A DNA stretch of 64,000 nucleotides from an uncultured Spirochaetaceae bacterium (GCA_944389065.1 CALXKZ010000007.1:62001-126000), one strand, 5' to 3'; shown: positions 1 to 64,000, counted from the first letter of the stretch. The notes: a model not told the origin generated them from the letters alone. Numbers and translations: made by a program.

Positions 1-1435
1 GTATTCGTTCCCCAGCGATTCAATTCTCTATGATTATCCAGGGATCTCCACGGAGATAGATGATGAGACAAGAGCAACTGGGGATACGATAGTCCGGACG
101 CTTGCTGAGTTCAATGTCGAAGTTGAGCTTGACAATATCGTTAAAGGACCGACTGTCACGATGTATGAGCTGAGACTCCATGAAGGCACTCTCGTCTCGA
201 AGGTTACAAGCAAATACAATGAGCTTTCACTTAATCTTGGAGGTGTGCACATAAGAATACTTGCTCCGGTTCCTGGCAAGCAGGTTGTTGGCATTGAGGT
301 TCCGAATAAGAAAAGAGCCGTTGTAGGTTTCAAGGATATGCTCAGGGAGTATAAGAAGAATCCTGATAGCTCAAAGCTCAGTGTTCCTATGATTCTTGGC
401 AGGACAATAACCGGATCGCCGCAGATAATCGATGTTGCGAAGATGCCTCATATGCTGATTGCAGGTACAACAGGTTCTGGAAAGTCCGTATGCATCAATA
501 CATTCATATGTACAGTGCTTTATACGAGATCGCCGAAGGAAGTGAGGTTCATAATGATTGATCCGAAGGTCGTTGAGCTTTCGATCTACAATGGTATACC
601 GCATCTTCTAACTCCTGTTATCACAGAGCCCAAAAAGGTTGTCAAAGCATTGAAGTGGCTATGTGATGAGATGGATAGAAGATATAACATGCTCTCCAGA
701 TTCGGTGTCAGAAACATAAAAGGCCTGAATGATAAGATCCAGAATGAGAAGCTTCCTGCGGAGAAATTACCTTATATCGTGCTTATCATGGATGAGTTCG
801 CTGATATCATGACATCATCGGTCGGAAAGGATGTTGATACGTTTGTTGCCCGCCTTACTGCTAAGGCAAGGGCTGCAGGAATCCATCTTGTGCTTGCAAC
901 GCAGCGGCCGTCAGCAGATGTCATTACCGGTACAATAAAGAGCAATTTCCCTGCACGTATTGCATTTGCTGTATCCTCAGGTCTTAACTCCAGGATTATC
1001 CTTGATGAACAGGGGGCGGAAAACCTTCTAGGCAAAGGAGACATGATCTTCATGGATCCTGCCCAGCTTGGCAACAAGAGAATACAGGGAGCTTTCCTTT
1101 CGGATGAGGAAGTTGATGGAATATCCTCCGCCAGCAAGCGCAATGGAGAGCCTGACTACCTTACTGATGATATCTTCGAAGATGATCCAGAACCATCAGA
1201 GGATGTCTCTGATGGCGGTGGAAATTTCTCCGAGGAGGATAGCGATGAGGTGCTTTACGAAGAAGCTAAGAGAATATGCTATGAGCGTAAGACCGCTTCT
1301 GCTTCATACCTCCAGCGCCGCATGAGGATTGGGTATAACAGGGCAGCAAGGCTTATAGAGATGATGGAGGATGATGGTATCGTAGGGCCACCGAATGGAT
1401 CAAAGCCTCGCGAGATCATCGATTACACAAAGTGA
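1..1435 (+). CDS. ftsK: DNA translocase FtsK/SpoIIIE, C-terminal part (5' end outside window)
   Basis: Septal DNA pump that moves chromosome termini through the closing division site. The frame is open from base 2, so the gene begins upstream and only the motor and tail are visible. The sequence shows the end of the linker domain (TLAEFNVEVELDNIVKGPT at about 95-150), Walker A GTTGSGKS near 464-487, Walker B IVLIMDEFAD near 776-805, the ATQRPSADVITG motif, and a winged-helix gamma domain from about 1250 that in this family reads polar guide sequences. An acidic linker (DDPEPSEDVSDGGG) separates motor and gamma domain. The membrane-anchoring N-terminus cannot be judged. The stop overlaps the next start by one base, so the two genes are probably cotranscribed. 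Confidence 0.96.
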   Translation, partial: YSFPSDSILYDYPGISTEIDDETRATGDTIVRTLAEFNVEVELDNIVKGPTVTMYELRLHEGTLVSKVTSKYNELSLNLGGVHIRILAPVPGKQVVGIEVPNKKRAVVGFKDMLREYKKNPDSSKLSVPMILGRTITGSPQIIDVAKMPHMLIAGTTGSGKSVCINTFICTVLYTRSPKEVRFIMIDPKVVELSIYNGIPHLLTPVITEPKKVVKALKWLCDEMDRRYNMLSRFGVRNIKGLNDKIQNEKLPAEKLPYIVLIMDEFADIMTSSVGKDVDTFVARLTAKARAAGIHLVLATQRPSADVITGTIKSNFPARIAFAVSSGLNSRIILDEQGAENLLGKGDMIFMDPAQLGNKRIQGAFLSDEEVDGISSASKRNGEPDYLTDDIFEDDPEPSEDVSDGGGNFSEEDSDEVLYEEAKRICYERKTASASYLQRRMRIGYNRAARLIEMMEDDGIVGPPNGSKPREIIDYTK

Positions 1436-2232
1436 TGGAAAGAAGCGCAATCAGGAATGGAAAGATTGTCAGGGAGTGCGAAGCTGTGCTTCCTGTCGCA
1501 TATAGAGAAGTGCAGTATTCGTTTTCTGTATACGAGGCACTGCGGATTATAAAGGGCCATGTTGTTCATCTTGATGATCATTTGAGAAGGCTTGCCATGT
1601 CCTGCAGTGCCATCCATCTTATCCATCCTTTTGATGACCAAGTGATTTCCTCCTCAATCGAAGCTCTGATCAAAGCTGACGGAATACAGAATGCGACAAT
1701 GCGGATTCTGATTGTTGGAGGCGATAAGCCTTTGTTTTTCATAACATATACGGATCTTCTATCATATCCTGATAGCTACTACAGTGAAGGAATCGGCTGT
1801 ACGCTCTATCATGGTGAGAGATTTCTTCCAGAGGCAAAGACATCGAATCTTCTGATGCAGTATATAGCACTCGAGGAGGCAAAGAGCAAAGGAGCATTCG
1901 AAGCGCTTCTTGTGAATAGATCCGGGCTTGTGCTTGAAGGAACGAGAAGCAATTTCTATGGGTTATCCAATGACCGGCTCTATACAGCCCCGGATAACCT
2001 TGTTCTCTCAGGCATCACAAGGATTTCTGTTCTGAAGGCAGCCAAAGCGATTGGACTGGAGATTGTCTATAATCCACCAGCGGAGACCAGTCTTCATGAG
2101 TTTGATTCCCTGTTTATCTCTTCTACAAGCATGGGTGCCATGCCTGTAAGAAGAATCAATGGTATCGAAATGCCACGCAGAGCATGGAGTACTATTGCAG
2201 AGATCTGCAGACTGGAAAGAGAGTGGGAATAG
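1435..2232 (+). CDS. class IV PLP aminotransferase (branched-chain / 4-amino-4-deoxychorismate lyase-like)
   Basis: Fold-type IV PLP enzyme of the IlvE / D-amino-acid transaminase / PabC superfamily, a cytosolic aminotransferase or lyase. The Schiff-base lysine is K135 in LPEAKTSN, followed by the family motifs LVNRSGLVLEGTRSNFY (the Glu contacts the pyridine nitrogen) and LSGITR, with SSTSMGAMPV near the C-terminus. At 265 residues it is somewhat shorter than typical IlvE (about 300) and nearer PabC/Dat length, so the substrate is not settled. ATG is chosen where TGATG couples it to ftsK; a GTG three bases earlier is the alternative. No biosynthetic neighbours help decide the substrate. Confidence 0.85.
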   Translation: MERSAIRNGKIVRECEAVLPVAYREVQYSFSVYEALRIIKGHVVHLDDHLRRLAMSCSAIHLIHPFDDQVISSSIEALIKADGIQNATMRILIVGGDKPLFFITYTDLLSYPDSYYSEGIGCTLYHGERFLPEAKTSNLLMQYIALEEAKSKGAFEALLVNRSGLVLEGTRSNFYGLSNDRLYTAPDNLVLSGITRISVLKAAKAIGLEIVYNPPAETSLHEFDSLFISSTSMGAMPVRRINGIEMPRRAWSTIAEICRLEREWE

Positions 2233-2631
2233 AGATCAGAAAGTGTTGAGAATGGATTCTGCATTAATGAGGTTATCCAGATTTCAATATTGCCAGAACA
2301 GGATTTATTCTAGTTTCTCTGAGGAATCTGCAACACCCATATTAATGTATCTGCAAGATCCGGCATCGAGGAAAGACATGCTCCAGTTTTCCAGAATGAG
2401 CAGCAGAAGCTGAGAAAGACGCAAAGCTTCTTCTTATAGATAACTTGTGCTATTTCTTTGGGCCTTCGGAATACTCTTGCCCGATAGAAAGATACAGCAT
2501 CCATGTAATAGGGACCAAACATTGAATTTAATAGGCGGCGGCTCACTCTGAATCGGTTTCTGGCTCAATATGATAATTGGTTGTATGGTTTTCGAGTATC
2601 GTCGTACTTACATGAATATTTTGGAAGAAAA
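2233..2631. other. non-coding or decayed stretch
   Basis: Together with the terminator that follows, this fills the gap between the aminotransferase and the Abi gene. Only short open frames without family resemblance occur on either strand, and none has a convincing ribosome binding site. It may be decayed accessory DNA at the left edge of the island. I see no integrase, repeat or RNA gene. Confidence 0.4.
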
Positions 2632-2658
2632 AAGCGGGGCCTACACGAGACACCGCTT
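2632..2658 (-). terminator. intrinsic terminator downstream of the Abi gene
   Basis: On the minus strand AAGCGG-T-GTC pairs with GGC-C-CCGCTT around a 7-base loop and is followed by TTTTTTCTTCC. This is the expected position for ending the minus-strand Abi transcript. Confidence 0.65.
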
Positions 2659-2801
2659 ATCCATAAAGTCTATCTGAATCGACAAATCTTTACATCATTT
2701 CTGTGTTCATTCTATAGTTGTATATATAGAAAATCAATGCTTTTTCTTGAGTGAGGTGACATACATTTTCAAGTGTGGCAACTTTTGGTTGGTTTTCCCT
2801 G

Positions 2802-3716
2802 CTATTTGCTGGAACAGCATATTTGCTGGAACAGCATATTTGGCAGTTGCTCTTTCAATTGAAGAATCCCTTTTTCGATTAGACTCTCAATTTTCTGAAG
2901 CTGGGATTTGGGGAAGCCAAGATTATACATTACAAAACAAATCAACGTTACATCATCTATTAGACAATCAAATCCAATGTTTGGAATATTTGTTTGGTTC
3001 TGAAGCATTTTCTTTAGGGCGTTCCTTTTCTTGAATTCTATGTATCTACCATCGAAAATCACTTTGTTATGAGCTATTGCATTCCGAAGATCCTTGATTG
3101 CGAGAATTACCTGTGGTAGTAGGACTCCATCGGTATTCATGTTTTTAGGTATGCCAAATGATTCTGAAATCTCAAGTTTAAGTTGCGGTTTCAACGCTTC
3201 AATCAACATTGATAAATCTCCCAGCATAAGCTCTTCAAATATAGCCCAAAGAGGGACAGGCTTATCCTGGTTATAATAGTGGCTAATTATCTTGCTAACG
3301 TTATATCTTTTTGTAAGCGCTGCATATATAGTATCCCTGGTCTTGTATTTTTTACTTTTTGTTTTAGACGAATTATCAAGACCATTTTCAAATATATCGG
3401 AGAAATTACTTGAACCTACAAATCTAACTACATGGTCACATACATAGCTCTTTATCGCAAACTCAAGTTGCATTATAGGCTGATAAAGAATGGATTTCAG
3501 CTCTTCATCAAAAGAAATTACTGCCCACATCTCATCAAAGGATGAGTAGTTAATTGCATTTTTTGCTTCGGTGAGAAAACGATATCCTTTTACTCCATGA
3601 TAATAGCCGATTCGCATAAGACGACTCTTATCGGATGATCCTCCAATCCGGATATGTTTATTATTTCTCATGTGTTTCATAAGAGAGTTATATGTTGCAT
3701 AGTTCTTAGCAGCCAT
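2802..3716 (-). CDS. Abi_2 (AbiD/AbiF-like) abortive-infection protein
   Basis: Predicted phage-defence protein of the Abi_2 family, whose members arrest the cell during infection and are grouped with HEPN-type RNases. The N-terminal segment (TYNSLMKHMRNNKHI ... RLMRIGYYHGVKGYRF) is the usual family opening. Near residue 220 RNAIAHN matches the HEPN R-x4-H active-site motif. Start: ATG with GGAG 12 bases upstream fits the short N-terminus of the family; an in-frame TTG at 3749 would add 11 residues but has no ribosome binding site. The last residues (CCSSK) are produced by a frame shift from a 17-base tandem duplication, so the native C-terminus is probably altered. Lower GC than neighbouring genes suggests transfer. 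Confidence 0.85.
   Translation of the reverse strand: MAAKNYATYNSLMKHMRNNKHIRIGGSSDKSRLMRIGYYHGVKGYRFLTEAKNAINYSSFDEMWAVISFDEELKSILYQPIMQLEFAIKSYVCDHVVRFVGSSNFSDIFENGLDNSSKTKSKKYKTRDTIYAALTKRYNVSKIISHYYNQDKPVPLWAIFEELMLGDLSMLIEALKPQLKLEISESFGIPKNMNTDGVLLPQVILAIKDLRNAIAHNKVIFDGRYIEFKKRNALKKMLQNQTNIPNIGFDCLIDDVTLICFVMYNLGFPKSQLQKIESLIEKGILQLKEQLPNMLFQQICCSSK
2804..2837. repeat. 17-base perfect tandem duplication inside the Abi gene 3' end
   Basis: ATTTGCTGGAACAGCAT occurs twice head to tail, followed by ATTTG as the start of a third partial copy. Seventeen is not a multiple of three. On the minus strand the extra copy sends translation into a TAG within six codons. Confidence 0.95.
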
Positions 3717-3899
3717 AGTTTTTGAATACTCCAGGATATATTTTTCCAAGAATATAATATTTTATACATAAGGCAAATTGAAGATAACAGAGGTAATTTT
3801 GTCACTTGTAAAAGAAAATACCAATGAATATGAAAATCAAAACCGAAGTGCTCGTAGTATCCCTTATAATATAAAAGGAGATAGAGGATTTGGGATCCA

Positions 3900-5040
3900 A
3901 TGAGTAACAGCAGAAAGAAGGAATCACAGGCTGAAAATCCATATCACATAGATCTTGAGTTAACAAAACTGGGATACAGATTCCCAAATGCCGCACTTAG
4001 AACGATTAACGATATTGCCAAGAAGAATCGAGGATTCCTGGAAGTACAGAAGCAAATCAAGTTTCTGCGACGACTTGAGAGAGATATCTTGGGTGTAGTT
4101 CTCTATTCCAAGTCTTTTCCAAATATTGTTATTGATGGTGGAGATAAGGTATTTATTGAAATCATGGCAATCAGTGGGATTGTATTGTCCGCTTTGTGAT
4201 CCATCGGAACAATATGTGATTGTCTGAATACAGGCCATTTCTCCGATGCCCATGTTTTGCTACGCCGTTTACGTGATGATTTGTTCTTTTATGTTTATAT
4301 GCTGGTTGGGAACAAATGTGATCCCCTTCATAGGTCTTCACTCTGGATTGAGGCAGCAAGAAAATAGTTTTCAAATAAGCGTGATGAATTCGAGCCGTAT
4401 AAAAGAATTCAGAGCATACTTGGTGCAACTGTATTTCCGACAATAATTCAAAAGCCATGACGGCGGAGTATGATAGTAAGAACGAGTTTGATGCACTGTT
4501 CATACAAGAGGAAAAAGAGCTTAAGCAACTATTCTGGAATTTTCAAATCGCTTTCAGCTTGCAGAAAAGAATCAGAAATACAACAAAATTCTGAATAATT
4601 CTGTACATGGGAATGGAGGAGCACCTCAGAATGTGAACCTTCAATTGCTTGGGTACATGAGATGTGATGGGGGGTTCCAGGCTCAGATAAATGACTGTTT
4701 TTTCGTTTTGCTGTTTCTCTCTTTATTGGCGTTGATACAACCTGGTGCATTGGCTTCAAATGATTATGTGAATGCATGCGATAATGGTGATGTTCCAGAA
4801 GATGGTATGCAATATTATCTCTGTCCCGCTCTTGTTCCCTTTCTCAGAAGAGGGAATGAGGTTATCGGTGATGGGTTTTATCCCGCGTTGATGGATATCC
4901 TTCAGATGAAAGAAATGTCGAATCCTATTAGTGCTTACGAGATCAAGGTGTTCAATAGAATGAAGACCAAATTGATTGGTAAGCGTCTGTATATGATTTG
5001 GCCTGATGGCAGAAATGGAGGACTTGAACTCAATTGGTAA
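3900..5040 (+). pseudogene. decayed gene of unknown family (two in-frame stops, two frameshifts)
   Basis: The pieces join into one protein-like string. The opening frame (MSNSRKKESQAENPYHIDLE...) reaches TGA at 4197. The same frame continues as CDCLNTGHFSDAHVLLRRLR and RDDLFFYVYMLVGNKCDPLH to TAG near 4362, then resumes as DEFEPYKRIQSILGATVFPT up to TGA at 4458. Translation makes sense next in another frame (MTAEYDSKNEFDALFIQEEK) and, after about 4535, in the third frame (NRFQLAEKNQKYNKILNNSV ... RRGNEVIGDGFYPALMD) to the stop at 5040. I do not recognise the family. It lies divergent to the Abi gene and may be a former partner or neighbour in the same island. Confidence 0.7.
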
Positions 5041-5099
5041 AAGGATATACGGCGTAAATCATTTCAGCAAAATATTGCAGGTGAGTTCTGGAAATGAAA

Positions 5100-5124
5100 C
5101 AACTCCCTGAATTAGAGGGAGTTG
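5100..5124 (-). terminator. terminator after tRNA-Ala
   Basis: Perfect 9-bp inverted repeat CAACTCCCT / AGGGAGTTG with a 7-base loop. On the minus strand it ends in GTTTCATTT, seven bases beyond the tRNA 3' end. Confidence 0.7.
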
Positions 5125-5131
5125 CTTTGAG

Positions 5132-5205
5132 TGGAGCTGATCGGACTTGAACCGACTACCTATTGAATGCCATTCAATCGCTCTAGCCAGATGAGCTACA
5201 GCCCC
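5132..5205 (-). tRNA. tRNA-Ala, anticodon GGC
   Basis: Cloverleaf on the minus strand: acceptor GGGGCTG / CAGCTCC with the G3-U70 wobble that identifies alanine tRNAs, D arm GCTC...GAGC, anticodon stem ATTGA / TCAAT with loop ATGGCAT (anticodon GGC at plus-strand 5169-5171), T arm GTCGG-TTCAAGT-CCGAT, and discriminator A. CCA is not encoded. It stands alone with its own terminator. A tRNA beside an Abi gene and a broken gene would suit an integration site, but no attachment repeat was seen. Confidence 0.96.
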
Positions 5206-5384
5206 GATTACTGTGACATGTTAAACATTAATCATGGGAAAATCAAGTGGATAAGAACATAGTTGAGAATTCAATTTAAAATAAATATTTTATAGCTATT
5301 TAGGAATGATATATTTCTATAAAATATAGAAAACTGTATATTTTTAAATGCCATTAAATTGATTATTTCGTTTAGAATGGAATC

Positions 5385-6449
5385 ATGAATGCGCTTAATC
5401 TTGAAACAGTGGGTCTTTCTTCTGATCGTTCGAAGCTTGTAATCCTTGACCAGACGCTTCTGCCCAATGAAATAAAGTATCTTGAGCTTGATGATAGTGA
5501 AGCTATTTACGAAGCTATAAAGAAACTAAGGGTCAGAGGAGCTCCTGCAATAGGAGTTGCTGCTGCATATGGCATATATGTGCTTATGAGAAAACATGCA
5601 GGGGCTGATAAGAAGGACTTTGCCTCATTGTTCAGGAAGGAGAAGGAGTATCTTAACTCAGCACGCCCTACTGCGGTAAACCTTTCATGGGCTTTAAGGA
5701 GAATGGAAGGAGTCATGGATGATAATATCTCCTTCATGAGCATTCCAGAACTTATAGATAAGCTGGGGACCGAAGCTGATGAGATCATGAGAGAGGATAT
5801 ATCGCTTTCAAGAAGCATCGGAGAACACGGTTTCTCGCTTCTCCATCATGGAGATGGAATCCTGACGCATTGCAATGCAGGAACTCTTGCTACTGCAAAA
5901 TATGGAACTGCTCTGGCTCCGGTGTATATTGCACTCGAACATGGCTGGAATGATCTTCATGTCTATTGTGATGAGACCAGGCCTCTGCTGCAGGGTGCGA
6001 GGCTTTCTGCTTTTGAGATGCAGACTGCTGGTGTCGATACAACTCTCATCTGCGATAACATGGCTTCAATTACAATGAAGCGGGGCAGGATAGATATAGT
6101 GTTCGTAGGTGCTGACCGGGTAGCTGCAAATGGGGACTTTGCGAACAAGATCGGTACAAGCGGGGTTGCCATTCTGGCAAAGTACTATGGCATTCCTTTC
6201 TACTGCCTTGCTCCATCTTCCACTATTGATATGTCTATACGTTCTGGAGAGGATATTCCAATAGAAGAGAGGGATCCGGATGAAGTCACAGAGATGTGGT
6301 ACAAGCATCGCATGGCACCGGATGGAGTAAAGGTTTTCAATCCAGCATTCGATGTTACCGACCATTCGCTTGTGACCGGGATAATAACGGAAAAGGGGAT
6401 AGCATATCCTCCTTTTGATAAAGCTTTCGAACGTATGGGGATTGTATGA
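5385..6449 (+). CDS. mtnA: S-methyl-5-thioribose-1-phosphate isomerase (or 5-deoxyribose-1-P isomerase)
   Basis: Cytosolic aldose-ketose isomerase that converts 5-methylthioribose-1-phosphate to the ribulose-1-phosphate; related enzymes take 5-deoxyribose-1-phosphate. All family signatures are present: RVRGAPAIGVAAAYG, ILTHCNAG with catalytic Cys163, YCDETRPLLQGARL, FVGADRVAANGD with the catalytic Asp near 244, and NKIGTSG. Length 354 is normal. It heads a four-gene operon and its stop overlaps the kinase start (ATGA). No MtnB, MtnC or MtnD gene follows, so the product most likely goes to the class II aldolase two genes on (DHAP shunt). TAGAAT lies six bases before the ATG with no clear ribosome binding site, so a very short leader is possible. 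No SAM riboswitch was seen. Confidence 0.95.
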   Translation: MNALNLETVGLSSDRSKLVILDQTLLPNEIKYLELDDSEAIYEAIKKLRVRGAPAIGVAAAYGIYVLMRKHAGADKKDFASLFRKEKEYLNSARPTAVNLSWALRRMEGVMDDNISFMSIPELIDKLGTEADEIMREDISLSRSIGEHGFSLLHHGDGILTHCNAGTLATAKYGTALAPVYIALEHGWNDLHVYCDETRPLLQGARLSAFEMQTAGVDTTLICDNMASITMKRGRIDIVFVGADRVAANGDFANKIGTSGVAILAKYYGIPFYCLAPSSTIDMSIRSGEDIPIEERDPDEVTEMWYKHRMAPDGVKVFNPAFDVTDHSLVTGIITEKGIAYPPFDKAFERMGIV

Positions 6450-7351
6450 GATTTCTTGTTTTAGGTTCTGTTAATATCGATATGGCATTCAGCGTTGATC
6501 ATATAGTCAGGGCAGGGGAGACACTCAGCAGCAATGGACTTGAAATCAATGCAGGCGGGAAGGGAGCCAATCAGGCCGCTGCACTGGGAAAGGCTGGAAT
6601 GGATGTCTCTTTTGCTGGAAAACTCGGGACAGATGGGAACTGGATCCTCTCTATTCTGAATGAGTCTGGGGTGGATACTTCTCTTTCAATCTCTTCGGAT
6701 GGCATACATACAGGACAGGCGATAATCCAGGTAGAGAAATCTGGGCAGAACTGCATATTGCTGAATGCTGGTGGCAATAAGGAGCTGACAAGGGCTGAAA
6801 TTGACTCTGTCATAGGCAGATTCGGACCAGGTGATATGCTGATTCTCCAGAATGAGATCAATGATATAGCATATGCGATGGAGAGGGCTGCTGATCGTGG
6901 CATTGCAATATCATTCAATCCATCTCCTTTTGATGATGGAATCAGATCTCTTCCGCTTGATCTTGTGGATATATTCTTTGTCAATGAGCTCGAGGCTGCT
7001 CTTCTTGCTGATGTTCATTCAGCAGGGAATGATGATGCGGGATTCAGACTTGTTCTGGATGTTCTGGGAAAGATGTATCAAGATGCGATGATAGTGCTTA
7101 CAGCAGGGAAGAATGGTGCATATTGTCTCGATAGCAAAAGAGATGTTTCATTTGCTCCGATAGTGGATTATCCTGTAATGGATACAACGGGGGCCGGTGA
7201 TACCTTCTGCGGCTATTTTCTGGCAGCCAGGGCAGTGGGAAGAGAAGCGTTTGATGCATTGGGAATCGCAAGCAAGGCTTCGGGCATAGCAGTCTCACGA
7301 TCTGGAGCTATGCAGTCAATGCCATATGCCTATGAGGTATTCGGAGAGTAA
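6446..7351 (+). CDS. PfkB/ribokinase-family sugar kinase, predicted 5-methylthioribose or 5-deoxyribose kinase
   Basis: ATP-dependent sugar kinase of the ribokinase fold. It has the N-terminal PfkB motif NAGGKGANQAAALGKAG and the C-terminal DTTGAGDTFCGYF carrying the anion hole and catalytic Asp. Length 301 is typical. Ribokinase itself phosphorylates O5. Placed between mtnA and an aldolase, this one would have to phosphorylate O1 of a 5-deoxy sugar, because the MtnA substrate carries phosphate on C1 and lacks a 5-hydroxyl. That role is an inference from the operon; canonical MtnK belongs to another fold. It overlaps mtnA by four bases and ends six bases before the aldolase. Confidence 0.85.
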   Translation: MRFLVLGSVNIDMAFSVDHIVRAGETLSSNGLEINAGGKGANQAAALGKAGMDVSFAGKLGTDGNWILSILNESGVDTSLSISSDGIHTGQAIIQVEKSGQNCILLNAGGNKELTRAEIDSVIGRFGPGDMLILQNEINDIAYAMERAADRGIAISFNPSPFDDGIRSLPLDLVDIFFVNELEAALLADVHSAGNDDAGFRLVLDVLGKMYQDAMIVLTAGKNGAYCLDSKRDVSFAPIVDYPVMDTTGAGDTFCGYFLAARAVGREAFDALGIASKASGIAVSRSGAMQSMPYAYEVFGE

Positions 7352-7356
7352 GTAAG

Positions 7357-7977
7357 ATGGATATAACCGAGGCAAAGAAGAGCGTAGCGGATTACATGGG
7401 ACGGTGCTATCAGCGGGGGCTTACGACAATCACAGGGGGGAATATAAGCCTCAGGTATGGGGATATCATGCTGATAACCCCTTCGGGAAAGGCAAAATCC
7501 TCGCTATCAGCAGAGGATATCGCGGAAGTCAGAGTTGAGGATGGGGAGAATCTTACGCCGCATCTTAAGCTGAGCATTGAAAGCGGCATGCATAGACTTG
7601 TCTATATCAAGAATCCTGGTGTTAATGCTGTTGTGCATACACATCCTGTTTTCTGCTGTCTGTTTGCAGCTTCTGACGAAGAGATAAATACAACTCTTAT
7701 CGCAGAAAGCTGGTATCTGCTCGATAAAGTTGTCAAAGTCCCATATGAGCTTATGGGAACGGAAGAGCTGGCAGAGAAGGTTTCTGATTATTCTGTCGGA
7801 CGGAATGCTCTTCTTATGGAAAATCATGGAGCTATTGCATTCGGGAAAACACTGATAAAAGCATTTGACAGGCTTGAGTGTCTTGAACAGGCGGCAAAGC
7901 TTACATACCTATCGAAAACAATGAAGACTGCAGGTCTTTCTGCAGAACAGTGCAAGGAGATTTCTGACCTCAGATGA
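7357..7977 (+). CDS. class II aldolase (5-deoxyribulose- or methylthioribulose-1-phosphate aldolase candidate)
   Basis: Zinc-dependent class II aldolase/adducin domain protein of 206 residues, the family of fuculose-1-phosphate and rhamnulose-1-phosphate aldolases and of Ald2/DrdA. Seen: GGNISLR, LITPSGKAKSSL, a candidate catalytic Glu in SIESGMH, zinc ligands VHTHP (about residues 92-95) and MENHGAI (about 155). With MtnA and the kinase upstream, the expected products are DHAP plus acetaldehyde or methylthioacetaldehyde. The stop overlaps the following start (ATGA). Fuculose-1-phosphate aldolase is the generic alternative, but no fucose genes are near. Confidence 0.88.
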   Translation: MDITEAKKSVADYMGRCYQRGLTTITGGNISLRYGDIMLITPSGKAKSSLSAEDIAEVRVEDGENLTPHLKLSIESGMHRLVYIKNPGVNAVVHTHPVFCCLFAASDEEINTTLIAESWYLLDKVVKVPYELMGTEELAEKVSDYSVGRNALLMENHGAIAFGKTLIKAFDRLECLEQAAKLTYLSKTMKTAGLSAEQCKEISDLR

Positions 7978-8705
7978 AAATACAGCTTGAGACTATCCCC
8001 GTTTGGGATGGAGTGAAGGAAGGAAGTGAGTGCTTTATCTGCTCACTTATGAAGAAAGCAGAAGAGGATGGTATCAGATACTATCTGTCATCAGCAGTCA
8101 TGACTCCGGAAGTGCGTGTGGAGACAAATGCCCATGGGTTCTGCCCTCATCATTTCACAATGCTGGCAGAGAGCGGGAAGCCGCAGTCTCTTGCACTGGT
8201 TATGGATACATATTATGAGGAATCAAAGCGTATCCTTTCATCATATGCAGGCAAAGTGCATTCCGCTTCCAATGCCAGAAAGGCGGAAAAAACCATAAAT
8301 GCTTACTTTGAAGCTTATCATGAGAAGAGGGAGAAAGGATGTCTGATATGCTCCCGCATGGAAGACCGTTTGCTCCGGTATTGCTATACCGTTGCCTCTC
8401 TATGGAAAGAGGATGCGGATTTCAAGGCCGCTCTCCTTGGGTCCAAGGGCTTCTGCGTCCATCATACAGAAGCCTTGCTGAAGATTGCAAAGGAAGCGCT
8501 ATCCGGCGATGATCTTCTTGCCTATTACCATGATATCTTCTCATTGATGGAGAAGAATATCGACAGAGTACAGCATGATGACTGGTGGATGACCCAGAAA
8601 TACAAGAGCGAGAACAAGGATAAGCCGTGGAATGGATGTGAAGATGCACAGAAAAGAGCGGTTTACAAACTGGTAGGAGAGGGACAGGTCATAGATCCTG
8701 TGTGA
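7974..8705 (+). CDS. DUF6062-like protein with duplicated CxxC...GFCxHH module
   Basis: Function unknown. The 243-residue protein has two copies of one pattern. CFICSLM...RYY...HGFCPHHFTML occupies about residues 21-63, and CLICSRM...RYCY...KGFCVHHTEALL about residues 122-168. Each offers three Cys and a His pair, as in a metal or Fe-S site. It has no signal peptide or membrane segment. Translational coupling to the aldolase makes it part of the mtnA operon, perhaps handling the reactive aldehyde or a cofactor, which is inference only. The 3' end overlaps the convergent gene by 17 bases. Confidence 0.75.
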   Translation: MKIQLETIPVWDGVKEGSECFICSLMKKAEEDGIRYYLSSAVMTPEVRVETNAHGFCPHHFTMLAESGKPQSLALVMDTYYEESKRILSSYAGKVHSASNARKAEKTINAYFEAYHEKREKGCLICSRMEDRLLRYCYTVASLWKEDADFKAALLGSKGFCVHHTEALLKIAKEALSGDDLLAYYHDIFSLMEKNIDRVQHDDWWMTQKYKSENKDKPWNGCEDAQKRAVYKLVGEGQVIDPV

Positions 8706-9219
8706 TTTCGGATTCTTCCTTCCGCTTCTTCTCCGGTTTCAGCTGCAGCATCAGCTGCCCATCATCTTTTGCCTTTTCTGGGATGAGAAGGCGCTTTATT
8801 ACCGTTTCCTCGAATGTTTCCTTATCGATATGGAGATACTCCACGAAATTGTCGCCAAAACGATAGACAAGTATCCATGATCTATCATGTAGGAGCGAGA
8901 ATGCCAGCGTCAGCCCTGGATTCTTTCTTCTGTGATACTCAATGGCCTTCTTCTTCTCTTTTTCAGTCAGATAGCCATCAGACCAGAATATTGCAAGAGG
9001 AATCTCCTCATCCTTCCATATCAGCACATCAGCTCCATCGGTATCGATATCGATTGTATACTGCAAAGGAAAATAAGGCCTGAGGCGTAGAGCAATCCTG
9101 TGTGATATAGCTCCTTTCCTGTGTTTCATCCCGTCATCTGCAAGGTCATTTGAGAAGAACTCGATCATGCCAAGCCTGAATGCACTGAATATTTCAAAGC
9201 GTTCCTCAAGATCTGCCAT
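8689..9219 (-). CDS. hypothetical protein
   Basis: I do not recognise the family. The 176-residue soluble protein is charged, with an alpha/beta core (ADVLIWKDEEIPLAIFWSDG, LTLAFSLLHDRSWILVYRFG) reminiscent of restriction-endonuclease-like or Uma2-like folds, and ends in a Lys/Glu-rich tail (KPEKKRKEESE). That resemblance is loose. The start MADLEERF is chosen because TGATG couples it to the OsmC gene; a start 21 codons earlier would lie inside osmC. It ends 17 bases inside the convergent DUF6062 gene. Confidence 0.6.
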   Translation of the reverse strand: MADLEERFEIFSAFRLGMIEFFSNDLADDGMKHRKGAISHRIALRLRPYFPLQYTIDIDTDGADVLIWKDEEIPLAIFWSDGYLTEKEKKKAIEYHRRKNPGLTLAFSLLHDRSWILVYRFGDNFVEYLHIDKETFEETVIKRLLIPEKAKDDGQLMLQLKPEKKRKEESEITQDL

Positions 9220-9599
9220 CAGTAAAACTCCGTTCTCACTTCTATTTCCGAGACTTCTGAGATTGTAGCATATACTGAGCATTCGGATTCTGCCCTCTTG
9301 ATAAGAGAAATGACTTCATCCTTGTCTTCTGCCCCTTCTACGGAGATATCCAGCTCAGTATGTTTCAGGGTCGTGGGAACGGAATCCCTCTTCAGCCCTT
9401 TCACTGTTATATCCATCTTCTTCCATCTTCCGGAATGAGGAAATGATATGAGAGTAAGGTAAAAACAGCCTGCCAGAGCTCCAAGAAGGTATTCATATGG
9501 TCCAGTTGTCTGTGTGTAATCGAATTCACGTCCGAGTTCGTTTTCGAAATATCTCCTCTCATCGGAGAAATGCGCTGTTATCTTTCTTTCACGTGCCAT
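9219..9599 (-). CDS. OsmC family peroxiredoxin-like protein
   Basis: OsmC/Ohr superfamily protein of 126 residues, a homodimeric thiol peroxidase family that reduces organic hydroperoxides or related sulfur species. The two reactive cysteines are visible in GALAGCFYLTL and ESECSVYA. The N-terminal FENELGREFDYTQTTGPYEYL is the usual family opening. It is transcribed with the downstream hypothetical gene (one-base overlap) and lies eight bases after the flavoprotein gene, suggesting a redox-related cluster behind aspS. Confidence 0.85.
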   Translation of the reverse strand: MARERKITAHFSDERRYFENELGREFDYTQTTGPYEYLLGALAGCFYLTLISFPHSGRWKKMDITVKGLKRDSVPTTLKHTELDISVEGAEDKDEVISLIKRAESECSVYATISEVSEIEVRTEFY

Positions 9600-9606
9600 A
9601 TATGGA

Positions 9607-10725
9607 TTATATCATCAGTGATTGTGATATGCACCATGCTGTAGCAAATGCCCATGTGAGGTTATAGCCGCCAGTATCGGCATCTGCATCAAGTACATCC
9701 CCTGCTGCATAAAGGCCTTTAATGAGTTTTGATTCCATAGTGGAGGGATTGAATTCGGAAAGCATAGCCCCGCCTGATTCTATCATGGCTCCTTTTCCCA
9801 GAGGCCAGGCTTTTGTCCTGAATGCTTTCAGGTTCTCGTCAATCGTCTTTTCCTCATTCTTTGATAGATTTCCCAGTTTCTTTTCGGCAGAATCTCCTAT
9901 CAGGGCTTTGACAAGGCGTTCTGGAAGCCTGATCGCATTCTTGGTAAGCTTTCTGGAGTCTGCTCTGCGCAGTTCCTTTATATCTGTATCCGCGAAGGAT
10001 ATTGTTATTGCTTCCCCATCTTTGATATCCCTTGAGATATTCAGTATGACAGGCCCTGATATTCCGTTGCGGGTGATTACCGCATCTCCTTCTGCTATCT
10101 TCTTTCCATATCGTATCCTGATGCTGACAGACACGCCCTCTGCTTCTGAGAGATTCTTTTCCGTTCTCAGAGGGGCAAGCGCTGGGCGCCTGGGAGTGAT
10201 TGTATGTCCGAATGATGAGAGTATTGAATAACCGCTTCCGCTGTATCCCGGATTGCATGCTGAACAGCCTGTTGCAATTATCAGGGCCGGTGTATGGAGA
10301 ACCGTTCCATCATCAAGATATACATTGAAAATATCTCCGGTTTTATCTGCTTTTACAGCTTCTCTTCCTGCTATGATCCTGCTGCCGGGTGGAGTGAGGG
10401 CTTTCACAACATCCTCAGATCTCTCCGTATCTGGGAAAACCCTGCCATCATTTTCTATCCTTGCTCTGATTCCTAGATCCTCCATATGTCTGATGATATC
10501 ATCTGGCGTATGTGAGTAGAGGATCCTGCGAATGAATGGAAGGCTGCCATGGTAATGAGTTAAAAGCTCCTGAACAGGAGAGGCATGCGTGAAATTGCAT
10601 CTTCCTCCACCTGTAGATAGGAGCTTTCTGCCGCATAGCGGATTCTTTTCGACTATTATGCTATCAGGGATGAGGGTCGACAGGTACAGACCTGCCGCAC
10701 CCCCTCCGATTATGAGAGCCTTCAC
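9607..10725 (-). CDS. BaiN/HI0933-family NAD(P)/FAD-dependent oxidoreductase
   Basis: Flavoprotein of the HI0933/YhiN/BaiN family. The N-terminal dinucleotide site is IIGGGAAGLYLS, followed by the family hallmark GRKLLSTGGGRCNFTH, and a C-terminal FAD motif LYAAGDVLDADADTGGYNL. At 372 residues it is slightly shorter than the usual 400. The physiological substrate is unknown for most members; BaiN acts on bile-acid intermediates in gut clostridia, which should not be assumed here. The start overlaps the aspS stop (ATGA), so it depends on aspS transcription. Confidence 0.9.
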   Translation of the reverse strand: MKALIIGGGAAGLYLSTLIPDSIIVEKNPLCGRKLLSTGGGRCNFTHASPVQELLTHYHGSLPFIRRILYSHTPDDIIRHMEDLGIRARIENDGRVFPDTERSEDVVKALTPPGSRIIAGREAVKADKTGDIFNVYLDDGTVLHTPALIIATGCSACNPGYSGSGYSILSSFGHTITPRRPALAPLRTEKNLSEAEGVSVSIRIRYGKKIAEGDAVITRNGISGPVILNISRDIKDGEAITISFADTDIKELRRADSRKLTKNAIRLPERLVKALIGDSAEKKLGNLSKNEEKTIDENLKAFRTKAWPLGKGAMIESGGAMLSEFNPSTMESKLIKGLYAAGDVLDADADTGGYNLTWAFATAWCISQSLMI

Positions 10726-12509
10726 TCTTTTCCGTCGTCTGAAATACTGATATGGAGCTCTTCAAGCTGCTTCGGATCTACAGGAGAAGGGCAATCATCC
10801 ATCGGGGACAGAGCTGCCGTATTCTTCGGGAATGCGATGACTTCCTTTATTGAGGACTGTCCTGCGACAATCATGCACAGCCTATCGACTCCAGGAGCAA
10901 TACCTCCATGCGGTGGGGGAGAGAAGCGGAATGCATCAAGGAGGAATCCGAATCTTTCCTTTGATACCTCATCTGGGATATTGCAGATCCTGAATATTCT
11001 CTTCTGCAGTTCCACATCATGGATTCTTATCGATCCAGAAGCAAGCTCGTAGCCGTTGAGGACAAGATCATAAAGATCACCTTTGACAGAACCGGGGTCT
11101 GTCTCAAGAGTATCAAGATACTCGGCCTGAGGCATCGAGAACATGTGATGTGCAGCTTCCCAGTGCCCTTCATCCTCATTGTATTCGAAAAGCGGAAAGT
11201 CTATGATCCAGCAGAATTCATATCCTGGCTTTATCACTTCAAGATCCGCACCGAGCTTTGAACGGACAGCACCCATGCTTGTACAGCATTTCTTCCAGTC
11301 CTTATGGGCAACAAGAAGAATCACATCACCATTTTCAGCTCCAGTCTCTTCCAGCACCTTTTTCTCATTTCCCTGGAAGAATTTTGATACGCCACCTGAG
11401 ATGGTCCCGTTCTCAACCTTCATCCAGGCCAGTCCGTGAGCACCATAGATCTTGGCTGCTCCCTCAAGCTCTGAAAGATATTTCCTTGTATAATCGAAAC
11501 CTTCTTTATGAGGAGCTATGATATATTTTACACACCCGCCTTCATTCAGTGTCTCTGTGAATGCATTGAATGTGGACAGTGATGCGAAAGATGCTGCATC
11601 ATGGATCTCAATCCCGAATCTGAGATCAGGCTTATCAGATCCATAGGTATTCATCGCATCATGATATGTAAGTCTTCTGAAGTTCTTTGGCAGATCAATA
11701 TCCAGCACCGATCTGAATACATAGCCGAAAAGATCTTCCATAAGCGCAAGGACATCATCCCGCTTCACATAGCTCATCTCAATATCAAGCTGTGTGAATT
11801 CAAGCTGCCTGTCTCCTCTGGGATCTTCATCGCGGTAGCATCTTGCAATCTGGAAGTATTTATCGAACCCGGATACCATCAGAAGCTGCTTGTATAGCTG
11901 TGGGGACTGGGGCAGTGCAAAGAACTTGCCTGGATATATACGGGATGGGACAAGGAAATCCCGGGCCCCTTCGGGAGTGCTCCTGATGAGAGTAGGTGTC
12001 TCGATCTCCAGGAAATCTGTTTTGTAGAAATACTCTCTTATGGCCTTTACAATCTGATGGCGCAGCCGAATACGTTTCTGCATGCCGTTGGTTCTGAGAT
12101 CCAGATAGCGGTATCTCAGTCTTAGATCCTCTCTTGCACTGTTTTCCTCATCAATCATGAATGGCAGGACGTCGCACTTGGAGAGGATTTCGATTTTCTC
12201 GGCCTTTACTTCGATCTCTCCGGTAGGCATGTCCGGGTTGATCATATCATCAGGGCGGCGCCTGACAATACCTTTGACAGCAATGCAGTATTCAAGCTTC
12301 AGCTCGGAAGCGCTTTTCTGCAAACTCTCATCTGCATCATCATCCACAACAATCTGGGTCAGCCCATACCGGTCGCGCAGGTTGATGAAATGCAGAGCTC
12401 CATGGTTTCTGTCACGATGGACCCATCCGTTGAGCACAACGGTCTTCCCTTCATCTGCAGCACGGAGATCGCCACATGTTACTGTACGCTGCATGAATGC
12501 TTCTTCCAT
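10722..12509 (-). CDS. aspS: aspartyl-tRNA synthetase
   Basis: Class II synthetase charging tRNA-Asp. Seen in order: OB-fold anticodon domain (LNGWVHRDRNHGALHFINLR), motif 1 region (FLEIETPTLIRSTPEGARDF), motif 2 (RCYRDEDPRGDRQLEFTQ), the bacterial GAD insertion, and motif 3 (GGIAPGVDRLCM). Length 595 is standard. The ATG at 12509 has GGAGG five bases upstream; an upstream in-frame codon would add 42 residues unlike the family and is rejected. A terminator-like hairpin stands in the leader, so readthrough control is possible. It is the first gene of a minus-strand operon with the flavoprotein, osmC and a hypothetical gene. Confidence 0.97.
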   Translation of the reverse strand: MEEAFMQRTVTCGDLRAADEGKTVVLNGWVHRDRNHGALHFINLRDRYGLTQIVVDDDADESLQKSASELKLEYCIAVKGIVRRRPDDMINPDMPTGEIEVKAEKIEILSKCDVLPFMIDEENSAREDLRLRYRYLDLRTNGMQKRIRLRHQIVKAIREYFYKTDFLEIETPTLIRSTPEGARDFLVPSRIYPGKFFALPQSPQLYKQLLMVSGFDKYFQIARCYRDEDPRGDRQLEFTQLDIEMSYVKRDDVLALMEDLFGYVFRSVLDIDLPKNFRRLTYHDAMNTYGSDKPDLRFGIEIHDAASFASLSTFNAFTETLNEGGCVKYIIAPHKEGFDYTRKYLSELEGAAKIYGAHGLAWMKVENGTISGGVSKFFQGNEKKVLEETGAENGDVILLVAHKDWKKCCTSMGAVRSKLGADLEVIKPGYEFCWIIDFPLFEYNEDEGHWEAAHHMFSMPQAEYLDTLETDPGSVKGDLYDLVLNGYELASGSIRIHDVELQKRIFRICNIPDEVSKERFGFLLDAFRFSPPPHGGIAPGVDRLCMIVAGQSSIKEVIAFPKNTAALSPMDDCPSPVDPKQLEELHISISDDGKE

Positions 12510-12551
12510 AATATCCTCCGTATCCGGGCGTATTCTATCATTTGGAGGAAT

Positions 12552-12617
12552 AAAAGAAAAGGCGAGCAGGTGCTGTTTGTCCGTGGGGGGATCTGAGGTT
12601 TTGCATCCTTGCTCGCC
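12552..12617 (-). terminator. terminator hairpin in the aspS leader (attenuator or small-RNA 3' end)
   Basis: On the minus strand GGCGAGCA pairs perfectly with TGCTCGCC, the stem continues with GG-ATGC / GCA-CC, the roughly 30-base loop contains a C-rich run (ATCCCCCCA), and TTTTCTTTT follows. It lies about 45 bases before the aspS start, with TATTAT just upstream at plus-strand 12622-12627. No T-box sequence (AGGGTGGNACC type) was found. Confidence 0.55.
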
Positions 12618-12825
12618 ATGCATAATATGGCACATTTAGGGAAACTTGGGAATAGGACAATATGGAGTTTCTGAGAAGTTTTTGGGAAATGTGGTTCAGA
12701 TAATCAGCAGATAGTCAATAGCTTATCCCCGCAATTTGTCGTAAAATTACTACAAATCATCGTGATTTTCTTTAAATACAGCGAAAATATACAAAACCTG
12801 TAAATTTGTATGGTATCTTCTATCT
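12618..12825. other. intergenic region between aspS and a divergent gene
   Basis: AT-rich, without a gene. The left part should hold the aspS promoter; I could not fix a convincing -35/-10 pair apart from TATTAT at 12622-12627 (minus). At the right end TGGTATCTT (extended -10 type, 12811-12819) lies six bases before the GTG of the following plus-strand gene. Confidence 0.4.
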
Positions 12826-13266
12826 GTGAGCGGAGACTATGCTGATTACTATACAAAGTCGTCTATTTTCAGTTCCCTGGATTCAGGGACTGGCTGTCTT
12901 TTTGCCAACGGCAGAGATCCAGTACGGCTATCGGCAGGTGATCTTCCACGCTGGTTTTTGCCTATGAGGATATACGGAACCGATGGATTTGTCTCTGCCA
13001 AAGGCATTGCTGCTATCAGTTATCATCCATCACTGGTATCTCCGATGCATCTGTTCCGTGATGATTCCCTTGTTGTCAGATATGCTCCTCGGGATAGTGC
13101 GGAAAAGAGAAGCACCCGCATTGTTCTATGGGGTGCCTCTATAGTTCCATTCCTTCAGCTGGCAAAAGCATATTCTCCGAAGTGCGATATGACCCAGGCT
13201 GAAAAGGAACTTCGCCGCAAGATGGATTTTCTTTCCTCTTTCATCTCATCCGGGGAAGCTCCCTGA
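12826..13266 (+). CDS. hypothetical protein
   Basis: Unrecognised 146-residue protein starting at GTG. It has no signal peptide or membrane span. The middle is hydrophobic and mixed alpha/beta (RIVLWGASIVPFLQLAKAYS), with a charged C-terminal helix (QAEKELRRKMDFLSSF). Codon use matches the neighbours and the frame overlaps only the last 26 bases of convergent carB. An extended -10 (TGGTATCTT) six bases before the GTG and the absence of a ribosome binding site suggest a leaderless message, which supports this start. Confidence 0.55.
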   Translation: MSGDYADYYTKSSIFSSLDSGTGCLFANGRDPVRLSAGDLPRWFLPMRIYGTDGFVSAKGIAAISYHPSLVSPMHLFRDDSLVVRYAPRDSAEKRSTRIVLWGASIVPFLQLAKAYSPKCDMTQAEKELRRKMDFLSSFISSGEAP

Positions 13267-16200
13267 CAATGAAGCGGTTCTCCTGAAGATACCGTATTGC
13301 CTCAACTGCGGCTTTTGCAGCACTTGTCGTTGTTGTGTATGGAATATGGGCACGTACTGCCTCCGTCCTTATATCATCATCGCTTTTCCTAGAGTGGGAT
13401 CCCATTGGAGTATTGATTACAAGATCCGCTTTATGATGCCTGATATAATCAACGATATTCGGATGGCCATCCTGCGTTTTCAGAACAACATCCGCAAGTA
13501 TTCCTTCGCTGAAGAGATCCCTTGCAGTACCTTTTGTCGCAAGTATATGGAACCCGAGCTCCTGAAGAGATCTGGCAATCGGGGCAATGGTCTTCCTGTC
13601 CTTGCTGTTCACGCTGATGATAACCCGTCCGGATACGGGAAGCTTGTTTGAAGCTGCCGCCTGGCTTTTTGCATAAGCCTCTCCGAAGGTGCGTCCATAT
13701 CCGACAACTTCACCAGTGCTTCTCATCTCCGGTCCGAGAATCGGATCGACGTGCTGGAATCTGTCAAATGAGAATACCGCTTCTTTGATAGCCCATCCCA
13801 TGATGCACCTTCCCTCTGCATAGCTGCCCCGCTCTTTGACGAGTCCCTGCTTCACAAGATCATCTCCGAGCCATACTCTGACAGCGGCTTCGACAAGATC
13901 CACTCCGCTTGACTTTGAAATGAAGGGGACAGTTCTGCTGCCTCTTGGATTCACTTCGATTATGTACAGCCGTCCGTCCTTTTCTGCGAACTGGATATTC
14001 ATAAGTCCTTTGACTGAGAGCTTTCTTGCGAGCTTCAGTGTCCAGTTCCTCATCTCCTCCAGTATTTCCGGTTTGCTTTTGTATGGAGGAAATACAGCGG
14101 CGCTGTCGCCAGAATGGATTCCTGCAGCTTCAATGTGCTGGAGAATGCCGCCGATATATACGGATTCTCCATCTGACACAGCATCGAGATCATATTCAAA
14201 GGCATCTTCAAGGAACTGATCAACCAGGACAGGTGCTTCCTTCGATACAGTCACCTCAGGCTTCTTCATGAATTCCTCAAGTCCTGCTTCGTCATAGGCA
14301 ATGAACATGGCTCTTCCACCGAGAACGAATGAGGGCCGGAGCAGAACAGGGAAGCCTATTTCATTTGCCTTCTCCTTTATCTCCGCAACACTTGATGCGC
14401 TTCTGTTCTCAGGCTGTCTCAGTCCCAGCTCCTTCACCAGCTCTGCAAAGAGTCCTCTGTCTTCTGTACGGTCTATCGACTCGAGGCTGGTGCCGACGAT
14501 ATGGGCTCCGTGCCTCTCGAGCTCTGCTGCCATATTCAGCGGGGTCTGCCCACCCAGCTGTACGACAACATCTTTTGTTCCTTCCTTCTTCATTATCTGG
14601 AGTACAGCTTCTGAAGTCAGCGGTTCAATGTATAATCTGTCAGAGGTGTTGTAATCCGTGGATACTGTCTCAGGATTGCTGTTGATCATTATGGTTTTGC
14701 GGCCATGCTTCCTGAATGCTTTTGAAGAGAGGGTGCAGCATGTATCGAATTCAAGCCCCTGGCCGATTCTGTTCGGGCCTGATGCTAGGATGATAACTGC
14801 ATCCTTCCCGAGCCCTTTGCCCTCATCCTCCTCATCAAATGATGTGTAACAGTATGGGGTCAGTGCTTCGAACTCTCCCGCGCATGTATCTACATAGTGC
14901 CTTGCCGGAGTAAGCGGGGTGGGAAGTGCGGAATGCGTAATCGATGCAATGTGCTTGTCTGAAAGCCCCGCTTTCTTCGCTTCTTTATACAGCTCGTCGG
15001 TAAGAGGTTCTGAGCCGAGTCTCTCTTCCAGATCCTTCATTTCCATCAGAAGTGATAGGAAATAGATGTCATATCCTGTGATGCTTGAAAGCTTTTCAAG
15101 ATCGTTTTCCCCGTCTTTGATGGCGGTGTAGGCTGCAAGGAATCTCAGCGGATGGGCTGATCTGAGCAGCAGATCGGTATCATAGATTGATTTATCCAGC
15201 ACTTCGATACCTTCTCTCTTCTGCTCTGCGGAACGGAAAGCCTTGTTTATTGCTTCAAGTGCGGTGCGTCCAAGGGCAAGGGCTTCTCCGACGGATCTCA
15301 TCTGGGTGCCAAGTGCGGCTGCCTCAAATGGGAACTTCTCCATCTCGAATCTCGGTACCTTCACTGCGACATAATCAAGTGCCGGCTCAAAACACGAGAC
15401 AGAAGCTCCCGTTATTTCGTTCTGGACCTCATCGAGAGTATAGCCTACTGCAAGTTTTGCAGAGATTCTTGCAATTGGGAATCCTGTCGCCTTGCTTGCA
15501 AGCGCTGAAGATCTTGAGACTCTTGGGTTCATTTCTATCACTACCATACGCTTATGGTCAGGAGAGAGTGCGAACTGGACATTGGAGCCACCGCAATCGA
15601 CACCGACTGCACGGAGAATCTCGATAGAGGCGGTTCTCATCTTCTGATATTCTTCATCATTCAGCGTCTGGATAGGTGCAATCGTTATAGAATCACCGGT
15701 ATGCACTCCCATGGGATCGATATTCTCGATTGAGCAGACGATGATTGCATTATCCTTGCTATCCCTCATGACCTCCATCTCGAATTCTCTCCATCCGATA
15801 AGGGATTCCTCTATAAGGACTTCATGCACAGGACTGACAGATAGTGCATTCTCGACAAGAGGAATGAAATCCTCTTCGGTTTCAGCGATTGAGCCTCCCA
15901 TTCCACCAAGAGTGAAGGATGGCCTGATAATCAGAGGAAGCGGGATGCTTTCTTTTATCTTGAGAGCATCTTCTACAGAGTGGGCAATACCGCTTCTTGC
16001 GCTCTCGTATCCTAGAGATGTCATTATGTCCTTGAAGATTCCCCTGTCTTCAGCTTTCTCGATCGCTTCGGCAGAAGCTCCGATGACCTTTACTCCGTAT
16101 TTTTCCAGTATGCCTTCTTTTTCCAGCTCCATTGTAAGGTTCAGAGCTGTCTGGCCTCCCATTGTGGAAAGGATTGCATCGGGACCGACCTGGTCGAATA

Positions 16201-16426
16201 TCCTTTCGATATATTCTTTCTTCAGGGGCTCAAGGAAGATATGATCGGCAATGCCCGGTGTTGTCATCACCGTCGCCGGATTCGGGTTTATAAGCGATAC
16301 TTCATATCCTTCTTCTTTCAGGGCTCTGACAGCCTGGTTGCCGGAGTAGTCGAATTCGCATGCCTGGCCAATGACTATCGGCCCGGAACCTATGACGAGT
16401 ATGTGATGGATATCGTTGCGCTTCAT
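13241..16426 (-). CDS. carB: carbamoyl-phosphate synthase large subunit
   Basis: Makes carbamoyl phosphate from bicarbonate, ATP and glutamine-derived ammonia for arginine and pyrimidines. The 1061-residue protein shows both homologous halves. The first ATP-grasp half starts IGSGPIVIGQACEFDYSG and has GGMGGSIAE and EMNPRVSRSSALASKATG. The second repeats the pattern (LASGPNRIGQGLEFD, EVNPRGSRTVPF). The C-terminal allosteric domain follows (VINTPMGSHSRKSDDD). It starts four bases before the end of carA (ATGA), forming a carAB operon behind ArgR-type boxes. Confidence 0.98.
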   Translation of the reverse strand: MKRNDIHHILVIGSGPIVIGQACEFDYSGNQAVRALKEEGYEVSLINPNPATVMTTPGIADHIFLEPLKKEYIERIFDQVGPDAILSTMGGQTALNLTMELEKEGILEKYGVKVIGASAEAIEKAEDRGIFKDIMTSLGYESARSGIAHSVEDALKIKESIPLPLIIRPSFTLGGMGGSIAETEEDFIPLVENALSVSPVHEVLIEESLIGWREFEMEVMRDSKDNAIIVCSIENIDPMGVHTGDSITIAPIQTLNDEEYQKMRTASIEILRAVGVDCGGSNVQFALSPDHKRMVVIEMNPRVSRSSALASKATGFPIARISAKLAVGYTLDEVQNEITGASVSCFEPALDYVAVKVPRFEMEKFPFEAAALGTQMRSVGEALALGRTALEAINKAFRSAEQKREGIEVLDKSIYDTDLLLRSAHPLRFLAAYTAIKDGENDLEKLSSITGYDIYFLSLLMEMKDLEERLGSEPLTDELYKEAKKAGLSDKHIASITHSALPTPLTPARHYVDTCAGEFEALTPYCYTSFDEEDEGKGLGKDAVIILASGPNRIGQGLEFDTCCTLSSKAFRKHGRKTIMINSNPETVSTDYNTSDRLYIEPLTSEAVLQIMKKEGTKDVVVQLGGQTPLNMAAELERHGAHIVGTSLESIDRTEDRGLFAELVKELGLRQPENRSASSVAEIKEKANEIGFPVLLRPSFVLGGRAMFIAYDEAGLEEFMKKPEVTVSKEAPVLVDQFLEDAFEYDLDAVSDGESVYIGGILQHIEAAGIHSGDSAAVFPPYKSKPEILEEMRNWTLKLARKLSVKGLMNIQFAEKDGRLYIIEVNPRGSRTVPFISKSSGVDLVEAAVRVWLGDDLVKQGLVKERGSYAEGRCIMGWAIKEAVFSFDRFQHVDPILGPEMRSTGEVVGYGRTFGEAYAKSQAAASNKLPVSGRVIISVNSKDRKTIAPIARSLQELGFHILATKGTARDLFSEGILADVVLKTQDGHPNIVDYIRHHKADLVINTPMGSHSRKSDDDIRTEAVRAHIPYTTTTSAAKAAVEAIRYLQENRFIVRELPRMR

Positions 16427-17517
16427 ACGCTCTCCTTGAAGATCCTGAAGATTGCAGAGGCCTCCATTGGGCCAGGAGCCGCTTCTGGATGGAACTGAAC
16501 GGATCTGACATTGAGGTTCTCAGAGAATATTCCCTCTATTGAATCATCATTGGCATTCCTGAACCAGATTTCAGTTGTGGGCGGAAGCGATGATGGATCG
16601 GACATGAATCCATGATTCTGGGCAGTTACGAATGTGCGGCCTGTGAGCATGTCCTGCACGGGATGATTGGATCCATGATGGCCGAACTTCATCTTGACAG
16701 TTCTTCCACCAATAGCAATTGTTATTATCTGATGCCCGAGGCATATACCCTCGACTGGAAGCTTTCCGATCGCATCAGAGGCAAGGCGGACAGCATCTTT
16801 GAGCAATGCTGGATCTCCCGGTCCGTTTGACAGGAACAGAGCATCAGGTTTTATCTTCAGGACATCATAGATATCTGCTGTGTGAGGCAGAAGCGTTACT
16901 TTTATATTCTCCTTATACAGAGAATTAATGATAGAGCGCTTTATGCCATAGTCTATGAGGGCAAAATGGAGATCAGGCTGCTCTGGAGGTGCTATGAATC
17001 CATCTCCAAGTATGGGAGCGGCAACAGCCTTCTTGACAGAAACACCATCTATGAGATCTCTTTCTGTGATCTGCGGGAATGCCATCAGTTTTTCTTCTGC
17101 TTTCTCCCTGTCTTCAGGATAGAACAGTATTGCGTTCTGCGAGCCATGTTCTCTTAGATGAAGAGTCAGCGCTCTTGTATCGATATCCTCGATTCCTGGC
17201 ACACCTTCTTTCTTCATGAATTCATCAAGAGTGATGCGCCCTTTCATCACAGGCCCTCTATAAAGCTTCCTGATTATCAGGGCAGTGGCCTTTATTCCAT
17301 TGCTTTCATTATCAGAGATTCTTATGCCGTAGTTGCCGATCATTGGGCTTGTGAGCGTTACGATCTGCCCATTGTATGATGGGTCTGTGAGAATTTCCTG
17401 ATATCCAGGGATTCCTGTATTGAATACAGCTTCGCCTGCTTCAAGCGATATCTCTGCACCGAAGGCTATGCCTTCGAACTCTTTTCCGTCTCGGAGCTTT
17501 AGAATTGCTTTTTTCAT
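16423..17517 (-). CDS. carA: carbamoyl-phosphate synthase small subunit (glutaminase)
   Basis: Glutamine amidotransferase subunit that feeds ammonia to CarB. It has the N-terminal CPSase domain (ETGIPGYQE-like FNTGIPGYQEILTDPSY), then a class I GATase with nucleophile Cys in EGICLGHQ and the His-Glu pair in QFHPEAAPGP. The length of 364 is normal. The start MKKAILKLRDG has CAGGA five bases upstream; an in-frame start 36 codons earlier would run through the predicted operator region and is rejected. The divergent neighbour is nfnA. Confidence 0.97.
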   Translation of the reverse strand: MKKAILKLRDGKEFEGIAFGAEISLEAGEAVFNTGIPGYQEILTDPSYNGQIVTLTSPMIGNYGIRISDNESNGIKATALIIRKLYRGPVMKGRITLDEFMKKEGVPGIEDIDTRALTLHLREHGSQNAILFYPEDREKAEEKLMAFPQITERDLIDGVSVKKAVAAPILGDGFIAPPEQPDLHFALIDYGIKRSIINSLYKENIKVTLLPHTADIYDVLKIKPDALFLSNGPGDPALLKDAVRLASDAIGKLPVEGICLGHQIITIAIGGRTVKMKFGHHGSNHPVQDMLTGRTFVTAQNHGFMSDPSSLPPTTEIWFRNANDDSIEGIFSENLNVRSVQFHPEAAPGPMEASAIFRIFKESV

Positions 17518-17552
17518 AATTCCTGCCAAATCGGATGAAGTGTAGAAAAATA

Positions 17553-17635
17553 TGGATAAATATGCAACAGGAATGCGCATGCTGCATAAAAATGCAACAA
17601 TACTGCAACAATAGAGCCAATGCATGGCAAATGCA
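17553..17635. promoter_or_regulatory. array of ArgR-type boxes before carAB
   Basis: Three palindromic sites: TGGATAAATATGCA (17553-17566), TGCATAAAAATGCA (17583-17596) and TGCATGGCAAATGCA (17621-17635). The first two share arms TGCATA/TATGCA around two bases with the perfect site in front of argR. Arginine repression of carAB through ARG boxes is established in other bacteria; the exact spirochaete sequence is inferred here from the shared pattern. Confidence 0.6.
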
Positions 17636-17696
17636 TTGAGCTAAGCTTTTCCTTCTTACCTGTTGCCGCTATACTCTCTCCATTGGAGAGTCAATT

Positions 17697-18533
17697 ATGT
17701 ATAAGATAGTCAGGAAGGAGCAGTTCTCCCCCGAGGTCTTTCTAATGGAGATCGAGGCGCCGATGATTGCGAAGGAACGCAAGGCAGGACAGTTTGTTAT
17801 CGTGCAGAAGGGCGGAGACTGGAATGAACGTATTCCGCTTACAATCGCAGATGCTGATCCTGATAGAGGAACAATCTCAATCGTCTTTCAGAGAGTAGGG
17901 GCAGGTACATATCTTCTTGCTGAGCTTGAAGAGGGGGATTGCATAGAGAATATCCTAGGACCTCTGGGCTCGCCGACCCACATAGAGAAATATGGGCGGG
18001 TCATCTGTGTTGGAGGAGGAATCGGGGTTGCCCCTCTCTATCCGATAGCAAAGGCAATGAAGGAGGCGGGCAATGAGGTCTCCATCATAATAGGAGCGCG
18101 CAATAAGGATCTTATCATCGAAGAGGATATGATGAGGAGCATCGATCCAGATCTCACCATTGTTACCGATGATGGTTCGTATGGAAGGAAAGGCGTGGTG
18201 ACGGATCCTCTCAAAGAGAAGCTTGGCGGGGAAGGCGCTGACCTTGTTGTTGCGATCGGTCCTGCGATAATGATGAAATTCTGCACGCTTGCAGCCAAGG
18301 AGTACGATACTCCGATCATAGTCTCGCTGAATACCATAATGATCGATGGGACTGGGATGTGCGGAGGTTGCCGTGTCATGGTCGGCGGAGAGATGAAATT
18401 CGTCTGTGTCGATGGGCCAGAGTTCGATGGCCATCTTGTATATTGGGATAATATGATGATGAGACAGAGAACATATAAGGCACAGGAAGCTGAGGAGTAT
18501 CATAAGTGCAGGGCGCTGGAGGGGAGAGTATGA
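17697..18533 (+). CDS. nfnA: NfnA-type FAD/[2Fe-2S] subunit (NADH-dependent ferredoxin:NADP+ oxidoreductase)
   Basis: Small subunit of the electron-bifurcating transhydrogenase NfnAB (also named SudB or ferredoxin-NADP reductase alpha), cytosolic. It couples NADPH oxidation to reduction of ferredoxin and NAD, or the reverse. Seen: an FAD domain with RIPLTIAD, an NAD site at ICVGGGIGVAPLYPI, and cysteines for a [2Fe-2S] cluster in GTGMCGGCRV plus FVCVDGPEFD. Length 278 is typical. It is followed by the large subunit with a four-base overlap, as in known nfnAB operons. The divergent carA promoter region lies upstream. Confidence 0.92.
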   Translation: MYKIVRKEQFSPEVFLMEIEAPMIAKERKAGQFVIVQKGGDWNERIPLTIADADPDRGTISIVFQRVGAGTYLLAELEEGDCIENILGPLGSPTHIEKYGRVICVGGGIGVAPLYPIAKAMKEAGNEVSIIIGARNKDLIIEEDMMRSIDPDLTIVTDDGSYGRKGVVTDPLKEKLGGEGADLVVAIGPAIMMKFCTLAAKEYDTPIIVSLNTIMIDGTGMCGGCRVMVGGEMKFVCVDGPEFDGHLVYWDNMMMRQRTYKAQEAEEYHKCRALEGRV

Positions 18534-20008
18534 AGACACCGGAAGTTCTAGATAAAGAAGCAAGGGATGTCCTTTCATCCCTTCCCGAGGTTCTTACAGC
18601 TAAGGACAGGGCATCTATTCCTCATCAGGAAATGCCTCAGCAGAGACCTGAAGAGAGAATCCATAACATGTCTGAGGTAGCACTTGGATATACGGAGAGT
18701 GAAGCTCTGGTTGAGGCAAACAGATGTCTTCAGTGCAGGAATAAGCCTTGTGTTTCCGGCTGTCCTGTCGGTATTGATATCCCTCGTTTCATCAAGTCTA
18801 TCACTGAAAAGGACTATTCCGGTGCACTTGATGTTATACAGGAGAGCAGTCTTCTTCCTGCAATCTGCGGAAGAGTCTGTCCGCAGGAGAGCCAGTGCCA
18901 GAAGTACTGTACAGTAGGCAAGATGCATAAAGATATCGATCAGGCTGTTGCAATCGGTCGGCTTGAACGATTTGTGGCGGATCATGAGAAGGATAGCGCA
19001 AAGCTGCCGGAGATTGCTCCGCAGACAGGAAAGAAAGTCGCGGTTGTCGGTTCAGGACCCGCTTCAATGGCCTGCGCAGCCGATGTCCGCAGAATGGGAC
19101 ACAGTGTTACGGTATTTGAAGCTCTGCATAAGATGGGCGGGGTGCTTTCTTATGGAATCCCTGAGTTCAGACTGCCAAAGCAGCTTGTCGAGAAGGAGCT
19201 CTCAAAGCTTGAGGCTATGGGGATTGAATTCCAGCGCAATGTCCTTATAGGACGTACACGCACAATAAAGGAACTTATGGAAGAAGATGGCTATGATGCT
19301 GTTTTCATCGGCACCGGGGCTGGGCTTCCTAAGTTCATGAACATTCCGGGAGAGAATCTTATTTCCGTATTCTCGGCCAATGAATACCTTACTCGTTCCA
19401 ATCTGATGAAGGCTTATGATACGGAAAACTCGCTTACTCCTTACTTCCATTCCCACCGCGTGGCTGTATTCGGCGGAGGAAATGTTGCTATGGATGCCGC
19501 TCGTACAGCCCTGCGCCTCGGTGCTGAGACCGTGGATATCGTATATAGGCGTACCCGCGATGAGATGCCGGCAAGAAAAGAAGAGATAGAGCATGCGATA
19601 GAGGAGGGCTGCAATCTCCGCACGCTTTCCCAGCCTGTTGAGATTCTCGGGGATGAGAACGGAATTGTGCGCGGCGTTGTCATAAGACGCTGTGAGCTTG
19701 GTGCTCCCGATGCTTCAGGCCGTCGGTCTCCTGTCGAGATCCCCGGATCTGATCATACTGTTGAGTATGATACAGTGATTGTAGCTATCGGCAATGCATC
19801 TAATCCTCTTATCAAGAAGACTACCCCAGAGATAGAAACAAATAAGCGTGGTAATTTCATAGTCGATGAGGAGACGAATGAGACTTCACTGAAGGGTGTT
19901 TTCGCTGGAGGGGATATTGTCCTTGGGGCTGCAACCGTGATCCTTGCAATGGGACAGGGCCGCAAAGCAGCCGCGGCAATAAATGCATATCTGAAGGAGC
20001 AGGCGTGA
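18530..20008 (+). CDS. nfnB: NfnB-type large subunit / glutamate synthase small-chain-like flavoprotein
   Basis: Large NfnAB subunit, related to the small chain of NADPH glutamate synthase (GltA in archaea and clostridia). The N-terminal Fe-S domain has C-x2-C-x4-C-x3-CP (CLQCRNKPCVSGCP) and CGRVCPQESQCQKYC. The FAD site is VVGSGPASMACAAD, the NADPH site FGGGNVAMDAARTA, and the C-terminal FAD motif GVFAGGDIVLGAATV. The ATG at 18530 is preferred because GGAGG precedes it and it overlaps nfnA; a GTG eight codons earlier is less likely. Without a GltS large subunit nearby, the transhydrogenase role is favoured. Confidence 0.92.
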   Translation: MKTPEVLDKEARDVLSSLPEVLTAKDRASIPHQEMPQQRPEERIHNMSEVALGYTESEALVEANRCLQCRNKPCVSGCPVGIDIPRFIKSITEKDYSGALDVIQESSLLPAICGRVCPQESQCQKYCTVGKMHKDIDQAVAIGRLERFVADHEKDSAKLPEIAPQTGKKVAVVGSGPASMACAADVRRMGHSVTVFEALHKMGGVLSYGIPEFRLPKQLVEKELSKLEAMGIEFQRNVLIGRTRTIKELMEEDGYDAVFIGTGAGLPKFMNIPGENLISVFSANEYLTRSNLMKAYDTENSLTPYFHSHRVAVFGGGNVAMDAARTALRLGAETVDIVYRRTRDEMPARKEEIEHAIEEGCNLRTLSQPVEILGDENGIVRGVVIRRCELGAPDASGRRSPVEIPGSDHTVEYDTVIVAIGNASNPLIKKTTPEIETNKRGNFIVDEETNETSLKGVFAGGDIVLGAATVILAMGQGRKAAAAINAYLKEQA

Positions 20009-20472
20009 GAGAGCTCTCTTCGGTTTCATGCATTGTCTCATCTGATGATAAATACAGGGCAATAGACGAGATCATCTCGTCATGCTCTGTTTTTGATGAG
20101 CTTCCTGATAAAGAGAAATTCCGTGAAGCTGTTCATAGAAGGGAAAGGATCCAATCCACGGGAATCGGCCATGGCGTTGCCATAGCCCATGGCAAGATTC
20201 CTGGGATCGAGCATCCCTTTGCAGCTCTCGGCTTCTCTGAGGACGGCATAATATTCGATGAGAAGTATCCTGAGCCGGTAAGACTCATTTTCGTTATTGC
20301 TTCCTCTCCGTCCCATGAATCGGAATATCTGAAGGCAGTTGCTGCAATACTTTCCTGGGTCCATGACCCGGAATTCCGCAGAATGCTTGTATCCGGCCTC
20401 GATAACGATACTACCCGCCGTTTCCAGAAAATGCTCAGGACACAGGATTTCGTACCACAGAATCCGGTGTGA
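20005..20472 (+). CDS. PTS EIIA type-2 (fructose/nitrogen-PTS-like) domain protein
   Basis: Single-domain EIIA of the fructose/EIIA-Ntr family, 155 residues. The phosphorylation site is the His in STGIGHGVAIAHGK. It begins at GTG overlapping the nfnB stop (GTGA) with AAGGAG upstream, so it is translationally coupled to nfnAB. No EIIB or EIIC gene is near, so a regulatory rather than transport role is likely, as for EIIA-Ntr. Linkage to NfnAB suggests a readout of redox or PEP state, which is inference. The 3' end overlaps the convergent folate gene by 38 bases. Confidence 0.85.
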   Translation: MRELSSVSCIVSSDDKYRAIDEIISSCSVFDELPDKEKFREAVHRRERIQSTGIGHGVAIAHGKIPGIEHPFAALGFSEDGIIFDEKYPEPVRLIFVIASSPSHESEYLKAVAAILSWVHDPEFRRMLVSGLDNDTTRRFQKMLRTQDFVPQNPV

Positions 20473-20968
20473 TTACCATATCGAGTACCGCATCATGGCT
20501 TTCCGCCTGGAACTCCTCCATTAGCGATACGCTGAATGCAATCCCGATAGCTGCGGTTATTCTTTTTCTGTTCTCTGCAATATATCTGTCGTAGAATCCG
20601 CCGCCACGGCCAAGCCGCTGCAGCATACTGCTGTATCCCAGCAGTGGTACAAGCATCAGCGCAGAAGTGAATTCTTTCTCGATATGTTCCCCTTCCATGG
20701 TTCCGCAGATCGATCTGTGTATGCCTCGGGGGAGCCCGAAATGCATTGTCCCATCTTCGATATATGGGAAGAGAACCCGTGGATCATCCTTTAAAAGCGG
20801 CAGGATATCAGGCTCATCAGGAAGCGGAAAGAATGCAAGTATGGTCTCTGCTTCAGCATACTCCTTCAGTGCTTTCAGGTTTTCCATTATGATTCTGGAT
20901 TCATTTTCTTTCCCTTCCAGCTCGAGTATCCTCTTCTTCGCAGTCTTTCTCAGCTTGGTTTTATCCAT
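20435..20968 (-). CDS. 5-formyltetrahydrofolate cyclo-ligase
   Basis: Converts 5-formyl-THF to 5,10-methenyl-THF with ATP in one-carbon metabolism (MTHFS/YgfA family). Seen: the N-terminal basic helix KTKLRKTAKKRI, the central EAETILAFFPLPDEPD, and the family signature RLGRGGGFYDRYI near the C-terminus. Length 177 is slightly short but complete. The start MDKTKLR overlaps the upstream LOG gene by eight bases; the longer frame lies inside that gene. Confidence 0.9.
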   Translation of the reverse strand: MDKTKLRKTAKKRILELEGKENESRIIMENLKALKEYAEAETILAFFPLPDEPDILPLLKDDPRVLFPYIEDGTMHFGLPRGIHRSICGTMEGEHIEKEFTSALMLVPLLGYSSMLQRLGRGGGFYDRYIAENRKRITAAIGIAFSVSLMEEFQAESHDAVLDMVITPDSVVRNPVS

Positions 20969-21542
20969 GTTTTGCCGGAAGCGGGTTCCTCTCCTCTGTG
21001 AGTCTGTCAAGCAATGTGTCCGGATCTGATTCTATTATGAGCGCATCCCGGACCGATTCTGATATGAATCCTTCCTTCGTCCCTTTGTCAATCATCGCTA
21101 TAAGCGGATTCCAGTATCCGCATGTATTATAAAGCGCGACATTCTTCTGGTGATACCCGAGCTGCAGCCAGGTATATATCTCCAGAAGCTCTTCCATTGT
21201 GCCTATCCCTCCCGGGGCTGCTATGAAAGCATCGGAGAGCGAATACATCCTGCTTTTCCTTTCATGCATGTCAGGTACGATTATAAGCTCTGTCTCTACG
21301 CTCTTCATGCGTACATCAGGAGTATTCATAGCGCTCGGAAGAACTCCTATGATATGGCTGCCATGTTTTCCTGCGTTTTCTGCGATGACTCCCATCAAGC
21401 CGCAGTAACCCCCGCCGTAAACGATTTTAAGACCTCTTTTCCCGATAGCATTCCCAAGGGATTCGGCAGCTTTCCTGTATTCATCACCGATTCCGGATGA
21501 GGCTCCGGAGAATACTGCTACGCTTTCAATAATCCTTCTCAT
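20961..21542 (-). CDS. LOG family protein (TIGR00730-type phosphoribohydrolase)
   Basis: Rossmann-fold lysine-decarboxylase-like protein of the LOG family, which in characterised members cleaves nucleoside 5'-monophosphates to base and ribose-5-phosphate. The catalytic signature PGGIGTMEELLE and the nucleotide loop VYGGGYCGLMG are present. The start MRRIIESVAVFSG is fixed by a promoter (TTGGCA-17-TATAAT) whose -10 lies only seven bases upstream. The earlier in-frame start overlaps that promoter, and no ribosome binding site is seen. The message is therefore probably leaderless. Confidence 0.88.
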   Translation of the reverse strand: MRRIIESVAVFSGASSGIGDEYRKAAESLGNAIGKRGLKIVYGGGYCGLMGVIAENAGKHGSHIIGVLPSAMNTPDVRMKSVETELIIVPDMHERKSRMYSLSDAFIAAPGGIGTMEELLEIYTWLQLGYHQKNVALYNTCGYWNPLIAMIDKGTKEGFISESVRDALIIESDPDTLLDRLTEERNPLPAKHG

Positions 21543-21549
21543 GAAATGG

Positions 21550-21578
21550 ATTATATTGACAGAATCCAATGATGCCAA
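21550..21578 (-). promoter_or_regulatory. sigma70-type promoter for the LOG/folate operon
   Basis: On the minus strand TTGGCA (21578-21573), a 17-base spacer, and consensus TATAAT (21555-21550). The expected start of transcription falls on or next to the ATG. Confidence 0.75.
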
Positions 21579-21634
21579 TCATTCTTGCCTGTCATGCTTC
21601 AAGAGCATAGAATAAAGACATTGGAGACCAACGT

Positions 21635-23029
21635 ATGCGGAAACATATTAGATTTTTGCTGATTCTCGCTATTGTGATGATTGCTTTTATGACCAGCCTT
21701 ACCGCTGCAAGCATGACAGTTGAGTGGGAATGGCTTCTTGATGATCCTGAAGTCACTGCTTATCGCTATCAGCTTGGAGGGGAGGATCCTGATGGATGGA
21801 TCGTTGTCTCCGCAGATACAGATACATTCATAGCAACGGGCCTTGATCCTTATCAGGACTATACATTGTATGTACAGCGCTCGTATGATGGGGCGAATTG
21901 GTCTGAGTCCGCATCATCGACAGCTAAGGCAATGATTCCGGAAGGAAAGGAAGCTGTTCTTCCTGAGCCTCCAGAGGAGTCTATTGATGTACCGGAAACA
22001 GCTTTGGAAGAACCAGAGCCTAGTGCGGAGATTCCGGCAGAGCCTGAAGTTCCGGAACCAGAGGTGTTTGAATACAGCTATAATGGCTATGATCTCACGA
22101 TTGAAATCGGCGATGGCTATGCAGATCTTCTCTATCCATCGATTGTAACAGATGCAGATGCAGAAGCCTTCTTTGCCTATGAGGCGGAGAAATATGGTGA
22201 TGGCATTGATGGCATTTCATATAGCTTTATCGATGGAGGGGCCAGACTGATTCTTCCAGAAAGCATCAATAGAGAGGTAGCAGCAGCGAATGCTGACACA
22301 GTCTATCAGGATATAATTGCTTATATCATGCATATGTCTATGCCAGAGACTGAGAGCTCTGAAGAAGCTGTAGCTGAAGAGATCTCCCAGCCTGCAGAAG
22401 AAATGGAAGAAGAGGCAGAGAGCGTAGATCAGGAGACAGTCATTTCTGCTGAAGCGCCATCGGAAAAGTCTCCATTCGCATTCTCCCTGCTTTTCAGATT
22501 CGGTGCAGGATCGAGATTCTCTGATTCCTTTGCATTCCAGACACCTGCCGCCCAGTTCGGCATAGGTTTTGATTTCAGGAACGTCATTCCTGTCAGCAAG
22601 CATTTTGGTTTCGGTCTCAGATCGGATCTTGCCGTTGACTTCATTCCGAAGGGCGGGGTATGGAATCTAGCTGATAATCTCCAGTATTTCAACGTCCTGA
22701 ATTATGCTGAGGCGTCTTCGATTGATCTTAAGATAACCGCGGATGTCGTTTCCGGTCCTGTTGATTTCTATTTTGGCGGTGGTCTTGGATATTCGATTTC
22801 CAATCCTGCTGACAATACAGACAATGAGTATTTCAATAGCATTCATACGCTCGGAACTCTGAAGATGGGAACATCTTTCAGCTCAGCTTGGTTTGCTTCC
22901 GGAATCCTTGGTGTCAGATTCTACTGCGGAGAAATCTTCTCAATCGGAGCGGAGGTCCATTATCGATACTATATGCCTTCCGGTGAGCATTACGGATCTG
23001 CAGATCTTGTCCTTGGATTCACATTCTGA
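21635..23029 (+). CDS. outer-membrane beta-barrel protein with N-terminal FN3-like domain
   Basis: Secreted protein with a signal peptide (hydrophobic residues about 5-24, LTAAS cleavage region). An FN3-like domain follows (about 25-110: VEWEWLLDDPEVTAYRYQLG ... YTLYVQRSYDGANWSESA), then a Pro/Glu linker, a small alpha/beta domain (about 145-230), a Glu-rich linker, and from about 280 alternating aromatic strands typical of a barrel (FGFGLRSDLAVDFIP, FYFGGGLGYSIS) ending in F. Family members are common spirochaete surface proteins of unknown role. It is a single gene with GGAGA before the ATG and a terminator behind. Confidence 0.75.
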   Translation: MRKHIRFLLILAIVMIAFMTSLTAASMTVEWEWLLDDPEVTAYRYQLGGEDPDGWIVVSADTDTFIATGLDPYQDYTLYVQRSYDGANWSESASSTAKAMIPEGKEAVLPEPPEESIDVPETALEEPEPSAEIPAEPEVPEPEVFEYSYNGYDLTIEIGDGYADLLYPSIVTDADAEAFFAYEAEKYGDGIDGISYSFIDGGARLILPESINREVAAANADTVYQDIIAYIMHMSMPETESSEEAVAEEISQPAEEMEEEAESVDQETVISAEAPSEKSPFAFSLLFRFGAGSRFSDSFAFQTPAAQFGIGFDFRNVIPVSKHFGFGLRSDLAVDFIPKGGVWNLADNLQYFNVLNYAEASSIDLKITADVVSGPVDFYFGGGLGYSISNPADNTDNEYFNSIHTLGTLKMGTSFSSAWFASGILGVRFYCGEIFSIGAEVHYRYYMPSGEHYGSADLVLGFTF

Positions 23030-23036
23030 GCGAATT

Positions 23037-23067
23037 GCCCTATCTCCATGGATGGGGCTTTTCTTTT
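23037..23067 (+). terminator. terminator after the outer-membrane protein gene
   Basis: GCCC-TATCTCCATGGAT-GGGGC hairpin followed by TTTTCTTTT. Confidence 0.7.
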
Positions 23068-23093
23068 GATGTACTGCGTTGCATTATTGAATA

Positions 23094-24116
23094 ATGGTCA
23101 CACTGAAGGAAATAGCCGATAAGGCTGGTGTATCTATTGGGACTGTTGACAGGGTTCTTCACAACAGGGGGCGGGTGTCAAAGGAGAATATTGAGCTCAT
23201 ACTCCGCATAGCCAAGGAAAATGGCTATGTTCCCAATCAGGTGGCCAGAAGGCTTCAGAGGAACAGGCAATATGCTTTCGGGGTTCTTCTCCCTGCGCTG
23301 GAATCTGAATTCGGATACTGGCAGCAGATAAAGGAAGGAATAGAGGATGCAAGGAGGGAACTCAATTCCCTTGATGTCGATATCATCTATTCATTCTATG
23401 ACAGACGGAGTCAGGAGGATTTCCTCTCTGCAGCAGAGCATCTCTTCTCCCATGATATTTCCGCATATATTATGGCACCTCTGATGGGAGATGCTACTTA
23501 TCATGTTGTTGCAGAGCACAAGGCCATACCTGTTGCTTTTATTGATTCATCTTTGCCTGGTGTCGTTCCTTTCTGTGATTTTTCCCAGGATCCTTGCCAG
23601 GCTGGGCGTACTGCTTCGCGTGTAATGGATTTCTTCTCCTCCTCCCTTGATGCTGTATTCACCGTGCAGACTTACAGCAGCGCCTACAATGGAAGAATGA
23701 GAGCAGAATCATTCTGCAATGCTTACAGGAAGGAGCATCCCGCTGTTGAACTGCAGAATATGAATATAGCTGCCGAAGATGAATTCAGGGATATTCCCAG
23801 ACTCATGGATCGTTATGGCCGCATCGGTATATTCGTTGTAAATGACGGCGTGCATAAAGTTGTGGACAGGCTCTCCTCTTATGATGATATATCCCGCTTC
23901 ACTATAATCGGATTCGATCTCTCTCCTGAAAACAGAAGACTTCTCGAATCTGGTCTGATTTCCGCGATAATAGGGCAGAGGCCCCGGGCTCAGGGATATG
24001 AGGCTGCCCTGTATCTTTACAGGAAGATCGTGCTTGGACAGGAGCGGCATATAGTTCACATCCCTGTTGATATATACATCAGGGAAAATGTTCCGGAAGA
24101 TAAATCCTGGTTCTGA
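23094..24116 (+). CDS. LacI-family transcriptional regulator (arabinose operon candidate)
   Basis: Cytosolic DNA-binding repressor or activator with a LacI-type helix-turn-helix (TLKEIADKAGVSIGTVDRVL) and hinge helix (VPNQVARRLQRNR), then a periplasmic-binding-protein-like effector domain. Length 340 is typical. It sits directly before araABD, whose promoter carries an 18-base palindrome centred on CG as in LacI-family operators, so L-arabinose or a derivative is the likely effector. No ribosome binding site precedes the ATG. A half-operator TGCGTT at 23075-23080 may mean autoregulation, though this could be chance. Confidence 0.92.
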   Translation: MVTLKEIADKAGVSIGTVDRVLHNRGRVSKENIELILRIAKENGYVPNQVARRLQRNRQYAFGVLLPALESEFGYWQQIKEGIEDARRELNSLDVDIIYSFYDRRSQEDFLSAAEHLFSHDISAYIMAPLMGDATYHVVAEHKAIPVAFIDSSLPGVVPFCDFSQDPCQAGRTASRVMDFFSSSLDAVFTVQTYSSAYNGRMRAESFCNAYRKEHPAVELQNMNIAAEDEFRDIPRLMDRYGRIGIFVVNDGVHKVVDRLSSYDDISRFTIIGFDLSPENRRLLESGLISAIIGQRPRAQGYEAALYLYRKIVLGQERHIVHIPVDIYIRENVPEDKSWF

Positions 24117-24125
24117 TTGTTTTTC

Positions 24126-24178
24126 TTGACTTTATCAGAGGCTGTGAGACAATTTATCTATGCGTTATCGTTAACGCA
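24126..24178 (+). promoter_or_regulatory. araA promoter with palindromic operator
   Basis: TTGACT (24126-24131), a 16-base spacer and GACAAT, followed at 24161-24178 by TGCGTTATCGTTAACGCA. Its halves match at eight of nine positions around a central CG. The palindrome covers the expected transcription start, a placement that suits repression by the adjacent LacI-type regulator. Confidence 0.75.
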
Positions 24179-24196
24179 GATATAAAAGGAGAAATT

Positions 24197-25672
24197 ATGG
24201 CGTATAAGTTCTATTTTGCTGCTGGTTCTCAGGATCTGTATGGCAATGAGTGCCTTGACCATGTGAAAGCTCATGCAGAGGCTATTGTGAGAGCTTTGAA
24301 TGAAAGCGGGGTGCTTCCGTTCGAGCTTGTTTTCAAGCCGACTCTTCTGACATCGGATGGTATATTCAGATTCTTCTCAGAGGCAAATGATGACGATGAG
24401 TGTGCCGGAACAATTGTATGGATGCATACTTTCAGTCCTGCAAAAGCATGGATAAAAGGTCTCATGGCAGCAAGAAAGCCTATACTTCATCTTCATACCC
24501 AGTTCAATGAAGCTCTTCCTTTTTCCTCAATCGACATGGATTTCATGAATGAGAACCAGTCTGCCCATGGAGACAGAGAGTTCGGTTTCATGATGACAAG
24601 GCTTGGTATTCCCCGTGAAGTTGTGGTCGGACATTGGTCTCATAATGATGTCCAGAACAGGATTGCGGGATGGATGCAGACAGCAATCGGCATAATTGCC
24701 TCTGGCAAGGTGCGTGTATGCCGCCTTGCTGATAATATGCGCGATGTTGCGGATACGGAAGGCGATAAGGTCGAGACCGCGATAAAGTTCGGATGGACTG
24801 TTGATGCATGGCCAGTGAATGAGGCCGTGAAGTATGTCGATGCTGTTACACCAGGTGAGATAAGCACTCTGACAGATGAGTACTATTCAAAATATAGTAT
24901 TCTTCTTGAAGGACAGGATGAGAAAGAGTTCCGGAAGCATGTCGAGGTGCAGGCGGGTATAGAAATCGGATTTGAGCGCTTTCTTTCCGAACGTGGATAC
25001 AATGCTGTTGTAACGCATTTCGGAGATTTAGGAGGACTTAAGCAGCTTCCCGGGCTTGCGATACAGCGTCTTATGGAGAAGGGATATGGCTTTGGTGCAG
25101 AAGGGGACTGGAAGACTGCTGCGCTTGTGAGAGTCATGAAGGAAATGACGGGAAATAAAGGAACAAGTTTCTTTGAGGATTATACGTATCACCTTCTTCC
25201 TGGCAGTGAGGCTGTACTTGAGGCCCATATGCTTGAAGTATGCCCTACAGTTGCTGATGGCGGGATATCAATAAAGGTATGTCCTCTTTCAATGGGAAAC
25301 AAGGAAGATCCAGCCCGTCTGGTATATACCTGCCGTACAGGTAAGGCCATTGCTGTCTCCATGGTTGATATGGGCGGAAGACTTAGGCTTATCATAAATG
25401 ATGTTGAATGCCTTTCTGTGCCTGAAGCAATGCCTAAGCTTCCTGTTGCTACAGCGTACTGGAAGCCGATGCCTGATCTGATCCGAGGCGCAGAGGCCTG
25501 GATACTTGCAGGAGGCGGCCATCATACATCTTTCTCATATAATCTTACATCGCATCAGATGAAAGCATGGGCTGAGGCTATGGGGATAGAGGCGCTTGTT
25601 ATAGACTCTTCCCTGGATATCGATGATTTCAAGGATAAGATGCGCTGGAATGAGATATACTACAGACGATAA
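24197..25672 (+). CDS. araA: L-arabinose isomerase
   Basis: Converts L-arabinose to L-ribulose, the first step of arabinose use. It aligns along its length with AraA: GSQDLYGNE at the N-terminus, WMHTFSPAKAWIKGL, FHTQFNEALP-like LHTQFNEALPFSSIDMDFMN, KQLPGLAIQRLMEKGYGFGA, EGDWKTAAL, FEDYTYHL and GGGHHTSFS. The Glu of EGDWK and the His residues of YTYH and GGHH are metal or active-site residues in the E. coli enzyme. The usual FEDL Glu (E. coli E306) reads FGDL here (Gly276). A strong AAGGAG precedes the ATG. First gene of araABD; no transporter is in the operon. Confidence 0.96.
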   Translation: MAYKFYFAAGSQDLYGNECLDHVKAHAEAIVRALNESGVLPFELVFKPTLLTSDGIFRFFSEANDDDECAGTIVWMHTFSPAKAWIKGLMAARKPILHLHTQFNEALPFSSIDMDFMNENQSAHGDREFGFMMTRLGIPREVVVGHWSHNDVQNRIAGWMQTAIGIIASGKVRVCRLADNMRDVADTEGDKVETAIKFGWTVDAWPVNEAVKYVDAVTPGEISTLTDEYYSKYSILLEGQDEKEFRKHVEVQAGIEIGFERFLSERGYNAVVTHFGDLGGLKQLPGLAIQRLMEKGYGFGAEGDWKTAALVRVMKEMTGNKGTSFFEDYTYHLLPGSEAVLEAHMLEVCPTVADGGISIKVCPLSMGNKEDPARLVYTCRTGKAIAVSMVDMGGRLRLIINDVECLSVPEAMPKLPVATAYWKPMPDLIRGAEAWILAGGGHHTSFSYNLTSHQMKAWAEAMGIEALVIDSSLDIDDFKDKMRWNEIYYRR

Positions 25673-25683
25673 GGAATTGATCA

Positions 25684-27279
25684 ATGGACGAAAGGATAAA
25701 AAAGGAGATAGCTGATGGCCAATGCGTCATCGGTATTGAGTTCGGGTCAACGCGCATAAAGGCTGTTCTTATAGATAGCTTATGCAATCCCATAGCATCT
25801 GGTGCATATGACTGGGAAAACAGAAATGAGGACGGAGTATGGACTTATAGCATTGAGGATATAAAGAAAGGACTCTGTGCATCCTATATGGATCTCAAGG
25901 AAGATGTCAGGAAGGAATATGGGCTGACGCTGAAGAGAATCAGGGCAATGGGCGTCTCTGCGATGATGCATGGGTACATGGCATTTGATAGCTGCGGTAA
26001 TCTCCTTACTCCTTTCAGGACATGGAGGAATAACATAACAGAGGCGGAGTCGGAAGAGCTCACTGCGCTCTTTGGCTATCCTATAGCCCAGCGTTGGACA
26101 GTAAGCCATCTTCTGAAGGATATCAAGGAGAAAAAACCATATCTTGATAAGCTTGCCCATGTCTCTACCCTTGCAAGCTATGTGAATAAGCTTCTTACAG
26201 GTGAGAAGACAATCGGCATCGGCGATGCTTCAGGAATGTTCCCTATCGATACGGAAACCAAGGACTATATGGACAGTGCTGTCTCTCTCTTCGATAGCAG
26301 CTATGCTTCAGAGTATCCATGGGGAATCCGGGATATTTTCCCGGAAGTGCTTCTTGCAGGAGAGACTGCAGGATATCTGACAGCCGAAGGGGCTATGCTT
26401 CTTGATAGCGAAGGCGATCTGGAACCAGGATGTCCCCTCTGCCCTCCAGAAGGTGATGCGGAGACAGGGATGATGGCTACAAACTCGGTTGCTGCAAGAA
26501 CTGGGAATGTATCTGCAGGGACAAGCGTGTTTGCAATGGTCGTTCTCGAGAAACCTCTTTCTAAGGCTTACTCTTCTCTCGATATCGTCACAACCCCTGA
26601 CGGGCGTCTTGTGGCTATGTCCCACAGCAATAACTGCACTGGCAGCTATGACGCATGGTTCTCTCTTTTCGGAGAGGTCGTTGAGGCTTTGGGTTTTGAT
26701 GTGAAAAAGCCTGTTCTTTATGACACTTTGCTTGCAAAGGCTCTTGAAGGGGATCCTGACTGCGGCGGTCTTCTTAGCTATGGGTATATTTCCGGAGAGC
26801 ATATAACAGGATTCTCTGAAGGGAGGCCTCTTGTTGCAAGGCACCCCGATGCCCACTTCACGCTTGCCAATTTCGTCAGGGCAGAGCTCTTCACATCACT
26901 CTGTGCTATGCGTACCGGTCTTGATATCCTTTTTGAAAAAGAAGGAGCAAGCCTTGATATGCTTTCCGGCCATGGTGGGTTCTTCAAGACTGCAACTGTA
27001 GGGCAGCGCATAATGGCTGCTGCGGCAAAGACTCCTTGCAGGGTGCTTAAGACTGCAGGAGAGGGCGGGGCCTGGGGTATAGCGCTTCTTGCTGATTATC
27101 TGTCCCATAAGGAGATGGCTTTGCCGGACTATCTTGATACCTGTGTCTTTGCATCTGCAGAGAGCAGTATTGTATCTCCTCTTCCGGAGGATATGGAGGG
27201 ATTTGATGAGTTCCTGAGACGCTATCAGAAAGGACTGGCAATAGAAAGGGCTGCTGTTGAGAATCTTGGAAAGGAGTGA
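25684..27279 (+). CDS. FGGY-family carbohydrate kinase, probable L-ribulokinase
   Basis: Sugar kinase of the FGGY family (531 residues), expected to make L-ribulose-5-phosphate. Seen: N-terminal ATPase loop [34 protein letters not shown], adenosine-binding GTSVFAMVV, and the FGGY-type C-terminal segment [13 protein letters not shown] with [16 protein letters not shown]. It resembles the non-canonical ribulokinases found with araA and araD in Firmicutes more than E. coli AraB. The operon position between isomerase and epimerase supports the assignment. Confidence 0.9.
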
Positions 27280-27281
27280 TC

Positions 27282-27971
27282 ATGCTTGAAGAACTGAAGA
27301 AGAAAGTGCTGGAGGCAAATCTGATGCTTCCAGAGTACGGACTTGTGACATTTACATGGGGAAATGTATCTGAGATAGATCGGACATCTGGTCTGATTGC
27401 CATTAAGCCAAGCGGGGTATCATATAAGACGATGACTGCCGATGATATTGTCATTCTCGATCTTGAAGGCAATATCGTTGAAGGAAAACTCAGGCCTTCC
27501 AGTGATGCACCGACCCATATTGTGCTTTACAAGGCTTTCCCTGAGATCGGAGGAATAGTCCATACCCATTCTTCCTGGGCGACAAGCTGGGCACAGGCAG
27601 GAGAGTCAATCCCTTGCTTTGGGACAACGCATGCAGATTATTTCTATGGTCCGATTCCCTGTGCCAGGCCTCTTACCGATGATGAGATAAGCACGGAGTA
27701 TGAGAAGAATACAGGATATGTGATCGCAGATACATTCCGAGGTAAGGATCCGATGGCAGTTCCTGCTGTGCTTTGTGCCAACCATGGTCCTTTTGCCTGG
27801 GGGAAGGATTCCTTTGAGGCTGTGCATAATGCCGTCGTTGTCGAAGAGGTTGCGAAGATGGCGGCCAGGGCCCTTGCCATAAACCCTGATGCAAAACCTG
27901 CTCCTCAGTCAATCATGGATAAGCATTACTTCCGCAAGCATGGTGCCAATGCTTACTATGGCCAGAAATAA
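27282..27971 (+). CDS. araD: L-ribulose-5-phosphate 4-epimerase
   Basis: Class II aldolase-fold zinc epimerase giving D-xylulose-5-phosphate for the pentose phosphate pathway. The opening [20 protein letters not shown] is very close to E. coli AraD, followed by [15 protein letters not shown], the zinc ligands VHTHSSW, FYGPIPC, and ANHGPFAWG. Length 229 matches. The ATG at 27282 has AGGAG five bases upstream; a GTG two codons earlier overlaps the kinase stop but is less suitable. Last gene of araABD, ended by a strong hairpin. Confidence 0.96.
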
Positions 27972-27989
27972 AAACATGTTAATTGCATT

Positions 27990-28016
27990 AACTGCCGGAG
28001 AACATTCGGCAGTTTT
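27990..28016 (+). terminator. terminator of the ara operon
   Basis: AACTGCCG / CGGCAGTT 8-bp perfect stem with a 9-base loop, running into TTTTCG. Confidence 0.75.
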
Positions 28017-28033
28017 CGTATATCATCATTGCT

Positions 28034-29170
28034 ATGAATGGAAAGATCGTGGTTATAGGAGGGGGTATTGCCGGTGTTCAGGCCGCAGCCTCTCTTGCGG
28101 ATAAGTGGGAAGTTTCCCTGGTTCTTGGTGAGGATTATCTTCCATATTACAGAATGCGTATCGAAGAGATCATCTCCGGCAGCTCTCCGGAATCCCTCTA
28201 TATGCATCCTGCTGTGTGGTATGAGGAAAAGGGGATAAAGCTTTACCGTTCCCCTGCATCATCAATTGATAGGGAAAACCATTCTGTAGCTTTGGAAGAT
28301 GGAACCAAGCTTCAATATGACAAGCTTATCATCGCTACAGGAAGCAGTGCCGTTGTTTTTCCGCTTGAAGGAGAGCGCAGCAAGGCAGTTTTCTCTCTCA
28401 GAACAGCAGATGATGCTATCGCGATAAAGAACGCTTTGTCAGATTCCAGTACGATGGCTGTGATCGGAGGTGGGCTTCTTGGATTGGAGCTTGCCTGTTC
28501 TGTCGCAGAGCATTTCCATATTCCTGTAAGTGTCATTGAAAGCAGTGAGTATATTCTTCCCCGACAGCTGGACAGAGCATCCTCAATGCTTCTGCAGGGT
28601 AGCCTTAAAAAAAGAGGAGTGGAAGTCCATGCCGCTGTCAGTGCGGTCAGAGCGGACTGCCATACGCTTTACCTTTCGGATGGGACAGCAGTTCCTGCTG
28701 ATGTGCTATGCTTCTCTGTTGGGGTACGGCCTGCTGTATCCCTTGCTGCATCGGCTTTTCTTGAAGTCGGCAAAGGCATACTTGTAGATGATCATCTCCG
28801 ATCTTCCGATCCTGATATATATGCAATCGGGGATGCGGCGGAGATGGATGGACGCCTCTTCGGACTGGCACTCCATGCCAGGGAGATGGGAAGCAAGGCT
28901 GCAGCTATAATCAATGGCGATGATTCTCCATATGTGCCATCTGATTCCTCCGCGATTCTCAAGGTCGGCGGAATCGATGTTGTTTCGCTTGGGCAGATGA
29001 CGGATGATGCCGCAGTTGTCTTTGACAGCGATAGTTCACGATTTACTGTATTCTGTGAGAATGGCATAGTTAAGGGAGCTGTCATGATCAACAGCAAACA
29101 GCTTATGGCGTCAGCACGGAAAGCTATTGGCTCTCCATTTGATGCAGCAATGTTCAAGGAGAAGAGATGA
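28034..29170 (+). CDS. NAD(P)/FAD-dependent oxidoreductase (rubredoxin/nitrite reductase-type)
   Basis: Pyridine nucleotide-disulfide oxidoreductase-like flavoprotein of 378 residues. N-terminal FAD site VVIGGGIAGVQAA, LIIATGSSA, central NAD site AVIGGGLLGLELAC, and the C-terminal FAD motif IYAIGDAAEMDGR. The region after the second domain is short, as in NADH:rubredoxin reductases and the N-terminal parts of NirB-type enzymes. No redox-active Cys pair is seen. It stands alone between the ara terminator and malic enzyme, so the electron acceptor is open. TATCAT seven bases before the ATG, without a ribosome binding site, is compatible with a very short leader. Confidence 0.85.
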   Translation: MNGKIVVIGGGIAGVQAAASLADKWEVSLVLGEDYLPYYRMRIEEIISGSSPESLYMHPAVWYEEKGIKLYRSPASSIDRENHSVALEDGTKLQYDKLIIATGSSAVVFPLEGERSKAVFSLRTADDAIAIKNALSDSSTMAVIGGGLLGLELACSVAEHFHIPVSVIESSEYILPRQLDRASSMLLQGSLKKRGVEVHAAVSAVRADCHTLYLSDGTAVPADVLCFSVGVRPAVSLAASAFLEVGKGILVDDHLRSSDPDIYAIGDAAEMDGRLFGLALHAREMGSKAAAIINGDDSPYVPSDSSAILKVGGIDVVSLGQMTDDAAVVFDSDSSRFTVFCENGIVKGAVMINSKQLMASARKAIGSPFDAAMFKEKR

Positions 29171-29233
29171 ATAGCTTCTGATGGTTGACTGTACAGGTGG
29201 AAGCGTTGAAAAATAAATCAGACGGAGGAGAAT

Positions 29234-30517
29234 ATGGACGAACTTGAGAAGAGGGCGCTGGAGTATCATTCGAGAAATGGGGTTGCGGGAAAGATTTCCG
29301 TGGTTCCGACTAAGCCTTGTTCCACAGCTGATGATCTTGCACTTGCATATACGCCAGGTGTTGCAAAACCGGTACTGAAGATTGCGGAAAACGCGGAGGA
29401 CGCTTATAAATACACATCCAAGGGCAATCTTGTTGCTGTGATATCAAATGGAACAGCTATATTGGGGCTTGGCAACAGGGGAGCGCTGGCATCCAAGCCT
29501 GTGATGGAGGGCAAGGGTGTTCTTTTCAAGAGATTCTCCGATATAGATGTCTTTGATATTGAGATTGATGAGAAGGATCCTGAGAAGCTTGTTGATATCA
29601 TCGCAGCATTATCTCCGACTTTCGGCGGGATCAATCTTGAGGATATAAAGGGGCCTGAGTGCTTCTATATCGAGCGGGAGCTCATCAAGCGCTGTGATAT
29701 TCCTGTATTCCATGATGATCAGCATGGTACGGCAATCATCGCAACAGCAGGGCTTATGAATGCTGCAGAGATAACAGGCCGCAAGCTCTGTGATATGAAG
29801 GTTGTGGTGAACGGGGCCGGTGCTGCCGGGATATCATGTGCTACGATGTTCATAGCTGCCGGTGTGAAGAAGGAGAACCTCATGCTTCTTGACAGCAAGG
29901 GAGTCATCTACAAAGGCAGGGAAGGTCTTACTGCTGAGAAAGCAGCGCTTGCTGCCGATACCGATAAGAGAACGCTTGCTGATGCAGTGAATGGAGCGGA
30001 TGTCTTCATGGGGCTTTCAGTGGCAGGGTGCCTTTCCAAGGATATGCTTAAGACGATGGCCGCTGATCCTATTGTCTTTGCAATGGCGAATCCTGATCCG
30101 GAGATCACATACGAGGATGCTACCGCTGCTCGTTCCGATGTGATTATGGCAACAGGGCGCTCTGATTATCCTAACCAGATCAACAATGTACTAGGATTTC
30201 CGTTCATCTTCCGCGGCGCACTTGATGTGAGAGCTTCAAGGATAACGGAGAACATGAAGATGGCTGCAGCCAAGGCACTTGCAGAGCTTGCCCATGAGCC
30301 TGTGACTGAAGATGTCCGGAAGGCATATGGCGGAGAGGATTTCTCCTTCGGAAGGACATATATTGTGCCTAAGCCATTTGATCCAAGGGTAATTGAGTAT
30401 GAGGCTGTGGCTGTCGCGAAAGCTGCGGTCGAGGACGGAGTCGCGGCAATGCCAATAACAGATTGGGATGGATACAGGAAATCCCTGAAGGAAAGAATGG
30501 CGAAATACTGGAGATAG
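29234..30517 (+). CDS. malic enzyme, short MaeB-type
   Basis: Oxidative decarboxylation of malate to pyruvate, linking the C4 pool from PEP carboxykinase to pyruvate and reducing power. The short bacterial form (427 residues) without a phosphotransacetylase domain. Seen: AYTPGVAKP, the [12 protein letters not shown] motif, metal-binding [10 protein letters not shown] and [10 protein letters not shown], and NAD(P) site [12 protein letters not shown]. The Rossmann loop alone does not settle NAD versus NADP. GGAGGAG lies before the ATG. Monocistronic as far as can be seen. Confidence 0.95.
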
Positions 30518-30588
30518 AATCTGTATCGTAGACTGTGGCAGAACATGAAGCCATGTGTATGTTCATAGGTGAATGGAGTACAAATAAA

Positions 30589-31455
30589 ATGAAAGCAATT
30601 GCCTTTGGCGAGATACTCTGGGATGTTTTCGGTTCGGAACGCACACTGGGTGGCGCTCCGCTTAATGTCGCAGGTCATATAAACAGGCTTGGCGGCGAGA
30701 GCATGATTGTGAGTGCAGTCGGCAATGATAAGCTGGGAGAGGAAACTCTTAAGGAAATCAGCGGTCTCGGAATCTCCACTGAGTGTATCGGAATCTCGGA
30801 ATATGAAACCGGAAAGGCTATTGTGTCGTTGAAGGATGGTATACCATCATATTCCTTTACATATCCTTCTGCATGGGATGCAATCATCCTGTCTGATGAA
30901 AGCATCCAGCATCTGAAGAAGAGTGAATATGATGTGCTGATCTTCGGTACCCTTGCACAGCGTAGCAGGCTTTCACATGATACTCTTTTCACCCTTATCC
31001 ATGGCATTCAGGCCAGAGAGAAATTCTTCGATGTCAATCTCCGTCTCGACTTCTATACAGAGGAGATCATCCGAAGCTCCCTCGAAGCTGCCACAATACT
31101 GAAGATGAATGATGAAGAGGTTCCTGTCATCCTTAAGATGTCTGGATGCGATTCAATCGGTGGTATTTTCGATAAATATTATAATATCCGCATTGTCCTA
31201 GTCACCTGTGGAAAGAAGGGCACATACTGCTATACAGCAGATAACAAAGTATTTCATGCAGAGCCGGAGAATGTTCCTGTTCTTGATACAGTCGGCGCTG
31301 GAGACAGCCTTTCTGCAGGTTTCCTCTATTTCTATCTGAATGGCAATCCTCTGGAGACTGCATTGTCAAAGGCAAGCAGACTGGCGGATTATGTTGTCCA
31401 GAAGCAGGGAGCTATTCCTGAGTACGATGAGGAAATTAAAGCGGAACTGATGTAA
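30589..31455 (+). CDS. PfkB-family fructokinase
   Basis: Sugar kinase of the ribokinase fold, fructokinase type. It has the N-terminal AFGEILWDVFGSERTLGGAP typical of fructokinases (GGAPLNVAGH), and DTVGAGDSLSAGF with the catalytic Asp near the C-terminus. Length 288 fits. The start MKAIAFGEI has TGGAG ten bases upstream; an in-frame start 18 codons earlier adds residues foreign to the family. It would phosphorylate fructose at O6 for glycolysis, upstream of Pgi. The sugar specificity is by motif only. Confidence 0.88.
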   Translation: MKAIAFGEILWDVFGSERTLGGAPLNVAGHINRLGGESMIVSAVGNDKLGEETLKEISGLGISTECIGISEYETGKAIVSLKDGIPSYSFTYPSAWDAIILSDESIQHLKKSEYDVLIFGTLAQRSRLSHDTLFTLIHGIQAREKFFDVNLRLDFYTEEIIRSSLEAATILKMNDEEVPVILKMSGCDSIGGIFDKYYNIRIVLVTCGKKGTYCYTADNKVFHAEPENVPVLDTVGAGDSLSAGFLYFYLNGNPLETALSKASRLADYVVQKQGAIPEYDEEIKAELM

Positions 31456-31543
31456 AGCAGCAGTTTTATATGCTATAAAGCATCCGCTCTTGTTTAAGCA
31501 TATGCTTTGGATTGGGGTTTCTATTGCAGATTATGAGGCATTG

Positions 31544-31996
31544 CTATCTAGAAGAGAATGGAATCTTCGCAACAATCTTCCTTACATTCTCCGCTCTCTC
31601 CAGACTGAGTCCTGGAATATGTGCTTCGTATGGATAGACGATGATGAATGTATTCTTTCTCAGATGGAAATCGATTCCGTCATCAATATCGAAGAATCCG
31701 ATATCATCAGCCTTGCTGAAGGAATCGGGAAGGGTATCGATTGCCCTGAATGCTGTGAATCTCTCATTTCCTTCAAGCAGTATCTGCACATCCATGTATT
31801 CTGCATGGACCTCAGGCTGCTTTTTCTCTGCAGTCGTGTATTCCTGAACCATATATCTGATACTGCTTTTCTTTGTGTAATATGTTCCTGCTTGTATCGT
31901 ATTCAGATTGATAGTCTTCAGCTCTTCTGCCAGTTCTCCTAGATAAGGGATTGCTGCTGCATATAAATCAATTCTTTCAAGTCTGTCGTAAATCAT
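31544..31996 (-). CDS. YhcH/YjgK/YiaL family protein
   Basis: Cupin-like protein of 150 residues, the family that includes EbgC and the NanQ-type anomerase. Members are thought to help sugar anomers or sialic-acid intermediates. Seen: MIYDRLERIDLY, QAGTYYTKKSSIRYMVQEYT, HAEYMDVQILLEG with metal-type His, YPYEAHIPGL and VRKIVAKIPF. AGGAG precedes the ATG. It faces the fructokinase tail-to-tail and is divergent from the aldo/keto reductase, so its substrate is not revealed by context. Confidence 0.9.
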   Translation of the reverse strand: MIYDRLERIDLYAAAIPYLGELAEELKTINLNTIQAGTYYTKKSSIRYMVQEYTTAEKKQPEVHAEYMDVQILLEGNERFTAFRAIDTLPDSFSKADDIGFFDIDDGIDFHLRKNTFIIVYPYEAHIPGLSLERAENVRKIVAKIPFSSR

Positions 31997-32064
31997 GGCA
32001 ATTCTCCTCTGCTATCATGATAGCATCCCATTCTCAGGATGTATAATCTCAGAAAGGAGGACTG

Positions 32065-33207
32065 ATGCGATACAGAACACTTGGAAAGACAGGACTGGAA
32101 GTCAGCGAAATCGGCCTTGGTGCTGAATGGCTTGAAAGACATAATGAAGCGGAAGTTTCGGAGATAGTCCACTACTGTGCAGATAAAGGCATAAATATCC
32201 TGGATTGCTGGATGTCGAACCCTGAAGTCAGAACCAATATAGGGAAGGCTATTGAAGGATGCCGGGACAGGTGGATTGTACAGGGGCATCTTGGATCGAC
32301 ATGGGAGAATGGACAATATGTGAAATCCAGGGATCTGAAGGCGGCGGGAGAGGCCTTCCAGGATCTTCTAGATAGATTCCACACCGATTACATCGATCTG
32401 GGCATGATTCATTTCGTTGATGAGGAGAAGGAATTCCATACTCTCATGAAAGGGGAATTCTACGAATATGCAGAGGCGCTTAAGGCAAAGGGTGTTATAA
32501 GGCATATTGGAATGAGCACCCATAATCCTAAGGTAGCGAAGCTTGCTGCGAAGAGCGGAAAGGCCGAGATGATTCTTTTCAGCGTCAATCCAGCATTCGA
32601 TATGCTTCCGGCATCCGAGGATCTAAATGATTATTTCAAGGATGATTATTACAGGAATGCCGGAGGGATCACTCCTGAAAGGGCAGAGCTATATCGCATA
32701 TGCGAAGAGAATGGAGTAGGTATAACTGTCATGAAAGGCTATGCAGGTGGAAGGCTGCTTGATGCAAAAACCTCACCATTCGGGGTTGCGCTGACACCAG
32801 TGCAGTGCATACATTATGCTCTCACAAGACCCGCGGTCGCGAGTGTGCTGACGGGATTCGATTCCATTGCCCATGTCGATGCCGCCATATCATATGAGAC
32901 AGCTTCGGAGGAAGAGAAGGATTATGCTACGGTCCTTGCAGGCGCTCCTGCCCATGCTTATTCAGGTCAGTGCACATACTGCGGTCATTGTGCTCCATGC
33001 CCTGCTGGGATCGATATCGCGATGGTCAACAAGCTCTATGATCTTGCTGTTATGCATGACGAAGTCCCTGCTGCAGTGAGGGCTCATTATAAGGAGCTTT
33101 CCGCAAATGGCGCAGACTGTATCGGATGCGGAGGCTGTGAAATAAGATGTCCATTCGACGTGCATGTCAGCGATAGGATGCGGGAAGCAGAGAAGCTGTT
33201 CTCATGA
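32065..33207 (+). CDS. aldo/keto reductase-like protein with C-terminal 2[4Fe-4S] domain
   Basis: N-terminal TIM-barrel of the aldo/keto reductase superfamily (about 1-285) joined to a ferredoxin-like tail with two clusters: C-x2-C-x2-C-x3-CP (CTYCGHCAPCP) and C-x2-C-x2-C-x3-CP (CIGCGGCEIRCP). The catalytic Asp47 and the barrel His (GMIHFVDE) are kept. The tetrad Tyr is replaced (DCWMSNPEV) and the Lys position reads VQGHLG. The subfamily is common in anaerobes and its reaction is unknown; electrons probably pass through the clusters. AGGAGG lies before the ATG. Confidence 0.88.
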   Translation: MRYRTLGKTGLEVSEIGLGAEWLERHNEAEVSEIVHYCADKGINILDCWMSNPEVRTNIGKAIEGCRDRWIVQGHLGSTWENGQYVKSRDLKAAGEAFQDLLDRFHTDYIDLGMIHFVDEEKEFHTLMKGEFYEYAEALKAKGVIRHIGMSTHNPKVAKLAAKSGKAEMILFSVNPAFDMLPASEDLNDYFKDDYYRNAGGITPERAELYRICEENGVGITVMKGYAGGRLLDAKTSPFGVALTPVQCIHYALTRPAVASVLTGFDSIAHVDAAISYETASEEEKDYATVLAGAPAHAYSGQCTYCGHCAPCPAGIDIAMVNKLYDLAVMHDEVPAAVRAHYKELSANGADCIGCGGCEIRCPFDVHVSDRMREAEKLFS

Positions 33208-33214
33208 AATAATA

Positions 33215-33243
33215 AAGGCTGCCTCTTTTTGGGAAGCAGCCTT
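33215..33243 (-). terminator. terminator between the convergent reductase and proS genes
   Basis: AAGGCTGC / GCAGCCTT stem. The minus-strand side runs into TTTATTATTTC, so it mainly ends the proS transcript; the plus-strand side may also stop the reductase transcript. Confidence 0.7.
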
Positions 33244-33262
33244 GCTCTTAGGTATTAGAGGA

Positions 33263-35026
33263 TTACGGGAGTTCCTTTTCCACGATTCCCTCGTCGATCT
33301 TTGCCTGCTCTTTAGCGATTTCTGCCTTGATCTCCTCTGCAATGTCAGAAAGCAGATATGTCGTAGTCTCGCCTGTTGCCCGGATGCGCACCTCGACCTT
33401 GCCTTCTTTAAGGCTTCTGTTTCCAAGGGTTATACGGAGCGGGATACCGATGAGATCTGCATCAGCGAATTTGACGCCTGCAGATTCTTTCCTGTCATCA
33501 TAGAGCACTTCAATGCCTTTTGATGTTAGTTCATCATAGATGCTGTCTGCGATGGCTGTATCCTTTACAAGTGATACGAGATGCACCTGATAAGGAGCAA
33601 CCGAGACCGGAAGCTTCAGACCACCTTCATCATTGTATTCCTCGGCAAGGCATGCCAGGAGCCTTCCGACTCCTATGCCATATGATCCCATCACGACAGG
33701 AATCTGCTTGCCGCTCTCATCCTGATATGTGCAGTTCATGGCACTGGAGTATCTTGTGCCAAGCTGGAAGATATTCCCGATCTCAACACCCTTGGATGCT
33801 CTCAGAGGTGCTCCGCATACAGGGCACTTCATTCCATCGCGTGCTGATGCTATATCAGCAACAGTGCCTGTATAGTCCCGGCCGAAGTTGGTGTTGAGGT
33901 AATGGAATCCAGCGCCGTTCGCTCCTGCTACGAGATTGTTTGACTTCGCAACGCTATCATCGACAATGCAGATGAAATCACCCTTTGCCCCAATCGGGGA
34001 AGCATATCCAGGAACCATGCCGCAGGCCGTGATCTCCTCTTCGTGTGCTGGGCGTATCGAATTTGCCCTTGCAGCATTCGAGAGCTTTGACTCCTCTACT
34101 TCATAGTCTCCGCGTACAAGCGCTACTATGAGCTTCTCCTCTTCCTCTCCATTCTTGTCATTGATGAAGGTTCCGACCATGAATACGCACTTAGCGGTCT
34201 TCTTTGGATCGATATTGAGATATGCAGCAAGATCCTCAATAGTCTTTGCCTCCGGTGTCGCTACCTTCTCAATAGCCTTCATATCCTCTTCAAGATAGTC
34301 TTTGCTGAACTTCGCAATCTGTCTATTGGCTGTGTATCCGCACTTGTCGCAGAGGATGATTGTATCTTCGCCGATGGGGGATAGATACATATACTCGTGT
34401 GATATCTTCCCTCCCATCATGCCTGAATCTGCACCTACGGCGATTGAAGGAAGTCCACAGCGTGAGAAGATCCTGAAATAAGCCCTGTAGTGATCACGGT
34501 AGATCTTATCAAGCCCTTCCTCATCTCTGTCGAAAGAGTAGGAATCGAGCATCGTGAACTCTCTTACTCTGATGAGTCCCGCTCTTGGTCTTGGATCATC
34601 TCTCCACTTTGTCTGGAGCTGATAGACAAGCAGGGGCAGACGTTTATATGAGTCAATCTCTCCTCTTGCTATGTCAGTAACAGCCTCTTCATGCGTCATG
34701 GCAAGAACCATGTCCCTGTTGTTCCTGTCAGAGAATCTGCCCATTTCCTTATCGATGGAATAGTATCTGCCTGTTTCTTTCCAGATGTCTGCAGGATTGA
34801 CAACGGGCATCTGCATTTCCTCTCCACCGATTGCATTCATCTCTTCTCTGATGATGTTCTCAATCTTCTGCGTAGCCTTGAATCCAAGAGGAAGCAGGGA
34901 GAATATACCTGCACCCATCTGCCTTATATATCCTGCTCTCAGCAGATATTCATATCCTTTTGTATCGGCACCGTTCGGCGCTTCCCTGAGAGTTCTTGAA
35001 AACATTCTGGACATTCTCATAGCCAA
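33263..35026 (-). CDS. proS: prolyl-tRNA synthetase
   Basis: Class II synthetase, long bacterial form (587 residues) with the editing (YbaK-like) insertion between motifs 2 and 3 (about 225-390, including the domain that deacylates Ala-tRNA-Pro). Seen: LLRAGYIRQMGAGIFSLLPL, TKWRDDPRPRAGLIRVREF (motif 2), GVGRLLACLAEEY (motif 3), then the anticodon-binding domain (GIEVLYDDRKESAGVKFADA). A TTG six bases after GGGAGGAG is taken as start; the ATG two codons later is the alternative and alters nothing functional. Its own promoter lies just upstream. Confidence 0.97.
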   Translation of the reverse strand: MAMRMSRMFSRTLREAPNGADTKGYEYLLRAGYIRQMGAGIFSLLPLGFKATQKIENIIREEMNAIGGEEMQMPVVNPADIWKETGRYYSIDKEMGRFSDRNNRDMVLAMTHEEAVTDIARGEIDSYKRLPLLVYQLQTKWRDDPRPRAGLIRVREFTMLDSYSFDRDEEGLDKIYRDHYRAYFRIFSRCGLPSIAVGADSGMMGGKISHEYMYLSPIGEDTIILCDKCGYTANRQIAKFSKDYLEEDMKAIEKVATPEAKTIEDLAAYLNIDPKKTAKCVFMVGTFINDKNGEEEEKLIVALVRGDYEVEESKLSNAARANSIRPAHEEEITACGMVPGYASPIGAKGDFICIVDDSVAKSNNLVAGANGAGFHYLNTNFGRDYTGTVADIASARDGMKCPVCGAPLRASKGVEIGNIFQLGTRYSSAMNCTYQDESGKQIPVVMGSYGIGVGRLLACLAEEYNDEGGLKLPVSVAPYQVHLVSLVKDTAIADSIYDELTSKGIEVLYDDRKESAGVKFADADLIGIPLRITLGNRSLKEGKVEVRIRATGETTTYLLSDIAEEIKAEIAKEQAKIDEGIVEKELP

Positions 35027-35044
35027 TCAATTCTCCTCCCGGTC

Positions 35045-35073
35045 ATTATATTCAGCATATGAAGATAGGACAA
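35045..35073 (-). promoter_or_regulatory. proS promoter
   Basis: On the minus strand TTGTCC, 17 bases, TATAAT. Transcription would start within the ribosome binding site region, leaving a leader of about a dozen bases. Confidence 0.75.
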
Positions 35074-35215
35074 CCTAGGTGATTTCACGGATTTTCGGAA
35101 AATTTTCCATGAAAAGATGTCAGAGACGGGGGTTTAGCGCGTATATATATTAAATACACTTCAGGAGGCGCCTATAGAATAGTCATAACTTCCCATCGTA
35201 CGTTATCTTATACCT

Positions 35216-35239
35216 GAGCCCGGGAAATACCCCGGGCTC
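35216..35239. other. strong GC hairpin between pgi and proS
   Basis: GAGCCCGGG-AAATAC-CCCGGGCTC, a perfect 9-bp GC-rich stem. It is followed by TCTCTT on the plus strand and by no U-tract on the minus strand. It lies beyond the pgi terminator and upstream of the proS promoter. It could end an unrecognised plus-strand RNA or serve as a second stop for pgi; nothing else in this gap is recognisable. Confidence 0.45.
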
Positions 35240-35256
35240 TCTTAAGCTTGGAACTC

Positions 35257-35282
35257 AAAAGAGACCGATGCTTACCGGCCTC
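35257..35282 (-). terminator. terminator after pgi
   Basis: On the minus strand GAGGCCG-GTAAGCAT-CGGTCTC followed by TTTTGAG, ten bases beyond the pgi stop. Confidence 0.65.
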
Positions 35283-35292
35283 AGTCCTATGA

Positions 35293-36873
35293 TTAGATCA
35301 GCAGATCTGCATATGCTTTGAGAAGCTCATCGCCTTCGCATCCTGCAAGGACTTTCTTCGCAAGCACTTTACCGAGCTGGACACCCTCCTGATCAAAGGA
35401 GTTCAGGTTCCAGATGAAGCCTTGGAACATCACTTTGTTCTCATAGTGCGCAAGGAGTGCACCCAGTGCTTCTGGAGTGAGCTTGTCACCATAAATCAGT
35501 GACGATGGTCTGTTTCCATCGAACTCCTTGTTCGTGTTGCTGTCTTCCTTTCCTCTTGCGAAAGCTGCAATCTGCGCTGCAAGGTTCGCATTGAGCTTTG
35601 TCTGGCTCATTGAACCCGCAGTCTCTATATCTTTTCCATACTGGCATTCCCTGAATCCGATGAACTGCAGAGGAATGATATCCGATCCCTGATGGAGAAG
35701 CTGATAGAATGAATGCTGCCCATTGGTTCCCGGCTCTCCGAAGATGACAGGTCCTGTTGGATAATCGATTTTCTCTCCGGATCTGTTTACATGCTTTCCG
35801 TTTGATTCCATGTCCAGCTGCTGGAGATGGGCAGGAAAGCGGGAAAGAGCCTGCGAGTAGGGGAGTATTGCGGTCGATGGATAGCCTAGGACATTTCTGA
35901 GATAGAAACCGATCAGAGCATCCATCAGCGCACCATTCTTCTTTATATCCTTCTCTGTCGAGAGCACATCTTCTTCGTGGGCTCCTGCAAGCAGGCTGCA
36001 GAATGCATCGAAGCCGAATGCAAGCGACAGTACTACACCTCCGACCGCTGATGTTGAGGAGTATCTTCCTCCGATGTAATCATCAATGAAGAAAGATGCA
36101 AGCATCGATTCATCCTTGGCCAGAGGAGATGTTTTGGAGGTGACAGCAACCATATGCTTTGCTGGCTGGTACCCCTTGATGCCCATTGAGCTGAGCGTTT
36201 TCAGCACAAGATCCCTATTCGTGAGTGTCTCCTGGGTTGTTCCGCTTTTCGAGACAAGGATGAAAAGAGTGGTCTCGGGGTCGAGGTCCTCAATTACAGA
36301 GGCTGCATCATCCGGATCGACATTGGAGATGAATCTTCCTTCCAGAGTCTTGATTCCAGCCCCTTCAGCCCAGCCTTTAAGCGCAAGATAGAGAGCTCTC
36401 GGCCCAAGATCTGAACCTCCGATTCCGATCTGGCAGACAGTCTTGAATGCTTTACCGGTAGAACCCTTTATCTCTCCTCTCCGGACTTTTTCTGAGAATT
36501 CCCTGATAGAAGCAAGAACATCTTTATAGAACTGATCTTTGTCCTCACCATCTGCCGCAATTGATGCTCCGAGGACATTTCCCCTTGTGAGATGATGGAG
36601 AACCAGCCTTTTCTCTCCTGTGTTCATCATCGCTCCAGAGAGAATCTCCTTGTATTTATCAACAAGCTGTGCTTCATCTGAAAGTGCCTGGAGAGCATCT
36701 ATGACAGAAGCTGTAACAGGCATTGCGGCCCAGTTGTACTTCAGCCCCCCGCCTAGGGCTATCGATGAGCTTTTTACGCGTTCTGCTGTCAGAATATCCT
36801 TTACAGAAGCTCTTTCTGTTTTTTTCAGTTCAGCGTAGCTGCTGAGCTTTCCAAGATCGTTATAGGTTATCAT
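35293..36873 (-). CDS. pgi: glucose-6-phosphate isomerase
   Basis: Interconverts glucose-6-phosphate and fructose-6-phosphate. The 526-residue protein shows the SIS-fold substrate motifs QIGIGGSDLGPRALYLAL, LILVSKSGTTQET-like FILVSKSGTTQETLTN, the signature GGRYSSTSAVGG, EPGTNGQHSFYQL with catalytic Glu and His, and the C-terminal Lys region EGVQLGKVLA. It is translationally coupled to argR (four-base overlap, GGAGG inside the argR end), an unusual pairing of an amino-acid regulator with a glycolytic enzyme. Confidence 0.96.
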   Translation of the reverse strand: MITYNDLGKLSSYAELKKTERASVKDILTAERVKSSSIALGGGLKYNWAAMPVTASVIDALQALSDEAQLVDKYKEILSGAMMNTGEKRLVLHHLTRGNVLGASIAADGEDKDQFYKDVLASIREFSEKVRRGEIKGSTGKAFKTVCQIGIGGSDLGPRALYLALKGWAEGAGIKTLEGRFISNVDPDDAASVIEDLDPETTLFILVSKSGTTQETLTNRDLVLKTLSSMGIKGYQPAKHMVAVTSKTSPLAKDESMLASFFIDDYIGGRYSSTSAVGGVVLSLAFGFDAFCSLLAGAHEEDVLSTEKDIKKNGALMDALIGFYLRNVLGYPSTAILPYSQALSRFPAHLQQLDMESNGKHVNRSGEKIDYPTGPVIFGEPGTNGQHSFYQLLHQGSDIIPLQFIGFRECQYGKDIETAGSMSQTKLNANLAAQIAAFARGKEDSNTNKEFDGNRPSSLIYGDKLTPEALGALLAHYENKVMFQGFIWNLNSFDQEGVQLGKVLAKKVLAGCEGDELLKAYADLLI

Positions 36874-37340
36874 TCCTTCACCTCCGGGATACGTGAATTG
36901 AAGCTTTCGAGAAGGTCTTCCTTTGTCATTCCTTCCCTGAGTATGACGAAAATCGTATCATCTCCCGCAACAGTTCCAAGAATCTCTGGCAGAGCAAGGA
37001 CATCAAGAGCGAAGCCCACACTGTTTGCATGTCCTGGTCTTGTCTTGATGACTCCGAAGTTCCCAGAGAACTCAATGGAGATTATACCTCTTCTCACATC
37101 CTGTATGTAGCTTTTCTCTGATTCGCTTACAAGATCGCTTTCAGGAAGCGTGTAGTAGTAGCCTGACCATCCATCGGATATCTTTCCTACCTTCAGCATC
37201 TTGAGGTCCCTTGAGAGCGTGGCCTGTGTTACGTTGTATCCTTCATTCTTCAGAAGCTCAAGAAGAGTGTCCTGATTATCGATCCTGTTGTTGCGGATCA
37301 GCTCCTTTACGACAGAGAGTCTGTTGTGACGTTCCTTCAT
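36870..37340 (-). CDS. argR: arginine repressor ArgR
   Basis: Hexameric arginine-responsive repressor, 156 residues. The N-terminal winged helix (IDNQDTLLELLKNEGYNVTQ, ATLSRDLKMLKV) carries the SRDL recognition region, and the C-terminal oligomerisation and arginine-binding domain has the GTVAGDDTIFVI motif with the paired Asp residues. The start MKERHNRLSVV has GGAGG four bases upstream; an in-frame start 13 codons earlier would cover the palindromic operator. It sits in one operon with pgi. No arginine biosynthesis genes are in view, but carAB has matching boxes. Confidence 0.95.
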   Translation of the reverse strand: MKERHNRLSVVKELIRNNRIDNQDTLLELLKNEGYNVTQATLSRDLKMLKVGKISDGWSGYYYTLPESDLVSESEKSYIQDVRRGIISIEFSGNFGVIKTRPGHANSVGFALDVLALPEILGTVAGDDTIFVILREGMTKEDLLESFNSRIPEVKE

Positions 37341-37353
37341 TAGTCCTCCAGAA

Positions 37354-37388
37354 TGCATACTTATGCAGTTCTTATGCAATTTTAACTT
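37354..37388. promoter_or_regulatory. ArgR-type boxes before argR
   Basis: TGCATACTTATGCA (37354-37367) is palindromic in both 6-base arms. A weaker site with a TGCA half, TGCAATTTTAACTT (37375-37388), is centred 21 bases away, the spacing of adjacent ARG boxes in E. coli. It lies 14 bases before the argR start, fitting autoregulation. Confidence 0.6.
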
Positions 37389-37446
37389 GAAGAAGAGAGT
37401 GATGCAACTGCTGGAAATATGATATCTTTAGTCAAGGAGACTGAAA

Positions 37447-37998
37447 ATGGCCGTACTTTATATCATCATAGCATTTGCAATTATCATCGCCATATGGGCG
37501 ATTGCTGTATACAACAGTCTTATCAGGCTCAGAAACAAAGCCGATGAAGCAGAAGCCGGTGTCGACGCCCATCTGAAGCAGCGTTATGATCTTGTCCCGA
37601 ATCTTGTTGAAACGGTCAAGGGCTATGCATCTCATGAGAAGAGCACGCTTGATGCTGTCATTGAAGCAAGAAGCAGGGCTGTAGAAGCGAAATCACTGCA
37701 GGATAGGGTTAAAGCGGAAGAGGGCCTTACAGTTGCTCTTAACCGGCTTTTCGCTCTGGCAGAGAGCTATCCGGATCTCAAGGCGAATCAGAATTTCGCA
37801 AATCTGCAGAATGAGCTATCTGGCATAGAAGAGGGAATACTCAATGCGCGGAAGTATTACAATGCGGTTGCACGGACATACAATGATAAGATGATGGTAT
37901 TCCCATCCTCTGTGATCGCATCAGCATTCCGCTTTGATAAGAGAGAATATATTGAAGCAGACGATGCTGAGAGGACCCGGGTTGATGTCAGGTTCTAG
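37447..37998 (+). CDS. lemA: LemA family protein
   Basis: Membrane-anchored coiled-coil protein of unknown precise role. An N-terminal transmembrane segment (about 3-22, LYIIIAFAIIIAIWAIAVY) is followed by the conserved YNSLIRLRNKADEAEAGVD, HLKQRYDLVPNLVETVKGYA and EGILNARKYYNAVARTYN, FPSSVIASAF. Length 183 is typical. It overlaps the DUF2207 gene by 14 bases. LemA with DUF2207 or TPM-domain proteins is a recurring pair linked to the cell envelope. Confidence 0.95.
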   Translation: MAVLYIIIAFAIIIAIWAIAVYNSLIRLRNKADEAEAGVDAHLKQRYDLVPNLVETVKGYASHEKSTLDAVIEARSRAVEAKSLQDRVKAEEGLTVALNRLFALAESYPDLKANQNFANLQNELSGIEEGILNARKYYNAVARTYNDKMMVFPSSVIASAFRFDKREYIEADDAERTRVDVRF

Positions 37999-39811
37999 AA
38001 AGATTGCTGCAATCCTCTTTATCGTTTTTGCCTCTTTTTCCTCTTTGCATGCCGCGGCGTTCTCGGTTGAGGATTACTCAATTGATATATCAGTGGATGC
38101 TTCGAAGAGGCTATCTGTGGATGAGGATATCAATCTGTATTTCAACTCACCTTCCCATGGTCTGATACGGGATATCCAGTATGAATTTGATCGCATGCGC
38201 ATAAAAGTCGGCGATGTGCATGGTGCCGATATTGCCAATACTGAGAGGAATGGTGGATTTCTCAGTATTATCATGGGGGATCCTGACCGTTATATAACCG
38301 GTCCTGCCCAGTTCAGCTTTGGCTATACGCTGCAGTACCCTGCGGATGGATATGATGATTATGATGAATTGTATTACAATATCGTCTCTCCGGGATACTG
38401 GGATTGCAATATGGATACTGTCTCATTCTCTGCCTCATTCCCTGCCCCGATTGATAAGGATATGGTATGGGTGACCTATGGTCCTTATGGGTCAGCAGCA
38501 GGCCTTCCGTTCAGCATTTCCGAAGATGGGCTGACAATATATGGAAGATATTCATCGCTTCCCGCCGGATATGGTATAACGCTTCGCGTTGAGATGGATG
38601 AAGGCTATTTCTATCTTGCTAAGCCCCAGGCCGATGGATCTGTGTTCATATATGCAGCTATTGGGATCATTGCTGCAGCGGCGATTCTTTCATTTGCCGT
38701 TTATTTCCTGAGAGGCAGGGATGAAAAGCCCGTGATTCCTGTGCGATTCACTCCTCCTGAAGGCTTTTCACCTATGGATACGCATTATCTTATTGAAGGA
38801 AGCATTGATAGCACATCAATTGCCGCTATGCTGATTTACTGGGCTGACAGAGGGTATGTCTCAATAAATGATGATGGCTCTTCTTTTTCATTTGATAAGC
38901 TGAAGGATATTGATGATGGTGTACAGGAAAGCGAGAAAGCGCTTTTCAGGTCGTTATTTGCAGGAGACAGGGCAGATGCGGACACTCTGAGGACTGAGGG
39001 TTTTCCTTCTAAGCTTCGGAGAGATGTTCTTCCGTTGATAGTACAGAGATTTTCAGGAGAGCATGCTATCGAAGAGCCTGCAGCACTGAAACTTAGGAGA
39101 ATCATACTTGCTGTTATCCTCATAGCCGCTCTTCTTTCAGGATCTCTTCTTGGAATATCTGCAATGCCTGAGCTTCTTCCATTCGGGCTGATCCCATCAT
39201 TCATGGCATATATGGTACTGCGTACAGCGTCAGTCAGGATTGCCAGATCGGGCAAGCTCCGGATTTCAATGTTATTGCCATTTGTGCTCTTCCTTGTATT
39301 CATAACAGTCTTCATGCTTACCGCTATAGTCTCAGAAAGCCGGTCCGGAATCGCAGGTCCTGCTGTAGTGGCATTCATGGTTCTGCTTTCTCTGTCCATG
39401 TTTTCAGCTGCGCATATCTCCAGAAAGAGCCGCTATGGCAATGAAAGACTGGCTGAGGCGCTGGGGTATAAGGAATTCATAGATAAGGTGGAGAAGGACA
39501 GGATAAAGGAGCTTTCGGAGGAAGATCCGGAGTATTTCTATCATGTGCTGCCATATGCGATGGTATTCGGACTTGCTGATGCCTGGGCTGGTAAATTCCG
39601 CGATATTCCGATAAAAGAGGCTTCATGGTACTGTTCTCCATATCCATTTGATCCTTTTGTGTATTCATCATTCGGAAGGCGCTGGCATGATGACTACGTC
39701 CGGCATATCGATCCTCCGGGGAATACCGGGAAGGGAGGGGCTAGGACTTTCTCCGGCTCTTCTGGCTTTTCCGGAGGAGGCTTCTCCGGAGGCGGAGGTA
39801 GAAGCTGGTGA
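37985..39811 (+). CDS. DUF2207 membrane protein with Gly-rich tail
   Basis: Predicted membrane protein of 608 residues. It has a signal peptide (SGSRKIAAILFIVFASFSSL), an extracytoplasmic DUF2207 beta domain (about 25-220), a transmembrane helix near 235 (AAIGIIAAAAILSFAVYFLR), and a cytoplasmic winged-helix-like segment. A cluster of hydrophobic helices lies between about 375 and 480, and the tail reads GFSGGGFSGGGGRSW, as in TPM/DUF2207 proteins. The start at 37985 is the one that yields a signal peptide directly; an earlier frame start lies within lemA. It probably works with LemA in the envelope; the function is unknown. Confidence 0.88.
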   Translation: MSGSRKIAAILFIVFASFSSLHAAAFSVEDYSIDISVDASKRLSVDEDINLYFNSPSHGLIRDIQYEFDRMRIKVGDVHGADIANTERNGGFLSIIMGDPDRYITGPAQFSFGYTLQYPADGYDDYDELYYNIVSPGYWDCNMDTVSFSASFPAPIDKDMVWVTYGPYGSAAGLPFSISEDGLTIYGRYSSLPAGYGITLRVEMDEGYFYLAKPQADGSVFIYAAIGIIAAAAILSFAVYFLRGRDEKPVIPVRFTPPEGFSPMDTHYLIEGSIDSTSIAAMLIYWADRGYVSINDDGSSFSFDKLKDIDDGVQESEKALFRSLFAGDRADADTLRTEGFPSKLRRDVLPLIVQRFSGEHAIEEPAALKLRRIILAVILIAALLSGSLLGISAMPELLPFGLIPSFMAYMVLRTASVRIARSGKLRISMLLPFVLFLVFITVFMLTAIVSESRSGIAGPAVVAFMVLLSLSMFSAAHISRKSRYGNERLAEALGYKEFIDKVEKDRIKELSEEDPEYFYHVLPYAMVFGLADAWAGKFRDIPIKEASWYCSPYPFDPFVYSSFGRRWHDDYVRHIDPPGNTGKGGARTFSGSSGFSGGGFSGGGGRSW

Positions 39812-40404
39812 ACGATATTATCTGGCTTCTTGTCTCATTTTTGTATGTTCTTGCAGTTCTTCTTTCTGCATTCTTCATGGAAAGAAAGGGAATTGCTTCC
39901 ATATTCATACGCAAGACTGTCCATATCCTTGTCTCTTTGTGGATATTCATCATGGCGTATGGCCTGGAATCGTCTGCTGCCCGGCTTGCAGGTCCTGCTC
40001 TGTTCACTGTTCTCAACTATGTCTTCTATATCCATAATGGCAGGATAGGCGCTGGTATTGTCTTCTATCCATTATCGATTGCGCTTATGATCATATTGAT
40101 GCAGATAGGGATCCTTTCTTCTGGAGCGGTGGTTGCGGGTACTCTTGCTATGGGACTGGGGGATGGTGCTGCTGCTATCATAGGGACGCTTCTTGGAAAG
40201 ACGCGGAAAAGCATTGAGGGATCAGTAGCCATGTATGTTGTTGTTTTCAATGCTGTGCTGGCAGTGTCCGGCATTGGGATAGGTCCGAGTGCAGTTGTTG
40301 CCCTTGCTGCAGCAGGAGCGGAGCGTATCTCTCCTTCTGCTTTTGATAACCTGACCGTGCCGCTGATAACCGCAGGGGCTGTGGAGGTCATATGCGCTCT
40401 CTGA
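39808..40404 (+). CDS. dolichol/phytol kinase-like integral membrane protein (VTE5-like)
   Basis: Polytopic membrane protein of 198 residues resembling CTP-dependent prenol kinases (VTE5, SEC59, CdsA relatives), which phosphorylate phytol, farnesol or dolichol. Motifs seen: RKTVHILVSLWIF early, MGLGDGAAAIIG, GKTRKSIEGSVAMYVVV (CTP-binding type), and DNLTVPL at the end. About six or seven hydrophobic segments. It starts at GTG overlapping the DUF2207 stop and overlaps the DUF92 gene by 13 bases, so the two membrane proteins are made together. Confidence 0.82.
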   Translation: MNDIIWLLVSFLYVLAVLLSAFFMERKGIASIFIRKTVHILVSLWIFIMAYGLESSAARLAGPALFTVLNYVFYIHNGRIGAGIVFYPLSIALMIILMQIGILSSGAVVAGTLAMGLGDGAAAIIGTLLGKTRKSIEGSVAMYVVVFNAVLAVSGIGIGPSAVVALAAAGAERISPSAFDNLTVPLITAGAVEVICAL

Positions 40405-41216
40405 CGTCGATTCTTGATGGTATTTTCTTTGGCCTTCCTTTTTATCTCAGGGTGCTGATAATCATCCTTTTCCTTACAGCTTCCGCCATCTTCTCATACC
40501 GCAGACGGTTTCTGACTGTGTCGGGAGTGTTCACTTCAGCTGTACTTGGCTTTATAGTGTTCTTCATCGGCGGGGTATCCGGAACTGTTATATTCCTGTT
40601 CTTCTTCATCTCAGCTTCCATGCTTTCCCGGCTTTCTGATGGAAAGAATGCAGTTGCGGAGAAGACAGGGCGGAGGGATATGATGCAGGTCATTGCCAAT
40701 GGTGTGCCTGCAGCTATGATGCTGGTTCTCTATGGAATATCGCATAATGCATTGTTCATCGGAGCTTTTGCCGCAGTGATTGCAGAAGCTGAAGCTGATA
40801 CAGCCGCGTCTTCAATCGGCATGCTGTCATTGAAGCCTCCTGTCTCAGTGGTGACATTCACCCCAGTCCCTCCAGGCCTTTCCGGGGGAGTCACTGTGCT
40901 GGGCACGATATCCGCACTTGTATTCTCATTTCTGATTTCAATCCTCTATATGGGGACTCTCGGATGCGGATTCCAGGAGCTGCTTGCCGTTGCCTCTGCT
41001 GGATTCCTGGGCGCTTTATTCGATTCGTTTCTTGGAGCGACCGTCCAGGTGCATTATAGGAAAGAAGATGGCTCTCTTACTGAGAAGAGATATGCTGGGG
41101 GAAAGACACTCGAACGATCGAGAGGCATCCCTTTCATTGATAATGATATGGTGAATCTTCTCTCTGGTCTGTTCTCGGCAGCCGTATTCATGTCTATATC
41201 GATGATTCTTCAGTAA
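40392..41216 (+). CDS. DUF92 / TMEM19-family protein (prenyl-phosphate kinase VTE6-like)
   Basis: Polytopic membrane protein of 274 residues of the DUF92 family. The plant and cyanobacterial member VTE6 turns phytyl phosphate into phytyl diphosphate. Family motifs: VIANGVPA, AEAEADTAASSIGML, LSGGVTVLGT, GFLGALFDSFLGATVQ, and the terminal DNDMVNLLSG. About seven hydrophobic segments. Overlap with the VTE5-like gene makes a two-step prenol to prenyl diphosphate module plausible. The substrate (farnesol, geranylgeraniol or undecaprenol) is not evident. Confidence 0.85.
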   Translation: MRSLTSILDGIFFGLPFYLRVLIIILFLTASAIFSYRRRFLTVSGVFTSAVLGFIVFFIGGVSGTVIFLFFFISASMLSRLSDGKNAVAEKTGRRDMMQVIANGVPAAMMLVLYGISHNALFIGAFAAVIAEAEADTAASSIGMLSLKPPVSVVTFTPVPPGLSGGVTVLGTISALVFSFLISILYMGTLGCGFQELLAVASAGFLGALFDSFLGATVQVHYRKEDGSLTEKRYAGGKTLERSRGIPFIDNDMVNLLSGLFSAAVFMSISMILQ

Positions 41217-41337
41217 GTACCATCTACCGAAGGCTTCTGTTTTCCACTGATTGTTTCTGATATTTATCCCTGATTCTGCAATCTCTGATTGGCAGAAATA
41301 GCCAGCTACGGCGTTATATGAGTATATGGGGATTTGA

Positions 41338-41366
41338 TTGACACCATATATATATTGTATTAATCT
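41338..41366 (+). promoter_or_regulatory. candidate hicAB promoter
   Basis: TTGACA (41338-41343), a 17-base spacer and the weak -10 TAATCT. The spacer is an alternating AT run (ATATATATAT) that could also form part of an operator for the HTH-carrying antitoxin. Confidence 0.45.
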
Positions 41367-41380
41367 GAGAGGTATCATAA

Positions 41381-41566
41381 ATGCCAGTTACTGGTAAAGA
41401 ACTGATCAGAGAACTCATGAGAGCTGGATTTGCTGTAAAGAGGGTTTCCGGATCTCACTTTGTGCTTGAACGGGATGAGGTTGTGGTTGTTGTTCCTTGT
41501 CACAATTCTGATCTTCCCAAAGGAACGGAAATGGCAATAAGAAAGAAGACCGGAGTTTATCGATGA
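41381..41566 (+). CDS. hicA: HicA-type toxin (mRNA interferase)
   Basis: Small dsRBD-fold RNase toxin of 61 residues. It has the family pattern TGKELIRELMRAGFAVKRV, then SGSHFVL with the catalytic His, and VVVPCHNSDLPKGTEMAI. GAGAGG lies upstream of the ATG. The stop overlaps the antitoxin start (ATGA), the usual hicAB arrangement. Confidence 0.92.
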   Translation: MPVTGKELIRELMRAGFAVKRVSGSHFVLERDEVVVVVPCHNSDLPKGTEMAIRKKTGVYR

Positions 41567-41991
41567 AAGGTTATCCAGCAAGGTTTGAAAGAGAGCAGGA
41601 CGGTAGGTATAGTGTCTATTTCCTTGGTGAGGGAATGGATGGATGCATTACTTATGGTAATGATGTTGAAGATGCTAGGAGAAATGCTCGTGAAGCACTT
41701 AATGCATATATCGGATATCTATACAGCGCAAAAAAGACAATCCCTGACCCTTCTGATTATGAAGGCAATGATATTGAGTGCTTTTCTCCAGACTGTAAGA
41801 TAGAGTTTGCAATTATTCTGAGAAAGGAGCGCGAAAAAGCACATCTGACTCAGAATGACATGGCGAAAAGACTTGGCATATTGAATTCTCAGTATCAGAG
41901 ACTGGAGAATCCGTATAAGACAAATCCGACATTGGAGACAATGCATAGAATCGAATCTGCTCTGGATAAATCCATATTCCTTCGCTTTTGA
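41563..41991 (+). CDS. hicB: HicB-type antitoxin with XRE helix-turn-helix
   Basis: Antitoxin of 142 residues. The N-terminal HicB domain (YPARFEREQDGRYSVYFLGE, GCITYGNDVEDARRNAREAL) is a partial RNase H-like fold that masks HicA. The C-terminal Cro/CI-type HTH (REKAHLTQNDMAKRLGILNS) should bind the operon promoter. Translationally coupled to hicA. It lies ten bases from the convergent gntR end. Confidence 0.92.
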   Translation: MKGYPARFEREQDGRYSVYFLGEGMDGCITYGNDVEDARRNAREALNAYIGYLYSAKKTIPDPSDYEGNDIECFSPDCKIEFAIILRKEREKAHLTQNDMAKRLGILNSQYQRLENPYKTNPTLETMHRIESALDKSIFLRF

Positions 41992-42000
41992 TAGCATGAA

Positions 42001-42723
42001 TCAGTTGTCATCGATATCTTTCTGAGATGCCATGATCGTATTGTGTATTGAGATGATTATATCTTCCCAGTTTGCGATTTCCATGACTTTCTCATAGTTT
42101 CTGAGAGAGTTTCTTATGTGTATTTCCGTGCTTTTCACTGTGGCTTTCTCGTTCATGGAAATCAATCCATGCAGGATATTCTCATGTTCCTTGAATGAAT
42201 TCCCGTATCTAGCCGGAGTAAGCATTGAGAGCCATCGGATTCTCTCGCTCATGAATTCAAGCTCTTTGGCAAGATTGAAAGCTAACGAGTTTCCTGAAAT
42301 CTCGACCAGCTTCATATGAAACTCAGAATCGGGCTTGAATGTATTCTGTATGGCATGGGAATCTATGGCTTCCTTGAATCTGCGCTGCATGTCCTCAAGC
42401 TCCAGCCTCTGGGAATCGGAGAGCCCGCCATTCTGTATTATTTTCCTGACCGAGAACAGTTCGACAGCTTCTCTTAGCTCGAATACATCGGTAATCACAG
42501 GATTGGTGATATGCGTGACAAGGAAGCGGTATCCGGATTTCTCTATCAGCCCTGTGTTGGCAAGTCTTGTCATTGCTTCTCTTACAGGGGTCCTGCTTAT
42601 TGAGAGCTCCTGGGAGATCGCGGAATCAGAGACGACATCCCCGGGTTTCAGTTCATACTGGGTTATCTGGTTCCTGATGTATCTGAATGCGATATCTGTT
42701 GCATCGCTTTTTTTCCTTGCCAT
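42001..42723 (-). CDS. GntR-family (FadR/FCD-type) transcriptional regulator
   Basis: Repressor of 240 residues with an N-terminal winged helix (DIAFRYIRNQITQYELKPGD, then ISQELSISRTPVREAMTRLA) and a C-terminal all-helical FCD ligand domain with metal-type residues (DSEFHMKLVEISGN; HENILHGL). The start MARKKSD has GAGG six bases upstream. It is divergent to the DUF362/TRAP operon. Four TTGTATACAA-like palindromes lie between, one on each -10 box, so it most likely represses both itself and the operon until a sugar acid binds. Confidence 0.95.
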   Translation of the reverse strand: MARKKSDATDIAFRYIRNQITQYELKPGDVVSDSAISQELSISRTPVREAMTRLANTGLIEKSGYRFLVTHITNPVITDVFELREAVELFSVRKIIQNGGLSDSQRLELEDMQRRFKEAIDSHAIQNTFKPDSEFHMKLVEISGNSLAFNLAKELEFMSERIRWLSMLTPARYGNSFKEHENILHGLISMNEKATVKSTEIHIRNSLRNYEKVMEIANWEDIIISIHNTIMASQKDIDDN

Positions 42724-42740
42724 TATTATCCTCATTGCAG

Positions 42741-42770
42741 ATTGTATCCAATAATCTGTTTTCTTGTCAA
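42741..42770 (-). promoter_or_regulatory. gntR promoter with overlapping operator O1
   Basis: On the minus strand TTGACA (42770-42765), an 18-base spacer and TACAAT (42746-42741). Operator-like ATTGTATCCAAT (42741-42752) covers the -10, which suits autorepression. Confidence 0.75.
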
Positions 42771-42790
42771 ACTTTTACTTATCATCAACT

Positions 42791-42849
42791 ATTGAATACA
42801 ATTCTGATATTGAATGATTTTGCATACCCTATGATTAAATGTATACATT
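42791..42849. promoter_or_regulatory. operators O2 and O3 for the GntR regulator
   Basis: ATTGAATACAAT (42791-42802) and the perfect palindrome AATGTATACATT (42838-42849). Both match the ATTGTATACAAT pattern of the promoter-overlapping sites with one or two changes. Confidence 0.6.
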
Positions 42850-42952
42850 TCGTTAGAAATAATATATTTGACTGCAAGGAAATAAGAATTCAGATATTAA
42901 ATTATCGTTAATAAATCACCCAGAAAGGTTGCAAAAATGTGATGATTTTCAT

Positions 42953-42991
42953 TTGACATATGAAAAATGAGGCTGAATAATTGTATACAAT
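42953..42991 (+). promoter_or_regulatory. promoter of the DUF362/TRAP operon with operator O4
   Basis: TTGACA (42953-42958), exactly 17 bases, AATAAT (42976-42981). The perfect palindrome ATTGTATACAAT (42980-42991) begins inside the -10 and covers the start site. AGGAGG follows before the ATG. Confidence 0.8.
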
Positions 42992-43038
42992 AAATGGGGC
43001 AAAGAATGCCTGTTTATCAAAAAAGGAGGAGTGCTTGA

Positions 43039-44256
43039 ATGGCAAAGGTTTCGATTGTAAGGAAGCCAGTTCCAGAGATGCCTGATTCATATTCGTCAGA
43101 AAGCCTCACAGTCATTCTGGATATGATAGATGAGACTTTCCGTAATCTGGGAGGTTATGCAGAGGTTACGGGGTGCCCGAAGTCGGTTATCATCAAGCCC
43201 AATCTTGTTGAAGTTCCTTACCCTGGCACAGGCGGATCGGTGATGACAGATCCCCGTGTACTTGAGGCATTGGTTATGTATCTGAAGGATCAGGGGGTTT
43301 CCGATGTCATTGTCGCAGAAGGCAAATCGGTCAATCTCAAGCATATTTCCTCTGGGGCTATTGATGCGTTCAATAAATCCGGAATGGGAGAGGCTGTCAG
43401 GAGAGCAGGTGCTCGCCTTGTAGGATGGGATGAAGAGCCTTTTGTTGAAGTTCCGATACCTGATGGACAGCTTATGAGCTCTGTAAGAGTTCCTAAATCA
43501 ATTCTTGATACAGATTATTTCATCAATGTCCCGAAGCTTAAGACTCATTGCCAGACTGAAGTGACAATAGGCATAAAGAGCATGCAAGGCGTTTATTCTG
43601 TTGAGGATAAAGTCCGTTTCCATAATGAGGCTTTCCCGTGGAAGATGCTCGATATGCTCCGTGCCGCAAAGCCGGATCTGAATATTGTTGATGGAATAAT
43701 CGCCGGTGAGGGTTATGGGCCGATATATACAAAACCTGTGAAGATGGATCTCATCATTGCTTCAGAGGATGTCGTTGCAACTGATGTCGTCTCGGGCAAG
43801 GTCATGATGATTGATCCAATTGATGTTCCCATTACCCGCCTCGCTGCAGCGGAAGGACTTGGAGAAGGGGATATCGACAAGATTGAGATAGCAGGGGAAT
43901 CCATCGATTCTGTTTCATATCGTTTCCAGAGACCGCAGGGATGGAATCCGATAGGAATGCATAAGCATCTGAAGATATTCGCAGGATGCGCATGCAGATT
44001 CGAGCTCTGCCAGATTGGAGCTGCAGTGCAGCGGCTTACCATCGATGGAAAGCTTGAAAGGCTGAATCAGGATGTATGCATCATCGTTGGAAGCAAAGCG
44101 CCTGTTCCGGTCCAGCATTATGAGAATGTGATCATCGTTGGCGATGATGCCATGGATCACCCTTGGTATGGAAAGCATCAGTTCATACCGGGAAATCCAC
44201 CGCTTCCATCTGTTCAGATTGTCGAAGCAATAGAGCAATACCTCGATAAGGAATGA
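43039..44256 (+). CDS. DUF362 domain protein
   Basis: Soluble 405-residue protein of the DUF362 family, function unknown. Seen: IIKPNLVEVPYPGTGGSVMTDPRV-type opening (conserved KPN), VIVAEGKS, and the core motif NVPKLKTH followed by TIGIKSMQG, and DGIIAGEGYGP. There are few cysteines (FAGCACRFELC) and no ferredoxin motif, unlike the Fe-S members. K-x-H and then K ten residues later resembles the cofactor-binding signature of lactate racemase LarA. First gene of the GntR-controlled operon, five bases before the enolase-superfamily gene. Confidence 0.85.
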   Translation: MAKVSIVRKPVPEMPDSYSSESLTVILDMIDETFRNLGGYAEVTGCPKSVIIKPNLVEVPYPGTGGSVMTDPRVLEALVMYLKDQGVSDVIVAEGKSVNLKHISSGAIDAFNKSGMGEAVRRAGARLVGWDEEPFVEVPIPDGQLMSSVRVPKSILDTDYFINVPKLKTHCQTEVTIGIKSMQGVYSVEDKVRFHNEAFPWKMLDMLRAAKPDLNIVDGIIAGEGYGPIYTKPVKMDLIIASEDVVATDVVSGKVMMIDPIDVPITRLAAAEGLGEGDIDKIEIAGESIDSVSYRFQRPQGWNPIGMHKHLKIFAGCACRFELCQIGAAVQRLTIDGKLERLNQDVCIIVGSKAPVPVQHYENVIIVGDDAMDHPWYGKHQFIPGNPPLPSVQIVEAIEQYLDKE

Positions 44257-44260
44257 AGCA

Positions 44261-45403
44261 ATGAAGATAAAGAATGTTGAAGTTTTCCCTTTGGAGTTTC
44301 CTCTTGAGTATCCATCCCAGGATGCGACAGGGGTATGGGATAATTGGAGTACAGTGATCGTCAAGGTCACAGCAGAGGACGGTACTGCGGGTTACGGTGA
44401 GGTCGGTCCGCTTCATGGAGGTGGTCTTCCTGCAGTTACCGGATTGATTGAAAGCAGACTCAAGCGTCTTGTGATAGGAGAGGATTGCTTCCAGCGCGAA
44501 AAGCTCTTCGAGAAGATGGTCGGCAGAGGTACGAGCGCATATGCATTAGGTCCTGTCGGAGCTGCAGTGAGCGCTGCCGCTGGTATAGATATTGCTCTCT
44601 GGGATCTGGCCGGAAAGCTTCTTGATACTCCTGTATATAACCTCCTTGGAGGTCTCGTTCATGAGAAGATACCGGCATATGCCTCGGGTTTCTTCGGTAT
44701 CAAGGGAAGAGCATTGACTGCAGAAGAGTGCGGAGAGGAAGCTAGGCAGTATCGTGATCAGGGGTTCAGGGGCGTGAAGATGAAGATCGGCTTCGGCTAT
44801 AGCCAGGATATGGCGAACCTTGAAGCTGTGAGAAAGGCTCTGGGGCCGGATCTTGGGATAATGGTTGATGCGAATCAGTGCTTTGATTATCCGGATCTGA
44901 TGGGTCACATTGATGGATATAAGGCATTTGACCTGACATTCATAGAGGAGCCTTTAAGGATAAATGATCTGTACAATATGGCTAATCTTGCAGTGAATGC
45001 AGGTGTTCCGATTGCTGCCGGTGAGAACTACTATGGTAAGTATCAGTTCCGTGATGTGCTGGAGCATCATGCCGTGAATATTATCCAGCCTGATATCATC
45101 CATGCAGGCGGCATTACGGAAACAAAGAAGATTGCGGCTATGGCAATGTCCTACGATATTCCTCTTTGCCCCCATATCCATGCATCAGTGGCTGTATCGG
45201 CTGCTGTGCAGATGCTTGGATCCTGCAGTGGATCCCTTGCGGCGGAATATATCACATCTGGTGGATCATATGATCTCAGATGCAGGCTCTGCCCAGGTAG
45301 CTACATGGTTGAAGATGGGTATGTACCTGTTCCGGATGCGCCAGGACTCGGCATTGAAGTCGATGAACGTGTATTCGAGGAATACTACCCGAAATGGATG
45401 TGA
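44261..45403 (+). CDS. enolase-superfamily enzyme, mandelate racemase subgroup (sugar-acid dehydratase or epimerase)
   Basis: The 380-residue protein has the complete mandelate-racemase-type active site. Lys173/Lys175 lie in GVKMKIG, the metal ligands are Asp203 (MVDANQ), Glu229 (FIEEP) and Glu255 (AAGENYY), and the Asp278-His305 dyad sits in IIQPDI and LCPHIHAS. The spacing from the first metal ligand on equals that of mandelate racemase. Such enzymes abstract the proton alpha to a carboxylate. The TRAP importer behind it points to a hexonate, hexarate or uronate-like acid; the exact substrate is unknown. Confidence 0.9.
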   Translation: MKIKNVEVFPLEFPLEYPSQDATGVWDNWSTVIVKVTAEDGTAGYGEVGPLHGGGLPAVTGLIESRLKRLVIGEDCFQREKLFEKMVGRGTSAYALGPVGAAVSAAAGIDIALWDLAGKLLDTPVYNLLGGLVHEKIPAYASGFFGIKGRALTAEECGEEARQYRDQGFRGVKMKIGFGYSQDMANLEAVRKALGPDLGIMVDANQCFDYPDLMGHIDGYKAFDLTFIEEPLRINDLYNMANLAVNAGVPIAAGENYYGKYQFRDVLEHHAVNIIQPDIIHAGGITETKKIAAMAMSYDIPLCPHIHASVAVSAAVQMLGSCSGSLAAEYITSGGSYDLRCRLCPGSYMVEDGYVPVPDAPGLGIEVDERVFEEYYPKWM

Positions 45404-45438
45404 TTTTCTTTCATGAATGATTCAAAAGGAGGACAAAC

Positions 45439-46461
45439 ATGAAAAGAATTCTGACTATTGTTCTGATTGCGCTCGCAGTCGTGGCCCCGGCTTTCGCAAA
45501 TGGTGCAGGAGAGGCACCGGAGTATGTATTCAAGGCGACGACAAGCCATTCAAGATCTGTTGATTCCGCAGAGCTGCTCTATCTCGATATTCTCAAAGAG
45601 ACTCTTGAGACAGAGACAAATGGCCGCGTACGTGTTGACATCTATCCGAGTGAGCAGCTTGGAAACCAGACCGAGATGGTCCAGGGCGTCCAGGCCGGAA
45701 CGATTGAGATCGCAACTCCGAACTATGCTATTCTCAATAGCTATTTCCCGGAAACGATCCTGCCTACAGTCCCTGGATTCCTTTCCGATGCAACAGAGGT
45801 AAACGAGATAATGTCGGGTCCTTGGGGACAGGATCTGCATAAGAGAATGGAAGAGGCTACAGGAATCAAGGTCCTGTCTTCTCTTTCAAACGGATTCCGC
45901 TGCTTTACAAGCAACAAGCCGCTTAGCACTGTCGACAGCATAAAGGGACAGACTTTCCGTGTTATGCAGAATCAGATCTCTGTGCAGATGGTTGAGGCTC
46001 TTGGCGCACACGCAGTTCCAATGGCATCCGGAGAAATGTACCAGGCACTCCAGAATGGCATAGTCGATGGACAGGAGAACCCTGTGAACAACATCCTCGT
46101 TGATAAGACATATGAAGTCCAGAAGTATATGGTTATGGACAACCATATGGCATCAATGTGTGCCTTCATCATGAATGCCAAGCTTTATCATAGCCTTCCT
46201 GATGATATCCGCCAGGCTCTTGATAATGCTGTCGCGAAGGCAGAGCAGGCTGCTATCGATGCATATGTTGTTATTGAGTCGGAAGGCATCAAGAAGCTTC
46301 AGGACTACGGTCTTGAGATTTACTTCCCGACAACCGAAGAGCTCCTTGCATGGCAGGCTCCGATCATGGAAGCCACAGAGAGCTATGCTCGTGAAACGCT
46401 CGGCGATGCTCCTGTTGATGATTTCAAGGCAGTCATCCAGGAATACAGAGCCAGCCATTAG
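45439..46461 (+). CDS. TRAP transporter substrate-binding protein DctP
   Basis: Periplasmic receptor of a TRAP importer, 340 residues. The signal peptide (KRILTIVLIALAVVAPAFA) is followed by NGAGEAPE. DctP features: HSRSVDSAELLYLDILKETL, RVRVDIYPSEQLGNQTEMVQ, the carboxylate-binding Arg region KGQTFRVMQNQ, and ALQNGIVDGQENPVNNI. AGGAGG is upstream. It delivers an organic or sugar acid to the DctQM permease encoded next. Confidence 0.95.
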   Translation: MKRILTIVLIALAVVAPAFANGAGEAPEYVFKATTSHSRSVDSAELLYLDILKETLETETNGRVRVDIYPSEQLGNQTEMVQGVQAGTIEIATPNYAILNSYFPETILPTVPGFLSDATEVNEIMSGPWGQDLHKRMEEATGIKVLSSLSNGFRCFTSNKPLSTVDSIKGQTFRVMQNQISVQMVEALGAHAVPMASGEMYQALQNGIVDGQENPVNNILVDKTYEVQKYMVMDNHMASMCAFIMNAKLYHSLPDDIRQALDNAVAKAEQAAIDAYVVIESEGIKKLQDYGLEIYFPTTEELLAWQAPIMEATESYARETLGDAPVDDFKAVIQEYRASH

Positions 46462-46514
46462 TAGCCCAGACTGCATCCGGCTCCTTTACCGGGGCCGGAT
46501 ATCAAGGAGGAAAT

Positions 46515-47069
46515 ATGCTGAAATCAGTTTATGCAGGGTTGTCTAAGGTTTCTGATATCCTGCAGAAGATAATCGAGGCTGTACTTGCAATCCTCATTGC
46601 AACAAGTCTTTTCGATCTCCTATTTCAGATTGCTTATCGCTTTATTATCATAAAATTCGTTGCATTGCATGCTAGCTTCACCGAGGAGTATGCACGTTAT
46701 GCGATGATCTGGATCGCGTATTTAGGCATTGCTGTCTGTTTCAAAGAAGGCACCATGCCGACACTCAATCTCCTTACCGATGCATTCAAGGGCAAGGCGA
46801 AGTATGTTCTGTATGCAATCACAAGAATACTGATGCTGATGTTCCTTTATGTGGGAATACGGTATGGATTTGCCCAGGTTCTCAATATGCTCAATTACAG
46901 GTCTCCTGTTATGTATATCCCGGGCGTATTCCTTTATTCCGCTCCTTTCCTGGCCTGTGTTCTCCTTCTGTTTGAGATGGTAATCGAAATCATCGGAGTC
47001 ATTTCCGGAGAGCTTCAGCCGTTTGAATCCCGCGGAAAGGGAGATGCAGATATAGTGGAGGCAATGTAA
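46515..47069 (+). CDS. TRAP transporter small permease DctQ
   Basis: Four-helix membrane subunit of 184 residues. Hydrophobic stretches lie at about 17-37, 58-78, 96-117 and 135-158, and the family motif EEYARYAMIWIAYLGIAVCF with KEG is present. The stop and the dctM start share a base (TAATG). GGAGG precedes the ATG. Confidence 0.92.
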   Translation: MLKSVYAGLSKVSDILQKIIEAVLAILIATSLFDLLFQIAYRFIIIKFVALHASFTEEYARYAMIWIAYLGIAVCFKEGTMPTLNLLTDAFKGKAKYVLYAITRILMLMFLYVGIRYGFAQVLNMLNYRSPVMYIPGVFLYSAPFLACVLLLFEMVIEIIGVISGELQPFESRGKGDADIVEAM

Positions 47070-48352
47070 TGACAGCTTTGATTCTTCTTATTGTATTCAT
47101 TGGAACGGTTGTTATTGGCCTTCCAGTATTCTTCTCCATGGGATTCATTTCCATGTATGGTCTTGAATCGCTGGGCTTTACCAATTTCATGGTGATTGCT
47201 CAGAAAATGTTCAGTGGAATAGATAATTTCACATATCTCTGTATCCCATTGTTTGTTCTCTCTGGTGAGATCATGAGCCGATGCGGAATCCTGAAGAATC
47301 TTGAAGAGTTCTGTACATCGCTTGTTGGACATATCAGGGGCGGTCTTGCTCAGGTCAACGTCCTGGGAAGCATGCTCTTCGCTGGAATAAGCGGATCTGC
47401 TACTGCCGATATGACCAGTCTTGGAAAGATTGAGATCGAGATGATGGAAGAGGCTGGGTACAATCGCCTGTATGCAACTACAGTCACTGCAGCAAGCGCG
47501 ATACTGTCCCCGATCATACCACCATCGAATATCATGATCATATATGCAGTATGCGCTGGAAACGTATCTGTTACGGCGATGTTCCTTGCAGGTATACTCC
47601 CTGGCATTCTTCTTGGTATTGTCCAGATGGCTCTCTGCTATGTCTATGCTATAAAGTTCAACCATCCTCGTGACAGGAAGTTCACATGGAGGGAAAGGCT
47701 CCGCGTATTCTATGAATCCGCTCCAGCCCTTGGTCTTCCTGTGATCATCCTCGGTGGTATTCTCCTTGGTATATTCACTGCAACTGAGGCAAGCGCAATC
47801 GCAGTCGCATATGCTCTTATTGTCGCTCTGGTAAAGAAGACTATAACTTGGAAATCCTTCTTTGAGAGCTGTGTCGGAGCTGCAAAATCAACTGCCAACG
47901 TTCTTGCAATCATCGGTATTGCAAGTGCGATGGCATATACGATCACAGTATTGAGGATTCCGCAGGAACTTGTAGATTTCTTCAGCACAGTCATAACAAC
48001 ACAGACTGGCTTCCTGCTTTTCTGCAATGTGCTTCTCCTGATAATGGGTCTTTTCATGGATCAGGCGCCTGCTCTGCTGGTAATCACACCTGTTCTCCTT
48101 CCTCTTGCGATGGAGTTCGGAGTGAATCCTGTCCATTTCGGAATAATCGTTTGTCTGAACCTGACAATCGGACTCATAACACCGCCTGTTGGAATGCAGC
48201 TATTCGTAGGTGCGAATGTCGGACGAGTCAAGCTCAGTGCTCTCTATAAGAGCATAATACCGTTCTGTCTTGTCAGCCTTATTGCTCTTGTAGTAGTCAC
48301 ATTCTTCCCGCCGGTAGTGACATTCCTGCCGAGCCTTCTGGGGTATATCTGA
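47069..48352 (+). CDS. TRAP transporter large permease DctM
   Basis: Polytopic subunit of 427 residues forming the sodium-driven pathway. It has many hydrophobic segments and DctM motifs (GLPVFFSMG, FAGISGSATADMTSLGKIEI, ILSPIIPPSNIMIIYA, LITPPVGMQLFVGA). It overlaps dctQ and the LarA-like gene by one base each, so importer and catabolic genes are strictly linked. Confidence 0.95.
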   Translation: MTALILLIVFIGTVVIGLPVFFSMGFISMYGLESLGFTNFMVIAQKMFSGIDNFTYLCIPLFVLSGEIMSRCGILKNLEEFCTSLVGHIRGGLAQVNVLGSMLFAGISGSATADMTSLGKIEIEMMEEAGYNRLYATTVTAASAILSPIIPPSNIMIIYAVCAGNVSVTAMFLAGILPGILLGIVQMALCYVYAIKFNHPRDRKFTWRERLRVFYESAPALGLPVIILGGILLGIFTATEASAIAVAYALIVALVKKTITWKSFFESCVGAAKSTANVLAIIGIASAMAYTITVLRIPQELVDFFSTVITTQTGFLLFCNVLLLIMGLFMDQAPALLVITPVLLPLAMEFGVNPVHFGIIVCLNLTIGLITPPVGMQLFVGANVGRVKLSALYKSIIPFCLVSLIALVVVTFFPPVVTFLPSLLGYI

Positions 48353-49620
48353 TGGGTAGCGTAAATGAAATGCTGAAGGATATCCCGATCCCGAAAATGG
48401 TCAGGATACGTGAGAAATTCGATAGAACAGCTCTTGACGATGTTGCAGCTGCTGTCAGGAAAGAGCTAGATCGGGACGAGGTTATTGCCAGAATACGTCC
48501 AGGCATGACTATTGCATTGACAGCTGGCAGCAGAGGAGTTGCCAACATAGCGCTTGTCATCAGGGAGACTGCCAGCTTCCTCAAAGAGCATGGAGCAAAG
48601 CCTTTTGTAATCCCTGCGATGGGAAGCCATGGCGGATCAACAGCTGAAGGCCAGCTGGCAATAATCCGGGAGTATGGTGTCACAGAGGACTATGTCGGAT
48701 GCCCTGTTATCGCGACAATGGATACGGTTAAGATCGGAGAGCTGGATGATGGCCGTCCGATAATGATCAACAGGCTTGCAGCAGAAGCTGATGCGATAAT
48801 CTCGATCAACAGGATCAAGGCCCATACGGCTTTCCATGGCAAGTATGAAAGCGGTGTCATGAAGATGCTTACCATCGGTCTTGGCTGTCAGTTCGGAGCC
48901 CAGGTCTGTCACAGGCAGGGCATCATGCACCTTGGTCCTAATGTTGAGAAATTCGCTTTCGGCATACTGAAGAATGCCAATGTCATTCTTGGTATCGGGC
49001 TGATAGAGAATGCTTTCGACCAGACTGCGATGGTGCGTGTTATGACAAAGGAGCAGATTCCTGTCGAAGAGCCGGTACTGCTGGAGAAAGCCAAATCGCT
49101 TATGGCGAAGATACTCTTCCCTGAAGTCGATGTTATGGTTGTGGATTACATCGGAAAGAATATCAGCGGGGAAGGTATGGATCCTAATGTCTCAGGAAGG
49201 TGGATTGTCCCTAATATCCAGGGAGGAATCGATGCACAGCGCATCGCTGTGCTTGATATCACGGATGAGACGCTTGGGAATGTCGTGGGCCTGGGAATGG
49301 CTGATACATGCTCGAAACGTGTAGTTGAGAAAATGGACAGGGATCAGACATATCCGAACAGCCTGACGTCGACGGTCACATGTCTTTGCAGGATCCCTAT
49401 GTATTTTGATACGCAGAAACTGACAATACAGGCTGCGATAAAGATGGCTGCAGGGGTAGAACCCGAGGATGTTACGATGATCCGTATCCGCGATACTCTT
49501 TCCCTAGGAGAAATATGGATCAGTGAGAATCTTGTCCCCAAAGCAAGGGAAAACCCGCTTATTGAGATAATAGGAGAACCTGAGGAGATGGTTTTCAACG
49601 ATGATGGAGACCTTTTCTGA
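48352..49620 (+). CDS. LarA-like (DUF2088 / nickel-pincer racemase superfamily) protein
   Basis: The 422-residue protein belongs to the LarA superfamily, whose founder lactate racemase uses a nickel pincer nucleotide bound to a lysine. Seen: ALTAGSRGVANI, PAMGSHGGSTAEGQ (LarA-type H loop), RIKAHTAFHGKYESGVMKM and LTIGLG (K-x-H and Lys region), and VCHRQGIMHLG. No larB, larC or larE cofactor genes are in the window. In this operon it may epimerise the imported acid; this is inference. One-base overlap with dctM, followed by a hairpin terminator. Confidence 0.85.
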   Translation: MGSVNEMLKDIPIPKMVRIREKFDRTALDDVAAAVRKELDRDEVIARIRPGMTIALTAGSRGVANIALVIRETASFLKEHGAKPFVIPAMGSHGGSTAEGQLAIIREYGVTEDYVGCPVIATMDTVKIGELDDGRPIMINRLAAEADAIISINRIKAHTAFHGKYESGVMKMLTIGLGCQFGAQVCHRQGIMHLGPNVEKFAFGILKNANVILGIGLIENAFDQTAMVRVMTKEQIPVEEPVLLEKAKSLMAKILFPEVDVMVVDYIGKNISGEGMDPNVSGRWIVPNIQGGIDAQRIAVLDITDETLGNVVGLGMADTCSKRVVEKMDRDQTYPNSLTSTVTCLCRIPMYFDTQKLTIQAAIKMAAGVEPEDVTMIRIRDTLSLGEIWISENLVPKARENPLIEIIGEPEEMVFNDDGDLF

Positions 49621-49657
49621 AAGATTCTGACGGGTAGATCTTTACCTCCAAGTTCTT

Positions 49658-49695
49658 GAGGCTGCGGAAAAAGCGATGGCTTTTGAAACAGCCTC
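49658..49695 (+). terminator. terminator-like hairpin after the LarA-like gene
   Basis: GAGGCTG / CAGCCTC outer stem with an inner AAAAGC / GCTTTT stem, followed by TCTATGTTTTTATAG. It separates the GntR operon from groL. Confidence 0.55.
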
Positions 49696-49864
49696 TCTAT
49701 GTTTTTATAGCGATTGGTCCTATATGCCGGGTTCAGAAGATTGTATAATTGGAACGGTTTTGCAATTACCTCTTGCCGTATTATCGCTTTATGTATATTT
49801 TTCAATTTGGTAGCTGGATTAAGCTGCTATGTTTCTTTTGAATATATAAGGAGAGATTCTGGAT

Positions 49865-51487
49865 ATGGCAAAACAGCTTCAGTTCAATGAAGAGGCCAGG
49901 AAGTCGCTTGTCAATGGAGTTGAGAAGATTTCCAAGGCTGTTATGACTACACTCGGACCTAAGGGAAGGCTTGTCCTTCTCGATAAGAAATACGGGGCAC
50001 CGACAGTAACAAAGGATGGTGTATCCGTAGCACGTGAGATTGAGCTTGAGGATCCGTTTGAGAATATGGGTGCCCAGCTTTTAAAGGAAGTTGCTGCAAA
50101 GACCAATGATGTTGCTGGTGACGGAACCACAACAGCTACTGTTCTTGCATGGTCCATCACAAAGGAAGGCATGAAGAGTGTCGCAGCTGGTGTCAATCCG
50201 ATGGGGATAAAGAGAGGAATCGATAAGGCTGTCCAGGATGCTGTGGAGTGCATCAAGAAGGAAGCCAAGATGATCCAGGACAAGGAAGAGATTGCCCAGG
50301 TCGCATCTATCTCCGCAAATAATGACAGGACAATCGGTGATGAGATCGCAAATGCAATGGATAAGGTCGGCAAGGATGGTGTCATCACAGTCGAGGAGTC
50401 CAAGACAATCGAGACCACAGTTGATTTCGTTGAAGGTATGCAGTTTGACCGCGGATATCTTTCCGCATATTTCTGCAATAACAGAGACACTATGACAGCT
50501 GTTCTCGATAATCCTTACATCCTTATCTACGACAAGAAGATTTCTTCCATGAAGGATCTTCTTCCGCTGCTTGAGAAGGTTGCTCAGTCCGGTAAGCCGC
50601 TTCTTATCATTGCAGAGGATGTTGATGGCGAGGCTCTTGCAACGCTCGTTCTCAATGCTGTCCGTGGAACACTCAGCGTAGTTGCTGTCAAGGCTCCTGG
50701 CTTTGGTGACAGACGTAAGGCCATGCTTGAGGATATCGCAATCCTTACAGGCGGCCAGGTCATCACAGAAGAGCTTGGAATGAAGCTTGAGAATGCTGAC
50801 ATCTCAATGCTTGGCAGAGCGAAGAATGTCAAGGTTGAGAAGGAGAATACGACGATTATCAGCGGAGCAGGTTCTGCTGATGCTATCCGCGACAGGATTG
50901 CACAGATCAAGATGCAGATTGAGGATTGCACATCCGACTATGACAGGGAGAAGCTTCAGGAGAGGCTTGCTAAGCTTGCTGGCGGTGTCGCAGTTGTCAA
51001 TGTAGGTGCAGCAACAGAAGTTGAGCTCAAGGAGAAGAAGCACAGAGTCGAGGATGCTCTTTCAGCTACTCGTGCTGCTATTGAAGAGGGTGTTATCCCC
51101 GGCGGCGGTGTTGCACTCGTGCAGGCTGTCAAGGAACTTTCCGCAAATGATCTTTCAAAGCTTTCCGAAGAAGAGAAGGTCGGATACAGGATTGTCATCC
51201 GCGCTCTTGAGGAGCCTATCAGGCAGATTGCGGAGAATGCAGGTGTCGACGGCTCGATCATTGCTGATAAGTGCAAGAATGAGAAGGCCGGTGTCGGCTT
51301 CGATGCGAATGCTATGAAGTGGGTCAACATGGTAGAGAGCGGTATCATCGATCCTGTAAAGGTCACAAGATCTGCTCTTCAGAATGCTGCATCGATTGCG
51401 TCCCTCATCCTTACGACAGAGTGCGCAGTCACAGACATTCCTGCACCAGAGCCACCAGCTCCGGCAAATCCTGGAATGGGAATGTGA
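49865..51487 (+). CDS. groL: chaperonin GroEL
   Basis: Hsp60 folding chamber subunit, 540 residues. Hallmarks: [43 protein letters not shown] with the ATPase Asp, [20 protein letters not shown], and the C-terminal [10 protein letters not shown]-type [12 protein letters not shown]. The tail ends PANPGMGM with no long GGM repeat. No groES is adjacent and no CIRCE element was found upstream. AAGGAG precedes the ATG. It stands alone between two sugar-acid regions with its own terminator. Confidence 0.98.
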
Positions 51488-51506
51488 TATCTGAAGCATA
51501 TCTGAT

Positions 51507-51538
51507 AACGGCAGGGCATTATCGCTCTGCCGTTTTTC
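51507..51538 (+). terminator. terminator of groL
   Basis: AACGGCAG...CTGCCGT hairpin with inner GGC/GCT pairs, then TTTTTCGTTT. Confidence 0.8.
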
Positions 51539-51590
51539 GTTTCATTCTCCGGATCTGGATGCTAAACTCTTAAGCATAGGGAGGAGAAGA

Positions 51591-52919
51591 ATGACCCCGG
51601 TTATTTCCAGAATGGAGATCTTCATGGTCGCTGGCCATGACTCAATGGAACTGAATCTATCCGGAGCCCATGCTCCATATTTTACACGCAATATTGTTAT
51701 CCTGACCGATAGTACCGGTGCAGAGGGCGTAGGAGAGGTCCCCGGCGGACAGAAGATCGCAAAGGCACTGGAGGCTGTGCGGGAGATTGTCATAGGTACT
51801 TCCCTTGCAGATTATAAGCAGATGCTTGGCAAGGTCAGGTCCTGGCTGGATAGAAATATAAGCGATGATGTGCGCGGATTGCAGACATTCGACCAGAGAA
51901 CCGGAGTCCATGTCGTGACAGCAATAGAGGCCCCCTGTCTGGATCTTCTTGGCAAATATCTTGGTGTTCCTGCCGCTGCGCTTATGGGAGATGGGATACA
52001 GCGTAGAAGAGTCCAGTTCCTTTCATACCTGTTCTATATCGGGGATAGAAGGAAGACAGATCTTCCATATATGGATGAATCGGATTCCGATTGTGAATGG
52101 TACCGGCTGAGAAACGAGGAGGCCATGACGGCAGAAGCGGTTCTCAGGCTTGCGCATGCAACACATGATAAATACGGGTTCATAGATTTCAAGCTTAAGG
52201 GCGGGGTGTTCTCTCCCCGGCAGGAGCTTGAGGCTGTGAAGCTCATAAAGAGGGATTTCCCAGAAGCCCGTGTCGATCTTGATCCTAATGGCTGCTGGTC
52301 TCTCAGAGAGGCTCTTGAGGTTGCTCCTGAACTTAGGGATGTTCTTGCTTACTGTGAGGATCCCTGCGGAGCAGAGGGAGGATTCTCTGGCAGAGAGATC
52401 ATGGCCGAGTTCAAGAGATTATCAGGAATGCAGACTGCTACGAATATGGTAGATACCGACTGGAGGCAGATGGCGCACTGCATTGCCTTGAACAGTGTTG
52501 ATATTCCTCTTGCAGATCCGCATTTCTGGACAATGGAAGGTTCTGTCAGGGTAGGACAGCTCTGTGCTGATTTCGGTCTGATGTGGGGTTGCCATTCAAA
52601 CAACCATTTTGATATTTCCCTGGCAATGGTTGTTCAGTGCGCAGCTGCGATCCCCGGCAGGATGAATGGCATAGATACCCATTGGATCTGGCAGGAAGGA
52701 CGAGAACGTCTTACAAAGCAGCCTCTGGAGATACATGATGGCTGTATAGATCTGCCATCAAAGCCTGGACTTGGAATAGAGGCAGACAGAAAGCAGATAG
52801 AGAAAGCCGCGGAGCTATTCAGAGAGAATTGTCTCGGAGCACGTGATGATGCGAAAGGTATGCAGTACCTTATTCCCGGCTGGAAATTCGATAATAAAAG
52901 ACCATGTATGGTGAGGTGA
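51591..52919 (+). CDS. gudD: glucarate dehydratase
   Basis: Enolase-superfamily dehydratase converting D-glucarate (and L-idarate) to 5-keto-4-deoxyglucarate. It aligns with E. coli GudD throughout, and every catalytic residue is present with a constant offset of four: Lys201/Lys203 (FKLKGG), Asp231, Glu256, Asn285, Asp309 and His335 (CHSNNHFD). The end [20 protein letters not shown] is the family tail. Length 442. GGAGGAG precedes the ATG. It is followed four bases later by a paralogue. The aldolase and reductase of the pathway are not in the window. Confidence 0.95.
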
Positions 52920-52923
52920 TATT

Positions 52924-54270
52924 ATGGCAAAGACCCCTATTATAAGAAAGATGGAAGTAATCCCAGTTGCTGGTTATGATAGCATGCTGATGACTCTCTC
53001 CGGAGCTCATGCACCTGTATTCACAAGGAATCTTGTTGTTCTTACTGATTCTGCCGGCAATGAGGGAATAGGCGAAATCCATGGCGGCGACTATGCTATG
53101 TCGTTTCTGAATGAGCTCATACCGCTTGTGGAGGGCCGGGAAATCGGTATGTATCACCATATTCTGCAGGATATCCATACGATATATGACAAGACCCGCA
53201 CAGGACAGGATGATCTGCAGACTCTGGATCTTGCAAAGCTTAAATTCGTTGTGAAGACCGAATGGGCTCTGGAATGTGCTTTGCTTGATCTGTATGGACA
53301 GTTTCTTGGACTTCCGATGGCAGAGCTTCTGGGGGAAGGGAAAAGACGGGATGAGGTAGAGATCCTTGGTTATCTTTTCTATGTCTCTGACAGGAAGAAG
53401 GCAAAGGGAGCGCCTCTGGAGTATATCGATGAGTCTGCTTCTTCCGATCCCTGGTTCCGGCTCAGAAGAGAGCCGATCCTTACCCCAGAACGCATTGTTG
53501 AGGAAGCATCGGCTGTAAAGGATAAATACGGAGTATCCAATTTCAAGCTCAAGGGCGGGGTTATGAAGGGCTCGGAAGAGGTCGAGGCCCTTAGAGCCAT
53601 AAGGAAGGCTTTCCCTGATGCAAGGATCAATATCGATCCGAATGGCGCATGGCCGCTTAAGGAAGCAATCGAGCTTGGAAAGGAGATGACTGGTCTTGTC
53701 ACATATGTAGAGGATCCCTGCGGCCCTGAGGATGGCTACTCCGGAAGAGAGATAATGAGGGAATTCAAGAATGCTGTGAATCTTCCCGTTGCAACCAATA
53801 TGATAGCGACGAACTGGCGCCAGCTTTACCATACGATAATAGAGTCTGCCTGTGATATCATCCTTGCCGATCCGCATTTCTGGGGATTCGAGGGAACGAT
53901 AAGAATGTCCCAGCTTCTTGAGCCATGGGGGCTGACATGGGGTATCCATTCAAACAATCACTTCGATATCACACTGGCGGCTTATGTCCAGGTTGGAGCT
54001 GCTGCTATTGGGAATATTGCTCCGCTTGATACCCATTGGATATGGCAAGATGGACAGAATCTTCTGCTTGATACTCCTGAAATACGCAATGGGCATATCA
54101 TTCTGCCAGATGGCCCGGGACTCGGAGTGCACCTTAATCGCCAGCGCGTCGAAGAAGCGAACAGGCTCTATTATAGTCTTCCTTCACATGACAGGAACGA
54201 TGCCGAGTATATGCAGTATCTTATTCCCGGATGGACTTACGATTCGAAAAAGCCATGTCTTGTCAGATGA
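52924..54270 (+). CDS. glucarate dehydratase paralogue (GudX-like)
   Basis: Second member of the glucarate dehydratase family, 448 residues. The catalytic set is intact (Lys208/Lys210, Asp238, Glu263, Asn292, Asp316, His342). Surface and loop features ([21 protein letters not shown]) are nearer E. coli GudX, the GudD-related protein that often accompanies GudD. It could epimerise or dehydrate another hexarate such as idarate or galactarate, or form mixed oligomers. The pair forms an operon. The stop lies eight bases from the convergent U32 gene. Confidence 0.9.
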   Translation: MAKTPIIRKMEVIPVAGYDSMLMTLSGAHAPVFTRNLVVLTDSAGNEGIGEIHGGDYAMSFLNELIPLVEGREIGMYHHILQDIHTIYDKTRTGQDDLQTLDLAKLKFVVKTEWALECALLDLYGQFLGLPMAELLGEGKRRDEVEILGYLFYVSDRKKAKGAPLEYIDESASSDPWFRLRREPILTPERIVEEASAVKDKYGVSNFKLKGGVMKGSEEVEALRAIRKAFPDARINIDPNGAWPLKEAIELGKEMTGLVTYVEDPCGPEDGYSGREIMREFKNAVNLPVATNMIATNWRQLYHTIIESACDIILADPHFWGFEGTIRMSQLLEPWGLTWGIHSNNHFDITLAAYVQVGAAAIGNIAPLDTHWIWQDGQNLLLDTPEIRNGHIILPDGPGLGVHLNRQRVEEANRLYYSLPSHDRNDAEYMQYLIPGWTYDSKKPCLVR

Positions 54271-54278
54271 TGCTGCCA

Positions 54279-56324
54279 TTATCGGGGAAGCTCAGAGACG
54301 ATGGTCATGCATTCATGGAATGAAGCCAGGTAATGCCTGCCATTCTGCCAAAGCCTGTATTGTCCGTTTCTGCCAGGGCATGTGCTGCAGTTTTCGCCCA
54401 TTCCATCATGCCTTATGCAGGCTCTTGAAATGAATAGAGGAGGAGTGAAATCTGCGGCAATGGCAGGCCTGAATGGCCATGGTTCCTCATATTCACCCCT
54501 TTCCATCCATAGGTATCCTCCTATGAATGAAGGGGTTTTCTCTTTAAGCAATTCCGCTGCTTCCCTGTTAGGAATATATAGATATATATCTGCAAAGAAT
54601 TCGAATTCGGGATGGGATTGTGCGAATATGATATCTGATATGTTATTCATTCCTATCCGTACATGTTCATGCATCGATGCGTTCTTCAGGACTTCGCTCC
54701 ATAGCTTCTCTTCTTCAAACCGCACAGGGGGCATTGTTATATACGTTATTCCATCATAATCGATGCCTGATGTGCACCATGGAATCCCATTCCTTCCGCA
54801 TATAGCCTTGCGGGGTGGAAGGGGATAGCTTTCAATCCTTTCTGAAATTGATGCTTTATATTCTTTCTTCGGTGCAGGATTCTTTTCCAGCCTGTCAATG
54901 AAATCCCTTCTTATTTCCTTGAGCCTGGATGGATTGACATAGAAAGTTCCCTGCAGATCATCTATCCTTGGAATGAGCTGTATCTCCTTGTCCGAGGATG
55001 AGAAAGCTCGGATCATCGATGTGAGAGGACTCTTTTCAGAGGGAGCTGTATCGATATGATAGAGCGTAGAGGTATTTCCTGCTGTTATCAGAAGCTCATT
55101 TCCGTTTATTGATATTGACGCAGGGATCCGTTCCTTTGCCATCGGCAGGTCGCTGGATGGAATACGGGTATTGCTGCTGCTTTTCGATATCATGTAAAGG
55201 GGCAGTCCTTTGAGGGATTTTGATGCATTATCAAGATGAAGCGTATAGAGATTCATACCGCTGTCTGTTTTCTTCCGTCCTGATATCGATGCGCCGAATC
55301 TGAGTGGTTCGACTAGTCCTGAACCATCAGGGACAAGCAGCATAAGTCCATCCCGGGGCTGGATTGATGCAGATGATTCGACGGTGATCATTCCGCCTCC
55401 GCTTCCGATGCACATGCCTATTTTCTTACCGGAATGCCCTGTATATGGGCCTGTTGTCAGAATATGGTGACCTGGACCAGAGCTTTCCAGGAATCCTGGC
55501 CCATGCTTTCTGCTGAAGGATAATTCTGCATCGCTGCAATCTGGGATGATGCCGCTATCGAGGATGGATCGGTAATATCTTGTCACAGCTTCTGCATATT
55601 CAGGCCCTTTCATCCTGCCTTCCACTTTTAAGCTGTCTATCCCGATATCCCTGAGTTTCATTATGTATCCAGCGCCATTCAGGTCTTCCATCGAGAATGG
55701 GTACAGTTTCCTGCCAGTGCTTTCCTCTGTAAACCATGTACGGCAGATCTGGGCACAGGCCCCTTCATTTGCTGACCTGCCTGTTATTATATGGGAAGCC
55801 ATGCATAGTCCTGAGAATCCATAGCATAAGGCTCCGTGGATGAAGACCTTTAGCTCGATATCCGGACAGGCTTTACGTATTCCCTCTATTTCCTTTATGG
55901 TGAGCTCTCTGGCAAGGACTGCCCTGGAAAAGCCAAGTTCCTGCAGTGCCCTGACACCGGCTTTTGTATGTACTGCAAGCTGTGTTGAACCATGGAGAGA
56001 AAGTGATGGGAAATCCTTGCGTATGATATCCGCAATGCCCAGATCCTGGACTATGATGCCATCACAGCCATACCGGGAGATTTCCCCCAGAAGGTCATAG
56101 ACCCTTGGAAGATCTTTGTCGTCTATTAGCGTATTTATTGTGATATAGATTTTCCTATCCCGATCTTCCGTATATTTCCTTATCTTCCTCAGATCATCAA
56201 CAGAGAAATTCCCTGCACCTTTGCGGGCAGAGAACTCCTTCATCCCGAAGTAGACCGCATCTGCTCCTGCATTGATTGCGATAAGGGCTTCTGTAATAGT
56301 GCCAGCTGGCATTGCGAGTTCCAT
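54279..56324 (-). CDS. U32 family protein (RlhA/YdcP-like, with DUF3656)
   Basis: U32 'peptidase' family protein of 681 residues. Related E. coli proteins hydroxylate tRNA or 23S rRNA (TrhP, RlhA), so RNA modification is likelier than proteolysis. TIM-barrel opening MELAMPAGTITEALIAINAG, ADAVYFGMKEFSAR, and the U32 signature FIHGALCYGFSGLCMASHII with GACAQICR, offering Cys ligands for an Fe-S cluster. The C-terminal part (about 300-640) is a DUF3656-like region; the last 40 residues carry another Cys group (CIRHDGMGENCSTCPG). It is convergent with the gudX-like gene and divergent to pckG. Confidence 0.87.
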   Translation of the reverse strand: MELAMPAGTITEALIAINAGADAVYFGMKEFSARKGAGNFSVDDLRKIRKYTEDRDRKIYITINTLIDDKDLPRVYDLLGEISRYGCDGIIVQDLGIADIIRKDFPSLSLHGSTQLAVHTKAGVRALQELGFSRAVLARELTIKEIEGIRKACPDIELKVFIHGALCYGFSGLCMASHIITGRSANEGACAQICRTWFTEESTGRKLYPFSMEDLNGAGYIMKLRDIGIDSLKVEGRMKGPEYAEAVTRYYRSILDSGIIPDCSDAELSFSRKHGPGFLESSGPGHHILTTGPYTGHSGKKIGMCIGSGGGMITVESSASIQPRDGLMLLVPDGSGLVEPLRFGASISGRKKTDSGMNLYTLHLDNASKSLKGLPLYMISKSSSNTRIPSSDLPMAKERIPASISINGNELLITAGNTSTLYHIDTAPSEKSPLTSMIRAFSSSDKEIQLIPRIDDLQGTFYVNPSRLKEIRRDFIDRLEKNPAPKKEYKASISERIESYPLPPRKAICGRNGIPWCTSGIDYDGITYITMPPVRFEEEKLWSEVLKNASMHEHVRIGMNNISDIIFAQSHPEFEFFADIYLYIPNREAAELLKEKTPSFIGGYLWMERGEYEEPWPFRPAIAADFTPPLFISRACIRHDGMGENCSTCPGRNGQYRLWQNGRHYLASFHECMTIVSELPR

Positions 56325-56437
56325 ATATATCCTCTTTCTATGATTGGCCCGGCCCGGTTGCCAAAATATCAGTTTGCAATTATGCTTTCACTTAGTAAAT
56401 ATACCGCATACAGGCGGATATCATAAAGGAGAAACCG

Positions 56438-58270
56438 ATGACACTTAATGATCTCAAACATCCTAAGCTTGTCCAGTGGGTAAATGAGTTCGCAGCTCTT
56501 ACTACACCGGACAACATCGTTATTGCCGATGGTTCGCAGGAGCAGTATGAGGCTCTTATCGATCTCCAGGTTAAGGAGGGCCTCTGCGTCCGCCTCAACG
56601 AGGAGAAGAAGCCGAATTGCGTGCTTTTCGATTCCGATCCTTCCGACGTTGCACGTGTCGAGAAGAGAACATTCATTGCAGCTGAGACACAGGATGCAGC
56701 TGGTCCTACAAACAACTGGATCGACCCGAAAGAGCTCAAGAAGACAATGACAGACCTCTACAGAGGATGCATGAAGGGCAGAACACTCTATGTTATTCCG
56801 TTCTCAATGGGTCCGCTTGGTTCTCCGATGTCAAAGATCGGTGTTGAGCTTACAGATAGCGCATACGTTGTCTGCAACATGATGATCATGACACGTGTTG
56901 GCGTAAAGGTTCTCGATCTTCTTGGAACAGATGGCTATTTCGTTCCATGTCTCCACTCAGTCGGCAAGCCGCTTGAGAAGGGTGAGACAGATGGCGGCAA
57001 GTGGCCATGCGCACCGATGGAGCACAAGTATATCTCCCAGTTCCCTGAGACAAGAGAGATCTGGTCCTATGGTTCTGGCTATGGTGGAAACGCTCTTCTC
57101 GGAAAGAAGTGCTTTGCTCTCCGCATAGCTTCCGTCCTTGCACGTGATGAAGGCTGGCTTGCTGAGCATATGCTTATTCTCAAGGTCACGAACCCAGAGG
57201 GAAGAAGCAGATACGTAACAGGTGCATTCCCATCAGCTTGCGGAAAGACAAATCTCGCTATGCTCATTCCTACGATCCCAGGCTGGGAAGTCCATACAAT
57301 CGGAGACGATATCGCATGGATGAAGCCAGGAAAGGATGGCAGGCTTTATGCTATCAACCCAGAGGCAGGCTTCTTCGGCGTTGCTCCTGGTACTTCAGCA
57401 AAGTCCAACTACAATGCTCTTATGGCAGCTTCCAAGAACACCATCTTCACGAATGTCGCTCTTACAGAGGACAAGGATATCTGGTGGGAAGGAATCGGAT
57501 ACGATGCTCCTGGAAAGCTCATCGACTGGAATGGCAACGAATGGGTACAGGATAAGGGCAACAAGGAGCAGAAGCCAGCTGCACATCCGAACTCAAGGTT
57601 CACAGCTCCTGCAGCACAGTGCCCATGCATCGCACCAGAGTGGGAAGATCCAGCAGGTGTCCCTATCTCTGCTATCCTCTTCGGCGGCAGAAGGCCTTCG
57701 ACAATTCCTCTCGTGCATATGTCGAGGAACTGGAACCATGGTGTATTCCTTGGCTCGATCGTAGGCTCTGAGGTTACAGCTGCTACGCTTGACGTAAAGG
57801 CTGGTACGATCAGACGTGACCCATTCGCTATGCTTCCATTCTGCGGATACAACATGGGTGACTATTTCCAGCACTGGATTGATGTAGGCAAGGCTGCTCC
57901 TTCTCAGGATGTCCTTCCGAAGATCTTCTATGTCAACTGGTTCCGCAAGGATGCCAATGGCCACTTCATCTGGCCTGGCTATGGTGACAACAGCCGTGTT
58001 CTCAAGTGGATCTTCGAGTGCTGTGATGGCACTGCAAAGACAGTTGATACACCTATCGGAATCATGCCGACAGTTGATGCTATCGACAGACCAGAGGGTG
58101 TTACAGAAGCCGATATGGCAGAGCTTCTCAAGGTTGATGCCGAAGGATGGCTCAAGGAGGTCAATGATATCAGGACCAACCACTATCCGAAGTTCGGCAA
58201 GCACCTTCCGAAGGAACTTGCAGAGATGCTCGATACACTCGAGGCTTCTCTCAAGGCGTACAAGGGCTGA
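56438..58270 (+). CDS. pckG: phosphoenolpyruvate carboxykinase (GTP)
   Basis: Interconverts oxaloacetate and PEP with GTP/GDP; in fermenting anaerobes it often runs toward oxaloacetate. The 610-residue GTP-type enzyme has the signature [13 protein letters not shown] with the P-loop and reactive Cys, GDDIAWM for metal, [13 protein letters not shown], and [12 protein letters not shown]. Codon use is more selective than in neighbours (runs of CTC, AAG, ACA), pointing to high expression. AAGGAG precedes the ATG and a strong terminator follows. Monocistronic. Confidence 0.98.
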
Positions 58271-58291
58271 TAAAACCTACAGAACAAACAG

Positions 58292-58317
58292 AGGGCTCCC
58301 GCGTGGAGCCCTTTGTT
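58292..58317 (+). terminator. terminator of pckG
   Basis: AGGGCTCC-CGCGT-GGAGCCCT hairpin followed by TTGTTATC. Confidence 0.75.
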
Positions 58318-58434
58318 ATCAGCTGATTCCTGTTGTTTCCCGACGGAAGAGATCTGCTGAAATATCAATATCATCATATATGTCTTATATATTTTACTAA
58401 TCATAAATATCATACTGCCGGTGGAAAAACGGGA

Positions 58435-58587
58435 ATGAGGATATCCCGGAATCTTGGGAAGGACGGATCCTTCCACGTCTTCCATATCGAGAATGGTGAA
58501 GCCGGACAGAAAAGGCTGAAGGAGGCTGTCTCTATTGGATGGTCTGCTTTGCTGGGATCTGAATCTTTCACTTGCCTTCTTCTTTAG
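58435..58587 (+). CDS. possible small protein
   Basis: Open frame of 50 codons (MRISRNLGKDGSFHVFHIEN ... ) in the gap between pckG and the convergent permease. Codon choice resembles real genes here, but the ribosome binding site (GGGA) is weak and no family is recognised. It overlaps the last 20 bases of the permease gene. It could equally be the remnant of a longer gene. Confidence 0.25.
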   Translation: MRISRNLGKDGSFHVFHIENGEAGQKRLKEAVSIGWSALLGSESFTCLLL

Positions 58588-59878
58588 GAAGTATCACATT
58601 GAGCAGGATCGCGACTATCGCTGCAATCACCACAGGAGAGGTCGCGAATACAGTTGTTACCCATTCAGGGAACTGAGACAGGGATTCGCTTACCATGCTG
58701 ACTCCCATGCCGAGTGCAGCGGACAGTCCTACGATCGATGTGTTGCGGTAGCTCATAGGTTGCATTGCAACAAGCTTCATGCCTGTCATTGCGATGGAGG
58801 CGAAAACCGAGACAGTAGCTCCTCCTAGAACACATTGGGGTATCGTCGTAAGAAGTGCAGAGAATTTAGGGATCAATCCCGCGGCAAGAAGCATGAATGC
58901 TGTAAGCGCCATTACTTTTCTGTTCACGACTTTTGTCGATGACACGATTCCTACATTCTGCGAGTATGTGGCATTTGGAAGGCCTCCGAATAATGATGAT
59001 AATATATTCGATGCTCCGAATCCGATTATCCCTCCTCTGAGTTCATTGGCCGTTGGTTCCCTGTCCATGCCTCCTATTGTGGTGGCTGACATATCTCCGA
59101 TTGCCTGTACGGCATTGATTGCAAAGAGAATGGAGAATGCCAGAGTTGATGAGAATTCGAATCGTATTCCGAATGGAGCTATCTTCGGCAGTGCGAAGAC
59201 CGAGGCCTCGCTTATTGCTTTCAGGTCCACCATTCCGAAGAATGCGGAGAAGATATAACCTGCTGCCATTCCAAGAAGAATCGATGCAAGCTTCAGCATG
59301 CCTTTCCCGAAGTGATTCAGAATTGTAACGCATGCTAATGTGAATATTGCCACAAGCCAGTTCTGCCATGATCCGAATGCTGGATTCCCGTTTCCGCCTG
59401 CCATATAGCTTATAGCGGTAGGATAGAGGGAAAGACCGATTGTGAAAACGACAGTTCCTGTGATGAGTGGAGGGAAAAGCTTCTGCAGTTTGTTCGCGAA
59501 AAGGCCTATTATGATTGCTACGGCTCCTCCTATCAGCTGGGCCCCGAATATCTCAGCCAGACCATGATTGGTCGCGATATCCTGCATTGTCGCAAGGTAT
59601 GCGAAGCTTACTCCCATGATCACCGGCAGTCTCGCTCCGCAGAATCCTGATATCCCGAAAAGCTGTATCAGGGTTGAGATTGCGGCGCAGACCAGTGATG
59701 ACTGTATGAGCAATATGCGCATGCTGCTATCCAGCCCTGCGGCTGATGAGATGATTATAGCAGGGGTGACGCACCCTACGATCATCGCAACAAGGTGCTG
59801 TACTGCCATTGGGATGGCATATCCTGGAGGTGGCAGTTGGCCATCGCACTCAAAAAGGAGATTCCTTCTGTCAGACAT
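58568..59878 (-). CDS. NCS2-family uracil/xanthine permease
   Basis: Inner-membrane nucleobase:cation symporter of 436 residues with about 12-14 hydrophobic segments. Family features: AIPMAVQHLVAMIVG in the first helix, GARLPVIMGVSFAYLATMQD, AINAVQAIGDMSATT with the conserved Glu-type region, and LPNATYSQNVGIVSSTKVVN, the QN-G motif that marks the xanthine/urate branch more than the uracil branch. Extended -10 TGCTATAAT lies eight bases before the ATG and no ribosome binding site is seen, so the mRNA is probably leaderless. No purine riboswitch is visible. Confidence 0.92.
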   Translation of the reverse strand: MSDRRNLLFECDGQLPPPGYAIPMAVQHLVAMIVGCVTPAIIISSAAGLDSSMRILLIQSSLVCAAISTLIQLFGISGFCGARLPVIMGVSFAYLATMQDIATNHGLAEIFGAQLIGGAVAIIIGLFANKLQKLFPPLITGTVVFTIGLSLYPTAISYMAGGNGNPAFGSWQNWLVAIFTLACVTILNHFGKGMLKLASILLGMAAGYIFSAFFGMVDLKAISEASVFALPKIAPFGIRFEFSSTLAFSILFAINAVQAIGDMSATTIGGMDREPTANELRGGIIGFGASNILSSLFGGLPNATYSQNVGIVSSTKVVNRKVMALTAFMLLAAGLIPKFSALLTTIPQCVLGGATVSVFASIAMTGMKLVAMQPMSYRNTSIVGLSAALGMGVSMVSESLSQFPEWVTTVFATSPVVIAAIVAILLNVILPKEEGK

Positions 59879-59886
59879 AGTAAAGA

Positions 59887-59895
59887 ATTATAGCA
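59887..59895 (-). promoter_or_regulatory. extended -10 promoter of the NCS2 permease
   Basis: TGCTATAAT on the minus strand with no good -35. The start site would fall at or just before the ATG. Confidence 0.6.
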
Positions 59896-59953
59896 TGGCT
59901 CCATATGCGACCTGCAGACATACAATAATATTTCGCCAATCGTATTATTCACG

Positions 59954-59962
59954 TGATACAAT
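59954..59962 (+). promoter_or_regulatory. candidate extended -10 promoter of the ABC sugar importer
   Basis: TGATACAAT, 20 bases before the start codon; the -35 region is poor (CGCCAA-like). Confidence 0.45.
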
Positions 59963-59982
59963 TATTGAAAAGGAGAAAAAAT

Positions 59983-61260
59983 ATGAAGCGTGTTTTAGTT
60001 GCACTTCTTGTATTCATGCTCTCTATCTCACTGTTTGCAGGTGGTTCTTCTGAGAGTTCATCCTCTGATTCTTCCGGAAAGATCAAGCTTACATTCTTTG
60101 AGACGATGACAAGCCCCGGAAGAACACAGGTTCTTCAGAATCTTATCGCAGAGTATGAGTCTCTCAATCCGAATATCGAGATTGAGCTTATCAGCCCACC
60201 ATATGAGCAGGCTGACAACAGGCTTTCAATGATGCTCAACAGCAATCAGGAGCTTGATGTCATTGAGGTCAGGGATTATACGCAGAAGCAGTTTGTCAAC
60301 AATGGCAAGCTTCTCGATCTCACCCCATACATTGAGAACTGGGCAGAGAAGGACGATTTCATGCCTGTTGCCCATGAGATTTCCCGCAATGTCGATGATA
60401 CTCCATACATCCTCACATCCTGTCTCTACGTGAAGGCTCTTCTTGTCCGCACAGATATTCTTGAGAAGTATGGAATCCCAATCCCGACAACAATGGATGA
60501 GATGTATGAGGCATCAAAGCAGCTCGCAGCGGCAAATCCTAATCAGTTCGGTTATGCTCTCCGTGGCAAGTCCAACACATTCAAGATCAGCGATGTTCTG
60601 ATGTTCGGCAACGTTGGGGATATCAACACCGAGATGTGCTATGAGACTAATGACGGAAAGTACTGGCTTGATAACGAGAACGGAAAGAAAGCCATGGAGC
60701 AGTACCTTGATCTCTATAAGAACGGATGTCCGGCTGACTCAATCAACTGGGGATTCAATGAGCAGATCAACGGATTCATCTCCGGCACAACACCATTCCT
60801 CGTACAGGATCCAGATGTAATCGGATCTCTTGAGGGCCAGCTTGATCCAAGCCTCTACACTGTTGTGCCTCTTCCGGTCGGAACATCCGGATACAGATAT
60901 CTTGACTATGGCTACAATGGATTCGCTATTTCCACAACCAGCAAACATCCTGATGAAGCATGGGCATTCATCTCATGGCTCAACGGATCTGAGAAGAATG
61001 GTGAATTCTGCAAGGCCTACGGACCGCTTCCTGTATTCCAGTCCGTATACGAGAACGATGATTACTTCAGCTCCGATAAGTATCAGGCATGGGCAGATGA
61101 GCTCGTCGCTGAGGATACGATCTTCGTGAAGTTCCCGATTGATTCCGAGAAGTATCCTGCATGGGCACAGGTTCAGGAGCAGGGTATGCAGGCTATGCTT
61201 ATGGGTACTGTAAGCGTTGAAGATACTATCAAGACATTCAAGGAGTACTGGGGATACTGA
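59983..61260 (+). CDS. ABC transporter sugar-binding protein (family 1)
   Basis: Periplasmic solute-binding protein of a carbohydrate ABC importer, 425 residues. The signal peptide (KRVLVALLVFMLSISLFAG) is followed by a Ser-rich linker (GSSESSSSDSS). No lipobox Cys is present, so it should be soluble or held by partners. Features: ETMTSPGRTQVLQNLIAEYE, LDVIEVRDYTQKQF, and DEAWAFISWLNGSEKNGEF at the end. The start is chosen at AAGGAG + ATG; an in-frame start ten codons earlier lacks a signal peptide. The sugar is unknown. It is separated from the permeases by a hairpin that may set stoichiometry. Confidence 0.94.
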   Translation: MKRVLVALLVFMLSISLFAGGSSESSSSDSSGKIKLTFFETMTSPGRTQVLQNLIAEYESLNPNIEIELISPPYEQADNRLSMMLNSNQELDVIEVRDYTQKQFVNNGKLLDLTPYIENWAEKDDFMPVAHEISRNVDDTPYILTSCLYVKALLVRTDILEKYGIPIPTTMDEMYEASKQLAAANPNQFGYALRGKSNTFKISDVLMFGNVGDINTEMCYETNDGKYWLDNENGKKAMEQYLDLYKNGCPADSINWGFNEQINGFISGTTPFLVQDPDVIGSLEGQLDPSLYTVVPLPVGTSGYRYLDYGYNGFAISTTSKHPDEAWAFISWLNGSEKNGEFCKAYGPLPVFQSVYENDDYFSSDKYQAWADELVAEDTIFVKFPIDSEKYPAWAQVQEQGMQAMLMGTVSVEDTIKTFKEYWGY

Positions 61261-61272
61261 TTCCCATTCGTT

Positions 61273-61302
61273 ATTGCCATGTGCCTCAGGGTGCATGGCA
61301 AT
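61273..61302 (+). other. intra-operon hairpin between binding protein and permease genes
   Basis: ATTGCCATG / CATGGCAAT perfect 9-bp stem around 12 bases, without a U-tract. This position commonly carries an mRNA-stabilising or partially terminating hairpin that favours the binding protein. Confidence 0.6.
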
Positions 61303-61330
61303 TATGATTCAAGAAAAAAGGGGGTAGCTA

Positions 61331-62209
61331 ATGCGGAACAAATGGTTGCTGGTGATGATGATCCCCGCATTCCTGTTCGTCATCCTGTTTCTATATTTCC
61401 CGCTTGCCAAGGGAGTTGTCATGGCCTTCCAGAACTACAACATGTTCGACCTGACAAATCTCCATTTCATCGGTCTGGATAACTTCAAGGCGATAATCAC
61501 TGATCCATATACGAACTTCTGGCAGATACTGTGGAACACTCTTATCTGGCTTGTGTTCTCTCTGGTATTCCAGTTCCTTCTTGGTTTTACGCTTGCGCTT
61601 CTTCTGAAGAAGCCTTTTGCAGGCAGAGGCATATACTCAGGCCTCGTATTCTATACATGGGCCCTCTCAGGCTTTGCCATCGGTCTCATATGGTCCTGGC
61701 TCTTCAATGGCCAGTTCGGCCTGTTCAACGATATACTGATAAGGCTTTCGCTGATTGAGACACCGCTGGGGTTCCTCTCAACACCTAAGCTTGCGATGAT
61801 GAGTGTCATAATCACGAATATCTGGTACGGCGTGCCGTTCTTCGGGATCATGCTGCTCGCTGCGCTGCAGTCTGTTCCGAATGAGCTCTATGAAGCATCC
61901 ACACTTGACGGATGCGGAGCTGTAAAGCAGCTGTTCTATGTCACCATCCCTTATATCAAGCCGACTATTGTCAGCACGATACTTCTGAGGACGATGTGGA
62001 TAGTGAACTACCCTGATATCATCTACGCTATGACGAACGGAGGCCCTGTCAACAGCACGAACATACTTGCGACACAGATGATCAATGAGGTTTTCAAGCA
62101 GTATGACTATGGCCAGGGATCTGCATTCGGTGTGGTGATCATGGTAATACTCTTCATCTATTCCGTGATCTATCTGAAACTTACGAAATCAAGCGAGGAC
62201 AGCATATGA
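61331..62209 (+). CDS. ABC sugar transporter permease (MalF-type)
   Basis: Inner-membrane permease of 292 residues with six hydrophobic segments. The cytoplasmic EAA loop reads ELYEASTLDGCGAVKQLFYV with the conserved G and following TIPYIKP. N-terminal MIPAFLFVILFLYFPLAKG is typical. GGGGG precedes the ATG. It pairs with the next gene; no ATPase is encoded nearby, so a shared MsmX/MalK-type ATPase is likely. Confidence 0.95.
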   Translation: MRNKWLLVMMIPAFLFVILFLYFPLAKGVVMAFQNYNMFDLTNLHFIGLDNFKAIITDPYTNFWQILWNTLIWLVFSLVFQFLLGFTLALLLKKPFAGRGIYSGLVFYTWALSGFAIGLIWSWLFNGQFGLFNDILIRLSLIETPLGFLSTPKLAMMSVIITNIWYGVPFFGIMLLAALQSVPNELYEASTLDGCGAVKQLFYVTIPYIKPTIVSTILLRTMWIVNYPDIIYAMTNGGPVNSTNILATQMINEVFKQYDYGQGSAFGVVIMVILFIYSVIYLKLTKSSEDSI

Positions 62210-63048
62210 TAAACAGGAACAAGAAGATAGCGATGAGCATAGTCAGGACAGTCCTGCTTGCCCTATTCCTGATAGCGGCGCTGCTTCCGCTTTACTGGAT
62301 CTTCGTGACAAGCATAAAGGCAGGGAACGAAATCTATACATTCCCTCTGAAATACTGGCCGGAGAAGCCGAGCTTCGCCAGCTACAGAGAGCTTTTCAGC
62401 TTCAGTAACTTCGGACTGTATTTCCGCAACTCGCTTCTGATAAGCCTTTCAGCGGCATTCGGTGCTATGATTGTGTCGATTCTCGCGGGGTTCGCTCTCT
62501 CAAGGCTTTCCCATAGAAGGCTCAAAGGCGCAATAGAGCTTGGAATGTACTTTACACAGACGATACCTACTTTCATCATCATGGTGCCGATCTTCACGAT
62601 CTTCTCATTCTTCCACCTTATAAACAGCAGAATAGCTCTCGGGTTCGTATATGTTGCAACAGTTGTTGCATTCTGTACTGTTATGGGCAAGAGCTTCTTT
62701 GACAGGATTCCTGCATCGCTGGAGGAAGCAGCGAAGATTGATGGATGCAATCTCATGCAGGCTCTGACGAAGGTCATCCTTCCGATTACGCTGCCTGGAA
62801 TGGCTGCCATATTCTGCTTTGCGTTCATCAATATCTGGAATGAGCTCTTCATCGCTGTTACCGTGCTCAGCTCAAGTGATAAGATGACCGTGCCTGTAGC
62901 CCTTAACTCGTTCATCTCAAAAACCGGTATAAGCTGGGGAGTCATGGGAGCTGGTATAGTGGTCGCCCTCCTTCCGACAATGGTCGTATTCGGAATAGGG
63001 CAGAAGTACATAGTCGCAGGACTTACTGACGGAGGTGTTAAAGGCTGA
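62206..63048 (+). CDS. ABC sugar transporter permease (MalG-type)
   Basis: Second permease, 280 residues, six hydrophobic segments. It has the MalG-type opening LLPLYWIFVTSIKAGNEIYT and EAA loop SLEEAAKIDGCNLMQALTKV ahead of ILPITLPG. The C-terminal AGLTDGGVKG is the family ending. Overlaps the MalF-type gene by four bases. It completes the importer with the binding protein upstream; the trans-sulfuration gene starts one base after its stop. Confidence 0.95.
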   Translation: MINRNKKIAMSIVRTVLLALFLIAALLPLYWIFVTSIKAGNEIYTFPLKYWPEKPSFASYRELFSFSNFGLYFRNSLLISLSAAFGAMIVSILAGFALSRLSHRRLKGAIELGMYFTQTIPTFIIMVPIFTIFSFFHLINSRIALGFVYVATVVAFCTVMGKSFFDRIPASLEEAAKIDGCNLMQALTKVILPITLPGMAAIFCFAFINIWNELFIAVTVLSSSDKMTVPVALNSFISKTGISWGVMGAGIVVALLPTMVVFGIGQKYIVAGLTDGGVKG

Positions 63049-63049
63049 T

Positions 63050-64000
63050 ATGGAAAAGAAGAATCCCGAAGTCAGCGATATTCTCCTTCATATGGGAGAG
63101 CATGATCTGCCGGGGAACGCTGTTTCCCCGCCTATTTTTCAGACATCAATATTCTGCTTTGGCTCATTTGATGAGTTCCAGCAGGCAATCGCAGATGAAG
63201 CTCATAGCTACATCTATTCCAGAGGCAATAATCCGACAGTCAATCTCTGTGAGATGAAGCTTGCTGCTCTGGAGCATGCAGAAAGGGCAAAGCTCGTATC
63301 AAGCGGGGTGGCTGCAATATCATGCTCGCTCCTTTCCCAGCTTCAGACGGGCGATCATTGTATCATGATACAGGATTCATATTCCTGGACGCGGTACATG
63401 ATGCTTACTTACCTGAAGCGTTTCGGCATTGATGTTACATTCGTAGAGGGAACATGCATAGAGGACTTTGAGAAGGCAGTACGGCCCAATACCAAGGTTA
63501 TCTACCTTGAAAGCCCTGCTACCTTCACATTCAAGCTCCAGCCGCTGCGTGAGGTTGCGGAGCTTGCTAAAGCCCATCATATAAAGACGATAATCGATAA
63601 TACATGGGCAACTCCGATATTCCAGAATCCTATCGACATGGGCATTGATATCGTCATACACAGCGCATCGAAGTACTTCGGAGGCAATTCCGATCTTGTC
63701 GGTGGTGTGATAATGGGATCTGATGAGGATATAACCCATATCTTCAATACGGAGTTCATGCCTCTTGGTCCTGTCCCTGATCCGATGCAGGCCTGGCTGA
63801 TCCTCCGCAATCTCAGGAATCTTGAGGTGCGTATGCCTGTCCATTACCGCAATGCGCTTGGCCTTGCACAGTTCCTCGAATCACGGCCAGAGGTCGAGGA
63901 GGTTCTCTATCCGCTTCTCCCGTCATTCCCTCAGTATGATCTTGCAAAGAAGCAGCTCAGGGGCGGAAGCGGCCTCTTCTCTTTCAGGCTCAAGACGAGA
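63050..64000 (+). CDS. trans-sulfuration family PLP enzyme (cystathionine beta-lyase / gamma-synthase type), 3' end outside window
   Basis: Cys/Met metabolism PLP enzyme, 317 codons visible and still open at the window edge. Seen: AVSPPIFQTSIF, YIYSRGNNPTVNLCEMKLA (phosphate-binding Tyr and Arg), KLVSSGVAAIS, VIYLESPATFTF, TIIDNTWATP with the ring-binding Asp, and the Schiff-base Lys in HSASKYFGG. Beta-lyase, gamma-lyase and gamma-synthase cannot be separated here. It begins two bases after the MalG-type stop TGA, which suggests cotranscription with the sugar importer, an odd pairing. Confidence 0.93.
   Translation, partial: MEKKNPEVSDILLHMGEHDLPGNAVSPPIFQTSIFCFGSFDEFQQAIADEAHSYIYSRGNNPTVNLCEMKLAALEHAERAKLVSSGVAAISCSLLSQLQTGDHCIMIQDSYSWTRYMMLTYLKRFGIDVTFVEGTCIEDFEKAVRPNTKVIYLESPATFTFKLQPLREVAELAKAHHIKTIIDNTWATPIFQNPIDMGIDIVIHSASKYFGGNSDLVGGVIMGSDEDITHIFNTEFMPLGPVPDPMQAWLILRNLRNLEVRMPVHYRNALGLAQFLESRPEVEEVLYPLLPSFPQYDLAKKQLRGGSGLFSFRLKTR

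Follow-up and report, generated by a model that had tools for sequence, protein, structure and literature searches.

A probable sugar-acid operon of an uncultured spirochaete joins a DUF362–mandelate-racemase-type gene pair to a TRAP transporter and a group 22 LarA homologue

Six tightly packed genes in the window, a 64 kb stretch of DNA from an uncultured Spirochaetaceae bacterium, lie divergent from a GntR/FCD-family regulator. Comparison of gene order across genomes indicates that the operon consists of two joined modules, the first a DUF362 protein with a mandelate-racemase-type (MR) enzyme and the second a TRAP or TctABC transporter with a LarA homologue of group 22, and that the six genes are not conserved as a single unit. 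The explanation that we favour, and regard as reasonably probable, is that the operon imports a sugar acid, inverts its C2 centre with a nickel-pincer LarA and dehydrates it, and that the substrate induces expression. In this scheme, for which we infer the substrate class, the order of steps and the chemistry of the LarA and DUF362 proteins, the TRAP system would import the acid and the group 22 LarA would invert C2 by nickel-pincer hydride transfer, making both C2 epimers usable. The MR-type enzyme would then dehydrate the acid to a 2-keto-3-deoxy acid, erasing the C2 stereochemistry. The DUF362 protein, which accompanies the MR enzyme throughout, probably works on that acid as well, in a second epimerisation or another hydride step, and the GntR/FCD regulator, seated on four palindromes, would repress the operon until it binds the acid or one of its derivatives. 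Against the explanation as a whole stand the near-complete genome G008/G393, which carries the operon and no larC or larE, the lack of co-occurrence of group 22 and larC in the class, the failure of any dehydratase model to fit the MR enzyme, and a catalytic Asp72 that is not conserved in the LarA homologue.

Layout and control of the operon

The gene content, the operon layout, the protein families, the catalytic residues and the operators are read directly from the sequence, as are the conservation of the modules and the lar genes of this genome. Open reading frames and gene gaps (4, 35, 53, -1 and -1 bases) match the original prediction exactly, and the six packed genes, promoter and regulator palindrome that it described were all recovered, with the operator present four times. 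In profile searches all protein families at the locus score above their Pfam cut-offs. The features are:

42001..42735, minus strand: GntR/FCD-family transcriptional regulator, divergent from the operon (PF07729 57.9 bits, PF00392 42 bits)
42741..42991, no strand: four operator-like palindromes ATTGTATACAAT, at 42741, 42791, 42838 and 42980, with 0-2 mismatches
42953..42981, plus strand: sigma-70-like promoter TTGACA-17-AATAAT, 11/12 matches, its -10 element abutting the exact operator
43039..44256, plus strand: DUF362 protein, 405 aa (PF04015 172.4 bits, gathering cut-off 24)
44261..45403, plus strand: mandelate-racemase-subgroup enolase-superfamily enzyme, probable acid-sugar dehydratase (PF13378/PF02746), gap of 4 after DUF362
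45439..46461, plus strand: TRAP solute-binding protein DctP (PF03480 249.6 bits, TIGR00787 209 bits), gap 35
46515..47069, plus strand: TRAP small membrane subunit DctQ (PF04290 55.7 bits), gap 53
47069..48352, plus strand: TRAP large membrane subunit DctM (PF06808 391.2 bits, TIGR00786 419.2 bits), gap -1
48352..49620, plus strand: LarA homologue of group 22, probable nickel-pincer aldonate C2-epimerase (NF052515 501.8 bits, cut-off 400), gap -1

The four copies of ATTGTATACAAT fall within 251 bases of the intergenic region between the regulator and the operon; the copy at 42980-42991 is exact, and those at 42741, 42791 and 42838 carry one or two mismatches. Across the whole 64 kb, 9 such sites were found versus 2.19 expected, a number that 0 of 100 shuffles reached. 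Promoter-like sites in the region are not in excess overall (10 found versus 12.0 expected). A promoter whose -10 end carries a palindrome is found again in the closest orthologous locus (L117) and, in similar form, in a second one (L118), and in both the GntR ortholog is divergent at the same position (81% and 56%, respectively). Related palindromes of the form ATTGTNNACAAT lie upstream of the DUF362 gene in two further loci (L119, L120) and next to the GntR gene in a third (L122). The TRAP transporter has its DctP, DctQ and DctM subunits all together; comparison with the nearest solved structures gave no indication of its substrate. Control of an acid-sugar operon by a GntR protein, import by a TRAP system and an enzyme of the MR subgroup, as originally proposed, are all supported.

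Two modules with different distributions

In 76 DNA stretches around group 22 LarA genes from the same class as the window, only G249 and G008 were found to share with the window the complete operon and its regulator; the three genomes belong to one family and to two of its genera. Scanning GTDB genomes for the DUF362 protein returned eight loci; the scan used two short peptide patterns, and further members must be expected. Two of these loci are those of G249 (L117) and G008 (L118), where the operon genes match at 91-97% and 59-80%, respectively, and where regulator and operator are also kept. The other six are in MAGs labelled Thalassospirochaeta, Spirochaetales, Lentisphaerae, Planctomycetota, Paludibacter and Calditrichaeota, labels to be read with the caution that binning can misassign short contigs (L123, L124). 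In 8/8 loci the gene immediately after DUF362 encodes the same MR-type enzyme (57-94% identical), and only L117 and L118 have TRAP and LarA genes nearby, which is why DUF362 and the MR enzyme are taken as one module and TRAP and LarA as a second.

The adjacent DUF362-MR pair thus occurs in MAGs of Spirochaetes, Lentisphaerae, Planctomycetes, Bacteroidetes and Calditrichaeota, usually with neither LarA nor TRAP genes alongside, and because of this wider spread it would be the older of the two modules. A conserved pairing of DUF362 with a dehydratase across five phyla appears to be undescribed. In L122 the pair stands behind a RhaT-type transporter, an aldose epimerase and an aldehyde dehydrogenase, and in L119, as in L120 by reading of the sequence, a divergently oriented gene for an aldehyde ferredoxin oxidoreductase stands beside it. 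These contexts suggest that the pair there receives an aldonate made by oxidation; the spirochaete operon would instead import the acid directly. The second module also has a life of its own, as a TRAP or TctABC transporter with a group 22 LarA recurs in acid-sugar loci of many bacteria.

The proposed search for the same gene order showed the DUF362-enolase pair in eight MAGs, and LarA linked to the transporter and to other dehydratases; the two modules together were found in only three genomes. Linkage of DUF362 to LarA, on which the original prediction had staked itself beforehand, did not prove to be general. The further claim that no described system has this combination holds for the exact set of genes, and near-analogues without DUF362 exist in Sporomusa and Haladaptatus. 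A literature search on lactate racemase together with TRAP transporters and the enolase superfamily gave no paper.

Of the near-analogues, the pSPTER locus of Sporomusa termitida (SPTER_RS23910-RS23945) comes closest to the window, with the order MR-TctCBA-LarA22-UxaA-GntR and two UxaA genes. It resembles the window in having an MR enzyme, a tripartite transporter, a group 22 LarA (41% identical) and a GntR regulator in one locus, and differs in having TctCBA rather than TRAP, added UxaA genes, no DUF362 and an MR enzyme that is only 30% identical. Roseobacter loci with UxaA-LarA22-LarC (Sulfitobacter, Pseudosulfitobacter) likewise place GntR, a dehydratase and a group 22 LarA together, and include a gene for the nickel-pincer (NPN) cofactor; unlike the window, their dehydratase is of the UxaA type and no TRAP, DUF362 or MR gene adjoins. 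The kind of system, acid-sugar catabolism, is ordinary and its families are known; the arrangement is undescribed.

The DUF362 protein and its mandelate-racemase-type partner

The DUF362 protein is predicted to have a LarA-type fold. Pfam places DUF362 and Lar_N in one clan (PMC11770544), and the LarA homologue of the operon itself matches the DUF362 Pfam model weakly (2.2e-6). In a search with a structure model predicted from nine sequences (mean pLDDT 71.6), malate racemase was the only match below E 1e-3, and by VIA-align the twelve best rows were all of the LarA superfamily (Z 9.3-11.0; next 6.1). Earlier profile comparison of DUF362 with the group 22 LarA on shallow alignments gave no match; one on deeper alignments ran the full length over 295 columns at E 3e-4, with a probability of only 38%, a modest result. 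Residues H170, K180 and H195 are invariant in 26/26 proteins, distant paralogues included, and their H-x9-K-x14-H arrangement has spacings of 10 and 15, versus 10 and 16 for His174/Lys184/His200 of LarA. Both histidines align to histidines of the group 22 LarA, the lysine corresponds by spacing only, and the stretch is of low confidence in the model. Equivalents of Arg75 and His108 are absent, the corresponding motifs having K53-P54-N55 and E94. The fold prediction and these residues together suggest that DUF362 is a distant cousin of the nickel enzyme that may keep part of the LarA active site.

What the protein does can be read in two other ways. It is possible, if doubtful, that it is no enzyme of the pathway and instead assists the MR enzyme as an accessory protein or has a redox role, with Fe-S or metal: the gene always adjoins that of the MR enzyme, C319 near the C-terminus is conserved in 17/17 distant DUF362 proteins, and no enzymatic activity is known for the family, yet the LarA-type fold and the conserved H/K/H positions suggest an active site. 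At the other extreme, and improbable in our judgement, DUF362 proteins would form an overlooked second class of LarA-type hydroxy-acid isomerases that hold a cofactor (NPN or other) on the invariant lysine, in which case the DUF362 protein and the group 22 LarA would here act on two stereocentres of the same sugar acid ahead of the MR-type dehydratase. A search of the literature on DUF362 or DUF2088 turned up no function for the former, which served there solely as an outgroup from the same Pfam clan. Biochemical data were found for no DUF362 and no group 22 LarA protein. On plasmids, the DUF362 search returned distant relatives only.

The MR-type enzyme has the full catalytic set of its subgroup, as originally read: the KxK motif (K173/K175), the Asp-Glu-Glu metal ligands (D203-E229-E255) and the Asp-His dyad (D278-H305) are all present, are invariant in 9 homologues and line up with DauB (PDB 5olc). 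It scores far below the cut-offs of the equivalog models for arabinonate (206.2/650), galactonate (205.5/311), gluconate/galactonate (171.8/750) and talarate/galactarate (152.7/500) dehydratases. Its best match among solved structures is 5olc, and the third is 4ggb; these are DauB, an anhydrogalactonate cycloisomerase, and AtGCI (PMC5698469). These matches raise the alternative that the enzyme cycloisomerises an anhydro-aldonate or aldarolactone, and that what the operon breaks down is an anhydro-sugar acid derived from algal or plant polymers. The K/D-E-E/H set is common to the cycloisomerases and this enzyme, and the aldehyde dehydrogenase beside the DUF362-MR pair in L122 recalls the carrageenan dau pathway, in which dauA encodes an ALDH and dauB an MR/MLE enzyme (PMC5698469). 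However, Trp298, which lies beside the catalytic His and is conserved in both DauB and AtGCI (PMC5698469), is replaced by H307, on which ground the cycloisomerase assignment was rejected, and no polysaccharide-degrading genes lie within the operon. Other MR enzymes beside a group 22 LarA are only 30-32% identical, so that their contexts do not decide the role of this one. The alternative is thus unlikely, and dehydration remains the preferred role. The dau pathway still offers a parallel, since its MR-type enzyme gives a 2-keto-3-deoxy acid, there after oxidation of an aldose; it has no DUF362 or LarA, whereas the window would take up the acid itself by TRAP import instead of oxidation.

The group 22 LarA homologue and its cofactor

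The LarA homologue belongs to NPN-dependent isomerase group 22 by its score against NF052515. By motif and spacing it has equivalents of Arg75, His108, His174, Lys184, His200 and Lys298, which are R61, H93, H158, K171, H187 and K269 and are invariant in 64 group 22 members; the H158-K171 spacing is 3 longer than in LarA. The equivalent of the catalytic Asp72 is absent, the position being A58 here and A/V/C/S across the group. In the GntE aldonate epimerases of groups 19/20 (PMC7583248) the superfamily, the NPN-binding and most catalytic residues and the aldonate context are shared; the different group and the missing Asp72 set the window's protein apart. Group 22 is absent among the enzymes tested in PMC7583248 and not recognisable in PMC11770544.

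In a survey of 297 genomes of the same class as the window, 54 have a group 22 LarA above cut-off, and the neighbours include TctA, DctM, MR_MLE, SBD_N/NBD_C acid-sugar kinase domains, UxaC, IlvD/Edd and GntR. Operons that combine group 22 with lar genes were found on plasmids of Paenibacillus (uxaC-LarA22-SDR-larE-larB-larC1-larC2) and Loktanella (UxaA-LarA22-hypothetical-larB-larC-larE); in Pseudosulfitobacter, Sulfitobacter dubius and S. faviae UxaA-LarA22-LarC have a 1-base overlap, and in Roseicitreum larB and LarC/LarE surround IlvD/Edd-LarA22. HMMs were used to check the lar genes of Loktanella, Pseudosulfitobacter, Roseicitreum and Paenibacillus, and group 22 membership was checked for Sporomusa, Paenibacillus, Pseudosulfitobacter and Roseicitreum. 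Three archaeal plasmid loci with a group 22 LarA have no lar genes nearby; in one of them the cluster includes an enolase-type enzyme. Because group 22 shares operons with larB, larC and/or larE beside altronate/arabinonate dehydratases (Paenibacillus, Loktanella, Roseicitreum, Sulfitobacter), the most likely role of the protein is that of a nickel-pincer enzyme epimerising an aldonate at C2. Such an enzyme ahead of a dehydratase would make chemical sense, since the 2-keto-3-deoxy product has lost its C2 stereochemistry.

The genome of the window (2.3 Mb, 87% complete) has the larB, larC and larE genes that were to be looked for: larE and larC score above cut-off on one contig (C39), with a larB-like ORF between them. 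Three other LarA homologues are also present. Use of NPN by the LarA-superfamily protein, as first proposed, is therefore very likely, given also the operon linkage of its group to lar genes elsewhere. In G008/G393, which is ~99% complete and carries the whole operon, neither larC nor larE is above cut-off; both genes are also absent from two MAGs with the DUF362-MR pair (G394, G395). Across the class larC and larE co-occur almost perfectly (62/65 each), and group 22 shows no association with larC (11/54 versus 54/243, p=0.86).

That the LarA-like protein works without larBCE-made NPN, at least in spirochaetes, with another or a scavenged cofactor or none, is distinctly unlikely: 43/54 group 22 genomes in the class do lack both larC and larE, single-contig and 99%-complete ones among them, and this is not obviously a failure of detection because the HMMs used detect divergent larC and larE elsewhere, but group 22 is linked directly to lar genes in several bacteria, its lysine and histidine ligand positions are invariant, the window's own genome carries lar genes, and the NF033504 lactate racemases of the class are equally unassociated with larC/larE (12/43), so that the pattern is not special to group 22. 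The view that group 22 does not use NPN was dropped as the leading one because of its place inside lar operons and this same pattern in NF033504.

Of most value here are the cross-phylum DUF362-MR pair, the reading of group 22 enzymes as probable C2-epimerases of aldonates, and the absence of cofactor genes in spirochaetes, many of which carry LarA-superfamily genes without known genes for cofactor synthesis, a question that this locus exposes. For DUF362, a large family without known function, the comparison supplies an enzyme that accompanies it in all five phyla, and residues that may form an active site. A testable role, as a C2-epimerase that would feed a dehydratase, can be put forward for group 22, an uncharacterised branch of the nickel-pincer superfamily.

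Possible sugar and acid-sugar loci elsewhere in the window

Behind groEL, 2 kb downstream of the operon, lies a tandem pair of glucarate-dehydratase-like genes (window 51591-54270) that score 703.8 and 592.7 bits, each below the 828.7 cut-off. These tandem genes are missing from the corresponding place in L117, an orthologous locus with the whole operon, and their presence in the window suggests a second acid-sugar locus. At window 23094-27971, inspection by eye alone points to a LacI-type regulator gene and, behind it, genes resembling an L-arabinose cluster (isomerase, kinase, epimerase).

Neighbours of DUF362-MR pairs and of an archaeal LarA

Genes for an aldehyde ferredoxin oxidoreductase, a glycyl-radical enzyme (accompanied in L119 by its activase) and an HbpS-like protein occur near the DUF362-MR pairs of two loci from MAGs, in the following stretches:
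L119, 2439-5678 and 7931-9856: DUF362-MR neighbourhood
L120, 2-1528 and 4884-6785: DUF362-MR neighbourhood

On a Haladaptatus plasmid (L162, 2296-9766), an archaeal group-22 LarA has a 2-hydroxyacid dehydrogenase on one side; on the other come an SDR and a cupin as well as an enolase-type enzyme. Two further MR enzymes are encoded close by.

LarA homologues and the nickel-pincer genes

Among 297 genomes of the window's class, larC and larE co-occur near-perfectly, yet genes of the LarA superfamily, both those of group 22 and those for NF033504 lactate racemases, show no association with either. Complete genomes, G257 among them, encode LarA proteins of both kinds while neither larC nor larE scores over the cut-off. 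In the window's own genome (L006, 188-2980, contig C39), an ABC-transporter ATPase gene and one for a small FmdE-like protein, each identified by eye, precede larE and a larB-like ORF, with larC downstream, a gene order that possibly reflects metal uptake coupled to nickel-pincer synthesis.
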